Translations under genes and position numbers: made by a program
Notes under the pieces: generated by a model
What the model saw: the letters and a program-made list of their open reading frames with translations, nothing else
The model's database searches: none
What the model was told of the DNA's origin: nothing
Shown: positions 1 to 64,000 of the stretch, one piece after another
Numbering within the stretch: position 1 is the stretch's first letter
Layout: each line of letters opens with the position of its first letter
Assembly (NCBI RefSeq): GCF_030295975.1
Contig: NZ_AP027364.1
Coordinates: 1,116,001 to 1,180,000, forward strand
DNA length: 64,000 nucleotides
Reading direction: 5' to 3'
DNA from: Thalassotalea atypica
GTDB taxonomy: Bacteria; Pseudomonadota; Gammaproteobacteria; Enterobacterales; Alteromonadaceae

Positions 1-151
1 GCATTTTGATTATGATATTTAAGGTTAAACCTAAGGCATCAAATTTTACGACACTGGAACATTGTTACTCATGTTAAGTAGCATATTACCTAATCGATTT
101 ACCTACAGTATACTTATGTTCTTGAATTCATCTTTGAAGAGAGACTTAAAT

Positions 152-226
152 TGGCTGGGGTACGAGGATTTGAACCTCGGAATGACGGGATCAAAACCCG
201 CTGCCTTACCGCTTGGCTATACCCCA
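152..226 (-). tRNA. tRNA-Gln(TTG)
   Basis: This 75-nt cloverleaf is read on the minus strand. It has a TGGGGTA acceptor strand at its 5' end, an encoded 3' GCCA, a T arm with GGTTCAAATCC, and an anticodon loop TTTTGAT giving anticodon TTG. It is the last gene of a four-tRNA cluster in the order Met, Leu, Gln, Gln, which matches the start of the E. coli metT-leuW-glnUW operon. It is near-identical to the Gln gene just upstream apart from acceptor and T-arm changes. Confidence 0.96.
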
Positions 227-297
227 ACAGAATTTAAGAAGTATTGAATGCTTACTTACTATCGACAGTCAATTTAAATAAATTGCATTGAAGTAAG

Positions 298-372
298 TGG
301 CTGGAGTACAAGGATTTGAACCTTGGAATGACGGGATCAAAACCCGCTGCCTTACCGCTTGGCTATACTCCA
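298..372 (-). tRNA. tRNA-Gln(TTG), second copy
   Basis: This 75-nt cloverleaf has a TGGAGTA acceptor strand paired to TACTCCA, an encoded CCA end and the same TTG anticodon loop as its neighbour. It differs in the outer acceptor base pairs and in one T-stem pair, and those changes are compensatory, so both copies look functional. It lies 71 nt upstream of the first Gln gene in transcription order. Confidence 0.96.
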
Positions 373-410
373 TCAATACTTACTATTTTAAAAACTTGAT
401 GCCTTTAAAA

Positions 411-495
<85 letters not shown>

Positions 496-503
496 ATTGT
501 AAA

Positions 504-580
504 TGGTGGCTACACCGAGATTTGAACTTGGGACCCCATCATTATGAGTGATGTGCTCTAACCAGCTGAGCTATGTAGCC
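504..580 (-). tRNA. tRNA-Met(CAT), elongator type
   Basis: This 77-nt cloverleaf has acceptor GGCTACA paired with TGTAGCC, an encoded ACCA end and a CAT anticodon. The 5' end can form a normal first base pair, as in elongator rather than initiator tRNA-Met. It is the first gene of the cluster, 8 nt before the Leu gene, matching E. coli metT. Confidence 0.95.
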
Positions 581-613
581 ATTTACAATCTTGCCTCTCA
601 GCAAGTGGCGCGT

Positions 614-642
614 ATTATGCAAATCTCGGTTGCCTACGTCAA
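614..642 (-). promoter_or_regulatory. sigma-70 promoter of the tRNA operon
   Basis: On the minus strand a TTGACG -35 (637-642) is followed after exactly 17 nt by a CATAAT -10 (614-619). A GC-rich ACGCGCC discriminator comes next, as is usual for stringently controlled stable-RNA promoters. Transcription would start about 25 nt before tRNA-Met. Confidence 0.8.
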
Positions 643-767
643 CCGTTTTTTTATAAAAAAGTGACTCTTTTTGCGTGTTTGATTATTTAGTCATCAAATT
701 GCTTATTTTGTCTCTAGTTTTAACGGTGAAAGATGTTTTCGCACGCGTTTTGTGTTCTTTAAAAAGC

Positions 768-795
768 AAAAAAGAAGTGATGACACTTCTTTTTA
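768..795 (-). terminator. terminator after the DUF3718 gene
   Basis: A perfect 9-bp stem (AAAGAAGTG with CACTTCTTT) and a 4-nt loop are followed by a T run on the minus strand, 27 nt after the stop codon of the gene at 823. Confidence 0.75.
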
Positions 796-822
796 TAATA
801 TAACCAGCATAATTAAAGGGGA

Positions 823-1173
823 TTAATTTACGCGATCTTTGGCATCTTCTGCTAAATGAGCCGAATATTTTTCCAATTCAGCTATATTTGCGGCGACAGT
901 TTTGGATGGAGTTTTGCCGATAATAAACTCTCCAACCTCTAAGGCCTTATTTTTTCCTGCAAAGATTAACAGATTATCCCCATTGCAATTAACGTCATTA
1001 AAAATGCCGCGTATTTTTAATTTATTTTGTTTGAGGAAAGATCTCAGGCGATTTTTATCATTTGCTGCAACATACTCGCATATGCGCATAGCTATACTGT
1101 CATTAGCAACAGCGGGACTTGATACGGTTAAAGTGAGGATGAACATGCTTACTACGATTAATAATAATTTCAT
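823..1173 (-). CDS. secreted DUF3718-type protein
   Basis: This 116-residue protein has a clean signal peptide (about residues 1-23, ending PAVANDS). A short conserved block follows, containing 'ICEYVAANDKNRLRSFL', a CNGDNLLIFA motif and two cysteines (about residues 32 and 63) that could form a disulfide after export. The pattern fits the small periplasmic DUF3718 family of Alteromonadales, whose function is not known. It is a single-gene unit with its own terminator and sits between the tRNA operon and the ychF operon. The family call is from memory of the motif. An opposite-strand reading frame over the same stretch lacks protein-like features. Confidence 0.7.
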   Translation of the reverse strand: MKLLLIVVSMFILTLTVSSPAVANDSIAMRICEYVAANDKNRLRSFLKQNKLKIRGIFNDVNCNGDNLLIFAGKNKALEVGEFIIGKTPSKTVAANIAELEKYSAHLAEDAKDRVN

Positions 1174-1289
1174 ACGTTACCTATTTTTATTAGTACTAGA
1201 CAAGTTAAGAATAGCTCATAAAAAAATAAACACGGAAAATGTGGAAGTTTATTACTAAAAATGAGGGAGATAAGGTGAGGTTAGGAAAC

Positions 1290-1313
1290 AAAAAAGAGGC
1301 CGGAGCCTCTTTT
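1290..1313 (-). terminator. terminator of the rplY-pth-ychF operon
   Basis: An AAAAGAGGC/GCCTCTTTT hairpin with a CGGA loop is flanked by A and T tracts, 27 nt past the ychF stop codon. The A/T flanks on both sides would let it act in both directions. Confidence 0.75.
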
Positions 1314-1339
1314 CAAAATACTATTTGTGTCTATAAGAA

Positions 1340-2431
1340 CTAAACATTGAAGCGGAAATGAACAACGTCGCCATCTTTAACTAGGTAATCTTTACCTTCT
1401 AAGCGCCACTTACCTGCTTCTTTAGCGCCTGATTCACCGTTATACTCAATGAAATCATCGTAACTCACGACTTCAGCACGGATAAACCCTTTTTCAAAAT
1501 CAGTATGAATAACACCAGCAGCTTGTGGGGCTGTTGCGTTTTGCTTAACTGTCCAAGCACGAACTTCTTTTACGCCGGCGGTAAAATAGGTTTGTAGACT
1601 AAGTAGACCATAACCAGAATTGATTACTCTGTTCAAGCCTGGCTCTTCTAATCCCATCTCTTCCATGAAGATCTCTCTGTCATCTTCATCCATTTCAGAC
1701 AGTTCGCCTTCAATTTCAGCACAGACTGGAACAACAACAGCGCCTTCTTTTTCTGCTATTTCATGTACAACATCTAAATAAGGGTTATTTTCAAAACCGT
1801 CATCATTAACGTTAGCAATGTACATGGTTGGTTTGATGGTTAGAAAGTTAAGGTAAGCAATGGCTGCTTTTTCTTCTTTAGCAAGCTCTAAAGAACGCAC
1901 CATGTTGCCTTCTTCAACGTGCGGGAGAACTTTCTCTAATACAGACACTTCAAATTTGGCGTCTTTATCGCCACCTTTGGCACGTTTCGCTTGTCGCTGA
2001 AGAGCACGCTCTGCGGTATCCATATCCGCTAAGACCAATTCAGTGTTGATGACATCGATATCATCAGCAGGGTTAATTTTATTGGCAACATGAATAATGT
2101 TGTCGTTTTCAAAACAACGAACAACATGGCCAATAGCGTCTGTTTCGCGAATGTTTGCGAGGAATTTATTACCTAAACCTTCACCTTTTGATGCACCTGC
2201 AACTAAGCCCGCAATATCAACAAATTCCATTGTTGTTGCTAAAACGCGTTCAGGGTTAACAATAGCAGAAAGCTTATCTAAACGAGGATCAGGTACTGGC
2301 ACCACACCGGTGTTTGGCTCAATTGTACAAAATGGAAAGTTTGCTGCTTCAATGCCCGCTTTAGTCAGTGCATTGAATAAGGTCGATTTACCCACGTTGG
2401 GCAAGCCAACAATACCACATTTAAATCCCAT
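1340..2431 (-). CDS. ychF: redox-regulated ATPase/GTPase YchF (OLA1 family)
   Basis: This P-loop ATPase of the Obg/OLA1 group binds ribosomes and preferentially hydrolyses ATP; in E. coli it takes part in the oxidative stress response. The 363-residue length equals the E. coli protein. The P-loop GLPNVGKS is at residues 9-16, the Walker-B/G3 region reads [17 protein letters not shown], and the C-terminal TGS domain ends in [11 protein letters not shown]. It is the last gene of a minus-strand operon after rplY and pth, with 42 nt between pth and ychF. The pth-ychF pairing is conserved across gammaproteobacteria. No anomaly is seen. Confidence 0.97.
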
Positions 2432-2473
2432 GATAATTCCTAAGTGTCTAGATAACGAATTTGATAATTTAGT

Positions 2474-3058
2474 TTAACTGGCTTTAAAAGAGTGAAGACG
2501 ATTTTGTGCTTTTTTCAGATCGTCTTTTTGCCATATTTCGATACATCGGCTTGCTTCGTCTATGCATTGCTCAATTAAAGTTTGTTCACTTGCTGGCGCT
2601 TTGCCTAGCACATGTCCTGTTACGCGATCTCGATGACCAGGATGGCCAATGCCGATGCGTAATCGATAAAAATCTTTGTTGTTTGCCATACGGGCAATGA
2701 TGTCACGTAAGCCGTTATGGCCACCGTGTCCGCCACCTTTCTTAATTTTACATACACCGGGCTCCATATCGAGTTCGTCGTGTGCGACAATAATATCTTC
2801 GACAGGAATTTTGAAAAAGTTGGCTAATGGCGCAACTGATTGCCCACTACGGTTCATAAAAGTTGTTGGAATGAGAAGATGGACAAGCTGACCACCAATT
2901 TGACCTTTACCGTAGTAACCAGAATATTTTTTTTCTGGTCTAAGAGAAATGTTGTAAACGCGAGCGAGCTCTTCAACGAACCAAACGCCTGCATTGTGAC
3001 GGGTTTTTGTGTATTCGGGGCCAGGATTACCTAGCCCCACAACTAACTGAATAGTCAT
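2474..3058 (-). CDS. pth: peptidyl-tRNA hydrolase
   Basis: This cytosolic enzyme cleaves the ester bond of peptidyl-tRNA released from stalled ribosomes and recycles the tRNA. It has 194 residues, as in E. coli. Catalytic His21 lies in TRHNAG, Asp94 in AHDELD, and the substrate-contacting Asn residues are Asn69 (FMNRSG) and about Asn115 (GGHNGLRD). It sits 27 nt after rplY and 42 nt before ychF in one operon, so ribosome assembly and rescue functions are co-transcribed. Confidence 0.97.
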
Positions 3059-3085
3059 AATTTTAAGGATTGTTCCTAAAAATTA

Positions 3086-3709
3086 TTATTCAGCAGCAGC
3101 TTCTTCTGCTTCATCACCTTCTTCGTCGTCAGCTTTGCCTTTTGGAGCATTAGCAGTAACAACAGCTTGGTCATGATCAGCACCTTTAGCTAATTCGTCA
3201 GAAGTAACGCCTTCTGGGAATTTAACATCAGATAAGTGAAGCGTTTGACCTACTTCTAAATCAGCAACATCAACTTCGATGAATTCAGGTAAGTTACCTG
3301 GTAAACATGTAATTGCGATTTCAGAAACGTGGTGAGCAACAGTAGCGCCTTTCTTAGCTACAGCTTCTTCATTGATGAAGTGAACTGGAACGTTTGTGTG
3401 AACGTCATGAGTTGCATCAATACGCATGAAATCCATGTGCATAACGATGTTTTTGTACGGGTGACGTTGCATGTCTTTGATTAAACATTCAACTTTTTCA
3501 CCGTCGATGTCTAATGTTAAAACGTGCGAGTAGAATGCTTCTTCTTCTTGTGCACGGAATACTTTGTTGTGCGCTAATGTTAAAGAAACAGGATCTTTGC
3601 CTTCACCGTAAAGGATAGCTGGAACCTTGTTCGCGTGACGTAGGCGGCGGCTCGCACCTTTCCCTAAATCAGTACGTACTTCTGCAGCTAAAGTAAATAA
3701 ATCAGTCAT
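3086..3709 (-). CDS. rplY: 50S ribosomal protein L25 (long CTC/TL5 form)
   Basis: L25 binds 5S rRNA in the large subunit. This 207-residue protein is the two-domain form. An N-terminal 5S-binding L25 domain (about residues 1-95) is followed by a C-terminal TL5/CTC beta domain (about 96-185) and a very acidic tail. It is therefore about twice the size of the 94-residue E. coli L25. It is the first gene of the rplY-pth-ychF operon. A strong promoter lies about 110 nt upstream and leaves a leader containing a stable hairpin (3740-3766). Confidence 0.96.
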
Positions 3710-3739
3710 TTTTAATACTCTTTAATTAAATAAAATATT

Positions 3740-3766
3740 CATTGTTTTTTGCGACCAAAAACAATG
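3740..3766 (-). promoter_or_regulatory. leader hairpin upstream of rplY
   Basis: CATTGTTTTT and AAAAACAATG form a 10-bp perfect stem around a 7-nt loop. It lies in the inferred 5' leader of rplY, about 30 nt before the start codon. No T tract follows it directly on the minus strand, so it is more likely a leader structure (possibly autogenous control by L25) than a terminator. The role is inference. Confidence 0.45.
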
Positions 3767-3820
3767 TCGTTACTTCTTTTGGACTACCGAGAACTTTTAC
3801 CCGATAAAAAAAAGCGCGGC

Positions 3821-3849
3821 ATCATACCACGAGAAGAGCATAAAACCAA
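3821..3849 (-). promoter_or_regulatory. promoter of rplY-pth-ychF
   Basis: On the minus strand, TTGGTT (3844-3849) and TATGAT (3821-3826) are separated by 17 nt. The -10 is followed by a GC-rich GCCGCGC discriminator typical of translation-related promoters. The predicted start lies about 105 nt upstream of rplY. Confidence 0.7.
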
Positions 3850-3901
3850 CTAGATTGTCGATAGGTTAAATAACGAGCCTCTTTTATTTATGCTAAGAAA
3901 A

Positions 3902-4705
3902 TTATTCGAAAGTTAACCCATAGGAGGAGAGGATTTTTTGATATTGTCCGTTCTTTTTCATCGTCACGATACATTGGTCGATGTGCTTTAGAAATTCGTC
4001 AATGTATTCAATGCTCTTAGAGTATTTTGATACGGTGACAAAGTATGGTTTAACTCTAAGGGTGAAATCATGGACATGTATTTGATTTGCTACGCCCAGT
4101 TGCTTGGCTCGCCATTTCAAGGTTTCTTTAGAATTGGCCATGAGTTGAAATCGCTGAGGTGTTGCTAGTAATTGGCCAAACATAGCATCCAAATCATAGC
4201 CTTCAGAAATATCATCAGTGATTTTTTTCTCTTCAACAATCTTCATCAGCTCAGGGGTATGAGCCAAACCCGCTAAGTGTCCAAAGCGATATTTATATAC
4301 ATCATTTATGTTGGTGATGATAATTTTATCTGAAGCCCTTGATGCAAAGCCATACTGGCTTTTAAAAATAGGCTCTTTACCGTAGACAACAAACTGTTCT
4401 CTGCTTTTTTTGTAGGAATAAACACTGACGTCTAATTCCCCTGATTGCATGTATAAGTGCGTTCGTTTAATAGGTAAAGATTTGTACTTAATCGTATAGT
4501 TCATGCTACCTATACAGTTATTCAAAATGTCTTTGGCAATACCCGTGTTATTGCTTTCAAGTTGAGGGAAAAAGAAGGGCGGCCATTTGATGTCATTTAA
4601 ATTAAGTTGGTGCTTTTGTGAAAAAGCCATGCTTGAAGGCGCTGCTATAATGGAGAAAGCGATAATAAAAAACGATAAGGTTCTATGTAGCATCGTTTTC
4701 CTCAA
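3902..4705 (-). CDS. periplasmic solute-binding protein (SBP_bac_3-like), orphan
   Basis: This 267-residue protein has an N-terminal signal peptide (about residues 1-28, ending MAFSQ). It continues into an extracellular amino-acid-binding type fold: an early strand with WPPFFFPQ, then GIAKDILNNC, a hinge region around residues 110-135, and a C-terminal helix ending ILSSYGLTFE. No permease or ATPase gene is adjacent. This type is common in Alteromonadales, where such proteins may feed sensory or distant transport systems. Three further orphan proteins of similar design are in this window (22.5, 37.5 and 46.6 kb). The ligand cannot be told from sequence. Confidence 0.8.
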   Translation of the reverse strand: MRKTMLHRTLSFFIIAFSIIAAPSSMAFSQKHQLNLNDIKWPPFFFPQLESNNTGIAKDILNNCIGSMNYTIKYKSLPIKRTHLYMQSGELDVSVYSYKKSREQFVVYGKEPIFKSQYGFASRASDKIIITNINDVYKYRFGHLAGLAHTPELMKIVEEKKITDDISEGYDLDAMFGQLLATPQRFQLMANSKETLKWRAKQLGVANQIHVHDFTLRVKPYFVTVSKYSKSIEYIDEFLKHIDQCIVTMKKNGQYQKILSSYGLTFE

Positions 4706-4928
4706 GGCAAAGTGTTTGCCAGTAAAGGTGTATCCTTGGTTAAGTGTAACTCATCTTTGTAAATTTTGAGATGTAAAATGAGCTGTTTAAGTAGATGCCA
4801 TAAATTAGGTGTTTGCTTAGGGAAGTTTTTACTGTGGTATATAGAGTCAACCGTTGTCGTTATGAGGTCAATGTGTTCGCCTATTTATTCGCTTATATTC
4901 TAATGATTGTTCAATAGTGTGATTAATT

Positions 4929-6200
4929 ATGTCGTTAATACTTTTTGCTATTCCACTTTTCTTATTGCTGATTATTATTGAGCTTATTGTCGATAAAATG
5001 CGTGGTACTCAGTTTTATCAATTTAATGATGCGATAAATTCATTAAGTATCGGCATATTCAGCCGCATTACTGGTATTTTAAAAGCCGCCATTCCTATTT
5101 CTTTTTATTTTTATCTTTATGAAAATTTTGCGATTTGGTCATTGTCAGAGCAATCATTGCTGGTCTGGTTTTTTGCTTTTGTTGCTTATGATTTAGCGTA
5201 TTATTGGTCCCATCGACTTAATCACCGAATTGGCGTAATGTGGGGATCTCATGTGGTTCATCACTCAAGCGAAGAGTACAATTTAACAACTGCATTAAGG
5301 CAAACCAGTACGCCGAGTTTACTCGGTTGGACATTATATCTTCCGCTTGCCTTAATTGGTGTAAGCCCAACTGTCGCAATAGCGTGCGGTTCACTAAACT
5401 TAATTTATCAATTTTGGGTACATACCCGTCACATTAATAAAATGCCATCATGGTATGAAGCCATTTTTGTCACGCCTAGTCATCATAGAGTTCATCACGC
5501 GCTAAATCGTGATTATATTGATAAGAATTATGCGGGCGTTTTTATATTGTGGGACAAGTTGTTTAATTCCTTCCAGGCCGAAAAAGATAACGTTAGCATT
5601 GTCTATGGCGTTAGCCATCAGTTAAAAAGTTGGAATCCTATATGGGCTAACCTGCAAGTCTATTCATGCCTACTCTCCGATGCGCTGAATACAAGAAGCT
5701 GGCGAGATAAAATTGTGTTGTGGTTTAAGCCGCCAGGTTGGCGACCGGATGATGTTACGGCTTCGCACCCAAGAGGCTGGGTAACCACCAAAACCATGAA
5801 CAAGTATGATGTGGCGCTTTCTCCGTATTTAAAGCGATATTTATTGGCACAATTTATTATTGTGATTGGCTTGGTGCTGGCATTCTTTATTTCCGCTCAT
5901 TCACTTTCTTTACCAATGAATGCGACGCTGTGTTTGTTGGCTACTTTGAATTTAGTGGTGATATCCGGTGTACAGGAGCAAAAAGGCTGGGCACTATGGT
6001 TTGAACCCATTCGCATTCTATCAACAAGCCTAGCGGTTTATTTGGCGTTAGACGCACTTGAAGTTGAGAACGGAATTTGGTTAACCAGTGTTGCCTGTTT
6101 AATATTATTGGCGACTTTCTATTATGTGAATGTAGCTACATGGAGCAACAGCAATAAGCTTGCTCAATATACATTACAGGATGAACCTGCTGAGCAATAA
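4929..6200 (+). CDS. alkylglycerol monooxygenase-like membrane hydroxylase (sterol desaturase/fatty acid hydroxylase superfamily)
   Basis: This 423-residue di-iron membrane hydroxylase carries the histidine clusters of the superfamily: HRLNH at 95-99, HVVHH at 108-112, His165/His168, and HHRVHH at 185-190. The block TPSHHRVHH followed by YIDKNYAGVFILWDKLF is characteristic of alkylglycerol monooxygenase (AGMO/TMEM195), which oxidises the ether bond of alkyl-glycerolipids. Several transmembrane segments surround the His core, and extra C-terminal helices lie at about 310-405. The gene is convergent with an AraC regulator and a YhhN-type lysoplasmalogenase, another ether-lipid enzyme. Substrate is inferred; a sterol or other lipid remains possible. 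Confidence 0.85.
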   Translation: MSLILFAIPLFLLLIIIELIVDKMRGTQFYQFNDAINSLSIGIFSRITGILKAAIPISFYFYLYENFAIWSLSEQSLLVWFFAFVAYDLAYYWSHRLNHRIGVMWGSHVVHHSSEEYNLTTALRQTSTPSLLGWTLYLPLALIGVSPTVAIACGSLNLIYQFWVHTRHINKMPSWYEAIFVTPSHHRVHHALNRDYIDKNYAGVFILWDKLFNSFQAEKDNVSIVYGVSHQLKSWNPIWANLQVYSCLLSDALNTRSWRDKIVLWFKPPGWRPDDVTASHPRGWVTTKTMNKYDVALSPYLKRYLLAQFIIVIGLVLAFFISAHSLSLPMNATLCLLATLNLVVISGVQEQKGWALWFEPIRILSTSLAVYLALDALEVENGIWLTSVACLILLATFYYVNVATWSNSNKLAQYTLQDEPAEQ

Positions 6201-6207
6201 ATATGGT

Positions 6208-7209
6208 TCAAATGAGTGGTGATGGGTTTAACCTAAATTCTTGTGGCGTTACACTAGACCAACGCTTAAACGCGCGTTGAAACGTACTCTGCTCGGAATA
6301 GCCAAGCATGGTGGAAATATAAAGCAGTTTATGATCAGTTTGGGTTAAGTAAGATATGGCGAGGTTTTTACGAATGCTCTCCATCAACTCGGTCAAATTG
6401 GTCGACTCTTTTTGAAATTTTCGCTGGAGCTGCCGCGTGCTAATCCCCAGGTGCGCTGAAATTTCTGCTAGCTCAGGCACGTGGTCAGGTAAAACATCAA
6501 TAATGTACTCAGTGATCATATCTAATGAGGCGTTCAGCCGTTTCTCGGTTAGCTTATGTTGTGCATTTGATAGCAACACATTTAATACTTCTTGATTGTA
6601 GCTACTCAGCGGTAAATCAAGCGAACTTTCCTTGACCTTGATACCGTTAAAGTTTGCATTAAAATACACGGGGCAGCCAAAGAACGTTTCATAATCTTCA
6701 AGAGCAGCCATTTGATTATGGGTGAAATAGACCGCTATCGGCTTGTCGTCAACGAGGGTATGGGTAAAGGAAAAGGCGGCCCATGCGGTGATAACTTGTT
6801 CTATATTACACGGACTAGCACTTGGCTCTGATAACCAGCGGATAGTAATAATATCGCCTTCAAACTCATGATAGGCTTGCCCGGCGTTCCCTAACAAACA
6901 TTGGTATCGTTTTTGATAAGCTAAGGCATCAGCTAGTGTTTTAGCTGCTACGACAATATGCCCTAATAGTCCCCAGCAACTAGGCTCAAATGCTTTTCCA
7001 TATAAAAAACCAATATTGTTAACCTTGAGTGACTGGCGTGCAAGTGATAATAGGTGCTCAAAATCTTCAGGGGTATAATCACATTGCGCCGAATTTAAAT
7101 CTGCTTCGTTCGTTTTTATGTGCGCAAGCAATATCGACCGCTCTAATCCCATTCGCGTTAAAAAATTAACGAGTGCGCGGATAGAATAATGCGGTAGAGA
7201 GTATTTCAT
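6208..7209 (-). CDS. AraC family transcriptional regulator
   Basis: This 333-residue regulator has an N-terminal arabinose-binding-like domain of the PF12625 type (about residues 15-200) and a C-terminal AraC double helix-turn-helix (about 235-330). The latter contains ISAHLGISTRQLQRKFQ and ISTMLGYSEQSTFQRAFKRW. This architecture is typical of lipid- or ornithine-responsive AraC regulators such as OruR/ArgR-like proteins. It starts 2 nt after the lysoplasmalogenase stop codon, so the two are co-transcribed, and it converges on the AGMO-like gene with 7 nt between stops. It probably controls this lipid block. Confidence 0.9.
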   Translation of the reverse strand: MKYSLPHYSIRALVNFLTRMGLERSILLAHIKTNEADLNSAQCDYTPEDFEHLLSLARQSLKVNNIGFLYGKAFEPSCWGLLGHIVVAAKTLADALAYQKRYQCLLGNAGQAYHEFEGDIITIRWLSEPSASPCNIEQVITAWAAFSFTHTLVDDKPIAVYFTHNQMAALEDYETFFGCPVYFNANFNGIKVKESSLDLPLSSYNQEVLNVLLSNAQHKLTEKRLNASLDMITEYIIDVLPDHVPELAEISAHLGISTRQLQRKFQKESTNLTELMESIRKNLAISYLTQTDHKLLYISTMLGYSEQSTFQRAFKRWSSVTPQEFRLNPSPLI

Positions 7210-7211
7210 AC

Positions 7212-7862
7212 CTATGATTGCGTTTGCTTGATTGAGCTTTTCAATAACCCTCCGACAATTAAAAATTGCGCGGCGTAATAAGTAAACATTACAATATGGC
7301 TTGAAAACGGTAATGGCGTCTTAAATAGGCTAAGTGCTAGCGCTGAATCAGAGGCAACAAAAAACAAGGCACCAAAAGTCACCCATGAATGTAAGCCAGA
7401 GCTTAAAGCTGTTATCCCCATAAGAGTGATCACCGTCAAATAGGCTGAGACTGGAATCAGCATGTCGCTAGTACTAGGTAAAACATATGTCGCCATGGCA
7501 AGTGAATATAAAATAAGTAGGCCGATAACTATTTTAGAATTCAACGGAACGGCTGTTTTGTGCCTGAAATGAAAAAAACAAAATGCATAAGTGACTTGAG
7601 CAATAAAAAATGCGCCAAGACCAAAGATAAAACTATTTTCAATGGGTAATGCCAACATCACATCGCCAATGCCAGAAGCGATAACAGCCGCTGCTACAAT
7701 TAGTCTTAATTGTCCTTTGGCGTAAAGTAATGTTGTTGCCAGCAGAATGATAATGGGTAGCACTTTGACGCCAAACTGCAACGAATAAGGGGCAAACCCT
7801 AAAGAGAGTATGTACACGCCGGCTGTTATGAAAAATCCCAGGCTAAATTTGTTGTCTAACAT
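7212..7862 (-). CDS. lysoplasmalogenase-family membrane protein (YhhN/TMEM86)
   Basis: This 216-residue, almost wholly hydrophobic protein has about seven to eight transmembrane segments and matches the YhhN family. Family markers are the early YAKGQLRL and GDVMLALP motifs and the late ASDSALALSLF motif with conserved Asp. Characterised members (human TMEM86B, a Legionella homologue) hydrolyse the vinyl-ether bond of lysoplasmalogens. It heads a two-gene unit with the AraC regulator and diverges from the VOC gene. The neighbouring AGMO-like gene supports an ether-lipid role. Activity is inferred from the family. Confidence 0.85.
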   Translation of the reverse strand: MLDNKFSLGFFITAGVYILSLGFAPYSLQFGVKVLPIIILLATTLLYAKGQLRLIVAAAVIASGIGDVMLALPIENSFIFGLGAFFIAQVTYAFCFFHFRHKTAVPLNSKIVIGLLILYSLAMATYVLPSTSDMLIPVSAYLTVITLMGITALSSGLHSWVTFGALFFVASDSALALSLFKTPLPFSSHIVMFTYYAAQFLIVGGLLKSSIKQTQS

Positions 7863-7999
7863 AGTGACTCGCTTTTTTATTTTTATGATTTTATCTATGT
7901 GTTTTGTAACGTTTTTATACCATTATCATACATCAATTAGTACTTTTAGCTGCACCTTTTATACAATGCCTGAATATAACGAAAGAAGAGCATAAATTT

Positions 8000-8404
8000 A
8001 TGAATAATGAGCTACGGGGAATCAGTGGTATTAACCTATTGGTTAATGATTACCAACAAGCATTAGATTTCTATTGCAAGCAACTTGGGTTTATCGAACT
8101 CGAACATAGTGATTTGGGAGATGGTAATAAATGGATCAAATTGAACGCGTCGGCAGAGCAACCTCTAGTTGGCCTCATTTTGTCAAAAGCAAAGACTGAT
8201 GAGGAGAAGCAACTTGTTGGAAAACAAGCAGGGGAAGGTGTATTGATGATATTACAAACTGCTAACTTTGATATCAGTTATCGGCGCTTGAAAGAAAATG
8301 GCATAAACTTCATTGAACAGCCAAGAAATGAGCCGTATGGCAAGGTGGCTATTTTTAAAGATCTGTACGGCAATAAATGGGATTTAATTGAACCGGCATT
8401 TTAA
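8000..8404 (+). CDS. VOC (glyoxalase/bleomycin resistance) family protein
   Basis: This 134-residue single VOC domain has two beta-alpha-beta-beta-beta modules. It begins GISGINLLVNDYQQALDFYC and ends AIFKDLYGNKWDLIEP, where the closing Glu is a usual metal ligand. The first-module His of glyoxalase I is not evident. Members range from dioxygenases to antibiotic-binding proteins, so the substrate is unknown. The gene diverges from the lysoplasmalogenase and ends at a bidirectional terminator shared with prs. Confidence 0.85.
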   Translation: MNNELRGISGINLLVNDYQQALDFYCKQLGFIELEHSDLGDGNKWIKLNASAEQPLVGLILSKAKTDEEKQLVGKQAGEGVLMILQTANFDISYRRLKENGINFIEQPRNEPYGKVAIFKDLYGNKWDLIEPAF

Positions 8405-8420
8405 TTTGCTAGAGCAATAA

Positions 8421-8446
8421 AAAAACGGAGCTTATTGCTCCGTTTT
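8421..8446. terminator. bidirectional terminator between VOC gene and prs
   Basis: An AAAACGGAGC/GCTCCGTTTT stem with a TTATT-type loop is flanked by an A tract and a T tract. It is placed 17 nt after the VOC stop codon and 27 nt from the prs stop codon, so it can serve both converging units. Confidence 0.8.
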
Positions 8447-8472
8447 ACTGCTCATGTTTTAAAGGTTAAAGG

Positions 8473-9423
8473 TTAACCTTCATCAAACATCGCTGAAATT
8501 GACTCTTCGTTACTGACGCGACGAATAGCTTCAGACAACATACCGCTAAGGGTTAGTTGACGAACATTTTTCAATTTCTTTAATTCTGGAGACAATGGAA
8601 TTGAGTCAGTTACAATCACTTCGTCAATCACAGAATCTTTTAAGTTTTGAACTGCATTGCCAGATAATACTGGGTGAGTCGCATACGCATACACGTTTTT
8701 CGCACCGTGATCTTTCAGTGCAGCCGCAGCTTTTGCTAACGTACCACCCGTGTCAATCATGTCATCAACAATGATACAGTCACGACCTTCAACATCACCA
8801 ATAATATGCATAACTTGAGCAACATTTGCTTTAGGGCGACGTTTGTCGATGATAGCTAAGTCAGCATCATCTAATAACTTCGCTACAGCGCGAGCACGTA
8901 CTACACCACCAATATCAGGTGATACAACTACAGGGTTTTCTAAGTTCTTCTCTAACATATCTTCTAAAAGAATAGGCGTACCAAATACGTTATCTACTGG
9001 TACATCGAAGAAACCTTGAATTTGCTCAGCATGTAAGTCAACTGTTAATACACGGTCAACACCTACACTAGAAAGGAAATCAGCAACAACCTTTGCGGTA
9101 ATAGGAACACGAGCACTACGTACACGACGGTCTTGACGTGCGTAACCGAAGTAAGGCATTACTGCGGTAATACGACCGGCAGAAGCGCGGCGTAACGCGT
9201 CAACCATGACGATAAGTTCCATTAAGTTGTTGTTAGTTGGCGCGCAAGTTGATTGGATGATAAATACATCGGCACCACGAACGTTTTCAGTGATTTCAAC
9301 ACTGATTTCGCCATCGCTAAAACTACCTACTTTTGCTTCACCTAAACCAATATATAGTCGGTCAGCAATTTTTTTAGCCAGTTCAGGGGTGGCGTTTCCC
9401 GCAAAAATCTTCATGTCAGGCAC
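8473..9423 (-). CDS. prs: ribose-phosphate pyrophosphokinase (PRPP synthetase)
   Basis: The enzyme makes PRPP from ribose 5-phosphate and ATP for nucleotide, His and Trp synthesis. The start chosen is a GTG at 9421-9423. It is preceded by GAGGA with 7-nt spacing and gives a 316-residue protein beginning (V)PDMKIFAGN, co-linear with E. coli Prs (315 residues). An upstream in-frame ATG at 9450 would add nine unsupported residues. The PRPP-binding loop [10 protein letters not shown] and flexible-loop residues [15 protein letters not shown] are present. ispE and lolB are upstream on the same strand, and a 10-bp dyad lies in between. Confidence 0.95.
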
Positions 9424-9461
9424 TGTCAGTTCCTCAGAAACTTGTGACATTAAAAATACAC

Positions 9462-9488
9462 GCTGTTATATGTTACATATATAACAGC
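9462..9488. repeat. perfect inverted repeat in the prs leader
   Basis: GCTGTTATAT and ATATAACAGC form perfect 10-bp arms around a 7-nt spacer. It lies 39 nt upstream of the GTG start of prs and 29 nt downstream of ispE. It could be an operator or an mRNA leader hairpin. It does not match the PurR consensus. Confidence 0.6.
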
Positions 9489-9516
9489 AGATTATTTCAA
9501 TTTTGCCAGCCAAAGT

Positions 9517-10407
9517 TTATAAATTATTTACAATGGCGTGCACAGGCGATTGATTTAAGCCTTTAGCCACAAACGATGTTACCTCTTTTGGAAGTAAAGA
9601 CTGTAAGTGACGCGCCTCTTTTTCAGAGCCAAAACGTGTAAATATGCACGCCCCAGTCCCCGTCATTCGAGACGGCGCGTATTCTACCAACCAAGCCAGT
9701 AAGTTGGCAACCTCAGGATAGTGTTTAATTACCATTACTTCACAATCGTTATGCGAATGTTCGACATCTAAATTTACAAGTGAAATTTTAGGTGTGCTTC
9801 TCGGTAAGTCTTTTGATTTAAAGACTTCAGCGGTGGGTATACTACAGTTAGGCTTGCTAACTAAGTACCAATATTCAATTGGATTCGCTGGTAACAACTT
9901 TTCACCAACGCCATCGGCGAAAGCGGCAAACCCTTCAACAAAAATAGGCACGTCAGCACCGAGAGATAAACCGATGTCGGCCAGCTCTTGTATACTTAAA
10001 TTTACAGACCAAAGCTTATTCAACGCTAATAAAATCGTTGCGGCATTTGAAGAGCCGCCACCCAGTCCTCCCCCCATTGGCAGGATTTTTTTTATGGCTA
10101 TTTTTACGCCTAATTGATTGTTTTTTAGCTTGAATAGCAGCCGAGCAGCTTTGTAAATTAAATTGTCTTCTGTCGCAACTCCTTCGACCGGATTAAGTAA
10201 TGTAATTTGATTGTCGTTACTAAGCTCTATGGCTATTTCATCTCCGTAGTCCAAAAACTGGAACAAGGTTTGTAATTCGTGATATCCGTCTTCACGTTGA
10301 GCATTAATATGCAGAAATAAATTTAATTTTGCCGGTGATGGCAAAATAAATTGTGTAAAGTTGTTATCCGTTGATTGAGTAGCAGGCACTGAAGTTAAAA
10401 TTCCCAA
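9517..10407 (-). CDS. ispE: 4-diphosphocytidyl-2-C-methyl-D-erythritol kinase
   Basis: This GHMP-family kinase of the non-mevalonate isoprenoid pathway phosphorylates the 2-hydroxyl of CDP-ME. It carries the family start [11 protein letters not shown] with catalytic Lys, the ATP-binding glycine loop [14 protein letters not shown], and the C-terminal motif [10 protein letters not shown]. The longest frame (296 residues) starts at a TTG at 10407 that overlaps the lolB stop by 13 nt. A GTG at 10389 would give 290 residues, closer to the E. coli 283. Neither start has a clear ribosome-binding site, so the exact N-terminus is uncertain. It belongs to the lolB-ispE-prs unit. Confidence 0.94.
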
Positions 10408-11000
10408 CGATTAATAGCGAGCTTGATGGTTAGTTGATCTTGTTTGATGGTCATCTTAGTGGCGAGTTGATGACCTTTGATTGTTTTGTATTGCTGGTAG
10501 CGAACAGTCCATGCTTGATTGTCATATTCACTGGATAGTATAACAGGCAAATTTTGTTCATTAGTTTCGATACTATCTGAAGGTAAAAAAGGAATGCCTT
10601 TGATCCAATATTGTATCGCTTTAGTTGGTAACGTGAACCCCGTCAGTCGCCAGACAAGCAGTTCGAGATCATCCCCTTGATAACTTTCACCGTCAACCTC
10701 TATGGTAGTGAGCTCATTTTCTTGTTCAAGCGAAAGCACATTAATGCCGAGGTAGGTTGTCATTCTTAGAGATTGTTGTTGTGCTTCTTGGTCGACAGAC
10801 CAATGAAGGTTAGCGCTCTCTCTCTTATCTGTTTGAATAAATGCAATTTTTCCAGCAATACGCCATTGGCTTAGCGTTTTAAGTGTTTGTTCACGTGAAT
10901 CCGTATTGGTCAAAACATTCGGCTGTTTAATGGCATGTTGATTCACGCAGCCCGTCAATAATTGCAAACTTATGAGCAGGAAAAGTAAAAAGTATCTCAT
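10395..11000 (-). CDS. lolB: outer-membrane lipoprotein insertion protein LolB
   Basis: LolB receives lipoproteins from the LolA chaperone and inserts them in the outer membrane. This 201-residue protein has a lipobox LLTGC with lipidated Cys18, then the conserved WRIAGKIAF segment of the LolB beta barrel and the WRLTGFTLP region. It is the first gene of lolB-ispE-prs and diverges from hemA, the same arrangement as in E. coli. Confidence 0.94.
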
Positions 11001-11234
11001 TTGACATTTTAATGTGAAGTTATACTGCTATTTGACCATAGCTTGCTAGTCACTTTCAATCATCGGATTTATTGCGTAAAATTAGCTTCATATTTGTTGT
11101 TCCTTCTAGAATGTGTGCAATTTGTACCATTTAAATAACAAATACTTATTTTTGATCAAATATTGTAACGCCCATTTCGGGGCTAATTATGTCAAAATAG
11201 TGGCGTAAAATATTTAAAGGCTAATTTCATACGT

Positions 11235-12503
11235 ATGTCCATAATTGCTGTTGGTATTAATCATAAAACTGCACCTGTCGCTGTTCGGGAAAAAATTTCA
11301 TTTAACCCCGATCAGCTGAATCACGCATTACAGGAATTGTTGTCAGAAGTTCAATGCCAAGAAGCCGCTATTTTATCTACGTGTAATCGTACTGAATTGT
11401 ATTTGGTACAAGACGCCCAAATTGAACAAACCAAGCAACGTATTATTGGTTGGTTAGAAAACTACCATCACGTTCCTGCAAGCCATATATCACCTAGCCT
11501 TTACTGGCATACTGATCAACAAGCGGTCAATCATATGATGCGTGTTGCCTGTGGCCTTGATTCCTTAGTGCTAGGTGAGCCTCAAATTCTAGGTCAAATG
11601 AAACAAGCATACAGTCAAGCGAAAGCAGCTGGTTCAATGGCTTTGGTTATGGATCGCTTGTTTCAAAGAACTTTTGGCGTTGCAAAGCAGGTACGCACCG
11701 ATACCGAAATAGGCGAAAGTGCTGTTTCTGTTGCATTTGCAGCGGTAAACTTAGCTAAACATATTTTTGCTAGTCTTGAAAAAGCTCGAGTATTATTGGT
11801 GGGAGCCGGTGAAACCATCGAGCTAGTTGCTAAGCATCTATACGACAATAAAGTCGGTAAGATCACTGTGGCCAATCGCACAATTTCTCGTGCGGAAAAT
11901 ATGGCGTCACAAATTGGTGCTGAAGTTATTACATTAGCGCAAATTCCGGAACATTTAAGTCAAGCCGATATCGTGATCAGTTCAACAGGCTCTACCTTAC
12001 CGATTATCGGGAAAGGAATGGTTGAAAATGCGTTATCCAAGCGTAAACACCAACCGATCTTTATGGTGGATTTGGCTGTACCTCGTGATATTGAAGAACA
12101 AGTCAGCGATTTAGAAGATGTTTTCTTGTATACCGTTGACGACCTTCAAAGCATCATTGCGCAGAATATCGAAAGTCGACGAAAAGCAGCTGTACAAGCT
12201 GAAGGTATTGTTAATAAGCAATCTAATGGTTTTATGTCATGGCTGCGAGGCTTAAATACCCAAGATGCGGTATTGAGCTATCGTCAACAATGTATGTCGG
12301 AGCGTGATGTACTGATAGAAAAAGCATTGTCACAATTAAGTAATAACAAAAATCCTGAAGCGGTAGTGGCAGAGCTGGCGACTAAGCTGACTAATAAACT
12401 AATGCATGCGCCAACAAGTGCGTTGCAATCTGCTGCTCAAGGCGGCGAATTGGATAAACTGATTTATCTACGCGATATATTTTCTATCGATAAGCCCAAA
12501 TAA
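11235..12503 (+). CDS. hemA: glutamyl-tRNA reductase
   Basis: This NADPH-dependent enzyme makes glutamate-1-semialdehyde from Glu-tRNA, the first committed step of tetrapyrrole synthesis. It has 422 residues. The nucleophile Cys50 lies in STCNRTELY and the GEPQILGQ signature is at about 113-120. The NADP-binding GAGETIELVAKHL and the C-terminal dimerisation helices are also present. The 234-nt gap to lolB must hold the divergent promoters; a TTTGATCAAA palindrome lies there, but I could not place a confident -35/-10 pair. Confidence 0.97.
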   Translation: MSIIAVGINHKTAPVAVREKISFNPDQLNHALQELLSEVQCQEAAILSTCNRTELYLVQDAQIEQTKQRIIGWLENYHHVPASHISPSLYWHTDQQAVNHMMRVACGLDSLVLGEPQILGQMKQAYSQAKAAGSMALVMDRLFQRTFGVAKQVRTDTEIGESAVSVAFAAVNLAKHIFASLEKARVLLVGAGETIELVAKHLYDNKVGKITVANRTISRAENMASQIGAEVITLAQIPEHLSQADIVISSTGSTLPIIGKGMVENALSKRKHQPIFMVDLAVPRDIEEQVSDLEDVFLYTVDDLQSIIAQNIESRRKAAVQAEGIVNKQSNGFMSWLRGLNTQDAVLSYRQQCMSERDVLIEKALSQLSNNKNPEAVVAELATKLTNKLMHAPTSALQSAAQGGELDKLIYLRDIFSIDKPK

Positions 12504-12656
12504 GCTAAACGTGGCTTAACAAATACCGCTAAAATCGAGCTAAGCTTATATAACTTTGGCTCAAACAAACAAAATCCTAAGAAATCGTATCAAGTTGATT
12601 AAAAAATTAGTCGATTTGGTATATCATTGCGCCGAATTAAAATTAAGAACACTCCT

Positions 12657-13745
12657 ATGAAACAATCTGTATATAGTAAACTTGAAGGCTTAGTTGAACG
12701 TTTTGAAGAAGTGCAGGCGCTATTATCTGATCCTGACACTATTGCCGATCAAGAGAAATTTAGGGCCTTATCTAAAGAGTTTTCACAACTTGAAGGTACT
12801 GTCAAAGCATTTAAAGACTTCCAGGGCGCAGAAGATGACTTTGCGATGGCAGAGGAAATGCTTAAAGATGACGATCCTGACATGCGCGAAATGGCGCAAG
12901 AAGAATATAAAGAAGCTAAAAAATCCATAGAAACGCTAGAAAGTGAGTTGCAAATTCTTTTACTTCCTCGTGATCCGAACGACGACAATAACTGTTTTGT
13001 TGAAATTCGTGCCGGTGCAGGTGGTGATGAAGCGGCTATTTTTGCTGGCGATCTGTTTCGTATGTACAGCCGATATGCTGAAAAGCAAGGCTGGAAAGTT
13101 GAATTGATGAATTCAAATGAAAGTGAACAAGGTGGTTTTAAAGAAATCGTTGCTAAATTCATTGGTGAAAGTGTTTACGGACAAATGAAGTTTGAATCAG
13201 GTGGGCACAGAGTGCAACGTGTACCTGAAACAGAGTCCCAAGGGCGCGTACATACTTCGGCTTGTACCGTAGTGGTGATGCCTGAAATTCCGGAATCCGA
13301 TGCCATTGAAATTAATAAGGCTGACTTAAAAGTTGATACCTTCCGCGCATCTGGTGCAGGTGGTCAGCACGTTAACAAAACAGATTCTGCTATTCGTATT
13401 ACCCATATCCCAACGGGTGTGGTGGTTGAGTGTCAAGACCAACGCTCGCAGCATAAAAATCGTGCACAAGCAATGTCAGTACTGCAAGCAAGGTTGCAGC
13501 AAGCAGAAGATGATAAGCGTCGTAGCGAAGAAGAATCTTCAAGACGTAGCTTAGTGGCCAGCGGCGATCGTAGTGAACGAATTCGTACATACAATTATCC
13601 ACAAGGTCGCATGACAGATCATCGTATTAATTTAACCTTATATCGCTTAAATGAAGTGATAGAAGGAAATTTACAATTAGTGATGGAACCTATCCTACAA
13701 GAAAATCAAGCGGACTTGCTTGCTTCATTAGCTGAACAAAGCTAA
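12657..13745 (+). CDS. prfA: peptide chain release factor 1
   Basis: RF1 terminates translation at UAA and UAG. The protein has 362 residues starting [10 protein letters not shown], in line with E. coli RF1; an in-frame TTG at 12627 would add ten residues without homology. The stop-codon recognition tripeptide is Pro190-Glu-Thr192, a PxT variant. The catalytic GGQ is at residues 235-237, with Gln237 the target of methylation by the adjacent prmC product. Gene order hemA-prfA-prmC is conserved. Confidence 0.97.
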
Positions 13746-13756
13746 TAGGAGTTTTC

Positions 13757-14617
13757 GTGTCTCGCGGTACCATTAAAGACGTTATCGAATCAGCCAGCAT
13801 ATTGCTGGCTGATTGCTCTGACAGCGCGAAATTAGACGCACAGGTTTTATTGGCGCATGTCCTTGATAAAGATCTAACTTATCTAATTACTTGGTCAGAT
13901 AAATCGGTGTCTTCCCAAGTACTGCAGCATTTTGATGTTTTGCTGGAGAGACGCCAGCAAGGTGAGCCGGTTGCCTATATTGTTGGGCATAAAGAATTTT
14001 GGTCGCTACCATTGGCAGTTGCTCCTTCAACTTTGATCCCAAGGCCTGATACTGAAACGTTGGTTGAGCTAGTGCTTGAACATGTTGAAGGTGACAACAT
14101 CAAGCTACTTGATTTAGGCACTGGTACTGGTGCAATAGCGCTGGCCTTAGCCAGTGAAAACCCAAGTTGGCATGTGAGCGCAGTAGATTTCAATCAAGAA
14201 GCCGTTAAGTTAGCACAAACGAATGTGCAGCAACTTGGCTTTACTAATGTTAGCGTGTTGGCCAGTAATTGGTTTAGTAATATTGCGCCCTTACAGTGCT
14301 TTGATGTTATTGTTAGCAATCCTCCTTATATTGATGCACAAGATATTCATTTATCTGAAGGTGATGTTAGGTTTGAACCGCATACTGCACTGGTAGCTGG
14401 CAATAAAGGCTTGGCAGATATAGAGCATATTATTGAACAAAGTCGTTATTTTTTATGTGATGACGGACGTCTATATATTGAACATGGATTTGAACAAGGG
14501 GCTGCAGTTCGACAATTTTTTACGGTGTTGGGTTATGAAAACGCAACAACCGTTAAAGACTTAGGTGGTAATGATCGAATAACTTGGGCATTATTTTCTA
14601 GTCAAAGTGATAAATAA
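13757..14617 (+). CDS. prmC: release factor glutamine methyltransferase
   Basis: PrmC N5-methylates the Gln of the GGQ motif of RF1 and RF2. This 286-residue protein has an N-terminal helical substrate domain, the SAM-binding motif LDLGTGTGAIALAL and the catalytic NPPY motif in VSNPPYIDA. The start is GTG, supported by TAGGAG six nt upstream. It follows prfA after 11 nt, so enzyme and substrate are translated from one message. Confidence 0.96.
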   Translation: MSRGTIKDVIESASILLADCSDSAKLDAQVLLAHVLDKDLTYLITWSDKSVSSQVLQHFDVLLERRQQGEPVAYIVGHKEFWSLPLAVAPSTLIPRPDTETLVELVLEHVEGDNIKLLDLGTGTGAIALALASENPSWHVSAVDFNQEAVKLAQTNVQQLGFTNVSVLASNWFSNIAPLQCFDVIVSNPPYIDAQDIHLSEGDVRFEPHTALVAGNKGLADIEHIIEQSRYFLCDDGRLYIEHGFEQGAAVRQFFTVLGYENATTVKDLGGNDRITWALFSSQSDK

Positions 14618-14711
14618 TATTTACACAATAAATTAGAGAGAGTTGGTAATCGAATTATTAAGAGTCAGTTACTAATGAACATCAAAATAATAAAAATCAA
14701 ATAGGAAAACT

Positions 14712-15074
14712 ATGAAACATTTACATATGACATTGGCTGTACTGAGCGTTGCATTATTCATTCTTCGCTTTGCCTGGACGGTGATGGAATCGCAAATGAT
14801 ACAAAAAAAATGGGTTAAAATCTCACCTCATGTCATTGATACCTTTTTGTTTATTGTTGGTATTACTATGGCGGTCAAATTAGCGATAAACCCGATGGAA
14901 CAAATGTGGTTAGCGGAAAAATTGATAGCGATAGTGGCCTATATTTTTACGGGTTACTATGCTCTTAAACTGGCGCGTAATCGCATGATGCAAATTTTTG
15001 GCTTTTTGGGCGCGATGGGATGGGTCATGGTTGTTTTCAGAATCGCCGCCACAAAACAAACGTTCTTTTTCTGA
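14712..15074 (+). CDS. sirB2: SirB2 family membrane protein
   Basis: This 120-residue inner-membrane protein has four predicted transmembrane segments and matches SirB2 (E. coli YchQ), a family named from Salmonella invasion-gene studies without a settled biochemical role. Placement between prmC and sirB1 is conserved with E. coli and supports the call. A GGAAAAC ribosome-binding site precedes the ATG. Confidence 0.9.
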   Translation: MKHLHMTLAVLSVALFILRFAWTVMESQMIQKKWVKISPHVIDTFLFIVGITMAVKLAINPMEQMWLAEKLIAIVAYIFTGYYALKLARNRMMQIFGFLGAMGWVMVVFRIAATKQTFFF

Positions 15075-15237
15075 TCTATTTTACTGATATATAGTTAAGT
15101 AGGTTGATAGAGGTCAACCTACTTAAAAATCGTTATGCTAATTACTGGTAAATTAAAAATTAGCCTTTAAATTGTCGTAATCGTCCCCATATCATCTGCT
15201 TTGATTTTACATTTCATTTGTTTCTTACGTAGTATTT

Positions 15238-16038
15238 ATGACCGAATTGTTGTTATCCGAAATTTCTGAATCCCAAGATGACTTGTTACGTACTTTTTCT
15301 TTGATCGAAGAGTTTATCTTTGATGATTCAAGTCGTATAAAAGATCTACTTGAGCCCGTGATCGCAAACTGCCAAGAGCAACTTGCTGAATATGAAGATC
15401 AGTTTGAGCAAGCAGAGCACTTAATTAATACCTTGTATGTCGATCATTTGTTTTTGGACAATGAGCGAAAAAAATGGCCAAGCCTGTCGTTTCAACTTGC
15501 CTCTGCATTTGAAAATCGCATGATGTTTCCGATATTAAAAGCTGCAATTATCCAACATATCGCAACAGAATGTGGTTTTGAATCTGATCTTGTATTTGTT
15601 CCAGAGAAAACCATGGTGCGATTAGTATGTAACGAAAGTTACGCGATTATTTTTGATCCCCTAAGTGGGGAGTCGTTAAACTTTCACGAGTTAGATACGC
15701 GAATGGAGGAATTATCGGCGGCGCCAGAGCAATACCATTTAGCCCCAATGGACGTCAATATCCTTGTTGTTGAGTACTTAACAGCGTGCAAAAATGCGCT
15801 GATTGGCGAAGAGAATTTCAATACGGCACTAAGGTGTGTCGATTTACTCGTCTCTTTGCGACCAGAAGATCCGTTAGAGCGAAGAGATCGAGGATTTTTG
15901 CTTCATCAACTTGATTGCTTTAAAGTGGCTTGCGATGATTACCGGTTCTTTGTTGAGCAATGTCCAGAAGATCCGGCTGCACAACTGTTAAAAATTCAAT
16001 TAGACAATATAAAAATAACAAACACAGTTATTCATTAA
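15238..16038 (+). CDS. sirB1: SirB1 family protein (YchA), transglutaminase-like with TPR
   Basis: This 266-residue cytosolic protein has a central transglutaminase-like region (about 70-170). The C-terminal helical repeats (LRCVDLLVSLRPEDPLERRDRGFLLHQ) match tetratricopeptide units of SirB1/YchA. The usual catalytic Cys-His-Asp triad of transglutaminases is not obvious and the molecular function is unknown. The conserved order prmC-sirB2-sirB1-kdsA supports the identity, although here a DUF819 transporter is inserted before kdsA. Confidence 0.88.
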   Translation: MTELLLSEISESQDDLLRTFSLIEEFIFDDSSRIKDLLEPVIANCQEQLAEYEDQFEQAEHLINTLYVDHLFLDNERKKWPSLSFQLASAFENRMMFPILKAAIIQHIATECGFESDLVFVPEKTMVRLVCNESYAIIFDPLSGESLNFHELDTRMEELSAAPEQYHLAPMDVNILVVEYLTACKNALIGEENFNTALRCVDLLVSLRPEDPLERRDRGFLLHQLDCFKVACDDYRFFVEQCPEDPAAQLLKIQLDNIKITNTVIH

Positions 16039-16062
16039 ATAATTACAACAAGCGGAAATACA

Positions 16063-17307
16063 ATGACTCATACTCCACTTATTACCAACGATGCAACAAT
16101 AATGGGCTTTTTAGCCATTATGCTCGGATTGGTTTTTTATACAGCCCATTGCAATATTAGGTTTTGGCAAAAATTTTACAGTGTCGTCCCAGCGGTACTG
16201 ATCTGTTATTTTCTTCCTTCACTACTAAATACTTTCGGTGTGGTAAATGGTGAAGAATCCCAACTATATTACGTTGCTTCTCGCTACTTACTGCCCGCCT
16301 GTTTGGTGTTATTGACCATTAGCGTTGATTTAAAAGCCATTGCGCGACTAGGCAGCAAAGCAGTCATTCTCTTTTTTACAGGTACCCTCGGTATTGTAAT
16401 TGGTGGCCCTATCGCCTTGTTGATCGTATCTAGTTTTGCACCTGAATTATTAGGTGTTAGTGGCCCTGAAGCCGTTTGGCGCGGCATGACAACTGTTGCT
16501 GGTAGTTGGATTGGTGGTAGCGCCAACCAAGCGGCTATGAAAGAGATTTATGGCGCTGGCGATCAAATATTCTCAGCGATGGTCACTGTTGACGTTATTG
16601 TGGCGAATCTATGGATGGCTGTATTGTTAGTGATGGCGGCTAAAGCCAACAAAATTGATGAGAAAACTGGCGCAGATACCACCGCGATTACTGCGCTAAA
16701 AGAACGTGTTGAAAACTTTCATGCAAAACATGGCCGTATCGCGAGCTTATCAGATATCATGATCATTCTTGCCGTAGGGCTTGGAGTGACAGGATTTGCA
16801 CATTTATTTGCTGATAACGTTACACCATATTTTATTGAGAACTTCCCAGGTTTAGATAAATTCAGTTTCCACAGTAAGTTTTTCTGGATGATCATTTTTG
16901 CTAGCACTGTCGGGATTGCGCTTTCGTTTACCCGCGCAAGAGAGCTTGAAGGTGTTGGTGCTTCGAAAGTGGGTTCGGCGTTTTTGTACATTCTAATTGC
17001 AACAATTGGTATGAAGATGGATGTGCGTATGATTGCGGATGCACCTGTATACTTCATTATTGGTGCCGTGTGGATGATGATTCATGCTGCCCTTATGCTG
17101 TTCGTCGCTAAAATGATCAAAGCACCACTGTTTTACATGGCTGTCGGTAGTCAGGCTAACGTGGGTGGCGCAGCCTCTGCGCCAGTTGTAGCATCCGCCT
17201 TTCATCCGTCATTAGCGCCGGTAGGGGTTCTACTAGCAGTACTAGGCTATACTGTCGGAACCTATATGGCGTGGTTGTGTGGTCAAATTTTACAAGCTGT
17301 AGGTTAA
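16063..17307 (+). CDS. DUF819 family membrane transporter
   Basis: This 414-residue protein has about eleven to twelve transmembrane segments and two GG-rich re-entrant-like motifs (GSWIGGSANQAAMK and GSQANVGGAASAP). Both are hallmarks of DUF819 (YjcL-like) proteins, which are related to sodium-dependent carboxylate/bile-acid type transporters. The substrate is unknown. It starts 24 nt after sirB1 and ends 9 nt before kdsA, so it is translated from the same message. This insertion relative to the E. coli order is worth noting. Confidence 0.9.
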   Translation: MTHTPLITNDATIMGFLAIMLGLVFYTAHCNIRFWQKFYSVVPAVLICYFLPSLLNTFGVVNGEESQLYYVASRYLLPACLVLLTISVDLKAIARLGSKAVILFFTGTLGIVIGGPIALLIVSSFAPELLGVSGPEAVWRGMTTVAGSWIGGSANQAAMKEIYGAGDQIFSAMVTVDVIVANLWMAVLLVMAAKANKIDEKTGADTTAITALKERVENFHAKHGRIASLSDIMIILAVGLGVTGFAHLFADNVTPYFIENFPGLDKFSFHSKFFWMIIFASTVGIALSFTRARELEGVGASKVGSAFLYILIATIGMKMDVRMIADAPVYFIIGAVWMMIHAALMLFVAKMIKAPLFYMAVGSQANVGGAASAPVVASAFHPSLAPVGVLLAVLGYTVGTYMAWLCGQILQAVG

Positions 17308-17316
17308 GGATAATAA

Positions 17317-18162
<846 letters not shown>

Positions 18163-18207
18163 TCAATTTGTTAAGTGTTATTGTTTAGATTAATTTACAG
18201 GGATTCA

Positions 18208-18221
18208 TTGATCTAGATCAA
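18208..18221. promoter_or_regulatory. perfect FNR/CRP-family dyad (TTGATCTAGATCAA)
   Basis: The 14-mer is a perfect palindrome and matches the FNR/EtrA consensus TTGAT-N4-ATCAA at every defined base. A TATAAT -10 lies at 18252-18257 with a weak -35, and the 40-residue gene begins at 18296. The centre falls near -49 from the inferred start, which is not a standard class I or II activator position. Activation or repression is therefore left open. Confidence 0.7.
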
Positions 18222-18295
18222 GTTTCTCTGTTCAAATTAGTGTCCTTACTCTATAATTCGCGCCTGATTCTATTTTTAACTTCGGAAGTCATTAC

Positions 18296-18418
18296 ATGTC
18301 AGGTCACGAAAATTTCTCAGAGAAAACCTCTAAACGTCATTTATTCATTGCCACAGCAGCCATGCTTGCGTTCCCATTGCTACCAATGCTTATGGGTTGG
18401 TATTCAATAATGGCGTAA
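18296..18418 (+). CDS. 40-residue single-span membrane protein
   Basis: This small gene encodes a basic, polar N-terminus (about residues 1-15, ending SKRH) and one hydrophobic span (about 16-39) rich in Met, Ala and Leu, ending WYSIMA. I recognise no family. Support comes from its context as a complete small transcription unit: FNR-type dyad, TATAAT -10, a GGAAG ribosome-binding site about 7 nt before ATG, and a strong terminator 26 nt after the stop. The FNR-type site suggests a link to respiration or oxygen supply, which is inference. Confidence 0.6.
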   Translation: MSGHENFSEKTSKRHLFIATAAMLAFPLLPMLMGWYSIMA

Positions 18419-18440
18419 CACTTCGCTGTTAAAAATAATC

Positions 18441-18472
18441 AAAAAATGCCGCAACTTGCGGCATTTTTTTTT
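18441..18472 (+). terminator. terminator of the 40-residue gene
   Basis: AAATGCCGC and GCGGCATTT form a GC-rich stem with an AACTT-type loop, followed by nine T residues: a textbook intrinsic terminator. Confidence 0.9.
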
Positions 18473-18646
18473 GGCTGAAAAAATAATACTAATATCGGAT
18501 TTACATATTTAAATCCAATCAAGACATCAACCAGTGGGTTGAACCAATCAAATATCCAAATGACTGAAAATAGTGGCAGGAAATCGCTATAAAATTACTT
18601 CGTTTTGCATTATTCTTTAGGTATTAAAGTTTATGAATAAAATGAA

Positions 18647-19192
18647 ATGACTGAAAAAGATATTCTTACCCTAAAAGCTGCAATCCACACCATTAAAGAC
18701 TACCCAAAAGCAGGCATACTGTTTCGCGATGTTACGGGAATTTTAGATGATGCAGAGGCATTCAAACTTACCATCAAACTGTTAAAAGAAAAGTTCTCTG
18801 GTCAAGGATTCACTAAAGTAGTGGGTACTGAAGCACGTGGTTTCTTATTTGGTGCACCGCTTGCCGTTGAAATGGGCTTAGGATTTGTACCTGTAAGAAA
18901 GCCTGGTAAATTGCCAAGAGCAACGTTTGCCCAAGATTACGAGCTTGAGTACGGTACAGACACGTTAGAGATTCACCAAGATGCGCTAACATCAGCTGAC
19001 AAGGTGTTAATTATTGATGATTTACTGGCAACTGGTGGCACTATTGAAGCAACTACGAAGTTGATCAGAAAATTGGGTGCAACGGCAACCGCAGCTGCAT
19101 TCGTCATTTCTTTACCTGATTTAGGTGGCGAGGCAAAATTAGCTAAGTTAGACCTCGATGTAACCTCTCTTTTACAATACGAAGGCGATTAG
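18647..19192 (+). CDS. apt: adenine phosphoribosyltransferase
   Basis: The enzyme salvages adenine to AMP with PRPP. It has 181 residues. The type I PRTase PRPP-binding motif [13 protein letters not shown] is present, with the upstream EARGFLFG and the flexible-loop [10 protein letters not shown] typical of Apt. It starts at ATG 18647; the dnaX TTG start follows its stop after 4 nt, so the two are coupled. Apt-dnaX-ybaB order is common in gammaproteobacteria. Confidence 0.96.
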
Positions 19193-19196
19193 TCTT

Positions 19197-21497
19197 TTGA
19201 GTTATCAAGTTTTAGCAAGAAAGTGGCGCCCTAAGAATTTTAGGGAGCTGATGGGGCAAGAGCATGTCGTTACGATACTTGCCAATGCCCTTGCACAAAA
19301 TAGACTGCATCACGCCTATTTATTTACTGGTACGCGCGGCGTGGGTAAAACTACTATCGCCCGTATTTTTGCTAAAAGCTTGAACTGTATTGAAGGCGTT
19401 AGCGCAGAGCCCTGTGGTAAATGTGACGTATGTGAAGACATTGATCATGGCAACTTTGTTGATTTGCTTGAAATTGATGCTGCCTCACGCACGAAAGTTG
19501 ATGACACGCGTGAAATTCTTGAAAATGTACAATACGCACCTTCGCGTGGTCGCTTTAAAGTTTACTTAATTGACGAAGTGCATATGCTCTCTCGCAGCAG
19601 TTTTAATGCGTTGCTTAAAACGCTAGAAGAGCCGCCTGAACATGTTAAATTTATTTTGGCGACAACAGATCCGCAAAAATTACCAATCACGGTACTTTCA
19701 CGTTGCTTACAGTTTCACTTAAAAGCGCTAACGGTTAATCAAATCGAACGTAAATTGAAAGAAATTCTAGTGGCTGAATCGGTCGATGTTGATGCTGGAT
19801 CATTAACGTTGCTCGCTAAGGCGGCGCGCGGCAGTATGCGTGATAGTTTAAGTTTAACTGATCAAGCCATCGCGCAAGGTCAGGGGAATATCCAGCTGAG
19901 CAATGTGCAGCAAATGCTGGGCGGTATTGATCAGAATTGGCCGTTTAAAATTCTGATCGCATTAATTAAGCATGATGCTGAACAACTGATGGTGTTGTCT
20001 CAAGAGATTGCGAGTTATGCACCAAATTACGGACGATTATTTGCTGAGCTGATTCAATTATTGCATCAAGTGGCAATGCATCAGGTGGTAGCACATGACT
20101 TTAACCTGTCGAATGAACATTTGGCATTATTGAAAAAATTTGCACAAGCTATGTCCGCTGAAGATATTCAGCTTTATTATCAAATTGCGTTAAATGGTAG
20201 AAAAGATTTACCTTATGCGGGTGACGAACAAGCAGCATTTGATATGACGCTATTGAGGTTATTGGCGTTCAAGCCTGTTGCTCATGCAAATGAGTTACCA
20301 AAAAATGATGCAGCTAGGTTAAATGATACATCAACTCAACTTGCCGCCGTATCGTTTGATGATGTGGTGCTTGATGAATCAAACGTTACCATAGATGCGC
20401 CTATCGTTAATGATAAAGTGTCATCGCCTCAAACAGCACCTCAGCTAGAGTCTACTGATAATGCAAATAGCATTGTCATAGCACAAGATGAGGAAGAGAG
20501 CAGTGAAGCCTATTTAGAGCAAAAATTGGCGGCTGAAATGTTGTCAATTGAGCAAGATGCTGAAAACATGCACTCAGCCTTGATAGCAAGTACACAAACA
20601 ACGGCAGAACTGGCAACAAACGAAAATAACTCTGCTGCGAGTGTACAGCAGAATCAAGCGGAAAACATCGACGTAGAAGACGAGCCATTAGCGGGTCCTA
20701 CTGAGGATATTCAAGCAGAACCAGACTTTTTTGACTCAACTCCTGTTGAGGAACAGCCACAAGCCAATGATGAACATTCATCAGTAGTGGAGACTAATAG
20801 CAATCAAAATACAGTTACTGCTGTGACATCTTATAATGCTGAGCCTAATACTCAACCAGCTGCTCCAGTTGTCGATGAGCCAGTGCCAACGATTAATTCA
20901 CCCATTGGTGATGTGCTCAAGCAACGGAATCTATTACGAAGTCGTAAAAAACAGCAGGAAAACTCCGGAAAAAAGTCTAGTGACGCGGATAAGCGTCAAC
21001 CAACAGTAGCTGAACTACAACAAGAAAAAGCGAAGGATGTTCCTAATATTGAAACCATTCCGGAGCAACCTTTTGCACCGGAAAATATTGACCCGGCTGA
21101 AATAAAAAAAGCAAATCAAGTTGATAAATGGGCCAACATGATTGATGCCATGGCATTAAATGGTCGCCTTAGGCAACTCGCCATTCAAGCGACCATTGAC
21201 CCTGAGTCGAATGATGATTTATTAATATTATGTTTGAACCAGAAAACCAAGCATCTTAAAACTGAAAATGCGCATCAACAGTTGCAAGAATTTGTATCTC
21301 ATTATTTTGCTCGCACGATGCAAGTGGAAATAAATATTGTTGAACAAACAGTAGATGACCCTTATCAAATTCAGACGCACATCAATGACAAACGTTATGA
21401 ATATGCAAAACAAGTCTTGAAAGATGATGAAATTGTTCAACAAATGGAATCAAAGTTTCAAGCTGAACTAGATGAAAGTACTGTTGTTGCGAAATAG
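19197..21497 (+). CDS. dnaX: DNA polymerase III subunits tau and gamma
   Basis: The full 766-residue product is the tau clamp-loader subunit; it starts at TTG, reading MSYQVLARKWRP. It has a Walker A GTRGVGKTTIAR (about 45-56), four zinc-binding cysteines near 64-79 (CIEGVSAEPCGKCDVC), Walker B LIDEVHML and the sensor 1 region LATTDPQKLP. Residues about 370-620 are a long acidic low-complexity linker rich in Gln, Glu and Asn, which makes it longer than the E. coli 643 residues. The C-terminal tau domain contacts polymerase. An A AAA AAG slip site at codons 591-593 should also make a gamma form of about 594 residues. Confidence 0.97.
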   Translation: MSYQVLARKWRPKNFRELMGQEHVVTILANALAQNRLHHAYLFTGTRGVGKTTIARIFAKSLNCIEGVSAEPCGKCDVCEDIDHGNFVDLLEIDAASRTKVDDTREILENVQYAPSRGRFKVYLIDEVHMLSRSSFNALLKTLEEPPEHVKFILATTDPQKLPITVLSRCLQFHLKALTVNQIERKLKEILVAESVDVDAGSLTLLAKAARGSMRDSLSLTDQAIAQGQGNIQLSNVQQMLGGIDQNWPFKILIALIKHDAEQLMVLSQEIASYAPNYGRLFAELIQLLHQVAMHQVVAHDFNLSNEHLALLKKFAQAMSAEDIQLYYQIALNGRKDLPYAGDEQAAFDMTLLRLLAFKPVAHANELPKNDAARLNDTSTQLAAVSFDDVVLDESNVTIDAPIVNDKVSSPQTAPQLESTDNANSIVIAQDEEESSEAYLEQKLAAEMLSIEQDAENMHSALIASTQTTAELATNENNSAASVQQNQAENIDVEDEPLAGPTEDIQAEPDFFDSTPVEEQPQANDEHSSVVETNSNQNTVTAVTSYNAEPNTQPAAPVVDEPVPTINSPIGDVLKQRNLLRSRKKQQENSGKKSSDADKRQPTVAELQQEKAKDVPNIETIPEQPFAPENIDPAEIKKANQVDKWANMIDAMALNGRLRQLAIQATIDPESNDDLLILCLNQKTKHLKTENAHQQLQEFVSHYFARTMQVEINIVEQTVDDPYQIQTHINDKRYEYAKQVLKDDEIVQQMESKFQAELDESTVVAK
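20956..20998 (+). promoter_or_regulatory. programmed -1 ribosomal frameshift signal in dnaX
   Basis: Three elements are in register. AGGAA (20956-20960) is a Shine-Dalgarno-like stimulator about 8 nt upstream. The heptamer A AAA AAG (20969-20975) is in the correct reading phase. A perfect 6-bp stem TGACGC/GCGTCA (20981-20986 with 20993-20998) begins 5 nt downstream. After slippage the -1 frame reads Val then TAG at 20978-20980. This is the organisation known from E. coli dnaX. Confidence 0.93.
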
Positions 21498-21601
21498 ACA
21501 GTAACAAATTAGCCGCGAGCTGTGTGATTATGGCGTATGTAGCACTTGAATTATCACTCAATAAGCACTATCTTTGGCACAAAATTGAATAGAGGAATAC
21601 T

Positions 21602-21928
21602 ATGATGAAAGGCGGTATGGGCAACTTGATGAAACAAGCCCAACAAATGCAAGCAAAAATGCAAAAAGCACAGGAAGAAATTGCCAATATGGAAGTGACC
21701 GGTGAAGCTGGTGCTGGCATGGTTAAAGTGACTATGACAGGCTCTCACAGCGTACGTCGTGTTGAAATTGACGAAAGTTTAATGGAAGACGACAAAGACA
21801 TGATTGAAGATCTTGTTGCTGCTGCGTTTAATGATGCGGTACGTCGTATTGAAGAAACCAATAAAGAAAAAATGGGCGCACTAACTGGCGGTATGCAATT
21901 ACCTCCAGGGATGAAAATGCCATTTTAA
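21602..21928 (+). CDS. ybaB: YbaB/EbfC family nucleoid-associated protein
   Basis: This 108-residue DNA-binding protein forms a tweezer-like dimer. It has an N-terminal helix rich in Gln, Lys and Met (about residues 8-32), the beta core [17 protein letters not shown], and a C-terminal helix followed by [14 protein letters not shown] start 3 nt later (second ATG) is equally possible. It lies 104 nt after dnaX. The usual third partner recR is not next to it; a terminator follows instead. Confidence 0.95.
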
Positions 21929-22001
21929 CGCTTACAGTATTTAATATTACCTAGTGTTCATTTAACGTTAGTAACTGGTAAATACAAAGCAAAAATAACG
22001 A

Positions 22002-22031
22002 AAGCTCAAGTTGTTTAACTTGGGCTTTTTT
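22002..22031 (+). terminator. terminator after ybaB
   Basis: GCTCAAGTT pairs with AACTTGGGC (one G-T pair) around GTTT, followed by six T residues. It ends the apt-dnaX-ybaB unit. Confidence 0.85.
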
Positions 22032-22457
22032 ATTGTTTGAGAGAAACTTTAACGGGGTTTCTAGAGAAGCCGCTGGTTATTGAATTGTGTTCGACACAGC
22101 CAAGTTCAACAATGATTTGAAGTTTTGACCTTCAATCCATTGATCCTATGGAATAGTATTCGTCCGTTAAACAAACTCCTAAATAGGCTAGCTAAGCGCT
22201 AGCCTTATTGCTGTAGAAAAAATATGCCTTTTAGGAGATTAATAGGCCTAGAAGTTAGTCATGATGTTGAACCTCAAAACTCAGGTGTTATCAATAAATT
22301 TTTCGCTGTTCTTGCTTATCTTGCAGTAAAATATAGGTATTTTAAACGGTCTGTAAAGTCAGCGATTATTATTTCTATACATGAAAAGCAGAGATGTTGA
22401 GTCATTTAGCTAACGTAAATGCTGGGGACCTCGTTGCTACTGTTAACGAAATTTATA
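22032..22457. other. 426-nt gene-free interval with one hairpin
   Basis: I see no credible coding region here. The one clear structure is a 7-bp hairpin GGCTAGC/GCTAGCC at 22186-22204 followed by TTATT. This is the position where recR would be expected after dnaX-ybaB, and a decayed insertion sequence lies just beyond the next gene, so a past rearrangement is plausible. Confidence 0.5.
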
Positions 22458-23183
22458 TCATTCCTTAACCTTAGTTGTTGATAAAAAGTCCCCTCGCTTA
22501 AATGCAGATTTAACGGTATTAATGATCTCATCTTGGCTAAGGTTGAGCTTGTGTTTTTTGCTAAAACCAAAGTATGTTTCTTTGGCTCTTACATCATCTA
22601 AGGATATTGATGATACTTTCAAGTTAGCTTTAGCAATGTCGGTTAAATTCAAATCAAGCAAGTCCGGATTCGACATGATGAGGTCAATTCGTTCTTTTAA
22701 TAAGAGTGAAATGCCGGCTCTTTCATTTTGAATTGCTATTTTATTTAACGTCGTATCGTTATCAAATTTTGCAAAGTACGTAGCCCCTCTAGGAACGCCA
22801 ATCAACTTACCTTTGAAATCACTGTAAGTGTTAATTGTAATGTCTTTTTTTGTAATAACAGATAGTTTATCGGCCAATTTAAATGGCGCATAAAATGCAA
22901 ATTTCTCGCGCTTCTCGGTAATGTTTAAGCCTGCGATGACATCAACACCGCCAGATTTTAGTAACGCTACACATCGTGCGAAATTAGGTGATTGGATATA
23001 GGTTAGTCGCATGTTTAGTTGTTGAGCAAGAACTTTTAATGCCGAGATATGTGTTCCGTGAGGCACTTCGCCTAAGTACTGATAGGGTGGGTGGTCGTCT
23101 ATACATGCGACAATTCCTTTTTCGTTCGCGTATGTGCTCGCTATTAAGAAAAAAGAAAGACAGGCTACAATGATTTTAAACAT
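22458..23183 (-). CDS. periplasmic solute-binding protein (SBP_bac_3-like), orphan
   Basis: The chosen ATG at 23181-23183 gives 241 residues that begin with a proper signal peptide (MFKIIVACLSFFLIASTYANE). The frame stays open upstream to 23291, but that part lies antisense within a decayed transposase and is not signal-like. The mature protein reads IVACIDDHPPYQYLGE, then the typical DVIAGLNITEKREKFAFYAPF and a C-terminal helix. No transporter partners are adjacent. It resembles family 3 amino-acid-binding proteins; the ligand is unknown. Confidence 0.8.
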   Translation of the reverse strand: MFKIIVACLSFFLIASTYANEKGIVACIDDHPPYQYLGEVPHGTHISALKVLAQQLNMRLTYIQSPNFARCVALLKSGGVDVIAGLNITEKREKFAFYAPFKLADKLSVITKKDITINTYSDFKGKLIGVPRGATYFAKFDNDTTLNKIAIQNERAGISLLLKERIDLIMSNPDLLDLNLTDIAKANLKVSSISLDDVRAKETYFGFSKKHKLNLSQDEIINTVKSAFKRGDFLSTTKVKE

Positions 23184-23186
23184 GAT

Positions 23187-23850
23187 GAGCTCAAGATAGC
23201 CAAAACCATGTGCGCTGTAAACAGAAATATGAACCTTGCAGGTATTCGAGCACAAATAGACTATAAGAAGCGCAAAGGCAGTTATGGCCATAAGCCTTCA
23301 GTTGTTGCTGATAACCAAATGAAATGGCAATTCGATGTTGGGTGGCAGATATTACGAATGTCGACATTCATCAAGGCCTTTTGTACTTAGCTGTGGTGAC
23401 CAATTTCTTCTCTCGCCAAGTTATTGGCTGGTCGATGCAATCAATGATGCATACAGACTTCGTAGTAAATGCATGACTTGCAGCGGTATAGCGGGGCAAA
23501 ACTGAGCAAACTGTTATTGTGCATGCAGATCTAGGGAGTCAATTTACAGATTATGATTGGCAATGCTTTACAGGCGAGCATAATTTGTCACTGAGTATGA
23601 GCCGCAAAGGGAACTGCCATGATAGTGCTGTTGCAAAAGGCGTTTTCCAGTTACTCAAACGTGAATGTATTAAACGGTGAAAGTACTTAAATTGAGAAAA
23701 AGCGAAAGAAGATATATTCGATTACATCGAAATGTCTAACAACAGTAACGACAGCATCGTTATTTAAATAATCAGCCTTCGGCTGACTACGATAAAGCCT
23801 ATTTTATGAACCACGAAAATGTCTAGGTTAGTCCGGTCGATTCAGTTTTG
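23187..23850 (+). pseudogene. decayed IS3-family transposase (OrfB) remnant
   Basis: Translation in pieces gives a recognisable integrase-type transposase. It runs from NLAGIRAQIDYKK, through GHKPSVVADNQ and a frameshift near 23340, to DITNVDIHQGLLYLAVV, SRQVIGWSMQSMMHTD, VIVHADLGSQFTD, MSRKGNCHDSAVAKG, LLKREC and EDIFDYIEM, ending SADYDKAYFMNHENV at a TAG (23824-23826). The DDE residues include both Asp, but the Glu of the AVAES motif is now Lys. At least five in-frame stops and more than one frameshift make it dead. The N-terminal part and OrfA are missing. The right end probably lies just after the stop. Confidence 0.88.
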
Positions 23851-23923
23851 TGAATAATCATTATTTAGCATATACCTCAAAACTTAAGGCATGAAAATGC
23901 CATTCTAGTTATAACACCTATAA

Positions 23924-23952
23924 AGAATAGCGCCTTAAGGCGCTATTCTTTT
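23924..23952. terminator. terminator after the fadL-type gene
   Basis: A long self-complementary stretch AATAGCGCC/GGCGCTATT is flanked by AAAG and CTTTTA. It lies 33 nt after the minus-strand fadL stop and can act in both directions. Confidence 0.7.
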
Positions 23953-23984
23953 ATTTAAACTTGTAGAAAACGAAGGATTATCTA

Positions 23985-25184
23985 CTAAAAAGTAAAATTA
24001 ACGCCAAAGAAATGAATTTGGCCTTCAAATCCGCCATAGATTTGGGTATATGCTTTACCTGTACGATCAATCTCTACGGTACCTAAATCAGCATATTCGT
24101 AGAAGACGTCAACAACCGTATCATGCCATTTGGTTTTTGCGCCTAGTGAGTAGCGATATGATTCACCAACAGGGAAGTCAACCCATTGCTTTGTCGGATC
24201 GTCTTGTGGTGCTGTCTCATAAGCAAAGCCGGCTTTAAGTGTCCAGTTTTGATTTAACAAGTACTCTGCGCCAATAGCATACTTCCATGTATCCTCCCAC
24301 TCGCGATTAATAGATTGAGGAGCCCCCTCTAGACTATTTAGTTTGTCATGATAAACAGGGGTTTCTGGATATTCACTCCAGCGATGAAGTTGAATTGATG
24401 ACAGCAAGCTTAGCGTTGGTGTTACGGCTAATCGACCGCTGATGTCGATAATTGATGGTGTGATTAACTCAGTACCCACAATAGATTCGATAGGGGGATC
24501 CATTAATGAAGTAACTGACATATCAGAAAATTCATGGACAACTTTTGAGCGGTAACTTAGGCCTAAAGCCCAGTGCTCTTCTTGGTACATTAGACCAGCA
24601 GTATAACCATAGGAAAAATCATCGCCCTCATCGATTTCTATACCTGTGGTACTGACTTCTAATATCGCATAACTTATTTGTCCGCCAAATCCAATGGAGA
24701 GTTTGTCACTGACTTTGTAACTCATATTGGGGTTTACTTGCAGGATACTCATGTTGGCTTTGACTAAATGATTCGCACCATCCCACTGTGTACCGTAATC
24801 AATAGATGAACCGCCGGTTCCGCCGATATTTATACCAAGATGTAAGTTATCAGTCACCTGTCGGGCATAAAACACACCTAATGCCGGCATAACTGTTTGA
24901 GCATCTGTATCCCCTGTTGGGGTGTAATCGGGTAACTCTCCTTTAGTGCCGTAATCTTCGTAATCCATTTGTAAGTCCAAAAACATGGCGTTAATCGTAA
25001 ACTTGTCTTCGCCCATATAGGACATGGTTGCAGGGTTTATCCAGCTAGCAGCAGCTGATTCGGTATAAACTCCATCTCCGGCACCAACGGTTCCAGCATT
25101 TGCTGTTGCGGCTTCTTGTAGCAAAAGCCCACTCGCATTCGCATAGTTTGCACATAAAAATAGTGCAATTATTGATTTCTTCAT
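23985..25184 (-). CDS. FadL/TodX-type outer-membrane transporter
   Basis: This 399-residue beta-barrel protein is of the long-chain fatty acid and hydrocarbon transporter family. It starts at ATG 25182-25184, with AGGAG upstream, and has a signal peptide ending NYANA. The mature N-terminus SGLLLQEAATANAGTVGAG is the plug segment that is diagnostic of FadL; AASWINPATMSYM follows. The C-terminus ends in Phe as expected for barrels. An upstream extension to 25268 lacks homology. It neighbours an arylsulfatase, which suggests uptake of a hydrophobic, perhaps sulfated, substrate. Confidence 0.92.
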   Translation of the reverse strand: MKKSIIALFLCANYANASGLLLQEAATANAGTVGAGDGVYTESAAASWINPATMSYMGEDKFTINAMFLDLQMDYEDYGTKGELPDYTPTGDTDAQTVMPALGVFYARQVTDNLHLGINIGGTGGSSIDYGTQWDGANHLVKANMSILQVNPNMSYKVSDKLSIGFGGQISYAILEVSTTGIEIDEGDDFSYGYTAGLMYQEEHWALGLSYRSKVVHEFSDMSVTSLMDPPIESIVGTELITPSIIDISGRLAVTPTLSLLSSIQLHRWSEYPETPVYHDKLNSLEGAPQSINREWEDTWKYAIGAEYLLNQNWTLKAGFAYETAPQDDPTKQWVDFPVGESYRYSLGAKTKWHDTVVDVFYEYADLGTVEIDRTGKAYTQIYGGFEGQIHFFGVNFTF

Positions 25185-25339
25185 GACGTGTCTATCTCCT
25201 ACGATAGGGAAATGTAATCTGTTCAACAAAAATTTAAAGTTAAAAAGAAAGGTATATTGGAACACCAATGTGATCTGTGCTGCTTCACTAAGTCAGGATA
25301 AAAATTGACTCAGCGAAGCGCGTTATATGTGATGTTGCT

Positions 25340-27148
25340 TTAAGCGAAAAGCCCTTTGAACCACGCGTAAACTGTTACAGTCCAGTAAATAAAGAAGTTA
25401 TCTTGCATACTGTTTTTAACGAGCTGAATTCGAGGGTCGTAACCTTTTGGCACCTCGATAACACCGTTATCTTGAACATATTGTGCGTAATCGTTTGCAA
25501 GTTCTTCAATTAGCTCTGGCTTTTTAGATGCTAAGTTGTTTGCTTCCGCCGGATCAGTCTTAATGTTGTAAAGCTCCCATTCGCCATTTCCTTTAGGTGG
25601 GATATTTCTAACTGCTTTATAGTCCCCGTAGAATACAGCGCTACTTCCAGCTAGTTCATAACCAACTTTGGCATCCTTTGGGTGAACAGTGGCTGATTTA
25701 CCAGTCATTAATGACCACATGCTTACGCCGTCAGGTTTATGCATGTTGGGCAATTTAGCGTAGGTTTCGTCTATATCGATATTTGCTACGTCAAGTAATG
25801 TCGGTACAACGTCTTTAATGAAACCAAACTCAGCAGAGCGTTGTGCTTTAATATGGTCAGGGAAATACGCGATCATGGGTGAGCGAATGCCTCCTTCCGA
25901 AGAGAATGTCTTCCAGAAGCTACCAGGTGTGTTACTTGCTGACGCCCATCCTGGTCCGTATTGTACGAATGAACCATTTTGTCCCATTTCAGAGTACCCA
26001 GCGCTGTAGTCATCAATGAAAGTGTACTGATAGTTGTCTTCATACCAAGAGGTATACAGGCCAATATCAGGCAATTCTGTAGGATCACCACCATTATCGG
26101 ACATAAAGATGATCATAGTATTATCTGCTTCACCGATGGATTCTAAATACTTCATTAAGCGACCAATGTTTACGTCCATGTTGTCAACCATACCTGCGTA
26201 TGTTTGCATTTTGTGAGCGCTAAACTGCTTTTCTTCTTCTGATAAGCTATCCCAATCAAGGATTTCGAAAATATCGTTGTCCATATTTTCACGTAAGCCG
26301 ACGTTTTTACCGACAATTCCAAGCTCTTTTTGCTTAGCTAGACGTTTCGCCTTTAAAGCATCCCAACCTTGATCGTAAACACCGTCATATTTGTCGATAT
26401 ATTGCTTTGGCGCTTGTACTGGTGAGTGAACAGCCTGATATGCAACATAGGCAAAAAATGGCTTACCTGAATCTTTGTTGGAATCAATATAGCTGATCAT
26501 TTTCTCGGTATAATAATCTGTTGAAAAGTACTCGCCGTCTTTTGGCAAATCAGCGGGTTTGCCATCTTCAAAATAATGTACTTGTTTGTACATCGGCGCG
26601 TAGGTCTTATTTACGTAATTATCTGCGCCACTTTCCATCAATGTAAAGTCACGCTCAAAACCACGGTCTGCCGGCAGATAGCCTGCTTTTTTGCCTAAGT
26701 GCCACTTGCCTACCATGTAAGTGTGGTAACCGGACCCTTTTAATATGGTCGGTAAGCTCACAACATTGTGGTTTAATTTGCCTTCATATCCAGGCTTACC
26801 AAATTGATTGTCTGCTTGGATTTCAAGCATGTTACCAAGACCAGCTAAATGATTGTCAACACCACTCATTAACATGGTACGCGTAGGAGAACACGCTGCA
26901 CCAACGTGAAAGTTAGTCATTTGTAAACCGTTGGCAGCCAGCTCACTTAATACCGGCGTATCAATTTCACTGCCAAATGGAGCGATATCACTGTAGCCCA
27001 TATCATCCGCAAGTATCACGATAATATTTGGCCGTTTTTTAGCTTGCATATCTGCATTGTTTGGCAGAATTTCTGTGCTATTTGCAAATGCATTGGCATT
27101 GACCCAAACCAGAAGTCCTAATGCCGTGAATAAAGTTGATTTTTTCAT
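25340..27148 (-). CDS. secreted arylsulfatase (type I, formylglycine)
   Basis: This 602-residue sulfatase hydrolyses sulfate esters. It has a signal peptide (about residues 1-22) and the metal-binding pair Asp48-Asp49 in ILADDMGYSD. The modification motif C86-S-P-T-R90, whose Cys becomes formylglycine, and the GKWHLG block (Lys148, His150) follow. A second metal site lies in FMSDNGGDP. The size and domain layout fit the arylsulfatase A group rather than carbohydrate sulfatases, but the substrate is not certain. It is a single gene whose upstream region carries a 43-bp site matching one before the LysR gene 3 kb away. Confidence 0.94.
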   Translation of the reverse strand: MKKSTLFTALGLLVWVNANAFANSTEILPNNADMQAKKRPNIIVILADDMGYSDIAPFGSEIDTPVLSELAANGLQMTNFHVGAACSPTRTMLMSGVDNHLAGLGNMLEIQADNQFGKPGYEGKLNHNVVSLPTILKGSGYHTYMVGKWHLGKKAGYLPADRGFERDFTLMESGADNYVNKTYAPMYKQVHYFEDGKPADLPKDGEYFSTDYYTEKMISYIDSNKDSGKPFFAYVAYQAVHSPVQAPKQYIDKYDGVYDQGWDALKAKRLAKQKELGIVGKNVGLRENMDNDIFEILDWDSLSEEEKQFSAHKMQTYAGMVDNMDVNIGRLMKYLESIGEADNTMIIFMSDNGGDPTELPDIGLYTSWYEDNYQYTFIDDYSAGYSEMGQNGSFVQYGPGWASASNTPGSFWKTFSSEGGIRSPMIAYFPDHIKAQRSAEFGFIKDVVPTLLDVANIDIDETYAKLPNMHKPDGVSMWSLMTGKSATVHPKDAKVGYELAGSSAVFYGDYKAVRNIPPKGNGEWELYNIKTDPAEANNLASKKPELIEELANDYAQYVQDNGVIEVPKGYDPRIQLVKNSMQDNFFIYWTVTVYAWFKGLFA

Positions 27149-27237
27149 ATCGATTACTTCAATTAGTTGATTAAAAAAGGGTGATTTACATCAGTTCAGT
27201 ACAATGAGGTTATTTTAAATTTGTCATTCCATGCCTA

Positions 27238-27280
27238 CAAGTGATGTATATTTATAGGGTGTATAACTGTTAGGAATGTT
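27238..27280. promoter_or_regulatory. candidate LysR operator, copy 1 (upstream of arylsulfatase)
   Basis: This 43-bp element shares layout with the one at 30256-30298: CAA-TGATGTATA, TTAT, a 7-nt variable centre, ATAACTG, 3 variable nt, GGAATGTT. It sits about 90-130 nt upstream of the arylsulfatase start and in the same orientation relative to minus-strand genes as the other copy. Assigning it to the LysR protein at 30311 is inference. Confidence 0.65.
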
Positions 27281-27384
27281 ACGGCTTGCATTATTGAGCA
27301 ATGAGAAAGGTAGGATGAAGGGGGATCTAAAATTGATGACTTATTAACATGTAAGCAGAGTAATATATCGACACTTTTAAGAGA

Positions 27385-27411
27385 AAAAGCCCAAGTTGTT
27401 CAACTTGAGCG
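27385..27411 (-). terminator. terminator of the 27.5-30.2 kb minus-strand operon
   Basis: Read on the minus strand, CGCTCAAGTTG pairs with CAACTTGGGC and is followed by TTTTTC. It is nearly the same hairpin as the one after ybaB and lies 53 nt after the stop codon at 27465. Confidence 0.7.
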
Positions 27412-27464
27412 TTTGATTCACACCAATGAAAAGGGGATGAGGCCTTCTAACTTAACTTTCAGGA

Positions 27465-27881
27465 TTAAAGCGTATTTGCGGATTCTTTCTTGATCTTATA
27501 TTGCTCAAACCAATACCCTAGTGTATATGTGCAAATAGTGATATCTGTAATGGCGAAGGGGACAAACCATTCGTTTAACCAAGCTGTTTCAGGTGAAAAG
27601 GCATTACTAGTATATAAATAAACCATAAAAAGCTTTTCTAAAAATGAATACAGCACAATGGATTGTTGCCAACTAGGTACAAAAGCCGATGCAGCGATGA
27701 AAAAGCCCATTAAGCCAACCATGATGCCCCAATGGCGAATTATAAATAAATATCGCTCATCGTATGCCAAATTGTTCATATCCATGAGTGCCCACTCTGG
27801 CCAAAACGCATAAATGGCGGCGTACATAGTGACTAATCCACCGATGACTAAAAATGGTTTAAGATACTTTGTAAAAAACAT
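27465..27881 (-). CDS. four-span membrane protein of unknown function
   Basis: This 138-residue protein has four hydrophobic segments (about residues 8-28, 46-66, 72-94 and 105-128) and a basic C-terminus. The sequence is rich in Trp and Tyr (YAFWPEWALM, IIRHWGIMVGLMGFF), as in small quinone- or lipid-associated membrane proteins, but I do not recognise the family. It is the last gene of a minus-strand unit with a short-chain dehydrogenase 40 nt upstream, and is followed by a terminator. Its role is probably tied to the dehydrogenase and arylsulfatase block. Confidence 0.75.
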   Translation of the reverse strand: MFFTKYLKPFLVIGGLVTMYAAIYAFWPEWALMDMNNLAYDERYLFIIRHWGIMVGLMGFFIAASAFVPSWQQSIVLYSFLEKLFMVYLYTSNAFSPETAWLNEWFVPFAITDITICTYTLGYWFEQYKIKKESANTL

Positions 27882-27921
27882 ACTTATTACTCCTAATGAT
27901 AAATAATTGTTTTGATTATCG

Positions 27922-28743
27922 TTATTTAGAACGCTTCACCAAATAACTTACGATATTGCCCATACACTTTTCACCGAACAGCCACTGTATAAAATAAATT
28001 AACTTACCGTCTATTGTTGACCGATAACTTAGCTTTGGCTTGTTGGTAAAGCCTGCTGTAATCAGTGTATTTACTGTAGATGTAGTATCTGAACCTTTGT
28101 TGTAGGAATCTTTTAGCCAATCATGGTTTTTAATGACTGCCGCTTTATACGCCGGTAACTGGTTACTCGCTTGCATATCTTTTAATTGCATTTCCGGCAG
28201 TTCAGTATCGACACAGCCGGGCTCTACGGTAGCAACTTGAATATTAAACTGTGCGACTTCTTGTGCTAAGCCTTTCACCATGCCATTTAATGCATGTTTG
28301 CTGGCGCTATACCAAGAATTCATGCCGGTCGACGCTCTTCCAGCAATTGAGGTCGTGAAAATTAGGCGGCCGTTATTTTGTTCCCGCATATGTGGTAATA
28401 CCGCTCTCACTACGCGAGCTGCACCATAAACATTGGTATCAAATTGTTGATGCACTTTTTCAACGGGAGTTTCTTCAACTGGACCTGCAATTGCGTAGCC
28501 AGCATTTAAGTAGACAATATCGAGATGTCCCGCTTCTTTGATTATAGCGTTGATTACTCTGTTTACGTTTTCATTATTTCGTACATCTAATCTGTAGGTC
28601 GACGCTCCGAGGAAACGTATGTCATCCATGTTATCAATCCGGCGTGCACCACAATAAACATTGTGCCCCTCTAGGATTAGCTTTTTTGCTAGCGCTTTCC
28701 CAATACCAGAAGAGGCGCCAGTAATTAAAATATTTTTTTTCAT
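27922..28743 (-). CDS. short-chain dehydrogenase/reductase
   Basis: This 273-residue Rossmann-fold oxidoreductase has the nucleotide-binding motif TGASSGIGKALA (residues about 7-18) and the NAG motif in LNAGYAIAGP. The catalytic Ser lies in TTSIAGRAS and the YxxxK in WYSASKHALNG. The Arg-rich loop after beta2 (CGARRIDN) suggests NADP preference. It resembles the 17-beta-hydroxysteroid/retinol dehydrogenase-like group, so an alcohol released by sulfate removal is a possible substrate, though this is inference. It lies in an operon with envelope genes downstream of the LysR-linked promoter. Confidence 0.92.
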   Translation of the reverse strand: MKKNILITGASSGIGKALAKKLILEGHNVYCGARRIDNMDDIRFLGASTYRLDVRNNENVNRVINAIIKEAGHLDIVYLNAGYAIAGPVEETPVEKVHQQFDTNVYGAARVVRAVLPHMREQNNGRLIFTTSIAGRASTGMNSWYSASKHALNGMVKGLAQEVAQFNIQVATVEPGCVDTELPEMQLKDMQASNQLPAYKAAVIKNHDWLKDSYNKGSDTTSTVNTLITAGFTNKPKLSYRSTIDGKLIYFIQWLFGEKCMGNIVSYLVKRSK

Positions 28744-28785
28744 ATTAGTTTCTACCTATGAGCAGCACAACAAAGAGATAAACAC

Positions 28786-29577
28786 TTAGCTCAGAGTGAT
28801 TGGTGTTGCTGCTGTTAATTTAAATTCCAGCAAGGTACCAGCAGGGATGTTGATGGCGTTGCCAGAGCTTAACATTGATAGGCCCAGTCCAGCTTTAGCT
28901 GCATTTTCAGCACCTTTAGAGCCATTTGCTAGGCCACCAATTGCCGCGAGTCGGGCTGTTCGGCCTATAGACTGTTTCGTTGTGCTATCAGAGACCACAT
29001 TAATTGCACTGGATTGGATTTCAACGAGCGTATGATTTAACTTTAAATGCGTAAATCTAATATCCATTGCTGCATTTCCCGCTAGGCGATGAGATTGCTT
29101 TGCTGCTTGAATTTGGCCATAGACGGGCGTGCCAGCAGGAATAATTACCTGATCATCTATTTCAATATTGGCATCAAGCTTGGTAACAAACTTGTGTCCC
29201 GTTGTATGTTTATTAGAATCTATGGTTGTGAGAGTTTTAACCAATAATCCAGTGCCTGCTGGTAGCGTTGTTTGCTTGCCGCTATTGGATTGCTTGTCCG
29301 TGTCAATTTGGTTATTAAGGGACTCTGCTTTTGCTGTATGATCTGGCGTAGTGCTAGCACTTTGATTGCTTGCACTAAAGGCAACACTTGCAACCTTGAC
29401 ACGTTCGATTGCTAGTTGCTGCCCGGCAATTTCAAATGTAAGAGTAGAGGTATTCAGTGATATCACGTGGCCCTCCAATTGTTGGCCGTCCTTAAACTGC
29501 AATGTATCGGCCATGCTATGACCTGAAAGCAGGGCGCTGCAACACAAAATACCGATAATGGAAGTAAGTTGTTTCAT
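28786..29577 (-). CDS. exported protein with FKDG-type and AGT-rich beta domains
   Basis: This 263-residue protein has a signal peptide (residues 1-23, ending SMADT). The first domain (about 24-70) reads LQFKDGQQLEGHVISLN, like small Sm-like beta units found in envelope proteins. A Ser/Thr/Gln-rich linker follows. The C-terminal half (about 105-263) has LPAGTGLLVKT, IPAGTPVYGQI and IPAGTLLEFKL, a pattern seen in TrbI/VirB10-like and related beta-barrel repeats. I do not know the function. It lies between the DUF4136 lipoprotein gene (45 nt upstream) and the dehydrogenase (42 nt downstream). Confidence 0.75.
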   Translation of the reverse strand: MKQLTSIIGILCCSALLSGHSMADTLQFKDGQQLEGHVISLNTSTLTFEIAGQQLAIERVKVASVAFSASNQSASTTPDHTAKAESLNNQIDTDKQSNSGKQTTLPAGTGLLVKTLTTIDSNKHTTGHKFVTKLDANIEIDDQVIIPAGTPVYGQIQAAKQSHRLAGNAAMDIRFTHLKLNHTLVEIQSSAINVVSDSTTKQSIGRTARLAAIGGLANGSKGAENAAKAGLGLSMLSSGNAINIPAGTLLEFKLTAATPITLS

Positions 29578-29622
29578 TTTTAAGCCTTATTTTAATCGTG
29601 GGCATTGCAGCCCACGGAGTCA

Positions 29623-30180
29623 CTACAATGATGATGGACGTTCTTGAAACATGGTACTGACCAAATCAGTGATCGCATTTTCACGTTCTTCAATTGTTTG
29701 ATAATGTTTTAAAGGCTTTGTTAAGGTACTTCTCCACATTGATTCATTTGAATCTCGATCGATAATATCGACAACAAATGTGCCTTCTGTATAACTTTTC
29801 GCGCTAATATTGCTTACCCCATAACCATAACGATATGCAGGGGTAACTCTAGCTGCATAAGCATAATGTGGTGTGTGCCCATGTGAATTAATTTTTACTT
29901 TGTCTTCGGTTGCAACAAAGTAGCTGATTAGTATGTCGGCACTGTCAACATCTGCTTCTTCATATCCCGTGGCAATAAGCTCTTGAGTCATAGCTTTGTT
30001 CATTCGGCGACGATCTATATCACTTAGCATGATATTAGGATTTTGTTGGTCACCTATTACGTAAAATGTTTTTACTGAGGCAAAGTCAAACTCAGGCTCG
30101 ACATCGGTTTTAGGTGTGTAGGTTGTTGAACAACCTGATAGAACCAATACACAGATGATGAAGTTCATGATATTTTTCAT
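29623..30180 (-). CDS. DUF4136-type lipoprotein
   Basis: This 185-residue protein starts at ATG 30178-30180, preceded by AGGAGA with 6-nt spacing. A frame extending to 30228 has no ribosome-binding site. The signal sequence ends in a lipobox VLSGC. The mature part fits DUF4136: an early FDFASVKTFYV strand, then RMNKAMTQELIATGYEEA, ADILISYFV and a C-terminal AITDLVSTMFQERP. Such lipoproteins are common in proteobacteria and their role is unknown. It is the first gene of the minus-strand operon that diverges from the LysR gene. Confidence 0.85.
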   Translation of the reverse strand: MKNIMNFIICVLVLSGCSTTYTPKTDVEPEFDFASVKTFYVIGDQQNPNIMLSDIDRRRMNKAMTQELIATGYEEADVDSADILISYFVATEDKVKINSHGHTPHYAYAARVTPAYRYGYGVSNISAKSYTEGTFVVDIIDRDSNESMWRSTLTKPLKHYQTIEERENAITDLVSTMFQERPSSL

Positions 30181-30255
30181 TTTGATCTCCTGTTGCAAAT
30201 AAATGCTTAAATAATTGTTTACGAGCATTATATTAAGTAGCTAATAAAATAACCT

Positions 30256-30298
30256 CAAATGATGTATAGTTATCATATTCATAACTGAGTGGAATGTT
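30256..30298. promoter_or_regulatory. candidate LysR operator, copy 2 (divergent LysR/DUF4136 region)
   Basis: It contains the dyad AGTTAT-N7-ATAACT (30268-30286), which fits the T-N11-A rule for LysR boxes, within a 43-bp element shared with 27238-27280. It ends 12 nt before the LysR start codon and 75 nt upstream of the divergent DUF4136 gene, so it could control both, including autoregulation. Confidence 0.7.
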
Positions 30299-30310
30299 GG
30301 TGACAAAGCT

Positions 30311-31249
30311 ATGCATAATTTAGAACAGAAGCTAGCACGAATAGATTTGAACCTTTTGGTAGCGTTAAGTGTAATACTAAAAGAGGGCAGCATAACCAAG
30401 GCCGCACAGACCTTGTTTGTGACTCAGCCGGCGATGAGTAAAACGCTACAACGGCTACGCGATCTTTTTGATGATCCGCTGTTTTATCGGACACCAAATG
30501 GAATGGCACCGACAGCCAAAGCAAAAGAAGTTGAAAAACGTTTACCGAAAATTTTAGCTGAGATTGAGCATCTATTTAGCACACAAGAGTTTAATCCTGC
30601 CATGTGCGAGCAAACATTTTCGGTGTCTGTTCCTTCTGTGTTGTGTCATGCAATATGGCTGCCACTACTTGCTCGGTTAGAGTGTGTCGCCCCTCATGTT
30701 TGTTTGATTGACTTACCTAGTGACGCTGATCCCATCAGTGCATTGGAAAAGGGCAGATATGACTTTGCTGTTCATATTGTAAAACCACAAAGTGGGCAAT
30801 GCCATTACACTTCGTTAGGGACCATTCGACCTCACGTTTATGCGAGAAAATCACATCCTTTGGCGCAATCAATTTCGAAAAATAAATTAGAGGACTTGGA
30901 GCGCTTCAAGTTTGTTGATTATCAAGTAGGTCCTACTGAGAGTAAGAGTTTTGAAAACCCGATCGAAAAATTTAATCGCGTACTTAATTTCAAGCCAACC
31001 GTCGTATATAAAAGCAGCCAGTTGAGTTTGTTGACCGAGCTTTTAGCGAATAATGATTACCTATTTATTTCACCTAGTTTAATGATGAACAGTCCAGACT
31101 TTTCAGATAAATTTGTTTCGGTATTAGAGATCGATATTGCAGAACACTACTTGTATGAGTTAGTGCTGCTTGAAGGGCCACACATTGCGCACGGCCAAGC
31201 GGAGCAATGGATGAAGAATGAATTAATCAACAGCATAAGCATTAAGTAG
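30311..31249 (+). CDS. LysR family transcriptional regulator
   Basis: This 312-residue regulator has an N-terminal winged helix (residues about 12-70: LNLLVALSVILKEGSITKAAQTLFVTQPAMSKTLQRL). A LysR effector domain with two alpha/beta lobes (about 100-305) follows. The DNA-binding domain resembles the NodD/LeuO/SyrM group. It is divergently transcribed from the DUF4136-dehydrogenase operon. A matching operator-like element is found here and before the arylsulfatase, so those are the probable targets. Confidence 0.93.
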   Translation: MHNLEQKLARIDLNLLVALSVILKEGSITKAAQTLFVTQPAMSKTLQRLRDLFDDPLFYRTPNGMAPTAKAKEVEKRLPKILAEIEHLFSTQEFNPAMCEQTFSVSVPSVLCHAIWLPLLARLECVAPHVCLIDLPSDADPISALEKGRYDFAVHIVKPQSGQCHYTSLGTIRPHVYARKSHPLAQSISKNKLEDLERFKFVDYQVGPTESKSFENPIEKFNRVLNFKPTVVYKSSQLSLLTELLANNDYLFISPSLMMNSPDFSDKFVSVLEIDIAEHYLYELVLLEGPHIAHGQAEQWMKNELINSISIK

Positions 31250-31301
31250 TTCCAGTAAAAATAGTGGCAATTAACGCATAGTTTTGTGTGCTGATTTAGC
31301 T

Positions 31302-33377
31302 TTAAGCGCTTTCATTCCACATCCCTAATACTGTTTTTCGAATATCGGTTAACGCTGTTTTTGCTGTCGCTTTCTCTTTTTCCTCATGGTGCCTTTTGGG
31401 ATAATAAGTATGCGTAAGCAAGTTAGCGAGCTTATCGGTGATAAATCGGCTTTTACCGCCATAAACATGCTTGTCTCCCCAGTTTTGTTGCTCAGGTACC
31501 CAGTACTTCATCGGTTGCAGCAAATGCAGTTCATCTTTGGCGCGCGTAATAGCGACGTTGAGTAAGCGCCGTTCTTCTTCAATACTACGCTTATCACCTA
31601 CGGCATATTCGTTAGGAAAATTACCGTCTGCAACGTTGAGAATATGCACATTTTGCCACTCCTGTCCTTTGGCGCTGTGTACCGTTGAAAGGATGAGAAA
31701 GTCATCATCAATCAACGGAGAACCGGCCAAATCGCCTGATGCCTGAGGTGGATCTAAAGTGAGCTCGGTTAAAAACCGCTCTCGTGATGGAAACTGTTGG
31801 GAGATTTGGATCAGTTGTTCGATATCACCCCAACGGACAAAATGATCTTCATAGTTCAATTCCATTAGGCCTTTATAGACATTCGCAACGAGATTAACTT
31901 GATCTGACCACTTCACTGCATCGTCATGAATTGAGAAGAGCGCATTGACCAAATTGTCAAAGTGCTTTTTCGCACATTCAGGTACAGTATATTGAGCGAG
32001 TGCGCGGAGGTTATATTGATGTATGCTCAGATGATGAATAATTTTTTCTGCTGTTTTAGGGCCTATACTGGGCAATAATTTTAACAGTCTAAACGCTGAT
32101 ATTTTATGTTTGGGATTATCAGCCCATCGTAAAATTGACAGTAAATCTTTCACATGAGCCGCCTCAAGAAACTTTAAGCCACCATGTTTAACATAAGGGA
32201 TGTTTCGACGCGTTAGCTCTAATTCTAAGCGATCGCTGTGATAACTCGACCGAAAAAGAACCGCTTGTTTTTTTAATTCAATACCACGTTCACGCGCAGC
32301 CAGGATTTGTTCAATTATATATTCAGCTTGTTTCGCATCATCCTCTACGGTGACTAATTTGGGTTTTGTGCCCGTTTTTTTATCGCTGTATAGCTCTATT
32401 TTGTAGCCTTCATGCCCTTCACTTAGCAATGCATTGGATAAATCTAAAATATGTTGGTGTGAACGATAATTTTTTTTAAGCGATATTATTTTGGCGGGTG
32501 GCGTGAATTGAGATGGAAAGTCTAAAATATTATCCACAGTTGCCGAGCGAAATCCATAAATAGATTGTGCGTCATCACCAACTACCGTTAACCCGCGCCC
32601 AGTAGGGAAAAATCCGGTGAGTATGCCAGATTGTAATACATTGGTGTCTTGATATTCATCGACTAATATAAAATCAAATTGCTCTCGCACTTGATTGGCT
32701 ATCTCAGTGACTTGTGCCATGTAATAGCAATAAAGTAGAAGATCATCATAATCCAAACAAAGCTGCTCGCTTTTTGCGTTCGCATAGTTCGCAAACAGGG
32801 TAGTCAGCTCGTTAGCCCAGTCATTGCAGTAGGGAAAGTGGTTTTCTAATACATCTTCAACCTTGCTTTGACTGTTAACGCAACGCGAATAGATATCAAG
32901 ACATGTTTTTTTCTTTGGAAAGCGTTTATGGGTTTGGCTAAACCCTAATTCATGCCTAAGCATATCAATCATATCGGCCGAGTCATTTCTATCCATTATG
33001 GTAAAATCACTTTCTATGCCAATGCTGGTTGCATGTTCTCGCAATAAACGAGCGGCAATAGAGTGAAAGGTGCCCATCCAATTAATTTTGATCGGTTGAT
33101 ATACTGCATTTTTTGCTCTTAAATGTTGCTCAACAATACGATTGGCACGAGAAGATAGCTCTGCTGCTGCTCTTCTAGCAAATGTCATCAAAAGTATTCT
33201 TTCAGGCGCTGCGCCATCTATGATCAGCTTTGCTGTTTTATGGGCAAGGGTATTAGTTTTTCCAGTACCAGCACCGGCAATAACAAGTAGGGGGGCAGCA
33301 GTAGAGGAGTGATCTAAGTTGATGCCATAGTTAACCGCATCCGTTTGCTCGGCGTTTAACTCAATTGTATCTAGCAT
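31302..33377 (-). CDS. UvrD/Rep-family ATP-dependent DNA helicase, SOS-controlled
   Basis: This 691-residue superfamily 1A 3'-5' helicase has Walker A GAGTGKT at 35-41 (motif I), VDEYQDTN (motif II), GDDAQSIYGFRSA (motif III), KNYRSHQHIL (motif IV), STVHSAKGQEWQNV (motif V) and NVAITRAKDELHL (motif VI). The ATG at 33377 has AAGG 8-9 nt upstream; a frame start at 33407 is less likely. At 691 residues it is close to UvrD and Rep in size but diverged from both, so it is an accessory paralogue. A perfect CTGT-N8-ACAG LexA box lies 53 nt upstream. Confidence 0.93.
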   Translation of the reverse strand: MLDTIELNAEQTDAVNYGINLDHSSTAAPLLVIAGAGTGKTNTLAHKTAKLIIDGAAPERILLMTFARRAAAELSSRANRIVEQHLRAKNAVYQPIKINWMGTFHSIAARLLREHATSIGIESDFTIMDRNDSADMIDMLRHELGFSQTHKRFPKKKTCLDIYSRCVNSQSKVEDVLENHFPYCNDWANELTTLFANYANAKSEQLCLDYDDLLLYCYYMAQVTEIANQVREQFDFILVDEYQDTNVLQSGILTGFFPTGRGLTVVGDDAQSIYGFRSATVDNILDFPSQFTPPAKIISLKKNYRSHQHILDLSNALLSEGHEGYKIELYSDKKTGTKPKLVTVEDDAKQAEYIIEQILAARERGIELKKQAVLFRSSYHSDRLELELTRRNIPYVKHGGLKFLEAAHVKDLLSILRWADNPKHKISAFRLLKLLPSIGPKTAEKIIHHLSIHQYNLRALAQYTVPECAKKHFDNLVNALFSIHDDAVKWSDQVNLVANVYKGLMELNYEDHFVRWGDIEQLIQISQQFPSRERFLTELTLDPPQASGDLAGSPLIDDDFLILSTVHSAKGQEWQNVHILNVADGNFPNEYAVGDKRSIEEERRLLNVAITRAKDELHLLQPMKYWVPEQQNWGDKHVYGGKSRFITDKLANLLTHTYYPKRHHEEKEKATAKTALTDIRKTVLGMWNESA

Positions 33378-33429
33378 GATGTCTACCTTGGAAAGAAAGC
33401 TTGGCATAATATAACTGAAAAGCTAATGA

Positions 33430-33445
33430 CTGTATATCTGTACAG
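33430..33445. promoter_or_regulatory. LexA (SOS) box upstream of the helicase gene
   Basis: CTGTATATCTGTACAG fits the gammaproteobacterial SOS consensus CTGT-N8-ACAG exactly, and its flanking A and T extend the E. coli pattern. On the minus strand a TATATT-like -10 follows about 20 nt downstream, so LexA would cover the -35 region of the helicase promoter. Confidence 0.85.
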
Positions 33446-33786
33446 TTTTTCTTTTGTGCTTAGTTTTCCCTTGGTTCAATTCCAATAATTAAAAAGTACA
33501 GAGACACATTCATTACTTATCCCATTCTAATTGCGAAGCCTTATACATAAGTGCTAAAAACAAAATTACTTTAGTAAGTGTATAAATCGTATTAATATTA
33601 AATTGTGAGTTATTTATCCGGGCATGAGGGGAACAAACAAAATAGTATTAAAGTGGATATCACTACATTTAGCGTATCTAGGTACGTTTTAGGCGTTGTT
33701 TAACTCATTTTAACGAAAGTAATTACTTGAACTTAGCTCGTAATTTAGCGACTGTAGGACATCTTCACATAAAAATTAATAATAAA
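33446..33786. other. 341-nt gene-free interval
   Basis: Beyond the SOS box I see no coding region or strong structure; it should contain the promoter of the serine hydrolase gene, which I could not place with confidence. Confidence 0.5.
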
Positions 33787-34995
33787 ATGAGTAGCGCTAT
33801 GGGACGGTTTCTAAAATACGGAAAAATTTTTCTAACAACGTTAATTTTATGCTCCATTGTCTTGGTTGCGATAAATTGGGAAAAAGCGAATCGCTTATAT
33901 AGCGTTATCACCTTGTTTGACAAAGAAGTTATTGTTGATAATTTTTCTCATATGAACAAAGCATTTATCAACAAGACGATCAGAAAAGAAGGGCAAGCCT
34001 ATCAGTTTGCAGTGGACAAGCAACCGTTACCAACATCGTTTACTTATAGAGATAAATCGACGGCGGTTGATGAGTTTTTAGAGCGTCGTGCTACCACGGC
34101 ATTATTCGTGATTAAAGATGATAAGATCAGTTTCGAAAATTATTATTTAGGAACTAAACCTAGCGATCAACGAATCTCGTGGTCCATGGCTAAATCTTTT
34201 GTCTCAGTGCTTTTTGGTATGCAGGTTGATGCAGGCAGGATAGATATTGAAAATAATGTCGCTTTCTATTTGCCAGAAATGAAAGGCTCAGGCTATGAGA
34301 ACGTTAAAGTAAAACATGTACTACAAATGTCCTCTGGTGTGAAATGGAATGAAGACTATCAGGACTTTAATTCTGACATTAATAAGATGGGACGGGTATT
34401 GGCTATTGGTGGTTCGCTTGATGAAATGACCACAGGCTTAGCCGCTGAGAAGCCAGCAGGTCAGCAGTTTCACTATGTCAGTATGGATACTCATGTTATT
34501 GGTATGATTGTCAGACGCGTGTCAGGGAAGTCTCTAGTGGCATTATTACAGGAAGAAATTTGGCATAAAATAGGTATGGAAAGTGACGCCAATTGGATCA
34601 CAGACTCACAAGGCGTTGCATTTGCGTTAGGTGGGTTAAATGTTACCACGCGAGATTACGCGCGCTTTGGTCGCTTGTTGGTTAATAAGGGGCGTTGGGA
34701 AGAAGAGCAGTTAATTTCAGAACATTGGTTAAATGAAGCCACTACGGCGACAAGTGATTATTTGAAATCTGATGAAGGAAAACTAGGTTACGGCTATCAA
34801 ATTTGGTTACCGCCTCAGGCACAGCAGGGTGAGTTTTTCTGTGTGGGGGTTTATGGTCAGTACATCTATGTGAATCAACAAGAAAATGTAGTTATTGTGA
34901 AAAATAGTGCAGATAAACAATTTCAGGATAGCTTAAATTCAAAGCAAGAAACTATGGCGTTTTTTAGACAAATAGTCGCCTCGCTCAAATCGTAA
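33787..34995 (+). CDS. membrane-anchored serine hydrolase (beta-lactamase/PBP4-like family)
   Basis: This protein of about 402 residues from ATG 33787 has an uncleaved N-terminal membrane span (about residues 13-30). The catalytic SxxK motif is Ser133-Met-Ala-Lys136, and a Tyr-containing second motif lies in FHYVSMDTH. The closest groups are class C beta-lactamase-like esterases and 6-aminohexanoate-dimer hydrolases. The usual YxN appears as Tyr-Val-Ser. A TTG at 33727 gives a longer frame without a ribosome-binding site, and a second ATG at 33799 is also possible. It stands alone and ends at a terminator shared with the cyclophilin gene. Confidence 0.85.
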   Translation: MSSAMGRFLKYGKIFLTTLILCSIVLVAINWEKANRLYSVITLFDKEVIVDNFSHMNKAFINKTIRKEGQAYQFAVDKQPLPTSFTYRDKSTAVDEFLERRATTALFVIKDDKISFENYYLGTKPSDQRISWSMAKSFVSVLFGMQVDAGRIDIENNVAFYLPEMKGSGYENVKVKHVLQMSSGVKWNEDYQDFNSDINKMGRVLAIGGSLDEMTTGLAAEKPAGQQFHYVSMDTHVIGMIVRRVSGKSLVALLQEEIWHKIGMESDANWITDSQGVAFALGGLNVTTRDYARFGRLLVNKGRWEEEQLISEHWLNEATTATSDYLKSDEGKLGYGYQIWLPPQAQQGEFFCVGVYGQYIYVNQQENVVIVKNSADKQFQDSLNSKQETMAFFRQIVASLKS

Positions 34996-35007
34996 TAAAA
35001 CATCATA

Positions 35008-35045
35008 AAAAAAGCTCAGTCCATCAACAGGTACTGAGCTTTTTA
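35008..35045. terminator. bidirectional terminator, serine hydrolase / cyclophilin
   Basis: AAAAGCTCAGT pairs with ACTGAGCTTTT around a short loop, with an A tract before it and a T tract after it, between two convergent genes. Confidence 0.85.
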
Positions 35046-35066
35046 TTTTATGCGGTTAAACAATCG

Positions 35067-35834
35067 TTATTTTTTAGTAAAACGACGGCCTAGCACTAAC
35101 AACATAACCGCTGACATCCACGCGAAGCTACCGCCACTGCTGCTACCACCATTACCACCATCATCTGGATCTGGTTGATTAATCAAAGTATTTGGGGTTT
35201 TATCCAAATCTCCATCAGTACTGGTACTGCTATCAACGACAACAATATTGTAGATTGTCACAAAATCTTCATAAGCAGGAACGTCGTTATTGCTACATTG
35301 CTCACTGGTGTAATTCTCAATCGGTGTGCTGTTACAAAGTGGCACATCTTCAATGGCTTCAAGCACATCCATACCGTCGCCAATGACTTGACCAAAAACA
35401 GTGAAACCGCCATTTTGTAAATCTAGATTGGCGCTGTTGTTTTCAAGGTTAAAAAACCATTGGCTGGTCGCGCTATTAGCATTGCCAGATACTTTAGCCA
35501 TTGCAATAGTACCTTTGACGTTGGACCATAGCGGCTCATTGTCAACACTGCCACGGGTTGATATAGGATCTAGAGAGATATCACCATCATATTTAAAGCC
35601 GCCGCCTTGAACAACAAAGTTTGGCTCCACCCGATGGATAACAGTGTCTACATAATCACTGTTATTTACATAGGTTAAAAAATTCTCAACGGTTTTAGGC
35701 GTTGATTCATCATGTAGGTTGACTTGAATATTACCGTGAGAGGTTTGAAACTCGACGATTGTTGCTTGAGAAAGTGCACTAGTTAATGCAAGCGCCGCCA
35801 TTGATAAATGACGAAATAAAGGTTTTAAGATCAT
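35067..35834 (-). CDS. cyclophilin-type peptidyl-prolyl isomerase with GlyGly-CTERM tail
   Basis: This 255-residue exported protein has a signal peptide (about residues 1-25). A cyclophilin domain (about 27-200) follows, with DTVIHRVEPNFVVQGGG, SATSQWFFNLENN and GGFTVFGQVIGDGMDVLEAI. The C-terminus has a Gly/Ser stretch (GGNGGSSSGGS), a hydrophobic span and RRFTKK. This is the GlyGly-CTERM signal that rhombosortase-type intramembrane proteases process. It is likely a surface or periplasmic folding helper. The sorting tail is more usual on secreted hydrolases, so its presence on an isomerase is notable. Confidence 0.92.
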   Translation of the reverse strand: MILKPLFRHLSMAALALTSALSQATIVEFQTSHGNIQVNLHDESTPKTVENFLTYVNNSDYVDTVIHRVEPNFVVQGGGFKYDGDISLDPISTRGSVDNEPLWSNVKGTIAMAKVSGNANSATSQWFFNLENNSANLDLQNGGFTVFGQVIGDGMDVLEAIEDVPLCNSTPIENYTSEQCSNNDVPAYEDFVTIYNIVVVDSSTSTDGDLDKTPNTLINQPDPDDGGNGGSSSGGSFAWMSAVMLLVLGRRFTKK

Positions 35835-35950
35835 GTTTTTTTACTGCTAATTATTACAACATGACGATAGTAATGTGACTGTTAGGTAAAGCAAAGTAAA
35901 TTTTTGTAAATCTTAGATGTTTTCATCTATTTATGATGTAGATGAAAACA

Positions 35951-36418
35951 TCATAGCTGAGACTGTATGTAGTTCTCTAACCCTATGGTTGAAATTAAGC
36001 CTAGCTGCTGCTCAAGCCAAAATGCGTGGTCAACTTCGGTATCATCAAGCAGCTTTTCTAATATTTCGCGACTGACAAAATCTTTCTCTTGCTCACATAG
36101 CTTGATTGCATTTTTAAGTGCTTTGGCGACAGCGTATTCCACATCTAAGTCACTTTGCAGCATCTCAGGTACATTTTTACCTATGTTTAAGCCACAACGA
36201 GATTGCATGTCTGGAATACCTTCTAAAAACAAAATGCGTTGTATCAGTAGTGAAGCGTGTTGCTTTTCATCGTCAAATTCGTGATCTATTCGTTCATATA
36301 ATTTGTTAATGCCCCAGTCTTCATACATGCGTGAATGAATGAAGTATTGATCCATAGCCGCTAATTCATAGCCTAATAAGCCGTTAAGAGCTGAAATTAC
36401 CTGTGTATTACCTTGCAT
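35951..36418 (-). CDS. bfr: bacterioferritin subunit with ferroxidase site, lacking the haem Met
   Basis: This 155-residue ferritin-like four-helix protein keeps the ferroxidase ligands of E. coli Bfr: Glu18, Glu51, His54, Glu94 and the ExxH pair (Glu128/His131, shifted by a one-residue insertion). Position 52, the haem-ligating Met in E. coli, is Lys. It should therefore oxidise iron but not bind haem, like the ferroxidase subunits of two-subunit bacterioferritins. It lies 10 nt after the complementary subunit gene, so the two are co-expressed and probably form mixed 24-mers. Confidence 0.93.
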
Positions 36419-36428
36419 AGTGCGTCCT

Positions 36429-36893
36429 CTATAATTGCGCCTGAATGTAGTTTGCTATACCAATGTGGTCAATTTGATATTGTTGGGCTTCAAGCCAATC
36501 TAAATATTCCTCTTCACCTTCCAAAATTTCATCGAGGATCTCGCGGCTCACATAGTCTTGTAGTTGTTCGCATAATGAAATAGCATCACGCATTACTTTG
36601 ATTTGGCCGTGCTGAAACTTAGTGTCACATTGCAACATTTCTTGCGTGTTCTCACCAATCACAAGGGGAGAGAGTTGTTGTAAATTAGGCAAACCCTCTA
36701 AAAACAAAACTCTTTCAATTAATTTGTCGGCTTGTTTCATGTCAAGAATTGACTTTTCATAGCACTTCTCATTGAGCTCATTAATGCCCCAGTTTTTATA
36801 CATTCTGGCGTGTAGAAAATAATGATTAATGGAGGTTAATTCGGATAGGAGTGCGTTATTGAGCGCGGATACAACTGCTGTATTGCCTTTCAT
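36429..36893 (-). CDS. bfr: bacterioferritin subunit with haem Met52 but degenerate ferroxidase site
   Basis: This 154-residue protein is clearly bacterioferritin ([19 protein letters not shown]). Met52 is kept, so it can supply the inter-subunit haem ligand. The diiron site is eroded relative to E. coli Bfr: Glu51 is Asp, His54 is Gln, Glu94 is Gln and His130 is Tyr, while Glu18 and Glu127 remain. This is the haem-type partner of the ferroxidase subunit encoded immediately downstream. Bfd is encoded just upstream on the same strand, giving a Bfd-Bfr-Bfr iron storage and release locus. Confidence 0.93.
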
Positions 36894-37037
36894 TACGGTT
36901 CTCTAATTTAGTGTGGCTAAGATGAGATTAAAGTATAGAAAAGAATGTAGGTTATTCAAGAATCCGCAACGGTAACAAGAACTTAAAAATAGTAATTAGA
37001 GTTGTTTTTATTCGTATTTATTGATGATGGAAATGAA

Positions 37038-37232
37038 TCAACCAACATCTTTGAATAGCGCTTCGTCAACGATAGTGGTGTTAATGATGTTTTGAGCTAC
37101 TTTTACACAAGTGCCGCATTGGGTGCCCAGTGCTACATGATTTTTAAGTTCACGCATAGAGCCTACACCTTCTTCAGTAACCAACTGTTTAATTTGGTGA
37201 TCTGTGATGCCTTTGCAAATACACACATACAT
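37038..37232 (-). CDS. bfd: bacterioferritin-associated ferredoxin
   Basis: This 64-residue [2Fe-2S] protein delivers electrons to bacterioferritin haem to release stored iron. Cluster ligands are Cys4, Cys6, Cys39 and Cys42 (CIC and CGTC), and the BFD fold positions are complete. It is 144 nt upstream of the bfr pair on the same strand. Its own upstream region holds a Fur-like sequence and two inverted repeats, in keeping with iron control. Confidence 0.95.
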   Translation of the reverse strand: MYVCICKGITDHQIKQLVTEEGVGSMRELKNHVALGTQCGTCVKVAQNIINTTIVDEALFKDVG

Positions 37233-37256
37233 AGTAAATAACTCAACTAACTACAA

Positions 37257-37291
37257 AACGAAGTGATAATAGTTCTTATTTACACTTCGTT
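37257..37291. promoter_or_regulatory. inverted repeat enclosing a Fur-like box upstream of bfd
   Basis: AACGAAGTG (37257-37265) and CACTTCGTT (37283-37291) form a 9-bp stem around 17 nt. Over 37265-37283 the sequence matches 12 of 19 positions of the Fur consensus GATAATGATAATCATTATC. It lies 25-60 nt upstream of the bfd start codon, so it is placed for control of bfd. The Fur call is tentative. Confidence 0.45.
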
Positions 37292-37293
37292 CA

Positions 37294-37319
37294 ATAGTAA
37301 AATTTCCAAATTTTACTAT
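37294..37319. repeat. perfect 12-bp-arm AT-rich inverted repeat
   Basis: ATAGTAAAATTT and AAATTTTACTAT are separated by only CC. It lies 3 nt beyond the stem enclosing the Fur-like box, in the divergent region between bfd and a solute-binding protein gene. The tight spacing suggests a protein-binding dyad rather than an RNA hairpin. Confidence 0.6.
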
Positions 37320-37466
37320 CTATTTGAAATGTAAAAGGTTAAAAGTTTTCAACATAAGCTGAATAGCTAAGCTATACAAAAAAAGCGCAGACAATGATTC
37401 TCTTCTATAATTAGGTGACAACAAAATAAAGGTTTAACGTTTCGATTTTCAATCGTTCATGTGGTT

Positions 37467-38210
37467 ATGCGATTAATCTATTTTATCTACTTTTACTGCG
37501 TTGCTCACCTAGGATGCTTCGCTGCAGACGGTAACAAAATCCTGCTTTATACGGAGCAGTTCCCTCCTTATAACTATACTGTGGACGGTACACACAGAGG
37601 CATAAACCTAGAGTTAATAGAGCTGATGTGCCAACGCGTCAAGCTTCAATGTCGTTACGAATTTTTACCATGGGGTAGAGCGTTACAAGCAGCTCAGTTA
37701 AACGTAAATGCGGGGATATTTTCCACATCAAGGTATGCTGAGCGGGAGTCACTGTTTCATTGGGTTGGTCCTCTAGTGGCCTCTGAAAGCTATTTTTATC
37801 GCTTAAAATCAAGGCAAGATATCACAATCGCTGACTCAAAAGACTTATTAAAATACACAGTCGCAGCACCAAGAAACGATGTTTATGTTGATCTACTGAT
37901 GGCAATAGGGTTTACCAAAGGAAAAAATCTACTGTTGATGTCTAAAAAGTACGGTGATGTAGAGCATTTTTTCTCGGAAAAAGTTGATTTATTTATCGCG
38001 AGCCCACTGACATTGTCCTACCATACGGGAAATAAACCGCACTTAGTTGAATCTATTTGGCCCCTAGAAATAACTCGCTTGCACGGTAATTATTTGGCGT
38101 TTAACAAAGGGATTGATGCAACTATTGTTAAGCAATTTAGTGCAGCATTACAGGCATTAAACGCAGAGGGAGTGCCGGACAAACTCATTAAAAAATACTC
38201 AAACAAATAG
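37467..38210 (+). CDS. periplasmic solute-binding protein (SBP_bac_3-like), orphan
   Basis: The start is either ATG 37467 or the in-frame GTG 37461; both give a signal peptide ending GCFAADG. About 245 residues make a family 3 binding fold: LLYTEQFPPYNY, GINLELIELMCQRV, FLPWGRALQAAQLNVNAGIFST, TVAAPRND and a C-terminal helix ending LIKKYSNK. No permease is near. It diverges from bfd, and a Fur-like site lies in the shared region. The ligand is unknown. Confidence 0.8.
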   Translation: MRLIYFIYFYCVAHLGCFAADGNKILLYTEQFPPYNYTVDGTHRGINLELIELMCQRVKLQCRYEFLPWGRALQAAQLNVNAGIFSTSRYAERESLFHWVGPLVASESYFYRLKSRQDITIADSKDLLKYTVAAPRNDVYVDLLMAIGFTKGKNLLLMSKKYGDVEHFFSEKVDLFIASPLTLSYHTGNKPHLVESIWPLEITRLHGNYLAFNKGIDATIVKQFSAALQALNAEGVPDKLIKKYSNK

Positions 38211-38244
38211 AAATGTTTTTGTCGCATTAGCAATAATGAGTTGA

Positions 38245-38646
38245 TCAAATACCGTTGAGTTTTTTACCTAAGAGATCGAGCATTGAAGCATTAAGAGCGT
38301 TTATTTGGCCTTGTAGCATTCTACGTTCACGCTTAGCATCTTCGGAGTTATCGTGCTGTATATTATTTAATTCCTGTTTAAGCTTTTCTAGTTGCTTTTT
38401 GATGTTTTCAATGGCTTGATCATTGACCGAGCTTTCCACACTTTGTGTATTAGTGTTTTGAGATTTTTCTTGCTGAAAAAGTGCCAACGCCTGGCTCGAA
38501 ATGGAGACTTTATCTTCTTTGACATGAGTTTTAATATCAGACAACTGCTTGTCTACATATTGCATATGGGGTAACGACTCAGCATTCTTTTTATAAGAGG
38601 GTTGTGTGCTTCCAATATTTAATGCTGAGGACGAAGTTATATCCAT
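38245..38646 (-). CDS. small coiled-coil protein of unknown function
   Basis: This 133-residue hydrophilic protein has no signal peptide. The first half is Ser/Gln/Asn-rich and contains the phrase EDKVSISSQALALFQQ, which is reminiscent of flagellar or hook-associated adaptor proteins. The second half (about 75-125) is a predicted coiled coil rich in Lys, Gln and Glu (IKKQLEKLKQELNNIQ). I do not recognise the family. It is a single gene between the solute-binding protein and a dehydrogenase. Confidence 0.65.
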   Translation of the reverse strand: MDITSSSALNIGSTQPSYKKNAESLPHMQYVDKQLSDIKTHVKEDKVSISSQALALFQQEKSQNTNTQSVESSVNDQAIENIKKQLEKLKQELNNIQHDNSEDAKRERRMLQGQINALNASMLDLLGKKLNGI

Positions 38647-38735
38647 TTTCTGCTCAACTTTTCACGCCTTTGTTTTTGCCTTATCAATACATCGGCCTGT
38701 GTGTGAAAAAGTTGAGGAATATTTGTTGAATATGA

Positions 38736-39485
38736 TCAGCTCATTTTCTTGAGCATACTGGTAGGTGAAATTCTTAATAGCCAATGTAACCAAGCCCACG
38801 GCCAAGCGGGAATAAAACTATTCGCCTTTTCTTGCTCAATTGCTTTAACAAGGGCTTTACAGCCGGTTTCTGTATCAACAATAAACGGTACTTTTTCGAC
38901 CTTTTCATTGATCTCACTGCGGATAAATCCAGGATGAATACAGCTGACTTTAATCGGTGTATTCATCACGTCAATTCTAATCCCTTCGGTTAGCGACGTG
39001 ATGGCTGCTTTTGTTGCAGCATAAACGGTTAATGCACGCCTGAAGCCTCTTACAGCGCTAATCGATGATATAGTGACTAGGTGACCAGAATTTTGTTCTC
39101 GAAATATTTCCATAGCCGCTTCTGCTTGAGCGATCGCTGAAACAAAATTAGTGATGGCTGTTTGTTTATTTGCGTGAAAGTATCCTGTGCCAATTGAAGC
39201 CCCTTTGCCCATTCCTGCATTGACGATTATTCTATCAATAGATGAAAGTTCTTCTTTAAATGCTTTAAAGACCTCGAAAACTTGGTCGTGCTCATTCACA
39301 TCGAGCGTTTTAACAATCACTCGTATGTTAGGATTTATTGATTCAAGTTCCCGTTTTAACTCTAACAGTCTGTCTTCACGGCGAGCGCATAAAGCTAGGT
39401 TTCTCCCTCTTTTGGCAAACTCAATGGCCATACCTTTGCCTAGACCGGAACTAGCACCAGTAATTAAAATGTTTTCTCTGATCAT
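38736..39485 (-). CDS. short-chain dehydrogenase/reductase
   Basis: This 249-residue Rossmann-fold protein has TGASSGLGKGMA (residues about 7-18), the NADP-favouring ALCARREDRL loop and NAGMGKGA. The catalytic Ser lies in TISSISAVRG and the YxxxK in VYAATKAAIT. The C-terminus ends in a hydrophobic Trp-rich helix (PAWPWAWLHWLLR), as in membrane-associated members such as YqjQ/DltE-like proteins. The substrate is unknown. It is separate in sequence from the dehydrogenase at 27.9 kb. Confidence 0.92.
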   Translation of the reverse strand: MIRENILITGASSGLGKGMAIEFAKRGRNLALCARREDRLLELKRELESINPNIRVIVKTLDVNEHDQVFEVFKAFKEELSSIDRIIVNAGMGKGASIGTGYFHANKQTAITNFVSAIAQAEAAMEIFREQNSGHLVTISSISAVRGFRRALTVYAATKAAITSLTEGIRIDVMNTPIKVSCIHPGFIRSEINEKVEKVPFIVDTETGCKALVKAIEQEKANSFIPAWPWAWLHWLLRISPTSMLKKMS

Positions 39486-39547
39486 GTACTGCCTATTTTA
39501 TTATTGTTGTCTATTTGTTTGATGAAACGCTATTGCGCTTAACAACT

Positions 39548-39862
39548 TTAAGTAAATGTTGCCTCAAATATCACGCTTTCTTCTGATTTCCCAACAGGCA
39601 CCAAGAATATGGCCATTGTGCCCAATTCTTGGTGTGATAGATGATACGTATCTTGTTGGATTGGAAATTCTAGCGGTGCATGAAAAACCAAAATGAAAGG
39701 AGCTTTTTTTGCGCGACTATCGTCTTGTTTATTGAGAGCAACGACTTCCGTCAACTCAATTTCACCTTCTATGGGCGCTAAACATCTAAACGGTTGATTC
39801 ACTATATTTGAAAAGTCTGTCATCTGTATATCGCTTAAATCGACTAAATCCATTTTTGACAT
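39548..39862 (-). CDS. DUF6916-like protein (cytosolic form)
   Basis: This 104-residue beta-rich protein has no signal peptide. Its core reads IELTEVVAL, PFILVFHAPLEF, QDTYHLSHQELGTMAIFLVPVG and FEATF. That pattern matches the DUF6916 family, small proteins often encoded beside phage-tail-collar (MdpB-like) proteins, and it aligns along its length with the Tat-exported protein at 41077. It diverges from the arginine methyltransferase gene with 114 nt between starts, and it marks the left edge of the collar-protein cluster. Function is unknown; family assignment is from memory of the motif. Confidence 0.7.
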   Translation of the reverse strand: MSKMDLVDLSDIQMTDFSNIVNQPFRCLAPIEGEIELTEVVALNKQDDSRAKKAPFILVFHAPLEFPIQQDTYHLSHQELGTMAIFLVPVGKSEESVIFEATFT

Positions 39863-39976
39863 TGACGTATACCTTTTGTTTTTTCGTACTATTATTTGTA
39901 ACTGACAGCAAGGGTTTTAGCAAGTTAGCAATTTTTTATAAATGTATAAAATGAATAATAAAAATTAAGGAAGCTC

Positions 39977-40885
39977 ATGACAAATAAATCAATATACACG
40001 CATACAAATCACCCTGCATTTTTATATCAAGAGATGCTGTCTGATCAATATCGGATGCAATGTTATCGAAGAGCGATCAATGAGGTTGTCGAGCAAGGCG
40101 ATGTCGTTGTTGATTTAGGTACAGGAACAGGTGTTTTAGCCATCATGGCCGTTCAAGCAGGGGCTTCTCACGTTTATGCTGTTGAGGTGCGTCCACAAAT
40201 AATACCAATTACACGGCAAATTATTGCTGACAATGGCATGTCAGAGCAGATCACAGTGATTGAAGGTGACGCTAGAAATATTACCCTCACAGAGTCCGTC
40301 GATGTGATTATTAATGAGCTTATTGGGGATTTTGGCACAGATGAAAATATTGCCGAGTGCGTCAACGCTGTTGCCGAAAGATACTTAAAGCCTTCAGGGA
40401 CAATATTACCTCGTACACTCAAAACCTACCTTGTGCCGGTTCAATATCAAAACGAGTATCAAGGAATCTGGCGGGAAAACTTTCAAGGTATTGACCTGAA
40501 AAGTGTAGCAAAGCTTGATTGCGTAGAAGAGGCGCAAATGCGGATTTTGTCCCACCAGCCGACTGAACTTGCTACTCCACAGTTAATTGAGAACATTGAT
40601 TTTAGTAAAGATAAAAAGCCGAGATTGTTGGCTCATGACATTGAGTTTCATGTACATACTGCTGGAGCTTTGCACGGGTTCATGGGGTATTTCGAAAGTG
40701 AATTAACTCACAACGTCAGTATTAATAATTATCCGGGATACAAAGGATGTCATTGGCAAACATGGCATTGGCCGGTTTACCCGACACTGAATGTTGAAAA
40801 AAGTGCATCAATTAACGGGATGCTGGCAACGCCGGAAAATATGATAGCACAGGGGTGGAACTTAACCTGGTCTCATAAAGCGTGA
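39977..40885 (+). CDS. PRMT-type protein arginine methyltransferase
   Basis: This 302-residue SAM-dependent enzyme has the full PRMT core. The N-terminal helix QEMLSDQYRMQCYRRAI is present, and the SAM loop VVDLGTGTGVLAI is at 45-55. The acidic end of beta2 is VYAVE, and the double-E hairpin Glu114-x8-Glu123 lies in NELIGDFGTDEN. A barrel segment GFMGYFESEL and a THW-like loop at His259-Trp260 (CHWQTWHWPV) follow. PRMTs methylate arginine side chains and are rare in bacteria. It lacks the dimerisation detail needed to call a subtype, although the double-E loop resembles PRMT5. The protein substrate is unknown; the neighbouring exported collar and DUF6916 proteins are candidates. Confidence 0.88.
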   Translation: MTNKSIYTHTNHPAFLYQEMLSDQYRMQCYRRAINEVVEQGDVVVDLGTGTGVLAIMAVQAGASHVYAVEVRPQIIPITRQIIADNGMSEQITVIEGDARNITLTESVDVIINELIGDFGTDENIAECVNAVAERYLKPSGTILPRTLKTYLVPVQYQNEYQGIWRENFQGIDLKSVAKLDCVEEAQMRILSHQPTELATPQLIENIDFSKDKKPRLLAHDIEFHVHTAGALHGFMGYFESELTHNVSINNYPGYKGCHWQTWHWPVYPTLNVEKSASINGMLATPENMIAQGWNLTWSHKA

Positions 40886-41076
40886 CATGTATCTAGTTAA
40901 AAGAGCTCAAAAAATGTCCGAATTATTTACAGTTCTGGTGAAGTCTAAATATGCAATGACGCAATGGCCAAGGCTAACCTACTGTTAATTGGATGTAATT
41001 ATTAATAATTACTCATTGGTGTGTTTTGTGCATTATTTGAACAATTCTTAAGGGCTTATTTCTTACGGGAGATTCT

Positions 41077-41481
41077 ATGTTGCAACGTCGGCAATTTATT
41101 TTAGGCACCGCCACGTTATTTGGTGCTACTTTATTAGTCCCTTCAATTTCGCTCAAAGTACTTGCTGAAACAGGCAGTGAAATTTCCTCTGGGGAAGACA
41201 AATTTTCGCACTTAATGAAAAAATGGATCGCACTGTATGACAGCAATGGTGGTTATCTCGCAGAAATTAAACTGGTAAAAGTGTTTGAAGAAAGCTCTGA
41301 TGATGCTGTGGAGCAGTTTTCACTGCGCTGGGAAACCAGAGAAGAGTCATCATTAGAAGCGGGTATATACGTACTTGAAGATTTTTCAAGTACACCTATG
41401 CTTATTTATTTAGAGCCTTCGTATAGTAAAAAAAGGAATGGGCGGTTCTTTCGTGCATCGTTTAGTTTACTTAAAAATTAG
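41077..41481 (+). CDS. Tat-exported DUF6916-like protein
   Basis: This 134-residue protein has a twin-arginine signal (RRQFILG, then a hydrophobic span to about residue 30). The mature part has the DUF6916 pattern: YLAEIKLVKVF, EQFSLRWETRE, EAGIYVLED, PMLIYLEPS and FFRASFSL. It aligns with the 104-residue protein at 39548 and is probably its exported counterpart. Tat export of such a small domain implies folding before transport. It lies 191 nt after the methyltransferase and upstream of three collar-protein genes. Confidence 0.75.
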   Translation: MLQRRQFILGTATLFGATLLVPSISLKVLAETGSEISSGEDKFSHLMKKWIALYDSNGGYLAEIKLVKVFEESSDDAVEQFSLRWETREESSLEAGIYVLEDFSSTPMLIYLEPSYSKKRNGRFFRASFSLLKN

Positions 41482-41689
41482 CAGAACCAGAATCCAGGGC
41501 TATATTTTGTTGTAGGGTATTATCCTTTTGGTTTAACGAAACGTTGTTCGAGCCAATAAACACAATCATGGCGATTTAAGTTTTACGCATACAACTGAGT
41601 GGTTTAACTGCCACTTTTATGAATATATTTAGAGCTAGGGTCGGCTAGTAGTATGTGCTCTAAACAAGATGACAAAAAGGAGTCATATC

Positions 41690-42202
41690 ATGTCTGAGCC
41701 GTTTCTGGCAGAGGTAAAGATCGTCGGATTTAACTTCTCACCGAGAGGTTGGGCTTTATGCGACGGACAAATACTACCTATCAATCAAAATCAATCACTC
41801 TATTCTCTACTTGGCACAGCGTATGGCGGTGATGGGCGAACTTCGTTTGCTTTGCCGGATATGCGAGGAAGAACGCCCATGCACGTAGGTGACGGTATAT
41901 CGCAAGGTGAGCGTTCAGGAGATGAAAACCATATTTTACAAGAATCCGAAATTCCTGCCCATACACATCAAGCAAGAGCTTCATCCGCTACGGCAAGTTC
42001 ATCATCGGGAACGGGGAACTTACTAGGTGTAGGAGCTGGCGGAAGGAGGCCATTAACGCCTTACGGTAGCTTAACGCAAACAGCGGCACTAACAGGAAAT
42101 CAGGTATCAACCACTGGAGGTCAAGGGCACAATAATATGCAGCCGTATCTCGCGTTAAACTTTGTTATTGCTCTTCAGGGCTTGTTCCCATCACGTAACT
42201 AA
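41690..42202 (+). CDS. phage tail collar domain protein (MdpB-like), copy 1
   Basis: This 170-residue protein starts at ATG 41690 (MSEPFLAEVKI), with AAAAGGAG 8 nt upstream. Residues about 15-70 form the tail-collar domain: FSPRGWALCDGQ, LLGTAYGGDGRTSFALPDMRGRTP. A His-containing middle (PAHTHQARA), a Ser/Gly-rich stretch and the closing block NNMQPYLALNFVIALQGLFPSR follow. It has no signal peptide. Proteins of this kind are called microcystin-dependent protein B-like; their role is unknown. It is the first of three tandem paralogues. Confidence 0.92.
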   Translation: MSEPFLAEVKIVGFNFSPRGWALCDGQILPINQNQSLYSLLGTAYGGDGRTSFALPDMRGRTPMHVGDGISQGERSGDENHILQESEIPAHTHQARASSATASSSSGTGNLLGVGAGGRRPLTPYGSLTQTAALTGNQVSTTGGQGHNNMQPYLALNFVIALQGLFPSRN

Positions 42203-42220
42203 CTCAAGGAGGAAATGATT

Positions 42221-42736
42221 ATGTCAGAACCATTTGTGGGTGAAATTAGAATGTTTGCTGGAAACTTTGCTCCTCGAAGTTGGAGTTTTTGTGACGGGCA
42301 GCTATTGGCAGTATCTCAAAACGATGCCTTATTTAGTTTATTTGGCACCATATATGGCGGTGATGGTAGAACCACGTTTGGCCTACCGGATTTACGAGGT
42401 CGGATACCTATTCATGCTGGGAGTGGACCAGGGTTATCAACACGAAGACTGGGCGCTAAAGCAGGGTCGGAAAATGTGTCGTTAGACAGCAATACCGTGG
42501 GGGCACATAGTCATGGCTTTTTAGCCTCGACTTCAGCAGCTGGTGATGGTAGCCCTGCTGGCAACACGACAGCAACACCATCAGGTGCAAATATATACGG
42601 TACAGGCGCTGCAGTAGCAATGAGTGGCAACAGTGTTGCTGCTACAGGCACAGGCAATCCACACACAAACCTCATGCCAACGCTTTGTGTACATTTTATT
42701 GTCGCGCTTTTCGGCGTTTATCCATCAAGGCATTGA
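42221..42736 (+). CDS. phage tail collar domain protein (MdpB-like), copy 2
   Basis: This 171-residue paralogue starts at ATG 42221 with a near-perfect AAGGAGG 8 nt upstream. An ATG at 42215 is too close to that site. It begins MSEPFVGEIRMFAGNFAPRS and keeps WSFCDGQLL, SLFGTIYGGDGRTTFGLPDLRGR and IPIHAGSGPGL, then a Gly/Ala/Thr-rich hinge and the C-terminal NLMPTLCVHFIVALFGVYPSR. The closing block deviates from the NNMQP form of the other copies. It lies 18 nt after copy 1 and 10 nt before copy 3. Confidence 0.92.
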   Translation: MSEPFVGEIRMFAGNFAPRSWSFCDGQLLAVSQNDALFSLFGTIYGGDGRTTFGLPDLRGRIPIHAGSGPGLSTRRLGAKAGSENVSLDSNTVGAHSHGFLASTSAAGDGSPAGNTTATPSGANIYGTGAAVAMSGNSVAATGTGNPHTNLMPTLCVHFIVALFGVYPSRH

Positions 42737-42746
42737 GGAGAACAAC

Positions 42747-43256
42747 ATGTCAGAACCTTTTATAGCTGAAATCAGGATATTTGCCGGAAATTTTGCACCA
42801 AGAAGTTGGGCATTTTGTGATGGGCAATTATTGCCTGTGGCACAAAATACGGCGTTATTTTCATTGATAGGTACAACATATGGTGGTGACGGTAGGACAA
42901 CTACGGCATTACCCAATTTGCAAGGCAGGGCACCAATGCACCCAGGTCGAGGGCCCGGTTTAACTGCTAGGCGTCTTGGCGAAAGAATTGGTACTAACGA
43001 TGTTACATTGACTACCAATCAACTGCCGCCCCACAGTCATACCTTGAATTCGTTCCCAACGGCAAGTGCGACTTCCCCCTCTGCTGCTGTTGGTATTGGA
43101 GCCGCACCAATGTATGCCAGTGATACTGATGTTACTAATATGGCCGTAGGCACTCTGGAAAATGCCGGCGGAAATCAGCCGCACAACAATATGCAGCCAT
43201 TTTTAGGGATGTATTTCATTATCGCTTTACAGGGGCTTTATCCATCAAGGAGTTAA
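42747..43256 (+). CDS. phage tail collar domain protein (MdpB-like), copy 3
   Basis: This 169-residue paralogue starts at ATG 42747 after GAGGAGAAC. It has WAFCDGQLLPVAQN, SLIGTTYGGDGRTTTALPNLQGRAP, then GRGPGLTARRLGER, LPPHSHTLN and the ending NNMQPFLGMYFIIALQGLYPSR. It is more like copy 2 in the first half and like copy 1 in the closing block, suggesting divergence after duplication with some exchange. A GNAT gene follows after 22 nt. Confidence 0.92.
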   Translation: MSEPFIAEIRIFAGNFAPRSWAFCDGQLLPVAQNTALFSLIGTTYGGDGRTTTALPNLQGRAPMHPGRGPGLTARRLGERIGTNDVTLTTNQLPPHSHTLNSFPTASATSPSAAVGIGAAPMYASDTDVTNMAVGTLENAGGNQPHNNMQPFLGMYFIIALQGLYPSRS

Positions 43257-43278
43257 GTTGTTTTATGGAGTGCGCACA

Positions 43279-43800
43279 ATGAATAGCGAGCCTTTACGGG
43301 TTGAAGTGGGGCAATTAAATGCCCCATTGGCAGGAGCGATATCACTTCGAATGTCGAATGAAAGTGACATGGCGTTCTTGTTGTCGGTTTATGCGGATTC
43401 TCGCTCGGAGGAAATGCTTAAAATAGGGCATTGGAATGATACAGAGAAAGCGGAGTTTTTACGTTTTCAATTTTATGCGCAGGATGAGCATTATAAAAAG
43501 CATTACCCAAAGGCGGAGTTTTTGATCATTAAGGTTGAAGATGAAGACATAGGACGTTTGTATGTTGAACGAACGTCAAAGGATATACGGGTGATGGATA
43601 TTGCCTTATTACAACCACATAGGCGACGTGGCATTGGGTGTAAGTTGATGACCGACTTGCTCGACGAAGCCAAGCATCATCAACAAACCGTTAGTCTGCA
43701 TGTCGAGCCGGACAATGTCGCTAAACAACTATATTTAAAGCTCGGTTTCTCGGTTGTCGAAGAAATTAGTTTTTATGAAAAAATGGAATGGTCTTATTAG
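43279..43800 (+). CDS. GNAT family N-acetyltransferase
   Basis: This protein of about 173 residues starts at ATG 43279, with GGAG 8 nt upstream. It is a single GNAT domain: ISLRMSNESDMAFLLSVYAD at the N-terminus, the acetyl-CoA motif A in ALLQPHRRRGIGCKLM, and the C-terminal VEPDNVAKQLYLKLGFSVVEE. It acetylates an unknown amine. It is co-directional with the three collar genes after a 22-nt gap, and GNAT genes are repeatedly found beside such proteins, so the collar proteins themselves are conceivable substrates. Confidence 0.9.
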   Translation: MNSEPLRVEVGQLNAPLAGAISLRMSNESDMAFLLSVYADSRSEEMLKIGHWNDTEKAEFLRFQFYAQDEHYKKHYPKAEFLIIKVEDEDIGRLYVERTSKDIRVMDIALLQPHRRRGIGCKLMTDLLDEAKHHQQTVSLHVEPDNVAKQLYLKLGFSVVEEISFYEKMEWSY

Positions 43801-43914
43801 CTTGGGTTAAACAGATCAGTTCATGCAAATAATCAGTGTGTTTTTAGGTTCAATTTAACGGTATTACATGAACCGATGATGCATATATTGAGATGATAAA
43901 AAAAGGAGAAAATT

Positions 43915-45303
43915 ATGTTCTCATGGTTAGATACATTGCCAATGGCAATAAAAGGATTGAGCAAATGGCTCAATCGGTGTCTTGTTGCCTTAATGCTGTG
44001 TGCATTATCGCTGACCAATATCGCATCAGCAGCCATTATTGATGTTATTTATGTCGGTACGTGGGATACCGTAGCCGATACACCTAATTCTACTGCTAAT
44101 GGTGGCCCCGGAATGAGCGTAGGGCAAAAATACGTCATTAAGTTCAGTTATGATGACACCTCAACAGTGACGAATAATGTTGCTGTTAAAGATTTAGGCT
44201 TTAATGATACAAATAAATCAATGAGCACCATTGATTTATCTGCTGCGGGCAACAGTTTGGATATATTTGTTCCTATGGAAGGGCTGGATGCAGGATCACC
44301 GTTTATTTATCAGCAAGACCAAAGCAATCATTTTGATTTTGGCGATAATTCTCCTGTACCTACGCTAAATTTTGCCAATGGCTCTGACATTAGCGACAAA
44401 AACAATATTATTGGTCTTGAGTATGAAGGAGATTTTGCTGGGGCTGGCTTTAATTTCATTCAATTATTTAATACTGCGACAGATACTAGCGCGACATCTA
44501 TGGAGGCGAAAGCTTTTAACTGTATGGACGCAAATTGTATTGGGGGGCAAGTCGCCTCTACCAGTTCAAATAATAGTGTCTTAAACGAAGCCGTTGAACT
44601 GGTAGTAGATGCCGGCCCTGATATTGTTTACAACGCCGCGACACTGATACAAACCGCGACTGCTTCGGTTACTCAAAGCAATGATCTAGGCGCAGCCCGT
44701 TCAGACGGTGAAGACTTCGTTGGTTTTACTTGGTCTGAAACGGGTACTGTCATTGGAGATAGTATTCAAGTCGGTATTGCTGCATCGGGGTTATCCATGA
44801 CCACCAGTACAGCAACGTGGACTGCAAATGGGACTGAAGAAATGACCGGGAAATCGGATTCTGATACCACTAACGTTAGTTATGACAATGCCACCCCAAC
44901 ATTAAATGCTTCTGCAACGGTAAACGGAACTGACATTGACTTTACTTTTAATGCTGGCGATGCAGACCTAGCAGTGAATGCCCTAATTGCAGGATTTGAA
45001 AGCCTATCTTTTGCTGCGCTTATTAATGGAGCAACCAACGCTACAGCCTTCTTTGCAGATTTATTTTCATCTGGTGCTTTCTCATATTCTATGGCGGACT
45101 TAACTGCTGCGTTTGGTGGTGGAAATCATAACGTATTATTTAGCGTTACAGACAAAGCAGGATTTTTATCCGATGTTAGCTTTGATTTTGATGTAACGAC
45201 TGTCGTTAACCCTCCGACAATTCCTGAGCCTAGTGCTATAGTGTTAATGCTTGCTGGATTATTGATACTGTGGCGCAAGTATAGTAGCCGCCCGTTAATT
45301 TAA
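43915..45303 (+). CDS. secreted PEP-CTERM protein of unknown function
   Basis: This 462-residue protein has a strong AAAGGAG ribosome-binding site and a long signal peptide (hydrophobic core about 24-41, ending IASAA). The extracellular part is beta-rich, Asp/Ser/Thr/Ala-rich and low in Cys (only two, near 200). The C-terminus has the PEP-CTERM signal: IPEPSAIVLMLAGLLILW then RKY, which is recognised by exosortase for processing at the cell surface. No exosortase gene is in this window. It likely belongs to the collar-protein cluster or marks its right part. Confidence 0.88.
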   Translation: MFSWLDTLPMAIKGLSKWLNRCLVALMLCALSLTNIASAAIIDVIYVGTWDTVADTPNSTANGGPGMSVGQKYVIKFSYDDTSTVTNNVAVKDLGFNDTNKSMSTIDLSAAGNSLDIFVPMEGLDAGSPFIYQQDQSNHFDFGDNSPVPTLNFANGSDISDKNNIIGLEYEGDFAGAGFNFIQLFNTATDTSATSMEAKAFNCMDANCIGGQVASTSSNNSVLNEAVELVVDAGPDIVYNAATLIQTATASVTQSNDLGAARSDGEDFVGFTWSETGTVIGDSIQVGIAASGLSMTTSTATWTANGTEEMTGKSDSDTTNVSYDNATPTLNASATVNGTDIDFTFNAGDADLAVNALIAGFESLSFAALINGATNATAFFADLFSSGAFSYSMADLTAAFGGGNHNVLFSVTDKAGFLSDVSFDFDVTTVVNPPTIPEPSAIVLMLAGLLILWRKYSSRPLI

Positions 45304-45316
45304 TTAAGGATTATGA

Positions 45317-45886
45317 ATGCGGATAGACAGATTTCTGCTTGTTGTCATTTTATCTAGTATTTCGTTAAGTTCATTGGCAAAAGACACCGACGGTGTTTTT
45401 GCCATCAAGGGCGTTGGCGTACAGCAATGTAAAAGCTTTATTGTGGCTGCCAGTAAAGACGAACCCGTATTGCAGCAGTATGCGGGGTATGTTTCAGGTT
45501 ATATTTCAGCCTATAACGAGCTTGAATCAGAGACCTTTGATTTATTAGCATGGCAGCGACTCGACACGGTTATGCTGTTGCTGTTGCAAGGATGCAAACA
45601 AACGCCTGAATCAACCGTAGGAGGCGTTATTTCTCGGGTAGTAAAATACTTCTCTTCAAATGCGATAAAGAAAAACACGGAGAAAGTAGAGGTCAAAGGC
45701 CCGTCTTCTTCGCTCTATTTTTATCCTGAGGTTATTAGTCAAATACAAGAGGCACTAAAGCAGCAAGGCTACAATATAGATGATTTATGGCAAGCCATGG
45801 AAAAGTATCAACAAGATAAAAAGCTCATCGGTAAATCTCCCTTTGATCAATTAATCTTAATGAAGCTGCTCTACGGTAAAAAGTGA
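45317..45886 (+). CDS. exported protein of unknown function
   Basis: This 189-residue protein has a signal peptide ending SSLAKD. The first half resembles Rap1a/HdeA-like helical domains (VQQCKSFIVAA, GYVSGYISAYN, with Cys near 36 and 95 that may pair). The second half has a helical YFYPEVISQIQEALKQQGYN segment, like the start of peptidoglycan-binding domains, though too short to be sure. It starts 13 nt after the PEP-CTERM gene and is probably co-expressed. I do not recognise a family. Confidence 0.75.
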   Translation: MRIDRFLLVVILSSISLSSLAKDTDGVFAIKGVGVQQCKSFIVAASKDEPVLQQYAGYVSGYISAYNELESETFDLLAWQRLDTVMLLLLQGCKQTPESTVGGVISRVVKYFSSNAIKKNTEKVEVKGPSSSLYFYPEVISQIQEALKQQGYNIDDLWQAMEKYQQDKKLIGKSPFDQLILMKLLYGKK

Positions 45887-45894
45887 TCCGTAAA

Positions 45895-46464
45895 TTACAC
45901 CATGCGCTTGATCGTAATTTCGCAGTTTTCGTTAGACGTTAGCAGCGGCTCCAGTTCTTGCTGTGAGCCATCAAACCATTGTTCAATCTGTGTAGCGGTA
46001 ACTAAAACTGGCATTCTGTGATGGATTTCAGCGCATAGTTTCGTTGGGCTTGTCGTTAAGGTAACTAATTGTGGTGACTCTGGATGGTATAATATGCCGC
46101 CCATATACAGTGGTTGCTTGGCTTCAGCTGTAAATTGATATTTTATTTTATTGTTTTCTTCAGTTTTCCATTCATACCATCCTGAGCAAGGCACTAAACA
46201 GCGGCTGTGACTAAAAGCGCTTTTAAAGGTTGGCTTTTCCGTAATGGTTTCTGCCTTAGCGTTAATCAGTAATTGCTTAGACCAATCAGGCTTGATGCCC
46301 CAATTTGCATTGATTTGTGCAAATCCTAATGGGGGCTTAATGATCGTGGCAACAGCCTCTGACGGCCTTAAATCATCATTATCAATGGCGTTAAACTCAA
46401 TACCTAAGTAATCGCTTACTAGTTGCGACAAAGGGTCGCTTGTTACATTTAATCTGCCACACAT
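45895..46464 (-). CDS. yedK: SOS response-associated peptidase (SRAP/HMCES, YedK-like)
   Basis: This 189-residue protein forms a covalent crosslink with abasic sites in single-stranded DNA. Catalytic Cys2 is exposed after Met removal (MCGRLNV). The conserved Glu is in PCSGWYEW and the His in IHHRMPVLV, so all the active-site residues are visible. It is slightly shorter than E. coli YedK (222 residues). I see no LexA box directly upstream. It is convergent with the exported-protein gene at 45317. Confidence 0.93.
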   Translation of the reverse strand: MCGRLNVTSDPLSQLVSDYLGIEFNAIDNDDLRPSEAVATIIKPPLGFAQINANWGIKPDWSKQLLINAKAETITEKPTFKSAFSHSRCLVPCSGWYEWKTEENNKIKYQFTAEAKQPLYMGGILYHPESPQLVTLTTSPTKLCAEIHHRMPVLVTATQIEQWFDGSQQELEPLLTSNENCEITIKRMV

Positions 46465-46641
46465 ATAAAATACGCTTAACGCCTTAAATGAATAAAAGTA
46501 TACAGAACTATAGAAAATTGAAAGTTAATTTCTTATTTTTTGACCAAAAATTTAGTATTTTATTCGTTAAGTTCGCCCCATAAAACTTAGGTTTACTATA
46601 CTGAATATTAATAACGTTCTGAAATAATATGAGTTGTTCAT

Positions 46642-47394
46642 TTGAAATTAATAAGCCTTTTAATTTTAATGCCCACCGCCTTAGTTTTTTTAGCTAAAGC
46701 GAATGAACCTTTGTTATTCATTGTCAATCATCCAGGCTCTCTGCCGTATTTATACTTTGATCGCGACAAAGAAATTTATCAGGGGATCATCCCTGATATT
46801 CTCAATGGACTAGTCGAAACCAATCAGTTAAATATTAAATATATCTCAAACAGTCGAAAGCGCAGCGAAGAATTTATGTATCAAGGGGGAGCTGACTTGA
46901 TGATGTTGAGCCAGCGCTGGTTAAAAGAGCCCGACAAATTGATCGCAACAGTGCCTTTGTTCCAGCACCGCAGTTTTCTCTATAAAAATACAGCATTTGA
47001 AAAAGATTTTTCATTAGAAAACTCTACTAGTGCAAAAAATATTTGTACTAGAAAGGGCTATACCTACCCTAAACTTAAAACATATTTTCGTGACCGAATG
47101 TTGATGCGTGTAGACTCTTCAAGCCATTTATCCATGTTACGAATGTTGTCTAAAAATCGTTGCGATTTTGCGATAATGAACGAATTTAACGCGTTGAACT
47201 TAATTAATTCTTCGTTTTTCAAAGATGACAAATTTTATCGTTCGAAACACCCTGTCAGTATCGTGCCACTAAATATTATTTTGCGCTCGAGTTTAGTACG
47301 TGAAAAAGAAATTTTGGATCGGCACATTAGTAAATTGCAAGAAAGTGGTGAGTTACAAGATTTTATTGACCAGCATACCGCCAAACCAGATTGA
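46642..47394 (+). CDS. periplasmic solute-binding protein, orphan
   Basis: This 250-residue protein starts at TTG 46642; no in-frame ATG precedes the signal peptide (KLISLLILMPTALVFLAKANE). The fold reads LLFIVNHPGSLPYLYFDRDKEIYQGIIPDIL, then ADLMMLSQRWLKEPDKL, the second-lobe KNICTRKGYTYPKL and a C-terminal helix. It is the most diverged of the four orphan binding proteins in the window. No transporter genes are adjacent and the ligand is unknown. Confidence 0.75.
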   Translation: MKLISLLILMPTALVFLAKANEPLLFIVNHPGSLPYLYFDRDKEIYQGIIPDILNGLVETNQLNIKYISNSRKRSEEFMYQGGADLMMLSQRWLKEPDKLIATVPLFQHRSFLYKNTAFEKDFSLENSTSAKNICTRKGYTYPKLKTYFRDRMLMRVDSSSHLSMLRMLSKNRCDFAIMNEFNALNLINSSFFKDDKFYRSKHPVSIVPLNIILRSSLVREKEILDRHISKLQESGELQDFIDQHTAKPD

Positions 47395-47471
47395 TAATTG
47401 AATAATTTTCATCAGTCATTGGGCCCTTAGATGATAGATTAAGCCAGCTATGTCAAATTATTGAGAATGTT

Positions 47472-48140
47472 ATGTCGCTAAAAGTAAATGCTGACTTTAC
47501 CCAGCGTGTCGTAATTAAGCCAAATGATTACAGCTGGGTTGATTCCCCAATGCCTGGTGTAGAGCGCATGATGCTCGACCGCATTGGTGACGAAGTAGCT
47601 CAAGCTACATCATTGGTGCGTTATGCCCCTAACAGTAAGTTCAGCTCGCACGTTCATTCTGGCGGCGAAGAGTTCATCGTTGTCGAAGGCGTTTTTGCTG
47701 ATGAGCATGGTCAATATCCGAAAGGAACCTATGTTCGAAACCCTATAGGCACAGCTCACACACCTAACATTGGAAAAGAAGGTGCGACGATTTTAGTAAA
47801 ACTTCAGCAGTTTGATGTTGAAGATGACAAGCAATTGGCAATAGATACAACCAAAGAGAAATTTCTCCCAGGGATTGTTGACGGGCTGACTGTGTTACCG
47901 CTGCATGAGCACCAAATAGAGCACGTTGCATTGGTACGTTGGGCGCCAAACACACAATTTAACCGCCATAAACATTGGAGTGGTGAGGAAATTTTTGTAC
48001 TTGAAGGGACCTTTTATGATGAACATGGTGCATACCCTAAAGGTACATGGATAAGAAGCCCTCACTTGAGTGAGCATACGCCGTTTACAAAAGATGACGG
48101 ATGCCTAATTTGGGTTAAAACGGGTCACCTTACCGACTAA
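47472..48140 (+). CDS. double-cupin protein (ChrR cupin-like)
   Basis: This 222-residue cytosolic protein is made of two repeated cupin domains (about 15-112 and 125-220). Each has a metal-type motif: HVHSGGEEFIVVEGVF, then HTPNIG in the first, and HKHWSGEEIFVLEGTF, then EHTPF in the second. The pattern resembles the cupin part of ChrR anti-sigma factors but lacks the N-terminal zinc sigma-binding domain. It may be a metal-dependent dioxygenase or sensor. Its stop overlaps the ATG of the transporter gene by 1 nt, so the two are translationally coupled. Confidence 0.85.
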   Translation: MSLKVNADFTQRVVIKPNDYSWVDSPMPGVERMMLDRIGDEVAQATSLVRYAPNSKFSSHVHSGGEEFIVVEGVFADEHGQYPKGTYVRNPIGTAHTPNIGKEGATILVKLQQFDVEDDKQLAIDTTKEKFLPGIVDGLTVLPLHEHQIEHVALVRWAPNTQFNRHKHWSGEEIFVLEGTFYDEHGAYPKGTWIRSPHLSEHTPFTKDDGCLIWVKTGHLTD

Positions 48141-48982
48141 TGCAAACTATTTCTTTTACATGTCTTGCGATGCTTGCGTTTGCGGCTAATTCAGTATTGT
48201 GCCGAATCGCACTAAGTGAATCAGAAATTGATCCCGCGACTTTTACTTCAATCCGTTTGGCTAGCGGTGCATTGACGCTTTTCCTTTTGGTTAGTGTTCA
48301 ACAAGCTAGTCGAAAAATTAAGAATAAAGGCACCGGCAGTTGGTTAGCGGCATTCGCATTGTTTATTTACGCTGCCGCCTTTTCATTTGCCTATGTGAAT
48401 ATTCCAACGGGAACCGGCGCTTTTATATTATTCAGCACAGTACAACTATTTTTACTTGTTCATGCCCTTTTAAATGGAGCACAACTGACTAAGTGGCAAT
48501 GGTTCGGTTTCATGTTCGCTTTGATAGGACTATTAGTATTATTGCTACCAGGGATAAAAGCGCCGCCAATACTATCGGCTGTACTGATGATGCTTGCTGG
48601 TTGTGCGTGGGGAATTTACTCAATAAAAGGAAAAGCAGGCACCGATCCTTTGGGGGTAACAGCAGATAATTTCACCCGCACGTTACCAATGGTTGTGTTA
48701 CTAAACATAGTGATGATAAGTCAGTTTTCGATAGACATTAAAGGTAGCGTCTATGCGATACTGTCAGGCGTTTTTGGCTCTGCTATCGGCTACGCTATTT
48801 GGTATACGGTGTTACCTAAACTTCAAGATACTAGTGCGTCGGTAGTTCAGCTTTCTGTACCAGTAATAGCTACTATTGCGGGTGTTTTCTTGTTGTCTGA
48901 AGCAATAACAATACAATCAATTGTTGCGTCATTAACGATATTGACAGGAATACTCATTGTTTTATTAAGTAAGAGAGAATAA
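48140..48982 (+). CDS. EamA-type drug/metabolite transporter (DMT superfamily)
   Basis: This 280-residue inner-membrane protein has ten predicted transmembrane segments in two EamA repeats, the second starting near residue 140 (LMMLAGCAWGIYSIKGK). DMT transporters export amino acids, metabolites or nucleosides; the substrate is unknown. Its ATG shares one base with the cupin stop codon (TAATG), so the cupin protein probably acts on or senses the same compound. Confidence 0.92.
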   Translation: MQTISFTCLAMLAFAANSVLCRIALSESEIDPATFTSIRLASGALTLFLLVSVQQASRKIKNKGTGSWLAAFALFIYAAAFSFAYVNIPTGTGAFILFSTVQLFLLVHALLNGAQLTKWQWFGFMFALIGLLVLLLPGIKAPPILSAVLMMLAGCAWGIYSIKGKAGTDPLGVTADNFTRTLPMVVLLNIVMISQFSIDIKGSVYAILSGVFGSAIGYAIWYTVLPKLQDTSASVVQLSVPVIATIAGVFLLSEAITIQSIVASLTILTGILIVLLSKRE

Positions 48983-49348
48983 ATAAAAACTGACTGAATA
49001 TGCTTTTTCTGTGTTGGGGCAAGTTGAACGACAACAAGGTTCTTTATTACCCGTTCTACGGTAAGACAAATGCAATATCACCAACAAGGAAAGATGTAGA
49101 TAAATGCTCTTCGTTTCTTGTACTGAACGGACAGTTGCTAAAACAACGCCATTTGCTGAACATTGGGCTGTTAACTTAATTCAAATATGTATTTTACCAT
49201 TATCCGGCAAAGCTTCGAATTTTTGTTGCCAATATGTAATACATAATTTGTAAAAAAAAAGCACACCGCATGTTTATGCGGTGTGCTTTAAATCAGAGTA
49301 TTAGAATAACAAAATTAGAATATTGCTTTTCTAACTCAGTGGCTATTA
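48983..49348. other. 366-nt intergenic region with a terminator
   Basis: It contains the subtilase terminator at 49252-49289. I see no coding sequence in the rest. Confidence 0.6.
49252..49289 (-). terminator. terminator of the subtilase gene
   Basis: GCACACCGCA pairs with TGCGGTGTGC around TGTTTA. On the minus strand it is followed by nine T residues, 59 nt past the subtilase stop. Confidence 0.9.
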
Positions 49349-52300
49349 CTAATCATTTTGAATATTAATAACAGTCTGTTTAAGTAAACCACCGTCACTA
49401 TGACTCAATACACCAAGGTACTTTTCAGCGCCTAAGTCAGCCCAATCAACAGTCACTGTTCCTGTCGTTCCTAAAACTGCACCAGCGGGGCTTGTCACTG
49501 TCATATTGCCAGCGTCTACAGATGGATCCCAACTAAATAAAGTGTAGTTAGCATCAGCGCCATCAGTCTGCCAGCCATGAACTGCTACAAAATAAAGCGT
49601 GTCGGCAGGAGAGGCAATATCAACTTGTTCAGCACTAGTGCCATTGCCAGAAGAACCCATGAAGCTAAAGCTTGAGTCCCAAACATATAAATCAGCATCG
49701 TCAGCGCCGTCTGTGTAATCATCAAATAATGATATTCTCACTAATTCTGCGCCAGGAGCAGCAAATACTGCATGCCAAGTAATACCTTCACAAGTGAATG
49801 GAAATCCGCCGAAGTCACAAGTATCTAATGCTGTATTGATATCATTGCTCGGGTCATCAGCAACCGTACCTGCTTGGGTAGATGCAGCAACTAAGCCATG
49901 CGTTCCAACACTGTAATTACCCGTATAGCCAAATGCGACATCAAAACTCGTTGAGCCATCAGCACCACTGCCAACAATTTCAGCTGGAGCACCTAACTGA
50001 ACGGGGTATACTACTACTGCACTACGTACGAGTTGATCGCCATCTACCCAAGTGATACCACCAGTTGAATATGTATCAACGTCTGCATCAATATTGGTAA
50101 ATGTCACGCTATAAGAAACACTTTCTCCTGGAGCAATTGCAATTACCGCAGGATTAATACTTACTGAAATACCGTCTAGACCATCAATCACTGGAGTATA
50201 AGTACCATGTGAATCAGAAACATTAGTTACTGTACGAGTCACTGTTTGGCTACCTGCTAGAGCGCCAATAGCTATCGACGGGTAGTTCATGTTGCTTGGG
50301 TCAGGGGCATAGCCTCCACAATCAATTGACCCGGTACCGCATAAAAATCCGATCCAATCATTCCAGCCTGCGTCATAAACTAAGCCTGGATTGATGGCTT
50401 TATTAGGTTGAACAAAACCAGCGCCGTAGCCAAAAGGTCCGTCCGGAATAGGATTACCTTGGTTGGTCGTTTGAACTGCAGAGGTCATAAATGCAGACTT
50501 AATAGCTGCTGGTGACCAATCTGGGTGTGCTTGTTTCATAAGAGCAGCTAAACCAGCCATATGAGGGCTAGACATAGAAGTGCCGCTTAATGCGCCAAAG
50601 TTTTCGCCACCGTAACCGTCAGGTGATACAGCTGCTATAATGTCAACGCCTGGTGCCATGATATCTGGTTTAAGAATATCACCAGAGCCAGCCAGTGCTG
50701 GGCCGCGCGAAGAAAAACCAGCGACAAAAGATCCTTCTAATGTCATTGGTGTACCAGCACTCAAGCTACCACCGTCGGCGCCAGAGTTGATTGCATAATT
50801 TCTAATAGCATTACCTGTAGCAACGTCCACGTGGATACTTGGTACAGAATGAAAATCAGCATTTAATGAAGAAGGAGCAACATTAGCTAAAACCATACCT
50901 GAGCCGCCAGCCATTGACACGGCTAAGCTTTTATCTACTCGAGCAATTGTCCCGCGATCACACACTACGATTTTTCCTGCAACAGCAGTATCGTCTAAAG
51001 TACCAGGGTAACAAAGTCGTGCTTCTTCAGAGTCTGCACCTGCTGCCACGGCATTCAGTGAATAAATCATCTCTGATTGACCAAGGCCACTACCTAAAGA
51101 TACGCCTGAATATGTTACACCATCACCTGTTGTAGTGACGGTAGCTTCCCAGCCTCTATCATGAGTACCTGCTGCAACGGTCGTCAGCCAAGGACTGTTA
51201 TGAGCAACAGTGCTCGCTCCTGGGCCACTGTTACCAGCAGAAGCTGCAACAAACACGCCTGCATCAGCTGCAAATAGAAACGCAATTTCTACTTGGTCTG
51301 TGAAGCTTGTGCTAGAACCACTAATTGAAAAATTCAGGACGTCTACACCATCGGCAACGGCTTGGTCGATTGCTGCGACGCTATCCGCGCCAAAACAACC
51401 ACCTTCACCACCTCGTCCCCAACATACTTTATATGCAGCGACTCTGGCACGTGGTGCCATACCGCTTGCAGTACCTACATCAGATCCATTAATTGAAACA
51501 TCAACATCACTATTACCTCCAGCAGTGCTCATGGTATGTGTGCCGTGACCGTCTGCATCTCGAGCTGAGGCATACTCATAAGGGAAGGCTGCTTTTACAC
51601 CTATATCGCCGCCAAAGCCAGAGTTAAACCACTGAGCAGCAATCAGCTTTTGATTACAGTCTGAGGCAGGGAATCCCTCTCCTGGCGTACACTTACCATG
51701 CCAACCAGGAATTTGATGGTAACTTAACTTTCCACCTTTACCGTTTTTGTTTGTACCGGTTCTGTCTGAAAAGCTTTCAGATTCAGGCCAAACACCTGAG
51801 TCGATGATGCCAATAATTACATCTTCACCGGCGTAATCTTTACCACCTAGCTTTTCCCATAAACCAGTTCCGTCTGTGGCATCTAAACCAAGGAATGATG
51901 TAGTCGAGATAGTGTCTGGTTTAAGCATTTCATCCGCTACAACAGTTAAAACATCAGGGTTTGCTTTTAGTTTTGCTACTTGAGCTGAACTTAGTCGAGC
52001 GGAAAAGCCATTATATGAATATTTGTAACTGTAGAGCTTGCTGTTTGAGCCGATATCTTTTAATAAATTATCGTGTTTGTTGGTTAGATAATCTCCGTAA
52101 GCAATAACATGTTTGTTTTTAGGATCTATTTTTTTGTTTTTGCTAGGTTTAGTTGCTTTTAGACCTTTGATGCTTCCGTCATAGGCAGCAATAGGATTAT
52201 CTTTCATTCGAATGATATATACATCATTTTTTGATGTTGTTTTGCTTGAAGTAATGCTACTGGTAAGCATTTGAGCATCAACGGCTGGAATATCTGTGGC

Positions 52301-52417
52301 ATATGCCGAATTCCAGATGATTACAGGTAGAATAAGTACGGTTTGAAATGTTGAGTTATAGACTTTACTTAATAATTTCGATTTGGTTTTAACACCTTTT
52401 ATGAAAGAGCCTTTCAC
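49349..52417 (-). CDS. secreted subtilisin-like serine protease (S8 family)
   Basis: This is a 1022-residue multidomain protease. The signal peptide ends near residue 40 (SAYA), and an I9 propeptide inhibitor spans about 60-165. The S8 domain has Asp206 (IIDSGVWPE), His291 (DGHGTHT), oxyanion Asn396 (SAGNSGP) and Ser614 (GTSMSSPH). A PA domain is inserted at about 440-560. A fibronectin-like domain follows at 730-830, and beta domains close the chain, including a PPC-like region with CDFGGFPFTC. The PA insertion and Fn3-like domain are shared with plant subtilases and many Alteromonadales enzymes. It acts outside the cell, probably in protein degradation for nutrition. It is a single-gene unit. 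Confidence 0.95.
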   Translation of the reverse strand: MKGSFIKGVKTKSKLLSKVYNSTFQTVLILPVIIWNSAYATDIPAVDAQMLTSSITSSKTTSKNDVYIIRMKDNPIAAYDGSIKGLKATKPSKNKKIDPKNKHVIAYGDYLTNKHDNLLKDIGSNSKLYSYKYSYNGFSARLSSAQVAKLKANPDVLTVVADEMLKPDTISTTSFLGLDATDGTGLWEKLGGKDYAGEDVIIGIIDSGVWPESESFSDRTGTNKNGKGGKLSYHQIPGWHGKCTPGEGFPASDCNQKLIAAQWFNSGFGGDIGVKAAFPYEYASARDADGHGTHTMSTAGGNSDVDVSINGSDVGTASGMAPRARVAAYKVCWGRGGEGGCFGADSVAAIDQAVADGVDVLNFSISGSSTSFTDQVEIAFLFAADAGVFVAASAGNSGPGASTVAHNSPWLTTVAAGTHDRGWEATVTTTGDGVTYSGVSLGSGLGQSEMIYSLNAVAAGADSEEARLCYPGTLDDTAVAGKIVVCDRGTIARVDKSLAVSMAGGSGMVLANVAPSSLNADFHSVPSIHVDVATGNAIRNYAINSGADGGSLSAGTPMTLEGSFVAGFSSRGPALAGSGDILKPDIMAPGVDIIAAVSPDGYGGENFGALSGTSMSSPHMAGLAALMKQAHPDWSPAAIKSAFMTSAVQTTNQGNPIPDGPFGYGAGFVQPNKAINPGLVYDAGWNDWIGFLCGTGSIDCGGYAPDPSNMNYPSIAIGALAGSQTVTRTVTNVSDSHGTYTPVIDGLDGISVSINPAVIAIAPGESVSYSVTFTNIDADVDTYSTGGITWVDGDQLVRSAVVVYPVQLGAPAEIVGSGADGSTSFDVAFGYTGNYSVGTHGLVAASTQAGTVADDPSNDINTALDTCDFGGFPFTCEGITWHAVFAAPGAELVRISLFDDYTDGADDADLYVWDSSFSFMGSSGNGTSAEQVDIASPADTLYFVAVHGWQTDGADANYTLFSWDPSVDAGNMTVTSPAGAVLGTTGTVTVDWADLGAEKYLGVLSHSDGGLLKQTVINIQND

Positions 52418-52843
52418 ATTTAATCTCCTTAATAATTATTTTTATACTGTTTTACATACTCTCTATTTACTACTTAATAATTTTTGAACATACCTAGTAT
52501 TTTGTTTAAAACACATTAGGCACAATTAACAGCAACAAATCAGCAAGTTTTGAACCAGTTAAGTTTAATTATTTTAAATCAATCAGTTAAAAAGATTGTT
52601 AAGCTCTTCATTAATAACTTGTTACATTTGTGTAAAGGAATCGGACGAAAATCGTCCTCTTACATGAAAGTTTTTTAATCTACTTTTATAAATTAGAGTG
52701 TGAGATCATTTAAAGCCTGATGTGTAGGCCTTGTATTGAATGTAAAGCCGAGCAACAGTCTGCCTAGATGCAGCCATGCTAAGTAGCATTGAAATGGAGA
52801 GTTGAATCTGATTAAGTAGGCGGGAGCTAAGCATCAGACATAA
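52418..52843. other. 426-nt intergenic region upstream of the subtilase
   Basis: I see no coding region. The only structure is a small hairpin GGACGA/TCGTCC near 52644-52658. The subtilase promoter should lie in the first part but was not located. Confidence 0.5.
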
Positions 52844-52881
52844 AAAAAGCCACAGTCCCTATTTCTAGGCGCTATGGCTTG
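52844..52881 (-). terminator. terminator of ssrA
   Basis: On the minus strand AAGCCATAG pairs with CTGTGGCTT (one G-T pair) and an inner CCTA/TAGG extends the hairpin; seven T residues follow. It lies about 30 nt beyond the tmRNA 3' end. Confidence 0.75.
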
Positions 52882-52910
52882 ATTTACCTGACTTTCGCCA
52901 GTATTCAATG

Positions 52911-53261
52911 TGGTGGAGCGGGGGGGAGTTGAACCCCCGTCCGAAAAACCTACATCTTCGGTACTACATGCTTAGTCGATTAATTATTTAACCAATTAGA
53001 CGCCAATCGACAGGCTTCGTCATGGTGAGCTCAATACTATTTCGCGGTTCAGCCTTGAGCATGCTTCCCTCGCTAGCCTACTTGGGGTGACCATCGATTC
53101 TCAAGACAATAGGCGAGTCTTTGAGGCGATGGCTAGCATTAAGCTGCTAGTGCGAACGTTTCGTCGTTTGCAATTATGGTTTTGCGGCTTTTTACCAGGC
53201 CAACCGCCCCTGGGCATGCACCTTGGGTTTCGTGAATCTCGTCGAATCCTAAATCCGCCCC
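52911..53261 (-). ncRNA. ssrA: tmRNA (ssrA)
   Basis: The 351-nt RNA starts GGGGCGG and ends CCGCTCCACCA, which pair as the tRNA-like acceptor. The T arm and the conserved CTAAGCATGTAGTACCGA segment near the 3' side are present. So is the 5' block GATTCGACGAGATTCACGAA. It rescues stalled ribosomes together with SmpB. The tag frame at 53139-53171 reads GCAAACGACGAA then ACGTTCGCACTAGCAGCTTAA, encoding ANDETFALAA. smpB lies 102 nt upstream on the same strand. Confidence 0.97.
53139..53171 (-). other. tmRNA proteolysis tag frame (ANDETFALAA)
   Basis: Ten codons and a TAA on the minus strand within ssrA. The tag keeps the ANDE start and the ALAA end that direct ClpXP degradation. It differs from E. 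coli ANDENYALAA at two middle positions (Thr-Phe for Asn-Tyr). Confidence 0.93.
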
Positions 53262-53363
53262 AAAGTTTTTTCTGTAAAGCTTTCACCCTACATAGCGCAT
53301 TGTATCGCGCTTTAAGCATTTAAACAACGTGATAAAAATTGAACAGTAGTTGCTCGATTTTTA

Positions 53364-53855
53364 TCAATCTTTGTTCAAATTCTTGTTTTTCATCAAGCGA
53401 CCTTTATCTACTTGCCACTCTCTGTCTTTAATGTCTGCACGTTTATCGTGATCTTTTTTACCTTTACCAAGGAAAAATTCTAGTTTTACCCAGCATTGTT
53501 TCCAGTACATGGCTGTTGCGATAAGTGAAAATCCATCTCGGTCAACCGCGCCAGATAATCGGTCTAATTCTCTACGGTTAAGCAATAGCTTTCGATCACG
53601 TGTTGCATCGCAAACCACGTGGCTTGATGCTGAATTAAGCGGCATGATCTCAGCGCCTGTAAGGTATGCTTCTCCGTTTTTCATGAAGACATAACAGTCT
53701 GAGATATTCACTTTACCGTTGCGTATACTTTTAATTTCCCAACCTTGTAAACTCATACCGGCTTCAAATTTGTCGGTTAAGTTATAGTTGTGACGTGCTT
53801 TTTTATTTTGCGCGATAGTATTGCTATTTGAACTTTTAGATTTTTTCTTTGCCAT
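53364..53855 (-). CDS. smpB: SsrA-binding protein SmpB
   Basis: SmpB binds the tRNA-like domain of tmRNA and fills the decoding centre. The start ATG 53853-53855 gives 163 residues beginning MAKKKSKSS; an upstream ATG at 53882 adds nine residues not found in homologues. Landmarks are [13 protein letters not shown], the [17 protein letters not shown] core and the basic C-terminal tail KGRLMKNKN. ssrA follows on the same strand. Confidence 0.96.
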
Positions 53856-53997
53856 TGTCTTTCCATCTTTAACGGCGCTCATTATACGTTGTATTACTTG
53901 GTTTTAAATCGTCTTGAGTAAATTTATTAAAAATAAATATCTAAGGTGAGCTTTGACAAGTGATTTGCTATGATAGCGAGCAAATTTAGGGGGATGA

Positions 53998-54438
53998 ATG
54001 CCAACAGTAAATCGTAGTGCGCTGGTTATGCATAGCGCTGAGCAAATGTTTAATCTAATTAATGATGTATTAGCTTATCCGCAGTTTTTGCCTGATTGTA
54101 GTGATAGTAAAGTCATAGAGCAAAATGACACGTCAATGAAAGCAAGTTTATTGGTGTCTAAAGCTGGCATTAATAAATGGTTTACTACAGAAAATACTTT
54201 GATTAAGAATAAACAAGTGCGTTTGAATTTAGTAGACGGTCCTTTTTCTAAGTTAGTTGGTAGCTGGAATCTCATTGAGTTATCAGAAGATGCTTGTAAA
54301 GTTACGTTAAATCTAGATTATGAGTTTTCTAACAAAATGTTTGATTTAGCCTTTGGACGAGTATTCACGCATATTGCTAATAATATGGTACAGGCGTTTA
54401 CGCAAAGAGCAAAAGAGGTGTATGGGAAAAATGGCTGA
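53998..54438 (+). CDS. ratA: RatA / coenzyme Q-binding START-domain protein
   Basis: This 146-residue single START/polyketide-cyclase domain has [22 protein letters not shown] at the start and [18 protein letters not shown] in the middle. RatA (E. coli YfjG) was reported to block 70S ribosome association; relatives such as Coq10 bind ubiquinone. It is divergent from smpB, as in E. coli, and overlaps ratB by 8 nt. Confidence 0.94.
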
Positions 54439-54787
54439 GCAAATTCATATTGAGCTAGTATATGGCTTACCTCACAAACAAGAGTTAATGTCACTAAGCG
54501 TTGATGATGGCTTTACAATAGAGCAGGCAATTAAAGTGTCAGGCATGCTTGAGCTTTTCCCTGAAATTGATTTAGAAAGCAATAAAGTGGGGATTTGGAA
54601 TAGAGCTGCGAAGCTTAGTGATATTTTGCGAGATATGGACAGGATTGAAATATATCGTCCGTTGATTGCCGACCCCAAAGAAGTTAGAAAACGCAGAGCA
54701 GAAAAAGCAAAAGAAGAAGGTAGGGCCGATAAAGTTACTGGTGGCCGTATTAATCCATTGCGTGGGGCAACTAACGCTGAAGATTAG
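54431..54787 (+). CDS. ratB: RatB / RnfH family ubiquitin-like protein
   Basis: This protein of about 118 residues starts [17 protein letters not shown], matching the RnfH (E. coli YfjF) family. It has a beta-grasp core with [33 protein letters not shown] and the motif [21 protein letters not shown]. An ATG nine nt upstream (54422) is also possible. Its start overlaps the ratA stop, giving translational coupling. The function of the family is not settled. Confidence 0.93.
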
Positions 54788-54862
54788 TCATATCGCTAAA
54801 CATTATTGAAAGGCTATTGCGTTATTGAGGGCGTCTTAACTTTTTCTACATAAATAATTATT

Positions 54863-54893
54863 AAAAAGCCCAATGCATAACATTGGGCTTTTT
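54863..54893. terminator. bidirectional terminator, ratB / rdgC
   Basis: AAAAAGCCCAATG and CATTGGGCTTTTT form a perfect 13-bp stem around CATAA between two convergent genes. Confidence 0.92.
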
Positions 54894-54939
54894 AATTGAG
54901 CCAAACAATTACTCGGCTCAACGATAGATAGAAACTGAA

Positions 54940-55869
54940 CTATTTGTCGTCTTCATCTAAATAGTCAGTGGTTTTTAATGAGAACTCAGCTAGCAAATCG
55001 ACAATTAATCGGTTGATTTCACCCGCCATTAAGGCAAAATCGGCGTCTAATCTTGCGATAATGTCATCTTTATCAATGTCGTCATTTTGCTCTTGAAGTA
55101 CATCAAAGAATTTTAGTCGTTTCAATGCTAAGTCATCACAAACAATAAATGACATGGCATCATCCCACTCTAGAGCGACCTTTACCGCAAACTTTTCAGC
55201 ATCAATGTGAGTTTTGATTTCATCACTGGTTAAATCTTGGTTTTTCACACGAATTACTGCGCCATCATCGCCTACGGCGTTAAATTCTGCTTCCATACCT
55301 AACGCGAACTGTTCGCCTAAATTGCTTTCTGTGATCCAGTCAGTCATGACTTCATCAGGTGCTTGTTCTGGGTTAAAACTTGTGACCGGTAATGTACCTA
55401 ATACTTTACGCAGTAAGGCAAGAAAATCTTCTGCTTTGGCGCGACTGCTTGAGTTAACAACAATGATGTTGTGGTCAGGACTGATATAACCGTGGGTGTC
55501 GTTGAAGCGAGAAAACGCACGTGGCAATAATTCAAATGTGACGTCTTCTTTAAACTGCTCTTTCTCTTTCTTCGTAGCGCTGCGGCCTTGTTCTTCTTCT
55601 AGCTGTGCACATTTAGCATCGACCATATCTTTGATCACTGGCGCAGGCAGCATTTTTTCTTCTTTACGTGCACATAATAAAAAGTTGTTTGAAGCGCAAT
55701 GAACTAGACTATTACCATGTTTACCTAACGCATTAACCCAACCAAAATGAGACTGTTCAGTAGATTTACAAGGTGTAAAAGGATGTTCTGCTAAATGTTG
55801 CTCTAGCTCTTCTTCTGTCCACTTAAAAGGGCGAGTAAACGCAAAGAAGTATAGGTTTTTAAACCACAT
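54940..55869 (-). CDS. rdgC: recombination-associated protein RdgC
   Basis: RdgC is a ring-forming DNA-binding protein that restrains RecA. This 309-residue protein begins MWFKNLYFFAFTRPF and has the family blocks HFGWVNALGKHG, LPRAFSRFNDTHGYISPD and SSRAKAEDFLALLRKVLGTLP. It stands alone, convergent with ratB. Confidence 0.96.
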   Translation of the reverse strand: MWFKNLYFFAFTRPFKWTEEELEQHLAEHPFTPCKSTEQSHFGWVNALGKHGNSLVHCASNNFLLCARKEEKMLPAPVIKDMVDAKCAQLEEEQGRSATKKEKEQFKEDVTFELLPRAFSRFNDTHGYISPDHNIIVVNSSSRAKAEDFLALLRKVLGTLPVTSFNPEQAPDEVMTDWITESNLGEQFALGMEAEFNAVGDDGAVIRVKNQDLTSDEIKTHIDAEKFAVKVALEWDDAMSFIVCDDLALKRLKFFDVLQEQNDDIDKDDIIARLDADFALMAGEINRLIVDLLAEFSLKTTDYLDEDDK

Positions 55870-55996
55870 GAATGAGTCCTATTTATTATGGCGGAAAATT
55901 ATCAGCGGCAATGATAGCCGATCTTAAGGGTGCGATCATCATAAAGCTCGGCATATTTTTTAAAGGCTTAACTTGTATATTTAAGTGCAATGTAAT

Positions 55997-57748
55997 TTAA
56001 CGCATATTGGAGAATTCAATATCATAAGCCAGCCCTTGGTTAGGCTCACAACTTGCTGATATAGTTCCATTTAGGGTGTCTGTGACTAAATTATATATGA
56101 TATGGGTGCCTAGACCTGACCCCCCCATAGCGTCTTTAGTGGTGTAAAATGGTTCGAAGATATGTGCTAACGCTGACTGTTCGATCCCCTGTCCATTGTC
56201 TTGATAATGTAGGTGAAGGTTGTCGTTCAGGTAATTTACATCAATGCGAATTTCTCCACGATTCATGCCTTCAAAACCATGAATAATGGAGTTAATGACT
56301 AAATTGGTAATGATTTGGGAGATTGCACCTGCGTGAACTTGCATTTCGATGTTGTCAGGGCAGTGCACCCTGACACAATGATTAGTTTTCTTTAACTTAG
56401 GGTGTAATGACTGAACAATCTCGTCAAGATATTGGCCGATATTGATCAGGCGAATTTTATCACTGGTTTGATCGACGGCAACTTGTTTGAAGCTTGAGAT
56501 TAAATCAGACGCTCTGGTTAGATTATTACTCAACAACTCAGCACTTTGGTTGGCGTTATTGATAAACTCTTCAAATGTTCGCTTGGTGAGTTTCTGCTCA
56601 GTAAAGTCAGTTTCTAAGTGCTTAATCAAGTCCACCAAAAAGCTCGTTGATGTAATGCTTACGCCGATAGGGGTATTAATTTCGTGAGAAACTTCAGCCG
56701 ATAGACTACCTAGTACAGCCATTTTTTCTGCATTTAATAAGCGTTTTTGCGCTTTATTGAGTTCAAGAATAGATTTTTTTAAATCGTTATTAGTATGGGT
56801 TAGGGTCAGCTCTGTTTTACTGCGACGATCATTTTCGGCTTTCAATTGGCTTTGTTGTTGTAATAATTCACGTTGCTGCATTTCCATTTTCAACATTGTG
56901 GTACTTAATGACGAGGTTTTCTTCGCAACTTCCTGTTCAAGTATTAAATTCTGCTCATCAAGGCGAGCATTGGCGTTAACCAAATCTTGCTGAGTATTGG
57001 CGAGCTTTTCCTTGAACAAAACGAGCTCGTCAATGAGGTTGTTGTAGGCATCCTCTAGTATGTTTAGTTCATTTTTTTCATAGCTGATAGAGTGTAATTT
57101 AGAGGCTTCAGGATCATCTAAGTCTAGCTGGTTAAGCTGTTCCGTCAGCTCACTCAAAGGCCGAGTTAATAGTTTTTGAAACGCGAATGAAAACAGCAAC
57201 ACCAACGCAGCGGTTTTAACCATCGCATTACCAATCAAGAAATATAGACCTACTTCGATGCGATTAAAAACCACATCGTTACTCGATAATAAGGTTACGG
57301 TGCCAACCTTAGTCGTTCGGCCTGAGAACTGAAAAATCAAGGGGAAAGTGTGGCCAAATAATTCGCCAGTGACAGATCTCGTGTTTTTAAAACTGATGGC
57401 GCTACTGTCTGCGGTTTTTCGTCGGGCACTATATGACTCGTCCTGACCAACATCACCCAATTCAATGATCGTTTGATCATTCTCATCGGTCACGAGTATG
57501 CCTTTGATCATGGGAATGTTGTGAAGGCCGGCCGCTATATCTTGCGCTTGCTGCGTATTTAGTTCCCATACAGCACGGGTCAGACTACCACTGAACGTTT
57601 TCTCTAGGGTTAATAAGTCTCTATTGATTTGTCCTTTGGTGGCGTTGTATTCCGCAATAATCTGCACACCTGTCACGATAAATGTTAAGACAAAATAGAA
57701 GGAAAGAACCTTTGACAGCAATTTTCGTGAAATACTCGTGACCTTCAT
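55997..57748 (-). CDS. membrane sensor histidine kinase
   Basis: This 583-residue kinase has TM1 at about 12-33, a periplasmic sensor of about 130 residues, and TM2 at about 168-192. A HAMP-like region (TRPLSELTEQLNQLDLDDPE) and a long coiled coil (about 235-340) follow. Next come the phospho-acceptor block EVSHEINTPIGV near residue 355 and an ATPase domain with NLVINSIIHGF and DNGQGI. The nucleotide lid GGSGLGTHI closes the chain. The INTP form of the H box is typical of hybrid-type or cyclic-di-GMP-linked kinases. No response regulator is adjacent on its strand, so it is an orphan kinase. Confidence 0.92.
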   Translation of the reverse strand: MKVTSISRKLLSKVLSFYFVLTFIVTGVQIIAEYNATKGQINRDLLTLEKTFSGSLTRAVWELNTQQAQDIAAGLHNIPMIKGILVTDENDQTIIELGDVGQDESYSARRKTADSSAISFKNTRSVTGELFGHTFPLIFQFSGRTTKVGTVTLLSSNDVVFNRIEVGLYFLIGNAMVKTAALVLLFSFAFQKLLTRPLSELTEQLNQLDLDDPEASKLHSISYEKNELNILEDAYNNLIDELVLFKEKLANTQQDLVNANARLDEQNLILEQEVAKKTSSLSTTMLKMEMQQRELLQQQSQLKAENDRRSKTELTLTHTNNDLKKSILELNKAQKRLLNAEKMAVLGSLSAEVSHEINTPIGVSITSTSFLVDLIKHLETDFTEQKLTKRTFEEFINNANQSAELLSNNLTRASDLISSFKQVAVDQTSDKIRLINIGQYLDEIVQSLHPKLKKTNHCVRVHCPDNIEMQVHAGAISQIITNLVINSIIHGFEGMNRGEIRIDVNYLNDNLHLHYQDNGQGIEQSALAHIFEPFYTTKDAMGGSGLGTHIIYNLVTDTLNGTISASCEPNQGLAYDIEFSNMR

Positions 57749-58059
57749 AAGCCCAATTTATTTGGTTACAGTTAATTTCATTCTAGCTGTTTTTAATGTT
57801 TAGAAAAGTTTTATTTAAATGAAACAAGGTATTGCTTGTTGCGTTAACGCCGTTTGTTTAAAATTCATCTACAATATATTCAGTCATTTAGCCTTATTGT
57901 AAATGATGAGTGTAACAATAGAGTCACTAAAGTGTCATGTATAAGACATTAAACGTTAATCAAAAATTAAAAAAAGTTTCACACTGTAATAAAAGTGTCA
58001 TAGTTGTTGTGCAAAATGCACCGCAATTGAGAAAACTGATGAATCACTAAGGTAATAAT
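57749..58059. promoter_or_regulatory. divergent regulatory region with Pho boxes, kinase / porin
   Basis: This 311-nt gap contains a good Pho box CTGTAATAAAAGTGTCATA at 57984-58002 (16 of 19 positions match CTGTCATAAATCTGTCATA) and a CAAAAT -10 at 58012-58017, about 10 nt downstream. A weaker site GTGTCATGTATAAGACATT lies at 57932-57950. The spacing fits PhoB-activated promoters for the porin. Confidence 0.75.
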
Positions 58060-58986
58060 ATGAATTTCACTAAGCAGGCCATTGCAATGGCAGTATTATC
58101 AGTCACGTCATTTAGCACGTTTGCAGCCAGTATTGATATTTATGGTAAAGCGAACTTGTCCGTACAATCTTCAGATGAAGGTGAAGGCTCATTTACTGAA
58201 ATTAGAAGTAATGCATCTCGACTGGGCTTCAAAGGCGAACATGATTTAGGCGATGGCCTTGAAGTAGTTTACAAGGCTGAGTTTCAAATTGATTTAGATG
58301 GTGACAGTGAAAACGGAGACAATATTCGTGATCGTAACCAATATGTTGGTTTGAAAGGCAGTTTCGGCGGTGTATTCCTGGGTAAAAATGATTCCGCATT
58401 AAAACAAATGCAGGGGCGAGTGGATTTATTTAACGACTACAATGCTGATATTAAGTATCTATGGCGAGGGGAGAACCGAGTTGCAAATTCTTTGACGTAT
58501 AAATCGCCATGGTTTGCAGATTTTCAATTGGCGTTAACTTACATTGCCGAAGACAGTGTTGATGATGAAGATGCGTACTCAGTGGGGGTTCGTTACGGTG
58601 ATAAAGATCTCAAAAAATCTAACTTCTATGCTGCTGTCGCGATGGATTCAGAAGTAAGAGGATATGATGTGGTTCGTGCAATCGCTTCAACTAAAGTTGC
58701 AGGCATTAAATTAGGTGCCATTATTCACACTCAAGAAAATATCGATACCGGTAAAGAGTTGGATGGGGTTATGGTGTCGGCAGGTTATACCGTTAACAAA
58801 GTGACTTATAAAGGCCAAATTCAAACGGCTAATACCGACGGTGGTGATGACCAAATGGGGATCAGCATTGGTGCAGACTATAAATTAGCTAAAAGCACCA
58901 AGTTATTTACCTTTTTCTCTACGTTCGATATGGACTCGCAAGCAGATGAAGATTATTTAGCGATAGGTTTAGAACATAAATTCTAA
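58060..58986 (+). CDS. Gram-negative general porin, PhoB-controlled
   Basis: This 308-residue outer-membrane beta barrel has a signal peptide ending TFAAS. The mature start IDIYGKANLSVQS and the SRLGFKGEHDLGDGLEVVYKAEFQ block are typical of the Porin_4/OmpC-like trimeric porins. The C-terminal strand ends in Phe (LAIGLEHKF). Upstream Pho boxes and the phoBR neighbours suggest it serves phosphate or anion uptake under phosphate limitation, in the manner of PhoE, though the selectivity is inference. Confidence 0.92.
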   Translation: MNFTKQAIAMAVLSVTSFSTFAASIDIYGKANLSVQSSDEGEGSFTEIRSNASRLGFKGEHDLGDGLEVVYKAEFQIDLDGDSENGDNIRDRNQYVGLKGSFGGVFLGKNDSALKQMQGRVDLFNDYNADIKYLWRGENRVANSLTYKSPWFADFQLALTYIAEDSVDDEDAYSVGVRYGDKDLKKSNFYAAVAMDSEVRGYDVVRAIASTKVAGIKLGAIIHTQENIDTGKELDGVMVSAGYTVNKVTYKGQIQTANTDGGDDQMGISIGADYKLAKSTKLFTFFSTFDMDSQADEDYLAIGLEHKF

Positions 58987-59011
58987 ATTTGAGCCAATAA
59001 ATCAATAATTG

Positions 59012-59036
59012 AAAGCCGCATTTATGCGGCTTTTTC
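59012..59036 (+). terminator. terminator after the porin gene
   Basis: AAAGCCGCAT and ATGCGGCTTT form a tight 10-bp hairpin with a short loop, followed by TTTC, 26 nt past the stop. Confidence 0.88.
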
Positions 59037-59081
59037 TTGCTTAATTATAAATATTCGCACAACATTCAAATAATTGATGTT

Positions 59082-59099
59082 TTGTCATAAAACTGTCAT
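59082..59099 (+). promoter_or_regulatory. Pho box upstream of phoB
   Basis: TTGTCATAAAACTGTCAT matches the 18-bp consensus CTGTCATAAATCTGTCAT at 16 positions. TATATT at 59113-59118 is a suitable -10. This predicts autoactivation of phoBR by PhoB. Confidence 0.9.
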
Positions 59100-59161
59100 C
59101 AAATTTTTGCATTATATTCTTAATCACAGGGTGTCACTTAACAAGTTCTAGGTAATTTTAG

Positions 59162-59857
59162 ATGAACAGACAAATACTAGTTGTAGAAGATGAAGCGCCG
59201 ATCAGGGAAATGATTGTTTTCGTCTTAGAGCAAAACGGTTTTAATGCCATTGAAGCACAAGATATCGATCAAGCTATTTCAAAAGTGGTTGAGCCATACC
59301 CAGATCTAATTTTACTCGACTGGATGCTACCAGGCGGCACAGGTGTTAAATTGGCTAAACAACTAAAGCAAAGTGAACACACGCGTAATATCCCTATCAT
59401 TATGCTTACAGCCCGCTCAGATGAAGAAGATAAAGTGAAAGGATTTGACGCGGGTGTGGATGACTACGTTACAAAACCATTTTCTCCTAAAGAGTTGATT
59501 GCCCGCATCAAGGCAGTTATTCGCCGAGTATCGCCGACCGCGCTAGAGGAGACGATAGAGTTTCACGGCTTAAAACTTGATCCTACTGCCCATCGAGTGA
59601 GCATTAACAATGAACACTTGGAGCTAGGACCTACAGAATTTAAATTGTTGCATTTTTTTATGACACACACCGAGCGTGTTTATAGCCGGGAGCAGCTACT
59701 TGACAACGTGTGGGGGACTAACGTCTATGTTGAAGATCGAACTGTTGATGTTCATATCCGTCGTTTGCGAAAAGCTATTTCAGGCAACGGACATGAAGAT
59801 TTTGTGCAAACTGTTAGGGGAGCGGGCTACCGCTTCTCAGGGAAAGTATTAAGTTAA
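59162..59857 (+). CDS. phoB: phosphate regulon response regulator PhoB
   Basis: This 231-residue OmpR-type regulator has a receiver domain (1-120) with phospho-acceptor Asp53 ([11 protein letters not shown]), the acidic pair Glu9/Asp10 to Glu11, and the conserved TKPFSPKEL. The C-terminal winged helix (about 135-228) reads [15 protein letters not shown] and [13 protein letters not shown]. It is followed by phoR after 3 nt. Confidence 0.97.
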
Positions 59858-59860
59858 TTT

Positions 59861-61159
59861 ATGCCGTTGGAACTTTCAATTCGACAACTGGTAATTAGGC
59901 TAGTTATATTTTTTGCTATTAGTGCAATAGTTGGTCTTTGGATCGGACAGTTGTATTTTGTCTTGCTGGCTTCAGCGGTTTCCTTATTAGCTTATCAATA
60001 TTATTTTAGGGTCAAGTTAATACAGTGGATCTGGAATTCAAAAGCCATTTCACCACCGCATGCAGAAGGAACTTGGGGACGAATTTTTGATGGTTTAGAT
60101 AAAAACATCAAAAATTACCGTACCAAACAAAAGTCGCTGACCAAACGTATTGGTTACTATCGTGACGGTGCAGAAGCACTGCCTGATGCTGCCATCGTTT
60201 TAGGGCACGATTTAACTATTCAATGGAGCAACAAAAAAGCAGGACGATTGCTCGGCATTCAGTGGCCAGGTGATAGTGGACAGCGTATTGATAATTTGCT
60301 GCGCGCTCCTGAATTTTCAGACTATGTCATTGCTGCAAATTACAGCGAACCTTGTGTGCTAGTCTCGCCAGTTAATGCGGATATGCAACTTGAAATAAGG
60401 TTTATGGATTACGGTAAAGACCAAGTTTTATTGTTGGCTCGTGATATTAGTCGAATTCATCGCCTTGAAGAAATGCGCCGAGACTTTGTTGCAAATGTTT
60501 CTCATGAACTTAAAACTCCACTGACAGTTGTGCGTGGTTACGTTGAAATGGTTCAAAGTACAGAACACGCTCTTGATCCTCATTGGCAGCAGGCATTTAA
60601 TGTCATTGAGTCGCAAGTGTCTCGTATGGACAGGTTAGTTGAGCAGTTATTGATCCTATCGCGTATTGAAGCGGCGACGGAAGATGATATGTTACCCATT
60701 AACATGCCTGAGATGATCGCTAATTTAATTACAGACGCGAACTGGCTCAATCAAGATAAAAATCACAACATCACTGTCACTTGTCTACAAACATTAGGGA
60801 TAGTTGGCATTGACTCTGAAATAAAAAGTGCCTGTTCTAATTTAATCTCCAATGCTATTGCTTATACACCTGCCAACGGTGAAATTAGCATCACGTGGCA
60901 AAAAAAAGGGAATAAAGCGATATTTTCCGTCAAAGATAATGGACCGGGAATTCGCCCAGAAGACATCAATCGCTTAACAGAGCGTTTCTATCGAGTTGAT
61001 AAATCACGCTCTCGAAATACTGGAGGCTCAGGGCTTGGCTTAGCAATTGTTAAACATGTTCTGCAACACCATGGCGCCGAGTTGATTATTAATAGTAAAT
61101 GGCAGCAAGGCAGTGAATTTTCAATCATATTTGAAGAAAGCAAAGTCATTAGTTCGTAG
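59861..61159 (+). CDS. phoR: phosphate regulon sensor kinase PhoR
   Basis: This 432-residue kinase has two short N-terminal membrane spans (about 10-30 and 32-48) without a real periplasmic domain, as in E. coli PhoR. A PAS domain follows at about 100-195, then His215 in VSHELKTPL and an ATPase domain with NLISNAIAYTP, DNGPGI and GGSGLGLAIV. It phosphorylates PhoB when phosphate is scarce, via signals from the Pst system and PhoU. It forms an operon with phoB. Confidence 0.96.
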   Translation: MPLELSIRQLVIRLVIFFAISAIVGLWIGQLYFVLLASAVSLLAYQYYFRVKLIQWIWNSKAISPPHAEGTWGRIFDGLDKNIKNYRTKQKSLTKRIGYYRDGAEALPDAAIVLGHDLTIQWSNKKAGRLLGIQWPGDSGQRIDNLLRAPEFSDYVIAANYSEPCVLVSPVNADMQLEIRFMDYGKDQVLLLARDISRIHRLEEMRRDFVANVSHELKTPLTVVRGYVEMVQSTEHALDPHWQQAFNVIESQVSRMDRLVEQLLILSRIEAATEDDMLPINMPEMIANLITDANWLNQDKNHNITVTCLQTLGIVGIDSEIKSACSNLISNAIAYTPANGEISITWQKKGNKAIFSVKDNGPGIRPEDINRLTERFYRVDKSRSRNTGGSGLGLAIVKHVLQHHGAELIINSKWQQGSEFSIIFEESKVISS

Positions 61160-61246
61160 AGAGTTTTTCATCGAAATACCTGCTATATAGGTATCCTATT
61201 TCAGTTAAATTTCATTTGTTTTTCATTAATGACAAAAATATTTCGG

Positions 61247-61280
61247 TTGTCATATAAGTGTCACATTCAAGAAATATAAT
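61247..61280 (+). promoter_or_regulatory. Pho box and promoter of pstS
   Basis: TTGTCATATAAGTGTCACA (61247-61265) is a Pho-box-like direct repeat with 11-nt spacing, and a perfect TATAAT -10 lies at 61275-61280. A further half-site TTGTCAC follows at 61280-61286. Confidence 0.8.
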
Positions 61281-61347
61281 TGTCACAATTGCTTTATATA
61301 GTAGTCACAACTTTTAGGTACAACGCTCATCGAAATCGGAGAAGATT

Positions 61348-62313
61348 ATGAGTTTTAAACGTGCATTAGGCGTATTAGGTTTAGCAAGTGTAGTCAGCTT
61401 TTCGACATTGGCTGTAGATAAAGCACTGCCTGTTTATGAAAAGACAAGTGGTATTTCAGGTAACCTTTCATCAGTTGGCTCTGACACATTAGCTAATATG
61501 ATGACATTTTGGGCCGAAGAGTTTAAACGGACTTACCCTAACGTAAATGTGCAAATTCAGGCTGCGGGTTCATCGACTGCGCCACCAGCGTTGACGGAAT
61601 CGACATCAAATTTAGGCCCAATGAGCCGAAAGATGAAGTCACGAGAAATCGAAGCTTTTGAAAAACGATATGGCTATAAGCCAACGGCAGTTAGAGTAGC
61701 CATTGATGCGTTAGCGGTTTTTGTTCATAAAGACAATCCAATTAAAGGATTACGCATTGATCAGGTCGATGCGATATTTTCAAGTAACCGTAAATGTCGC
61801 GCTGAGAAAGATGCTGACCGTTGGGGTGATTTGGGCTTAACTGGTGAATGGGTTGGTAAAGACATTCAGTTGTACGGTCGTAACTCTGTATCAGGCACTT
61901 ACGGTTACTTTAAAAAGAAAGCCTTATGTAAAGGTGATTTTAAAAATACCGTAAACGAACAACCAGGCTCGGCGTCAGTTGTACAATCAGTATCGGCTTC
62001 TTTGAACGGTATTGGTTACTCAGGTATTGGCTATCAAACATCGGGTGTTAGAGCATTGCCACTGGCTAAAAAAGGTGACAATTTCGTTGAAGCAAATATG
62101 AAAAATGCGGTAGCTGGTAAATACCCACTATCACGTTACCTATATGTTTACGTTAACAAACACCCTAATAAACCATTAGCACCTATGGAAGCAGAATTCT
62201 TAAAAATGGTGTTGTCGCAATCTGGTCAGTATATTGTTGAGAAAGATGGCTATATTCCATTGCCAGCAAAAGTTGCTAACAAAGAGCTTAAGAAGCTAGG
62301 CATTACTTTATAA
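61348..62313 (+). CDS. pstS: phosphate ABC transporter substrate-binding protein PstS
   Basis: This 321-residue periplasmic protein has a signal peptide ending STLAVD. The phosphate-site blocks are [49 protein letters not shown] and [13 protein letters not shown]. It belongs to the PstS-like PBP group of Alteromonadales rather than to the exact E. coli type. The permease and ATPase genes pstCAB are not downstream; a terminator and ppx follow, so pstS is a stand-alone unit here. Pho box control links it to phoBR. Confidence 0.93.
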
Positions 62314-62330
62314 CCACTGAACTTACATGG

Positions 62331-62359
62331 AAAAAGCCAGTCATTAGTCTGGCTTTTTT
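62331..62359. terminator. bidirectional terminator, pstS / ppx
   Basis: AAAAAGCCAG pairs with CTGGCTTTTT around an 8-nt loop, 18 nt after pstS and 28 nt from the convergent ppx stop. Confidence 0.88.
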
Positions 62360-62386
62360 GCTATTGAAAATAGCATAAACAATGTT

Positions 62387-63934
62387 CTAATACGTTGCTA
62401 TGTTTAGTTCGATGCCAATATTTTTAAGTTGTAAAACTTCAGTTTCTAAATCATCTCGAATGGTACTTCGATCATCTAGACCAAGCTGCTCAAATGATAA
62501 TGTGATGGAATTTTTATCTGCGTGTACTGTAAATACTGGCGCTGTTGTAAGTTGCCTTTGCTGATTTAATAAAACAGATAACCTCAATATAGCGACACAC
62601 TTTTCTATTTCACTCGTTTTTAATACATACCAGTGTGCCGAATCTGCTGATTGTAATTTTTTCCGTTGGTTGCCTACCAGATAGGCTAGAGCGTTTTGTT
62701 GTTCAAGATTAAAGCCGGGCAGGTCGGCATTGGTTAAGATGTAATTGCCATGTTTGTGATAGCCTGAAGGATTAATATCAAAACCAATTTCATGCAACAG
62801 GGCTGCCCATCTGAGTAGACTCAAATGAGATTTGTTGGTTAATTCCCAGTCCCTTCTAACTTGTTCAAATATCGATATCGCTTGTTTTGACACAACTTGT
62901 GCATGTTCTTCGTCGATATTGAAACGTTTGGAAAGGCTATCAACCGTACGCTGTCTGATGTCTTTGTAAGCCAGCTTATCGAGCAACTCATAAAGCACAC
63001 CTTCTCGTAATGCATAATCGCAATAAACAAAGGACTCTATCTTGAGCATTTCGGCAATGCCAAGGTAAATAGCTAGCCCTGGTGCAAGAATAGGGCGTCT
63101 ACTTTCTTTTAGTCCAGGTAATGAAATTTTATCTACGTGGCCAAACTCAATTAACTTGTCTTTGAGTTTATGCAATGATTTTAATTTAACGCCTTTAGGG
63201 AGGCTTTGTTCATGATTTACTATGTTAAACAGCGCCTTCATCGTGCCAGAAGTGCCTAATACTTGTTGCCAGCCCACCTTATTGAATCGTTTTACATGAG
63301 ATTCCATTTCTAATTTTGCTTGCAATATTGCCCACTCAAAGCGCTTTTTTGTAATTTTTCCGTCAGCAAAATGTTCACGATAAAAGCTGACGCAGCCAAT
63401 GTTTAAGCTCGTTAAGTATTTTGTTTGAAAATTTTCACCAAGGACGCATTCGGTTGAGCCACCACCTATATCAATAATCAAGCGTTGTTGGTCTGGCGCA
63501 GTATAATGGGCTACCCCTTGATAAATTAAACGTGCCTCTTCGTGTCCAGAAATAACTTCAATATCAAAAGGAAAAACCTCCGCAGCGGCTTTTAGCAATT
63601 CATGGGTATTTTGAGCTTGGCGTAATGTAAATGTAGCGACAACGCGAAAGTTCTCGGTATCGAGCTTTTCGGTTAACGGCGCTAAATCTTTTAGGGCTTG
63701 TAGTGCACGCTGGATAGCTTGTTGATCCAGCAAATTATTTTCATCGAGTCCGCTGGCAAGTTTTACTTGATACTTTTCAGCGTGCAATATTTGAAGGCTT
63801 TCCTCAACAACACGAGCAAAAACAAAATGAAAGCTGTTTGAACCTATATCTAACGCCCCTAAATAATGCTCAGCCAACGAATTGATGTTCTCGTCAGTAG
63901 ATTTTAGAATGTTTAAAGGCTCAGTGTTACTCAT
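62387..63934 (-). CDS. ppx: exopolyphosphatase (Ppx/GppA family)
   Basis: This 515-residue ASKHA-fold phosphatase releases phosphate from polyphosphate ends. The N-terminal ALDIGSNSFHFVFARV is the phosphate 1 motif, IIDIGGGSTE the phosphate 2 motif, and a C-terminal HD-like domain includes AALLHEIGFDINPSGYHKHG. The length matches E. coli Ppx (513). It starts 8 nt after the end of ppk, so the polyphosphate-making and -degrading enzymes are in one operon, as in E. coli. Confidence 0.95.
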   Translation of the reverse strand: MSNTEPLNILKSTDENINSLAEHYLGALDIGSNSFHFVFARVVEESLQILHAEKYQVKLASGLDENNLLDQQAIQRALQALKDLAPLTEKLDTENFRVVATFTLRQAQNTHELLKAAAEVFPFDIEVISGHEEARLIYQGVAHYTAPDQQRLIIDIGGGSTECVLGENFQTKYLTSLNIGCVSFYREHFADGKITKKRFEWAILQAKLEMESHVKRFNKVGWQQVLGTSGTMKALFNIVNHEQSLPKGVKLKSLHKLKDKLIEFGHVDKISLPGLKESRRPILAPGLAIYLGIAEMLKIESFVYCDYALREGVLYELLDKLAYKDIRQRTVDSLSKRFNIDEEHAQVVSKQAISIFEQVRRDWELTNKSHLSLLRWAALLHEIGFDINPSGYHKHGNYILTNADLPGFNLEQQNALAYLVGNQRKKLQSADSAHWYVLKTSEIEKCVAILRLSVLLNQQRQLTTAPVFTVHADKNSITLSFEQLGLDDRSTIRDDLETEVLQLKNIGIELNIATY

Positions 63935-63942
63935 TTAAATAC

Positions 63943-64000
63943 TTAATCATCGTCTATGGTGAATTGCTGCCGGTCGAAGTGCTCTTGTGCTTTTAAATAA
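63943..64000 (-). CDS. ppk1: polyphosphate kinase, C-terminal end (partial)
   Basis: Only the last 18 codons are in the window, ending AQEHFDRQQFTIDDD and a TAA at 63943-63945. The call rests mainly on position directly upstream of ppx and on the typical charged tail, since no domain is visible here. The rest lies beyond the window edge. Confidence 0.65.
   Translation of the reverse strand, partial: YLKAQEHFDRQQFTIDDD

Follow-up and report, generated by a model that had tools for sequence, protein, structure and literature searches.

Whether three tandem genes for proteins with the phage tail collar domain, standing in a bacterial genome beside genes for a GNAT acetyltransferase and for DUF6916 proteins, are left over from a phage or form a conserved system of the bacterium is the question raised by positions 39548 to 45886 of the window, the stretch of 64,000 nucleotides of Thalassotalea atypica that was analyzed here. 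All nine genes described in the original prediction were open and positioned as claimed, and the spacings given there (18, 10 and 22 nt) hold with the collar starts at the MSEPF methionines (42221 and 42747) and the GNAT start at 43279. The genes are:

39548..39862, minus strand: DUF6916 protein, no signal peptide (predicted cytosolic copy), divergent; PF21880, 72.4 bits (cut-off 27)
39977..40885, plus strand: PRMT-like protein arginine methyltransferase, an accessory gene whose linkage to the core is not conserved; PF05185, 43.2 bits
41077..41481, plus strand: DUF6916 protein with Tat-like signal (predicted exported copy), RRQF motif; PF21880, 24.9 bits, narrowly missing the cut-off of 27
41690..42202, plus strand: collar protein 1, clade A in the tree, leaderless, MSEPF start, C-terminus PSRN; PF07484, 93.1 bits
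42221..42736, plus strand: collar protein 2, clade B in the tree, leaderless, MSEPF start, C-terminus PSRH; PF07484, 97.1 bits
42747..43256, plus strand: collar protein 3, clade C in the tree, leaderless, MSEPF start, C-terminus PSRS; PF07484, 94.9 bits
43279..43800, plus strand: GNAT acetyltransferase belonging to a collar-linked subfamily, closest to N-terminal acetyltransferases; Pfam 44.1 bits, rimI equivalog 42.8 bits (cut-off 86.4)
43915..45303, plus strand: exported protein ending in a PEP-CTERM-like motif, a candidate for the surface partner; motif 16.0 bits in Pfam, 16 bits in NCBIfam
45317..45886, plus strand: small exported protein that matches no family above cut-off; its cluster recurs in loci L060 and L123

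The open reading frames of collar proteins 1 and 2 open at 41669 and 42215, ahead of the MSEPF starts at 41690 and 42221, and an upstream GTG would put the opening for collar protein 3 at 42624.

Sequence comparison indicates that the core of this locus, consisting of three tandem PF07484 collar genes, one RimI/NAA-like GNAT gene and DUF6916, is real and widespread. Among 147 genomes of the window's family, all 18 DUF6916 places had a collar gene no more than 1,885 nt away, a linkage that is therefore above chance, and the best 24 GNAT places (at least 82 bits) were all found within 2,452 nt of one. The family-wide linkage tests employed Pfam models rather than profiles built from the loci; the family GNAT search used an alignment (A3) containing the GNATs of the window and of L060, which is the place in genome G286, so that two of the 24 top places are the alignment's own members. 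Distances between GNAT and collar genes were measured for 33 places, comprising all 24 at or above 82 bits and nine lower ones, and of two lower places picked by eye one (G401, 52.7 bits) adjoins a collar gene. In a class sample, collars were present in 7/7 DUF6916 genomes compared to 26/274 overall (p = 3e-8), and four of 12 DUF6916 places were away from collars. Three tandem collar genes were carried by 71 of the 79 C2-seeded loci, and the 49 triplets flanked by 4 kb or more, to which the following counts are restricted, included a GNAT gene in 48 and DUF6916 in 42 cases, as detected with GNAT, DUF6916 and collar profiles made from the found loci and the window itself. The combination occurs across many phyla, on plasmids too, and outside phages. 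The linkage of DUF6916, collar and GNAT genes is thus not confined to this strain, the outcome that would have counted against the conserved system proposed originally, and no prior description of the cluster was found in the literature searched.

The window's collars score 93-97 bits against the PF07484 cut-off of 24, and a genome profile search placed PF07484 in the 4.39 Mb genome at these three genes only. An HxH pair, which forms the metal site in gp12, is present in 220 of 234 collars. The collar domain was matched by profile to the fibre tips of T4 gp12 and gp37 (PF07484; PDB 1ocy, 5iv5; 1ocy at E 8e-4), but in contrast to these ends of phage fibres the window's collars are separate bacterial proteins of about 170 residues. 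The collar fold and the PHROG matches to tail proteins are what a prophage or tailocin relic, whether retained by chance or for use as a phage receptor decoy, would leave behind. Such a relic is nevertheless very improbable. Only 316 of 50,697 phage records match, all with less than 60% identity (35.4% being the best among the matches listed), and since these records hold 354 places in total, phage collars are hardly ever arranged in triplets. Viral contigs contain only two relatives (32-34%), and neither DUF6916 protein of the window matches any PHROG, while collar identities amount to 58-70% in 63 of 79 loci spanning phyla. Based on the phage records, the viral contigs and the PHROG scan, a phage origin of the whole cluster was rejected. 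Nor do the collar genes stand among phage structural genes, as those of a prophage or tailocin tail fibre would: consistent with the original prediction, visual inspection of the 24 ORFs at 36-50 kb showed no phage structural, lysis or integrase genes, and neither there nor in scans of ten proteins against Pfam and nine against PHROGs within the same interval was a capsid gene adjoining the collars found. A collar-domain protein of bacteria outside phages is also known in RhiB of the quorum-sensing-linked Rhizobium rhiABCD operon, which is thought to act in plant-microbe interaction; RhiB, likened here by description, differs in being one collar protein, with GNAT and DUF6916 unmentioned in the accessible part of that source (PMC13133039).

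The three tandem collars of the original prediction are present as claimed, but our analysis changes how they are read. In the tree, 75 of 78 collar triplets contain one member each of clades A, B and C, seven of them in permuted gene order; the clades were picked as the best fit to position 1, 2 or 3, and the permuted loci then fell against position. The window has the order A-B-C, and four triplets of collars with Sec-like leaders (Sec-type) likewise resolve into three position clades. According to this tree, A, B and C are three distinct co-occurring paralogues, encoded together in nearly all triplets examined. A comparable arrangement was described for the virophage DSLV2 (Aquatic Virophage 1 lineage), where, in the accessible part of the report, three consecutive PF07484 genes with their own clade per position encode tripartite tail proteins that form a 1:1:1 heterotrimer in vitro, whose fibres measure about 16 nm and bind to Synechococcus cells (PMC12724248). 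The bacterial cluster, known here from its genes, shares the three consecutive collar genes and the one clade per position, a likeness of gene plan and clade pattern. In contrast to it, the DSLV2 triplet is viral and lies beside a capsid gene (minor capsid), and the same part of the report does not mention GNAT, DUF6916 or an exported bacterial partner (PMC12724248). Since this signature goes along with a 1:1:1 heterotrimer in vitro in the virophage triplets, one such heterotrimer of A, B and C is, by analogy, the best reading.

Alternatively, a single operon could supply three separate homotrimeric tips with differing binding specificities. The head region indeed varies between A, B and C, and the collar trimer of T4 gp12 is a homotrimer. 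Phage collar trimers such as that of T4 gp37 are described as homotrimeric in the accessible part of PMC12724248. However, exactly one member per clade in 75 of 78 triplets, irrespective of order, together with the heterotrimer formed by virophage triplets of the same signature (PMC12724248, same part), makes separate homotrimers improbable. A model of the collar monomer was poor (pLDDT 54.6).

The acetyltransferase and DUF6916 genes form one unit with the collar genes. The collar-linked GNATs form a subfamily with extra conserved residues in the alignment, which has no common leader sequence, and the window's member resembles N-terminal acetyltransferases: its nearest named relatives are RimI, NAA50 and archaeal N-terminal acetyltransferases, names of this kind being carried by 10 of the 19 PDB sequences of its nearest solved GNATs, with the similarity mostly within the acetyl-CoA half. 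From RimI it differs in scoring below the curated cut-off, in its own conserved residues and in its linkage to collars. A start with M-S/A was found in 257 of 268 collars in GNAT loci and in 0/6 collars of the GNAT-less triplet locus L118, but also in 30/40 leaderless collars from loci where no GNAT was detected, so this N-terminus alone does not track the GNAT. The chance that the GNAT acts on lysines or a small molecule instead of the collar N-terminus is only slightly below even, given that sequence cannot reveal the substrate, that the matches to N-terminal acetyltransferases chiefly span the acetyl-CoA part and that M-S/A starts occur without detected GNAT as well; against it stand the near-invariant collar N-terminus and the distinctive subfamily, all 24 places of which at or above 82 bits in the 147 genomes adjoin collars.

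The DUF6916 copy at 39548-39862, which is located 1,885 nt from the nearest collar profile match, was modeled as a small beta barrel (pLDDT 91.3). A fold search with this model gave no match under E 0.2, and weak resemblances to PilZ and to tail proteins were set aside for function; no paper searched names DUF6916. The N-terminus of the second copy (41077-41481), MLQRRQFILGTATLFGATLL, is Tat-like by motif, with RRQFILG followed by a hydrophobic stretch. The pairing of a Tat with a non-Tat copy that had been noted before recurs, being flagged in 11 loci that represent ten distinct places, the window included. However, 66 of 81 DUF6916 loci have a single copy without detected Tat signal, and hitch-hiking on Tat is therefore not general as it stands.

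A contrast absent from the original prediction concerns the leaders of the collars. Leaderless-collar loci carry GNAT in 74/76 and DUF6916 in 66/76 cases (eight with GNAT but no detected DUF6916, and two, L118 and L133, with neither), whereas neither was found in any of the 12 loci of collars with Sec-like leaders. For this comparison 170 loci were collapsed to 131 distinct loci, three of them (L117, L122 and L025) were assigned to a class manually, and leaders were called by our own start-codon and hydrophobicity rule instead of a signal-peptide predictor. Because most leaderless loci carry both genes and Sec-leader loci neither, GNAT and DUF6916 look like a maturation or export module standing in for a signal peptide. 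If leaderless collars stayed cytosolic, A, B, C, GNAT and DUF6916 would instead constitute an intracellular complex, e.g. an assembly factor for a neighboring secreted protein, while work outside the cell would fall to the Sec-leader relatives alone. This would agree with the lack of a signal peptide in leaderless collars under our rule, of a detected signal in 81/94 DUF6916 ORFs and of a leader common to the aligned GNATs. We consider it rather unlikely, since the Sec-type relatives within the family, which are predicted to be exported, share the tandem-triplet plan, Tat copies of DUF6916 recur, exported surface proteins are among the scanned neighbors, and phages and virophages use collar domains as parts of their fibres. 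An exoproteome match in R. pomeroyi (PMC4949626) possibly represents a Sec-type collar and is thus no proof of leaderless-collar export.

As anticipated by the original prediction, the collar-GNAT-DUF6916 core is commonly accompanied by an exported protein, of PEP-CTERM type or otherwise. A co-directional gene of at least 400 residues ends just upstream of the collars in 38 loci, and a C-terminal tail is shared among giant partner proteins. Since the window's genome yielded no match to this tail domain, this part of the model is not directly applicable to the window, where the 43915-45303 protein, with the same cluster in L060, L073 and L123, is the candidate. Like PEP-CTERM/exosortase surface proteins it has the C-terminal motif and an exosortase in its genome (241.9 bits), but the motif scores weakly (16.0 bits, under the Pfam cut-off of 20.7 and at the NCBIfam cut-off of 16) and the gene is paired with collar genes, a pairing for which no description was found among the papers listed by the literature search. 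A PEP-CTERM-like protein is also encoded upstream of the Sec-type triplets L179 and L180, these two being the only ones with the motif among four Sec-type upstream proteins scanned, one of them below cut-off. The likely anchor is a large exported protein or, in the window, the PEP-CTERM protein.

Taken together, the cluster looks like an undescribed means of bacterial attachment. We give roughly even chances to the reading that it is a non-phage module spread by horizontal transfer, whose product is a fibre tip that binds receptors and is destined for the cell surface. In such a module A, B and C would fold in the cytosol into one knitted 1:1:1 trimer, like the DSLV2 triplet in vitro, and the GNAT would acetylate their common N-terminus (Met removed; Ser/Ala-Glu-Pro-Phe). 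The small beta barrel of DUF6916 would hold the folded trimer, and a Tat-exported copy, where present, would carry it as a hitch-hiker over the inner membrane. The trimer would then cap an exported partner, i.e. a beta-helix/Ig adhesin bearing a dedicated tail at its C-terminus, an autotransporter or the window's PEP-CTERM protein, as a tip binding glycans or other cells. More doubtful is the extension that many phyla possess a dedicated non-Sec export of a folded heterotrimeric tip, GNAT-capped, carried by DUF6916 (through Tat where a signal exists), loaded on an adhesin tail and swappable for Sec signal peptides. The proposed module offers a frame for the role of two unassigned groups, DUF6916 and the bacterial 'tail fiber proteins' beside GNATs, and presents a fibre-tip fold of phages and virophages also as a bacterial module of many phyla and plasmids, while the leaderless/Sec-leader contrast makes the surface route of a signal-less pre-folded trimer directly testable.

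The arginine methyltransferase, which had been proposed as part of the system, does not belong to this core. By sequence it is a genuine PRMT-like methyltransferase, matching PRMT5 (43.2 bits, cut-off 22.9) and aligning to solved PRMTs with up to 91 bits (E 6e-25), with both glutamates (NE...TDE) of the double-glutamate loop retained. A close PRMT was detected in only one other of the 147 family genomes (G286, 398 bits), adjoining the same island, the next best reaching 105 bits. The PRMT as core component and, for the same reason, collar methylation as a general step were rejected. L060 and L192, each on a contig of 242,000 bases, look like one and the same place. Antiphage defence was likewise rejected, PADLOC having matched the PRMT alone, with methyltransferase-bearing models (best mad2, E 7e-18).

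Expression data also favor the proposed module, as A. marina AM1_3684 and AM1_3686-3690 are induced together (PMC11633204). AM1_3686-3689 were named putative antenna proteins in a 2026 paper (PMC13259208) and are labeled acetyltransferase, conserved hypothetical and phage tail collar elsewhere (PMC11633204). Their gene order matches the collar operon, and the antenna annotation may be correctable.

Inspection of the open reading frames, together with Pfam and NCBIfam scans, placed all nine genes where the original prediction had located them when it read a PRMT, a DUF6916 (PF21880) pair, three collar (PF07484) genes, a GNAT gene and a PEP-CTERM gene as a possible surface system. The spacings of 18, 10 and 22 nt are also correct when the collars start at the methionine of MSEPF:

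39548-39862 (-), DUF6916
39977-40885 (+), PRMT
41077-41481 (+), second DUF6916, slightly below the Pfam cut-off, with a Tat-like signal
41690 (start), collar 1
42221 (start), collar 2
42747 (start), collar 3
43279-43800 (+), GNAT
43915-45303, PEP-CTERM protein with a weak motif (16.0 bits)
45317-45886 (+), small exported protein

A profile search of the 4.39 Mb genome found PF07484 only in these three collar genes, and an exosortase is encoded in the same genome (241.9 bits). By eye, the flanking regions 35067-36893 and 49349-52417 hold a cyclophilin-like exported protein with a glycine-rich tail and a hydrophobic stretch at its end, two ferritin-like ORFs in tandem, each about 155 residues long, and a large exported subtilisin-like protease.

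Two linkage tests were carried out with Pfam models only, on 147 genomes of the window's family and on a class-wide sample of 274 genomes. In the family, collars were found at 90 places in 45 genomes and DUF6916 at 18 places in 16 genomes, all 18 lying within 1,885 nt of a collar. In the class sample, collars occurred in all seven genomes with DUF6916, compared to 26 of 274 overall (hypergeometric p 3e-8); for eight of 12 DUF6916 places the distance to a collar was at most 2,471 nt, and the contigs of the other four carried no collar. When the family genomes were searched with a profile of the operon GNAT, 24 places reached at least 82 bits, two of them members of the profile itself, and every one was within 2,452 nt of a collar; below these, scores did not exceed 76, and one of nine measured places adjoined a collar. 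These distances indicate that DUF6916 (in the window's family) and one GNAT subfamily go with the collars, and the collar triplet, GNAT and DUF6916 almost certainly represent one functional unit. The predicted linkage was thus recovered beyond this strain, for DUF6916 and collars in both the family genomes and the class sample and for GNAT in the family genomes, while the PRMT has to be set apart from the system. Judged by its sequence, the window PRMT is genuine, matching solved PRMTs with up to 91 bits (phmmer) and aligning with them at the two glutamates of the PRMT loop. However, among the 147 family genomes a close PRMT (398 bits; next 105) was present in one genome only (G286), beside the same island.

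A search with collar 2 across 84,980 species genomes yielded 79 loci in at least eight phyla, as counted from database record names, including Proteobacteria, Acidobacteria, Bacteroidetes, Chloroflexi, Planctomycetes, Cyanobacteria, Verrucomicrobia and Firmicutes. Three tandem collars were found in 71 of these 79 loci. Of the 49 triplets flanked by 4 kb or more on both sides, 48 had GNAT and 42 had DUF6916 no further than 6 kb away. Collar relatives also occurred in 72 plasmid records, with three places in 24 of the best 30. Annotated triplets with GNAT are found in Ruegeria sp. TM1040, Azospirillum oryzae, Sinorhizobium meliloti, Rhizobium bangladeshense and Deinococcus ficus, in the last of which DUF6916 was not found. 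Matches in phages were confined to 316 of 50,697 records (354 places, each below 60% identity), the highest identity among the best 30 of the 316 being 35.4%, and viral contigs gave two relatives only (32-34%).

Some neighbours recur or stand out. On the A. oryzae plasmid (L137, 3664-15537) the triplet, GNAT and DUF6916 lie amid genes annotated as lasso-peptide B2, PqqD, asparagine synthetase, 2OG-Fe oxygenase and glycosyltransferases, a setting suggestive of additional modification of peptides or glycans. Seven alphaproteobacterial loci (L048, L062, L075, L076, L079, L085, L117) carry a SapC-like gene near DUF6916 (PF07277, 229 bits in the one scanned); some of them have, in addition, a short gene whose product weakly resembles pentapeptide proteins. 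Close to collar 3 and GNAT, 13 loci carry a gene of about 430 residues, and the one copy that was scanned had no Pfam match.

In a tree of 78 triplets the collars separated into three clades, A, B and C (best-clade support 0.92, 0.69 and 0.90, respectively). Each clade was represented once in 75 triplets, arranged ABC in 68 and permuted in seven (CAB four times, CBA, BCA and BAC once each); the exceptions were L103 and the two triplets of L118. Among 16 other family triplets, six were ABC, five had A- and B-like members but drew the third from a different clade, four (L180, L182, L183, L186) formed three position-specific clades of their own, and in L179 the three members clustered together, resembling recent duplicates. 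Such a one-of-each pattern is expected for paralogues that form one complex. The three consecutive collar proteins of virophage DSLV2, which follow the same position rule in their tree as the bacterial triplets, were purified together in a 1:1:1 heterotrimer; they assemble into fibres of about 16 nm and attach to Synechococcus cells (PMC12724248). Collars A, B and C therefore probably form a heterotrimer. Among solved structures, profile comparison placed the collars closest to a long tail fibre (8kec, E 2.5e-8) and T4 gp12 (1ocy, E 8e-4), and an HxH pair, the metal site of T4 gp12, is kept in 220 of 234 collars. The Alcanivorax collars (L108, L109, L110, L112; 9155-10417) have only 137-152 residues and have lost the HxH head, with triplet, GNAT and DUF6916 all retained.

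Collar loci are mainly of two kinds, leaderless, with starts that are mostly M-S/A-E-P-F, and with a Sec-like leader. Of the 76 leaderless loci flanked by 3 kb or more, 74 had GNAT and 66 had DUF6916, whereas both were absent from all 12 Sec-leader loci (16 of 16 counting short flanks); for GNAT, Fisher's p was 4e-13, although the loci are related to one another and a leaderless collar served as seed for the first scan. In a family sample of 17 triplets drawn by Pfam model, 12 were leaderless with GNAT and DUF6916, and five had leaders and neither gene. The same three-collar plan thus occurs either with a signal peptide or with GNAT and DUF6916, and the simplest inference is that these two proteins substitute for the leader where the collars lack one. 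In L118 (Emticicia) two successive leaderless triplets start with MD or ME rather than MS or MA, and GNAT and DUF6916 were not detected.

In 38 loci collar 1 is preceded, at a distance below 700 nt, by the end of a co-directional gene of at least 400 residues, and 33 of these genes encode 905 to 3,110 residues; the three products scanned contained Ig-like, cadherin-like or beta-helix domains, and the opposite-strand neighbour in L214 is an autotransporter with Ig domains. A common C-terminal tail with conserved cysteines, aligned from 19 of these products, was found in 34 locus records (15 outside the build set, some being the same place) and was absent from all 16 Sec-type loci. In the class sample the tail occurred at four places: two directly preceded a collar triplet, a third was in a collar genome but on a different contig, and the fourth, a weak match, came from a genome without collars. 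The window has no such giant beside its collars, the PEP-CTERM protein 43915-45303 taking its place; the cluster of this protein also adjoins collars in L060, L073 and L123. Of four scanned upstream proteins of Sec-type loci, two showed a PEP-CTERM motif (L179, 22.1 bits; L180, 17.1; cut-off 20.7) and two matched no family. The system likely works at the surface or outside the cell. The chances of the full chain, ending in a three-part surface fibre tip, seem evenly balanced in outline, and in its boldest form it is unlikely.

The GNAT alignment has invariant residues also outside the acetyl-CoA part, its best NCBIfam match is RimI (below cut-off), and ten of the nearest 19 solved sequences are named N-terminal acetyltransferases, or 11 with the MAK3 homologue 2ob0. 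Methionine aminopeptidase trims M-S and M-A starts to an N-terminal Ser or Ala, and such starts were found in 257 of 268 leaderless collars of GNAT loci. However, 30 of 40 collars in loci without detected GNAT also had them, which counts against the start tracking GNAT, although flanks are short in 11 of the 13 distinct leaderless loci that lack a detected GNAT; the fully flanked L118 had none in six. N-terminal acetylation of the collars is consequently our best guess and not a result, and GNAT may well act on these termini, with odds slightly against it.

The predicted model of DUF6916 is a small beta barrel with one helix (pLDDT 91.3) that matched no solved fold below E 0.2, and a sequence search found no solved relative. 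By our own motif rule, 13 of 94 DUF6916 ORFs had a Tat-like signal, and 11 loci (ten distinct places, including the window) paired one such copy with one lacking it, as L072 and L094 do by eye. Since Tat transports folded proteins, a signal-less collar trimer could be carried as a hitch-hiker on this route. However, 66 of 81 loci had a single copy without detected Tat signal, and hitch-hiking therefore cannot be the whole story; a role as holdase or export partner is tentatively proposed. Two DUF6916 genes of G143 (L128, L129) lie away from collars, one amid glycosyltransferase-like genes (by eye), the other bearing a Tat-like signal and lying close to the gene of an exported protein of 517 residues.

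The term DUF6916 appeared in no paper of the full-text literature searched, nor did searches for tail collar, MdpB, RhiB, PEP-CTERM and exosortase reveal a description of the cluster, subscription papers and preprints lying largely outside this scope. In Acaryochloris marina MBIC11017, AM1_3684 (conserved hypothetical) and AM1_3686-3690 (acetyltransferase, conserved hypothetical and three phage tail collars) are all upregulated under low far-red light, with log2 values of about 3.2 to 4.0 (PMC11633204). By gene order they fit L065 of another Acaryochloris. These labels conflict with a 2026 re-analysis in which AM1_3686-3689 are putative Pcb/CBP antenna proteins (PMC13259208). RhiB of Rhizobium has a collar domain (PMC13133039), and the Ruegeria pomeroyi exoproteome includes a collar protein (PMC4949626), which may be of the Sec type.
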